Source: Desulfuromonas sp. SDB
GTDB lineage: Bacteria; SDB-A
NCBI GenBank assembly: GCA_001412365.1
Contig: LKUE01000348.1
Span: 1-6,375, forward strand
Direction of reading: 5' to 3'
Length of the DNA: 6,375 bases
Part shown: one piece after another, positions 1 through 6,375 of the stretch
Layout: the number at the start of each line of letters is the position of its first letter
Position numbering within the stretch: the stretch's first letter is position 1
The notes under the pieces: generated by a model
The model's input: the letters and a program-made list of their open reading frames with translations, nothing else
What the model was told of the DNA's origin: nothing
Databases searched by the model: none
Translations under genes and position numbers: made by a program

Positions 1-3
1 TTG

Positions 4-49
4 TACTGTGATTTCTATTTACCATCTTACTGGGATTTTTATTTACCAT
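4..49. repeat. Two 24-bp-period direct repeats, possible transposon end
   Basis: Positions 4-25 and 28-49 are 22-bp copies differing at two bases, with the shared core GATTTYTATTTACCAT, and the copies start 24 bp apart. The block is preceded by TGT at 2-4. IS21-family and Tn7-like elements typically begin with TG(T) followed by several 20-24 bp transposase-binding repeats, and the layout fits that pattern. Read inward from the TGT, the element would extend rightwards over the HerA gene, so this is either a remnant or the left end of an element carrying HerA. No transposase gene is visible. The repeat itself is directly seen; the mobile-element reading is inference. Confidence 0.55.
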
Positions 50-2255
50 TTCCAGGTGGGGGGTGTTTGGCACGGAATCGGGCGACAAAATCATTTCGAT
101 CATTGACCTTCATCAAGACTGGATTTTCACAGCTGGAGGCCTTCCCAAAAAAAACAACGTGCCTTTCTTCAAGGCTTGGTAGTACATGTGCATAATCAGT
201 GCCCAAATAATTTTCAAGAAAGGCCATGCCCGTGTCATCAAACGTGCGAAAAGCCAATACTGTGTTGCACTGATTTAATATTGTTTTGGTTACATTTGCA
301 GTTCTTTGGGAGATCAAAAGACAGCCTAAGCCATACTTGCGACCTTGCAATATTGCTCTAGCCGTTCCTGCTACGGCATGTTTATCCGAATCGACAGTAA
401 GGTTGTTAAACTCGGGAACTAGCGAATGGGCTTCTTCGAATACAAGACAAACATTTGCTGTATCGCGCATTTTATCTTGGGAGAGTGCTAAGCATGATTC
501 AGTAACCATACGCGTAATCTCAGCTGGTGTGGTTTCCCGGAAAGCTGCTACCTGAGCCCAATCATTTGGACCGGGTCCAATCTTCTTGTTGCGCAGGTCA
601 CCAGCCTGAATGGAGGCATTTATTTGGGCTGGATTATAGATTTTAAGCATTGACTCGCAGTTTTCATATAGGAAAGCAGCGAGATCCTCATAAATAGCTG
701 TTTTGAGATTTTCAAAGCTGCCTCCTTTAACCTTTGAATCTTCCACTTTATTACGATCTTTATTAGCAGCGAGTCGAATCTTTTCGAGGCACTTAGCCTC
801 ACCTTCAGAATCATAGAAAGGAGCAAGCTCTTGGGCATATTGATTGGTTAAATCAAGGCAGACTACCTTAACACCATCTGCAAACATGCGCTCGATAAGT
901 TCAATAGCGAGGAATGATTTCCCAACACCTAAAATTCCAAGAATTGCAGTGTTGTGAGTAACAAGCTCGTGGATATTCTTTATCCTGATCGGATACTTTG
1001 TAGAGGGAAGGCAACCTACTGCTGTCTCGTCTATTTCTTCAAGTGGACCTACGCTTTGAAAAACTGGTGAGTGCATTGCAGGGATCCATTTGACCAGTTT
1101 AAAACTTCCTTTATTGGAGTCCCAACGACCTATCTTACGGGCCTCGGCACGAGCGAAACCTCGCGTGTTTCGATGGAAGACTATTTCCTCACGAGTCAGT
1201 CCATCAGTAATCTGGTATAAAACTGGAGTCCCTTTGATTGATGCTTCCAAAACTGCACCTTCACTTACAGTGGTTTCTTTTATGACTTCAACGTATAGTT
1301 TATTTATAGATGTATTTTCAGCGACCAAACCCGCAAGCTTATCTGCCCTTTGGGCGTATGTTTCTTCGTCCAGAATCCTTTTAAGATCTCCATCGGGTAG
1401 AATTCTCGCAGCGCATCCCGGAGGAATGGTCTTTGCAAATAATTCTACCGTATTCTGCGCATGGATAGGGAGCTCAAGCAGCTTTGCCCGCAAAAGCATG
1501 CCGGAATCCCTTCCAAAATACCCTAGAACTTGTGAAAGCTGAGGTTTTGTCCCAATATCATTGATCAGAAGATAGTCGCCGAATTTTGAATTCTTAGCGG
1601 GTTGGCGTATCAAAACAATGCCTGGCTCATCAAAACCAGCAATCTCTCCAGCAATGCCTGACACCTCCCTACTTTTCCAGATAGCGCTAATTCTTTTTAA
1701 GAATACAATGAAGTGAGTTTCTGGACGAAGCAAGACTATAAAGATCAGTACAGATAGTATCGTGAAAACCTGCAATGCATTATCACGATGGTATAAACCA
1801 ACAGCACTAATAATTACTATACTGAAGAGTATTCTATCGTTCCCGAATTGGTCAGAAAACTCCTTAGCGATTGTACCAACTCGAAGTCCTGCTCCTTCCA
1901 TCCGAGATCGAAGCAACAAGGCACATGCTGATAAGATTATTACAAGAGTTAAGTAAACCAGAACAGCACCAGCTATGAATGATTCAGCACCTTTAAACGA
2001 AGGCCAATCAAACGCTAACCAGCATGCAACGAAGGCTGCAGCGGCTGAGGCAATGTGATTCGCAGGACGCTCGAAGTAAGGTGTAACGAGAAAGCTGCTT
2101 AAGAGCAGGCTAAGAACACCAGCTCCAAACCAAAGGCTGTTTTCGTCTCTAGTGGGTACCCAAGAGTTGAATGCTATTCGGTTCGCTACGAAAAGTAGCC
2201 CGATATAAATAATGAGGAAGAGGAGTCGCGTCTTGCCGCTTTCAATTGTTTTCAT
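39..2255 (-). CDS. Membrane-anchored HerA/DUF87-type ATPase
   Basis: This 738-residue protein has an N-terminal membrane part and a C-terminal motor ATPase. Hydrophobic segments lie near residues 10-28, 42-58, 66-82, 90-115, 142-155 and 160-177. Residues about 200-400 are a soluble region that could hold a HAS-barrel-like domain. The P-loop GILGVGKS is at 440-447, the Walker B-type strand VCLVFEEAH at 602-610 with two acidic residues, a LLISQR motif at 646-651, and the late LEERHVVFFG segment at 695-704. This order is typical of HerA/DUF87 and VirB4-like hexameric translocases; the P-loop has Val where Ser is common. Such ATPases move DNA or work with nucleases, and some act in phage defence, but no nuclease partner is visible here. 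The ATG at 2255 is preceded by AAGGA at 2263-2267 with a 7-nt gap. The stop codon lies inside a direct repeat, so the tail GNGK may be repeat-derived. The family is secure; the role is not. Confidence 0.87.
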   Translation of the reverse strand: MKTIESGKTRLLFLIIYIGLLFVANRIAFNSWVPTRDENSLWFGAGVLSLLLSSFLVTPYFERPANHIASAAAAFVACWLAFDWPSFKGAESFIAGAVLVYLTLVIILSACALLLRSRMEGAGLRVGTIAKEFSDQFGNDRILFSIVIISAVGLYHRDNALQVFTILSVLIFIVLLRPETHFIVFLKRISAIWKSREVSGIAGEIAGFDEPGIVLIRQPAKNSKFGDYLLINDIGTKPQLSQVLGYFGRDSGMLLRAKLLELPIHAQNTVELFAKTIPPGCAARILPDGDLKRILDEETYAQRADKLAGLVAENTSINKLYVEVIKETTVSEGAVLEASIKGTPVLYQITDGLTREEIVFHRNTRGFARAEARKIGRWDSNKGSFKLVKWIPAMHSPVFQSVGPLEEIDETAVGCLPSTKYPIRIKNIHELVTHNTAILGILGVGKSFLAIELIERMFADGVKVVCLDLTNQYAQELAPFYDSEGEAKCLEKIRLAANKDRNKVEDSKVKGGSFENLKTAIYEDLAAFLYENCESMLKIYNPAQINASIQAGDLRNKKIGPGPNDWAQVAAFRETTPAEITRMVTESCLALSQDKMRDTANVCLVFEEAHSLVPEFNNLTVDSDKHAVAGTARAILQGRKYGLGCLLISQRTANVTKTILNQCNTVLAFRTFDDTGMAFLENYLGTDYAHVLPSLEERHVVFFGKASSCENPVLMKVNDRNDFVARFRAKHPPPGNGK

Positions 2256-2700
2256 AACCTATTCCTTCAAAAGAAGCCGAACATTTATATTTTACTGTAT
2301 TATATCTAATACAAAGTGTATTGAACTATTACTTTAATGTCAAGATATATAATGTTAGTAAATTATGATATTAAGTCACATGGGTTGCTTTATGATTAAA
2401 CTCTCGATTTGATGTTTAGGTTTAACAACAATACACATCTTTAATATCAGAGTTACAGAGAAAACAATGGGGAAAGTGTCTTTTTTCAGAAAATTATTAT
2501 AGCAGTTAATTCCAAAGGATTTTATTTTATCCCCTTAGCTTCCGATTAATAGCATTTTGATCTTTGCCCAGTGGAGTATCAGATTGAAAGTTAAACGAAG
2601 TATTAATGATATTTATAATTATTCTTCGGTATTTAGTAAATACATGGTGTCCCTAATGGCTAATACTCCTCATAATCAGTATTTTCTAGTTCATGCAGTT
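2256..2700. other. Gene-poor spacer between HerA and ORF6N genes
   Basis: This AT-rich stretch of about 445 bases has no convincing gene. It holds the HerA ribosome binding site and promoter at its left end. Its right part could fold: GGAGTAT (2573-2579) pairs with ATACTCC (2663-2669), enclosing CGAAG (2596-2600) with CTTCG (2624-2628). It may contain the lost or diverged second half of an attC whose R'' box is at 2701-2708. A 68-codon plus-strand reading frame at 2557-2763 runs into the ORF6N gene on the other strand and looks like chance. Nothing recognisable is seen at about 2400-2560. Confidence 0.5.
2299..2343 (-). promoter_or_regulatory. Sigma70-type promoter of the HerA gene
   Basis: On the minus strand a perfect TTGACA (2338-2343) is followed after 17 bp by TACACT (2315-2320), a 4/6 match to the -10 box. 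A perfect TATAAT (2299-2304) lies just downstream and could serve as an alternative -10, though with a poor -35. Transcription would start about 45-55 bases before the HerA ATG. This gives HerA its own promoter instead of dependence on read-through from the genes to its right. Confidence 0.6.
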
Positions 2701-2708
2701 GTTGAGGT
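2701..2708 (-). other. attC R'' box (half site) after ORF6N
   Basis: The minus strand reads ACCTCAAC here, the exact reverse complement of plus GTTGAGGT. It matches perfectly the first bases (TTGAGGT) of the unit that starts at 3303 on the minus strand, as expected for the R'' box of the same integron cassette. It overlaps the ORF6N stop codon by one base. No clear partner arm with a GTT box was found within the usual attC length (about 55-150 bases), so the site is incomplete, diverged or misread. Confidence 0.5.
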
Positions 2709-3235
2709 CAATCATTATAAAAGCCGATCCGTCTCTTCTTTGGTGGTGGTTTCGGATTCATAAGCTGTTTGATCGCCTTTGCTAGTACAAGAATCTGTTT
2801 GTTATGATCACCCAGCTTTTTTTCCAGTTGGGATATTTTTTGAGCTAGTTCCTTATGCCCGGATACTACTTCGCGAAGCTGAACGAAAGCACGTACGATG
2901 AATACGCTAACCTCAATTGCTCTCGGTGAATTCAATACGCTAGCCGCCATTATTGCCCCATGCTCAGTGAATTCATGTGGATTTACATGGGAGAATTTCA
3001 GATTTTCGAGGTGGTCACAATTTGTTATCACCTCTTGTTTCTCTTCCTTTGTAAGGCGGAACATGAAATCCGGTGGGAATCGATCAGCATTTCGACGAAT
3101 AGCTTGATTGAGGGACTTGGTTGTAACTCCGTATGCTTCTGCTAGGTCAGCATCTATGATGATCTTCTCGCCTCGGATTAGCAGAATGCGCTGCTGAATC
3201 TGACCTACTCTGACCACTGCTTCTGATTTCTTCAT
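2708..3235 (-). CDS. ORF6N-domain DNA-binding protein
   Basis: This 175-residue protein has an ORF6N domain (the phage KilA-N/antirepressor-related group) over residues about 12-110. Visible landmarks are LLIRGEKIIIDADLAEAYGV (18-37), where a DLAEAYGVTTKSLNQAIRRN stretch at 30-49 looks helix-turn-helix-like, then RFPPDFMFRLT (52-61) and FTEHGAIMAASVL (89-101). Residues about 118-160 form a heptad-rich coiled coil, followed by a basic proline-rich tail, PKPPPKKRRIGF. The domain is common in phages and mobile elements and probably binds DNA as an oligomer; the target is unknown. AGGGG at 3241-3245 lies 5 nt before the ATG at 3235. A 7-bp inverted repeat 21-45 bp upstream could be its own operator. 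The gene fills a unit bounded by matching TTGAGGT/ACCTCAA ends (2701-3303), so it is probably an integron cassette of about 600 bp. Confidence 0.85.
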   Translation of the reverse strand: MKKSEAVVRVGQIQQRILLIRGEKIIIDADLAEAYGVTTKSLNQAIRRNADRFPPDFMFRLTKEEKQEVITNCDHLENLKFSHVNPHEFTEHGAIMAASVLNSPRAIEVSVFIVRAFVQLREVVSGHKELAQKISQLEKKLGDHNKQILVLAKAIKQLMNPKPPPKKRRIGFYND

Positions 3236-3255
3236 CGCAACCCCTAGTTCAACTG

Positions 3256-3280
3256 AGGTGGTGGCAATCTGTGACCACCT
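3256..3280. promoter_or_regulatory. Inverted repeat upstream of ORF6N, possible operator
   Basis: AGGTGGT (3256-3262) and ACCACCT (3274-3280) are perfect 7-bp inverted arms with an 11-bp spacer. The element lies between the cassette boundary at 3303 and the ORF6N start codon, 21-45 bp upstream of the start. It could be a dimer binding site for autoregulation by the ORF6N protein, or a hairpin in its leader RNA. The repeat is seen; the role is inference. Confidence 0.45.
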
Positions 3281-3297
3281 TGTTATTCAAAATCAAA

Positions 3298-3386
3298 CCT
3301 CAACGATCTCTTATGCCGCCCGGGAAGTAACGCAAGCAGGATAATCAAGCCCCGTGTACTGGATCAGCATGAAGAATTTGTTATGT
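3298..3386 (-). other. attC: attC recombination site (small-gene cassette)
   Basis: This 89-bp site reads, on the minus strand, from ACATAAC (R'', 3386-3380) to GTTGAGG (R', 3304-3298). TCTTATGC (3309-3316) pairs with GCATGAAGA (3367-3375), leaving a single unpaired G at 3371. Inside that, AGTAACG (3326-3332) pairs with CGTGTACT (3353-3360), leaving G3356 unpaired. Unpaired single bases on the R''-side arm, G or T on the bottom strand, are the feature by which integron integrases recognise folded attC. Crossover would fall between 3304 and 3303. The CATAAC box also carries the TAA stop of the restored frame of the adjoining gene. Confidence 0.8.
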
Positions 3387-3869
3387 GATATTTCTGTTTT
3401 CACTTATAAACTTAAATTTTTGAATAATATTGTCTTCAGATCCATTTATGATTCTTTTAAAACACCAGTTGACCGGAAAAAACATTCTTTTTCATTTTTA
3501 TAAAAAGGAAAAGAAATTTTTCCAAAAGTGGGATGATTTTTTCTCCAAAATCCAAAGCCTTTTGATCTTTTAAATACTTCTCCTAAATATGCGGCATACA
3601 TTATTGTTAACCCGTAAAAACCTTTATCGTCTTTTGAGATTAAATATTGTTCATGAATTTTATTCAATATTTCCTCAATCTTTTCAATTGATGATTCAGA
3701 ATAATCAAGTTCTATTTGGTAGCTTTGTTTTGCTGTAGTAACTGCAACATTTGCTGCATTTTTCATCATGGTATCTGGCTTGTTTATCTTAATGAATTGA
3801 ATGATGATGAAAATGATAACGGCAAAAAGAAAAAAATTAGAATAAAACCGACCATTTGTTCTTTCTCAT
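3381..3869 (-). pseudogene. Frameshifted small membrane-anchored protein gene
   Basis: The longest open stretch (3446-3769) gives 107 residues starting MMKNAANVAV and ending FFRSTGVLKES, but both ends look wrong. Near the A6 tract at 3477-3482 (T6 in the coding strand), one extra T would turn the tail into FFPVNWCFKRIINGSEDN and run to a TAA at 3381, inside the attC R'' box. Upstream, the frame continues without a stop through AVIIFIIIQFIKINKPDT, a transmembrane helix with no start codon. An ATG at 3869, 2 nt inside the cassette start, opens MRKNKWSVLF and stops at 3837; a 1-nt change would join it to that helix. The restored product is about 162 residues: short cytoplasmic start, one membrane anchor, soluble domain with YAAYLGEVFKR and a GW/NW...KRIINGSEDN tail. 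The pattern recalls small hypothetical proteins of this layout; no function is claimed. Both lesions touch T-runs, so sequencing error is possible. Confidence 0.65.
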
Positions 3870-3926
3870 AACGCTCCGACTCACGGGTGGCTGCCTTTCG
3901 CCATCTCTTGCAGCCGGATGTTATAT
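3866..3926 (-). other. attC: attC recombination site (DUF3800 cassette)
   Basis: This short site (61 bp) reads on the minus strand from ATATAAC (R'', 3926-3920) to GTTATGA (R', 3872-3866). GGCTGC (3889-3894) pairs with GCAGCC (3910-3915), and TCC (3875-3877) pairs with GGA (3916-3918); the R'-side arm carries about 11 extra bases, an unusually asymmetric fold. The R'' box, extended to CATATAAC, is the exact complement of the TTATATG with which the DUF3800 unit starts at 4865. Crossover would fall between 3872 and 3871, two bases before the ATG of the next gene. Confidence 0.72.
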
Positions 3927-3963
3927 GTTTGGTTTTATTTAAGAAATAGCCTCAAATATGCTC

Positions 3964-3992
3964 TTGACATTCAGCTAATTATGAAATAGTAT
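3964..3992 (+). promoter_or_regulatory. Promoter of the plus-strand small RNA
   Basis: A perfect -35 box TTGACA (3964-3969) is followed after exactly 17 bp by TAGTAT (3987-3992), a 4/6 match to TATAAT. The predicted start is near 3999, just before the first hairpin. It points towards the 3' end of DUF3800, opposite to every protein gene in the window. Confidence 0.65.
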
Positions 3993-3998
3993 ACGTTC

Positions 3999-4057
3999 AA
4001 TCCACTTAAGTGGAGGTGGATGGCGATAGCCATCGAGGCCCTTTGGGCCTTTTTTTT
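3999..4057 (+). ncRNA. Structured small RNA, candidate DUF3800-associated RNA
   Basis: The transcript of about 59 nt contains three consecutive hairpins and no open reading frame. Hairpin 1 is the 14-bp palindrome at 4001-4014 (TCCAC, TTAA loop, GTGGA). Hairpin 2 is GATGGC (4019-4024), loop GATA, GCCATC (4029-4034). Hairpin 3 is the terminator at 4036-4050, followed by eight T. A consensus -35 promoter sits directly upstream. The RNA ends 2 nt from the DUF3800 stop codon, in convergent orientation and inside the same cassette. Comparative genomics has described several DUF3800 RNA motifs, structured RNAs found beside DUF3800 genes in either orientation; membership of one of those classes is inference. 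It might bind the protein or act as an antisense RNA. Confidence 0.7.
4036..4057 (+). terminator. Rho-independent terminator of the small RNA
   Basis: The stem AGGCCC (4036-4041), loop TTT and GGGCCT (4045-4050) form a GC-rich hairpin; a run of eight T (4050-4057) starts at the last stem base. The T-run is on the plus strand only, so it ends the plus-strand RNA and not the DUF3800 message arriving from the other side. Confidence 0.85.
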
Positions 4058-4059
4058 AC

Positions 4060-4830
4060 CTAAATGAACTTCTTCCCGAAAATTCTGCCCCCATGTTGAT
4101 AATATTTCCTTTGAAGGATCTCGATTATTTTCTTACCAAATGGTGGAAGAGGGCGATCGAGCAGATGGTTTTCAGCCAAGATCTCGTTTCGGCTTGGGTG
4201 CGCAATAAGATCAGCTAGTTGGAGTCCAGAAATATTATTCGCTTTCGGCTTGACCTTTAGTTGTTTGCTAGTGAAAACAACATGAAATCTCTCAGGATTC
4301 ATATACTCAGTGCCTTCGTTCCATAGTCTATAAAATGATTTCTTCAACCTCATGTCCTCTTTCCCACCTCTTGATTCTGCCATCACGTCGCCCTTTGTTT
4401 CCTTCTGTTCCAAAAAGAATGTAAACCTTTCAAGCAGAAGGGCAAGGCAATAATGATATGGATCATATCTCCATATCTGATAGGTATCTTTGTGCGATTT
4501 TTTATCCAGGCAAACCGATATCACAGTGTATTCCCAACTGTTCAAAAAGCTTAATAAATCTGTGTCGAATTTTGATCTTATTTCTGAGTCACGAAGAGTT
4601 TTAAATGGACGTTTCGCATTCAGCAGTTCTTTTCTGTGGAAAATGACGGGATTGTCGGGATGAGAATCGAAGTAGTCCGATTTCAACTTCTCCATCTGAG
4701 GATGCAAGATACAGCTGACGTAATTCAAGTCTAAAATAACTCCAGTGAGACTCAAAAACCTATGAAGAGGATTCTCCGAGCTAGCAAGGTCAGAATTCCC
4801 TACTTCATCAACATACATTCGGTATTTCAT
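4060..4830 (-). CDS. DUF3800 family protein (RNase H-like fold)
   Basis: This 256-residue protein opens with the family hallmark MYVDEVGN (5-12), with acidic D8 and E9. Next come VIFHRKELL (62-70, H65 and E68), a conserved-type CLDKK (107-111), the helix YHYCLALLLERFTFFLE (126-142), AESRGGKED near 151-159, and the C-terminal signature GLQLADLIAHP (202-212, with D207). The spread of acidic residues suggests a metal-dependent RNase H-like nuclease, but activity is not established for the family. ATG at 4830 is preferred over TTG at 4836: GTGAG lies 8 nt before the ATG but only 2 nt before the TTG. It starts 35 bp inside the cassette boundary at 4865 and shares the cassette with the plus-strand small RNA, which ends 2 nt from its stop. 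The family call is firm; the biochemical role is open. Confidence 0.87.
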   Translation of the reverse strand: MKYRMYVDEVGNSDLASSENPLHRFLSLTGVILDLNYVSCILHPQMEKLKSDYFDSHPDNPVIFHRKELLNAKRPFKTLRDSEIRSKFDTDLLSFLNSWEYTVISVCLDKKSHKDTYQIWRYDPYHYCLALLLERFTFFLEQKETKGDVMAESRGGKEDMRLKKSFYRLWNEGTEYMNPERFHVVFTSKQLKVKPKANNISGLQLADLIAHPSRNEILAENHLLDRPLPPFGKKIIEILQRKYYQHGGRIFGKKFI

Positions 4831-4859
4831 TTTCAAATCTCACTTAAAGGGATGGAGAC

Positions 4860-4982
4860 ATATAACGATTAAATCAGTGGTTGAAAACATCATGGAACTC
4901 TAAAGAATACAAGTGATTCCAGATCACTTTCCGACTTGAAAAAAAGTAGCTGTTTTCAATCCACTGCATTTTTGTGTTAGGT
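4860..4982 (-). other. attC: attC recombination site (after type ISP gene)
   Basis: This long site (123 bp) reads on the minus strand from ACCTAAC (R'', 4982-4976, a full match to RYYYAAC) to GTTATAT (R', 4866-4860). CAGTGGTTGAAAACA (4875-4889) pairs with TGTTTTCAATCCACTG (4951-4966) over 15 bp, leaving one unpaired T at 4960 on the R''-side arm, as IntI-recognised attC bottom strands have. The loop carries its own hairpin, AAGTGAT (4910-4916) with ATCACTT (4922-4928). It begins 8 bp after the type ISP stop codon. Crossover would fall between 4866 and 4865. Confidence 0.82.
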
Positions 4983-4990
4983 GTAGAATT

Positions 4991-6375
4991 TTATATTTCA
5001 ATTAAATTATCCAATACTTCATCATATAAATCATCAACCTTTTTTTGTTCTTCATAAGTAAGTCTAATGGCAGTACCAATTTTGCAATATTCAATAGTGT
5101 CGTTTAATCCAAGTTCCTTGTCTTTGAAATATTTTATCCAATGTTGCATAGGTTTATTTTTACCTACTCCCCATTCCCATATTTCTTTCGTGATACCAGA
5201 AAAATATTGTGTTATATTTATAAAGAGTTGTTTATCATTTTCTTTGAATTGTATATTACTTACTTTGTTTGTTCCTGTTCCTTTAAATTTTACAAGGGGA
5301 TTTGAAAGTAACTTTGATGTCAGCAAATGTAACTCCGTCATAGTTTTACCGATTTCAGCTATTTTGTTAAATGTTATTAAATCTTTTGTAAAAGGTATTT
5401 TGGGATAATTTATTTTTAAAAGTTCAGGAAATGCTTTACGATAATTATTACTGTATAAAATAGCATAGATATAAAATAATATGCTCTCAGTCAAATTTTC
5501 TTCGCTGTAATATTTTTGGAGCATTAGCTCAAATTCAGGTCTGATATTACTTTTTTTACCTGTTCCAAATAAATCGTCATCTTCATCATAAATCCATAGG
5601 GGAAACACATAAGATTGACCACCAAGAAAATTTTTATCGACCATATATTTTGAGCAGAAACAATGGTTATATATTTTATCAATATGTCTTTTTTTAAGAA
5701 CTAATGATATATTTTCACCAAGATATAAATTTTTCATCACCTTTTTTCTATCTCTATCAACAAACAGACTATCATAGTAAATAAATTTATTGTCGAATGG
5801 TTTGTGTGAAAAAGGCTTTATTCGTTCTTCCTCAACCTTTTTAAATTTTGACTTAACTTTACGTACATCAAAATCAGATCCATCATCTATTTGAAAAGTC
5901 TCTTTTATTAATTCAATCGGTAAAGTTAAACTCATAAATTGGTTGAAACGAGCTTTTAATCCTTTTTCTGTTTTATCTAACACAAAATGATCCCTACCAG
6001 AAGTAACACCGCTCGATTTTTGCATAAATATTTCATCAACAGCGATAAACGAATTGTATAATTCTGGATTACTGAAGTTTTTCTTTTCAAAGAAAAAATA
6101 TGTTTCATCGATAGAAAGTTGTTCCCACTGTGTATTTGAAATACAGTGTTTATCTAAAAAATCATATTTAAAGTCACGTTCACCATACAATTCATGGAAA
6201 AACAGTTTCCCATATTTCTTATTCTTTTTATTTCCATTTTTTATTAATAATAAAATCGCAACACCTACTCGTATATCAAATACATTTTGATCATTACTAC
6301 CTTCGGGTGTTTTTTCATAAAGCTTGCCATGAAGATTGTACACATAAACATTATCAAAAAATTCTAATATCTTTT
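4991..6375 (-). CDS. Type ISP restriction-modification enzyme, C-terminal part
   Basis: The frame stays open to the window edge, so only the last 460 residues are seen. The apparent GTG start at 6343 is an internal Val in VYVYNLHGKLYEK. Family landmarks are the methyltransferase-end block YNLHGKLYEKTPEGSNDQNV with FDIRVGVAILLL, then IKPFSHKPFDNKFIYYDSLF, DRDRKKVMKNL, GGQSYVFPLWIYDEDDD, FYIYAILYSNNYRKAFPELL, INYPKIPF, LHLLTSKL and ITQYFSGITKEIWEW. These match the end of the adenine-methyltransferase domain plus the C-terminal target-recognition domain of type ISP (LlaBIII/LlaGI-like) enzymes. Full enzymes add an N-terminal nuclease, helicase and the NPPY methylase motif, which would lie to the right; it could also be a stand-alone methyltransferase. 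The gene is strikingly AT-rich compared with its neighbours and is followed after 8 bp by an attC. Confidence 0.88.
   Translation of the reverse strand, partial: KILEFFDNVYVYNLHGKLYEKTPEGSNDQNVFDIRVGVAILLLIKNGNKKNKKYGKLFFHELYGERDFKYDFLDKHCISNTQWEQLSIDETYFFFEKKNFSNPELYNSFIAVDEIFMQKSSGVTSGRDHFVLDKTEKGLKARFNQFMSLTLPIELIKETFQIDDGSDFDVRKVKSKFKKVEEERIKPFSHKPFDNKFIYYDSLFVDRDRKKVMKNLYLGENISLVLKKRHIDKIYNHCFCSKYMVDKNFLGGQSYVFPLWIYDEDDDLFGTGKKSNIRPEFELMLQKYYSEENLTESILFYIYAILYSNNYRKAFPELLKINYPKIPFTKDLITFNKIAEIGKTMTELHLLTSKLLSNPLVKFKGTGTNKVSNIQFKENDKQLFINITQYFSGITKEIWEWGVGKNKPMQHWIKYFKDKELGLNDTIEYCKIGTAIRLTYEEQKKVDDLYDEVLDNLIEI

Follow-up and report, generated by a model that had tools for sequence, protein, structure and literature searches.

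A small structured RNA gene convergent with a DUF3800 gene in an integron-type cassette is probably the partner of a predicted RNase HII-like nuclease

Structured RNA motifs associated with DUF3800 genes were reportedly described by Weinberg et al. in 2017, and are said to include the Rfam families RF02969 (DUF3800-I) and RF02968 (DUF3800-IX). Years of comparative genomics have left these RNAs without a function, and DUF3800 nucleases are unexplained accessories of CRISPR loci. In the convergent type I systems of Bacillus, of the BsrG/SR4 kind, the RNA gene runs toward the 3' end of the gene for the protein. A small RNA within an integron cassette has a precedent in sRNA-Xcc1, for which we know of no DUF3800 partner. 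DUF3800 proteins are RNase H-fold nucleases, found as accessories in CRISPR types V-A2 and VI-F and earlier tied to non-coding RNAs (PMC10910872, PMC12669027). AbiF is a HEPN protein preceded, within one transcription unit, by its RNA, an antitoxin that works in trans and binds the protein directly (PMC12373285). Known type III antitoxins share a transcript with the toxin that follows them and are usually tandem repeats, and phages can carry copies of the antitoxin RNA, called pseudo-ToxI (PMC5086642).

The window analyzed here is an entire contig (G000:C348, 6375 bp) from a draft genome of 3.1 Mb, whose phylum has only four genomes in the collection. Its features are the following:

39-2255, minus strand: HerA-like ATPase gene
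2708-3235, minus strand: ORF6N/PDC-S05 protein gene
3446-3769, minus strand: 107-aa orphan gene
3864-3928, minus strand: attC-like site closing the DUF3800/RNA cassette (R and L boxes by eye, single-strand fold)
3872-4865, minus strand: integron-type gene cassette with the DUF3800 gene and the small RNA (994 bp, R' to R')
3964-3992, plus strand: sigma-70-type promoter of the small RNA, TTGACA-17-TAGTAT (position conserved in 78 homologues)
3999-4057, plus strand: small RNA gene of about 59 nt, whose transcript is predicted to begin with the first A of AAUCC
4001-4014, plus strand: hairpin 1, UCCAC-UUAA-GUGGA (covariation in the inner pairs; UCC/GGA invariant because the search pattern demanded it)
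4015-4018, plus strand: conserved single-stranded linker GGUG
4019-4034, plus strand: hairpin 2, GAUGGC-GAUA-GCCAUC (fold and covariation)
4036-4057, plus strand: hairpin 3, an intrinsic terminator, AGGCCC-UUU-GGGCCU followed by a U-run (covariation at each of the four inner pairs of the stem)
4060-4830, minus strand: DUF3800 gene, 256 aa, ATG at 4830 and TAG at 4062-4060 (Pfam, alignment of 39 homologues, AlphaFold)
4858-4984, minus strand: attC-like site that belongs to the adjacent cassette with the restriction-methylase fragment and marks the 5' boundary of the DUF3800 cassette
4991-6373, minus strand: C-terminal part of a type ISP restriction-methylase

Several neighbours look defence-like (the HerA ATPase and ORF6N/PDC-S05 genes within 39-3235, the type ISP C-terminal part at 4991-6373).

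Like the DUF3800-associated motifs, the locus has a structured RNA adjoining a DUF3800 gene. The window RNA has about 58 positions, whereas the DUF3800-I model has 115, and none of the models in Rfam 15 gave a match, either in the window or in its homologues. The expectation that the RNA would belong to a curated Rfam DUF3800 family was not borne out, since these families stayed silent even when the E limit was relaxed to 5-10. Neither the window RNA, at the gathering threshold or at E up to 10, nor its homologues found a relevant match. The window RNA could be one of the published DUF3800 motifs missing from Rfam. As in the AbiF/ncRNA system (RCd22 / AbiFr), a nuclease is accompanied by a small structured RNA with its own promoter and terminator, on phages and other mobile elements; AbiF differs in its HEPN domain and upstream, co-transcribed RNA, where we find a predicted RNase HII-like fold and a convergent RNA. 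Type III ToxIN is also an RNA-protein pair, but one with another protein fold and co-operonic tandem repeats, whereas here a single convergent RNA has its own promoter. The convergent layout is that of BsrG/SR4, where the protein is a small membrane peptide toxin and the RNA is not known to be conserved across phyla, in contrast to the 256-aa RNase H-fold protein of this locus. Finally, the small RNA lies within an integron cassette, like sRNA-Xcc1; the integron sRNA model RF02221 has no match in the window.

The promoter of the small RNA has TTGACA at 3964-3969, a 17-nt spacer and TAGTAT at 3987-3992 on the plus strand (10/12 consensus matches), and the terminator consists of a stem at 4036-4050 and a T-run at 4051-4057. 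The segment 3995-4057 folds into three hairpins at -28.4 kcal/mol (z -4.58), which none of 200 shuffles equalled, and the RNA gene (3999-4057) scores 69.2 bits against the covariance model. The original prediction of a minus-strand DUF3800 gene facing a plus-strand RNA gene with a consensus -35 promoter, three hairpins and a terminator ending 2 nt before the DUF3800 stop codon therefore agrees with what we found: TTGACA is in place, the hairpins fold and covary, and the T-run ends at 4057, next to a stop codon at 4062-4060. The promoter of the window alone proves nothing, as the region 3240-5050 holds 3 promoter-like sites against 5.7 expected in shuffles. It becomes convincing because homologues repeat the pyrimidine at -1, the A at +1 and the placement of the -10 box, which occupies -12 to -7 in 64 of the 78. 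Given this constant promoter distance, we predict a separate transcript of 55-60 nt that begins with AAUCC.

Close relatives of the DUF3800 gene in other genomes have the same RNA beside them, including its hairpins. A pattern scan gave 85 loci from GTDB genome contigs and 3 from viral contigs and, together with the covariance model, yielded about 80 relatives judged real by their promoter and terminator; four pattern matches (L043, L051, L099, L105) were judged to be chance. Their consensus is AAUCC-hairpin-GGAGGUGGAUGG-loop-CCAUC-GGGCCC-loop-GGGCC-UUUU. Since the search pattern set the core letters, the invariance of the core is partly due to selection, and the evidence for a family rests on what the pattern left free, namely the promoter, the terminator and the inner pairs of the stems. 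Among 53 distinct sequences, 96.9% of the stem cells are paired, and the covariation expected of true stems is present: we counted 62 cells with double-sided changes against 18.5 in shuffles, none of 500 shuffles being as high, and slid controls were far lower. Judged from these alignments, the small RNA is a structurally conserved RNA gene family absent from Rfam 15. Its variable positions all fall within stems or short loops, so that it lacks the variable unpaired guide segment of an OMEGA-like RNA-guided nuclease. A peptide gene starting at the conserved AUG in GGAUGG was considered and rejected, as the frame lengths scatter between 2 and 202 codons and the loop length is not kept modulo 3. 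An RNA subtype ending in ...AGCGUG instead of AUCG occurs solo in three genomes (L126, L129, L133) and adjoins a DUF3800 gene in L019. A scan of 145 genomes with the DUF3800-I model matched nothing at all and is uninformative.

The association between the RNA and the protein is very regular. A DUF3800 protein is present at 63 of the 89 RNA loci (43 of them full length). Without exception (63/63) its gene lies on the strand opposite the RNA and points its 3' end at the RNA terminator, and in nearly all loci the gene ends 19-50 nt past hairpin 2. The carriers of full-length genes span at least 17 phylum-level groups. When 386 genomes were searched starting from the protein, members of the subfamily (more than 240 bits, plus one broken copy) were found in 8 genomes, all with the RNA. 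The subfamily genes of genome G410 and of the viral contig L210 also have it, the latter as a weak match that lies exactly behind the viral DUF3800 gene and scores 20 bits, in a range (below about 27 bits) where matches of the covariance model are mostly chance. Altogether, the convergent RNA accompanies 10 of 10 subfamily proteins (9 genomes and one viral contig, query included), in a small sample made mostly of incomplete metagenome bins, and this particular RNA is found beside none of 9 more distant DUF3800 genes. A search of viral sequences with the single protein query gave no match. More generally, a convergent promoter plus terminator was found at 39 of 65 DUF3800 gene ends, many from loci selected by their RNA, and at 0 of 355 ends of other genes; among protein-first loci, two of which entered twice, the counts were 12/28 versus 2/75 (p 1e-6). 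These observations support the view that the RNA and the DUF3800 protein are evolutionarily a pair. The suggestion that they work together is thus upheld as regards the evolutionary pair, the shared cassette and the conserved RNA; its variant of an RNA-guided nuclease is not, given the short loops and the missing guide segment.

The protein matches PF12686 with E 2.8e-12 (48 bits for a cut-off of 21), and its homologues start at the same ATG (4830). An AlphaFold model built on 39 aligned homologues has a pLDDT of 94, and its best matches among solved structures are RNases HII/H2 (VIA Z of 10.0 to 1eke and 9.1 to 3puf), with lower scores for Piwi and RNase HI (Z of 6-8); the Foldseek E value is only 1.3e-3. 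Residues D10, E11, D111 and D209 are invariant in the 39 homologues. The N-terminal DExG motif resembles the DEAGRG of RNase HII. A sequence-only search of the PDB with the protein revealed no relative, and Pfam finds DUF3800 only, with no HEPN (Abi_2) domain. The protein is therefore a predicted nuclease with an RNase HII-like fold, bearing in mind that likeness in fold is not activity. By eye, no conserved promoter or ribosome site was seen upstream of the gene among homologous loci.

The pair is carried by what appears to be a mobile cassette. The unit of about 994 bp (3872-4865) proposed to hold both genes coincides exactly with the R'-to-R' boundaries of the two attC-like sites, whose bottom strands fold so that the R and L boxes pair and extrahelical bases protrude. 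The single-strand fold has a z of -3.5 at 4858-4984 and of -1.5 at 3864-3928, the latter being weak alone. An integron integrase is encoded elsewhere in the genome (TIGR02249, 396 bits), on a separate contig whose join to the cassette array is not assembled. In the nearest relative (L045, Desulfobacterales), the protein is 81% identical and the layout looks alike by eye, with CATATAAC immediately upstream of the RNA promoter and GTTATATG immediately before the gene. Because the sequence between and around these boxes differs from that of the window, the pair seems to be a cassette of two integrons that are unrelated to each other. The second site of L045 has a strong fold, yet is not a textbook attC. 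A nucleotide search of plasmids with the cassette gave no match, and among homologous loci we found no conserved termini indicative of transposon ends, either upstream of the RNA or of the DUF3800 gene.

The RNA is also found without an intact protein. We searched 15 genomes with solo RNAs (50-83 bits), of which 14 lack any subfamily DUF3800 and one has only fragments. Six other loci keep the RNA beside internally deleted or truncated genes (L022/L077, L040, L065, L088, L038, L053), and two genomes hold both an intact and a deleted copy. The mean promoter score, of 12, was 8.6 for solo RNAs, 9.6 for intact loci and 5.0 for random positions, and the terminators of solo RNAs are slightly eroded (21.4 versus 25.0). 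Some solo RNAs may be relics. The solo copies of Desulfomonile have only the promoter, the RNA and a C-terminal remnant in common. The recurrent internal deletions (L022/L077, L040, L065) spare the RNA and both gene ends (approximately aa 1-50/67 and 195/206-255) and resemble non-autonomous element derivatives; in L040 the deleted gene retains an open frame of 117 aa. On two viral contigs (L032/L033), an RNA of the window family without a DUF3800 gene nearby adjoins a HigA-like antitoxin gene.

Since the enzyme was found with an RNA in every case checked, the RNA is also found alone, and the pair occurs in distant bacteria, the RNA is probably the partner of the enzyme, and most likely its antidote. 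We tentatively propose, as a quite plausible reading, a two-gene module in which a small RNA binds and inactivates an RNase HII-fold nuclease, as RNA antitoxins do with their toxins. This RNA would be made constantly from its own strong promoter, its transcription stopping at the terminator just short of the 3' end of the nuclease gene. It would be in excess over the nuclease, for which we recognise neither a strong promoter nor a conserved ribosome site, and would bind it and keep it inactive. Loss or titration of the RNA, upon stress, phage infection or loss of the element, would then free the nuclease. In this scheme we infer expression, direct RNA-protein binding, inhibition, toxicity and a role in phage defence. 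Antitoxins can persist alone, and toxins as a rule do not. That the RNA occurs as an orphan, and that no subfamily protein was seen without it, thus favours an antidote or inhibitor, as do the stronger promoter of the RNA, its lack of a guide segment and the precedent of AbiF and its RNA. The covarying hairpins, the RNase HII-like fold with its invariant acidic residues, the missing preference for the mRNA start and the convergent RNAs of other sequence at distant DUF3800 genes also speak for this reading. By analogy, the single and convergent RNA argues against an antidote, type III antitoxins being co-transcribed tandem repeats.

Instead of being inhibited, the nuclease might need the RNA as an activating cofactor or as a scaffold, the two forming a ribonucleoprotein effector. 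This fits the regular pairing across the subfamily, the RNase H fold and the place of DUF3800 proteins as accessory nucleases in CRISPR V-A2 and VI-F (PMC10910872, PMC12669027), but we consider it unlikely, as the RNA persists with its promoter and fold in genomes without the protein and has no variable guide segment. We find it less probable still that the RNA is a cis antisense regulator, with read-through of the mRNA giving a duplex of about 60 bp and mRNA decay, as in the convergent type I systems of Bacillus. The fixed tail-to-tail geometry is what one would expect of it; yet such a regulator needs no conserved sequence or structure, and both are kept across phyla, the terminator stops short of the coding region, and the RNA pairs no better with the start region of its cognate mRNA than with non-cognate ones. 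An independent trans-acting sRNA merely linked to DUF3800 could account for the solo copies and for the linker GGAGGUG, complementary to the 3' end of 16S rRNA; this seems improbable considering that the RNA is adjacent, in one orientation, in 10/10 subfamily proteins, and that variants break the Shine-Dalgarno match (GGAGUUG in L129). That the hairpins are only a terminator and a decayed attC or repeat without RNA product is hardly credible, for although bidirectional terminators are common at gene ends and the promoter scan of the window alone is not above chance, it leaves unexplained the covariation, the fixed start site and the excess of convergent promoters with terminators at DUF3800 ends (39/65 versus 0/355, and 12/28 versus 2/75 protein-first).

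If the RNA does inactivate the nuclease, the system makes a clear prediction, namely that the protein is harmful alone and harmless with the RNA. It is also compact (256 aa and 59 nt), with RNA ends that are predicted exactly. If this is true, it would represent an RNase HII-fold branch of RNA-controlled toxins, parallel to the HEPN branch of AbiF, the presumed source of Cas13.

At the equivalent tail-to-tail position, most of the more distant DUF3800 genes are faced by another RNA (about 17 of 20 by eye). These pairs occur in several phyla, on rhizobial, Methylorubrum, Paraburkholderia and Acinetobacter plasmids, and in Pseudomonas and Paracoccus phages. This second RNA family (L157, L158, L160, L161, L162, L002, L212-L217, L219) often has the core GGAYUGGG..CCCGGUCGGC followed by a terminator, and has no match in Rfam. 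DUF3800-associated RNAs are already known as a kind; the tail-to-tail rule and the orphan RNAs are the features with the best chance of being new. It is possible, if somewhat doubtful, that DUF3800 proteins form a large class, not recognised before, of toxins or abortive-infection nucleases with an RNase HII fold, every subfamily having its own tail-to-tail restraining RNA, the modules crossing phyla in integron cassettes, plasmids and phages, and the orphan RNAs of phages serving as antidotes.

A scan of viral contigs with the pattern of the second core gave 118 loci, of which 80 were fetched, and 23 of these 80 converge on a DUF3800 gene. Among the others, roughly 20-25 have the look of structured orphan RNAs, some of them adjoining phage tRNA genes, and the remainder look like chance. 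The orphan viral RNAs (among L221-L300, e.g., L222, L241, L268, L273, L293) have the core GAYYGGG..CCCGGUC with a 3-nt bulge and, like the second family, do not match Rfam; it is possible that they are phage copies or decoys. The source genome of the window itself has a second DUF3800 gene on another contig (C201, locus L002), with apparently two tandem small RNA genes behind it.
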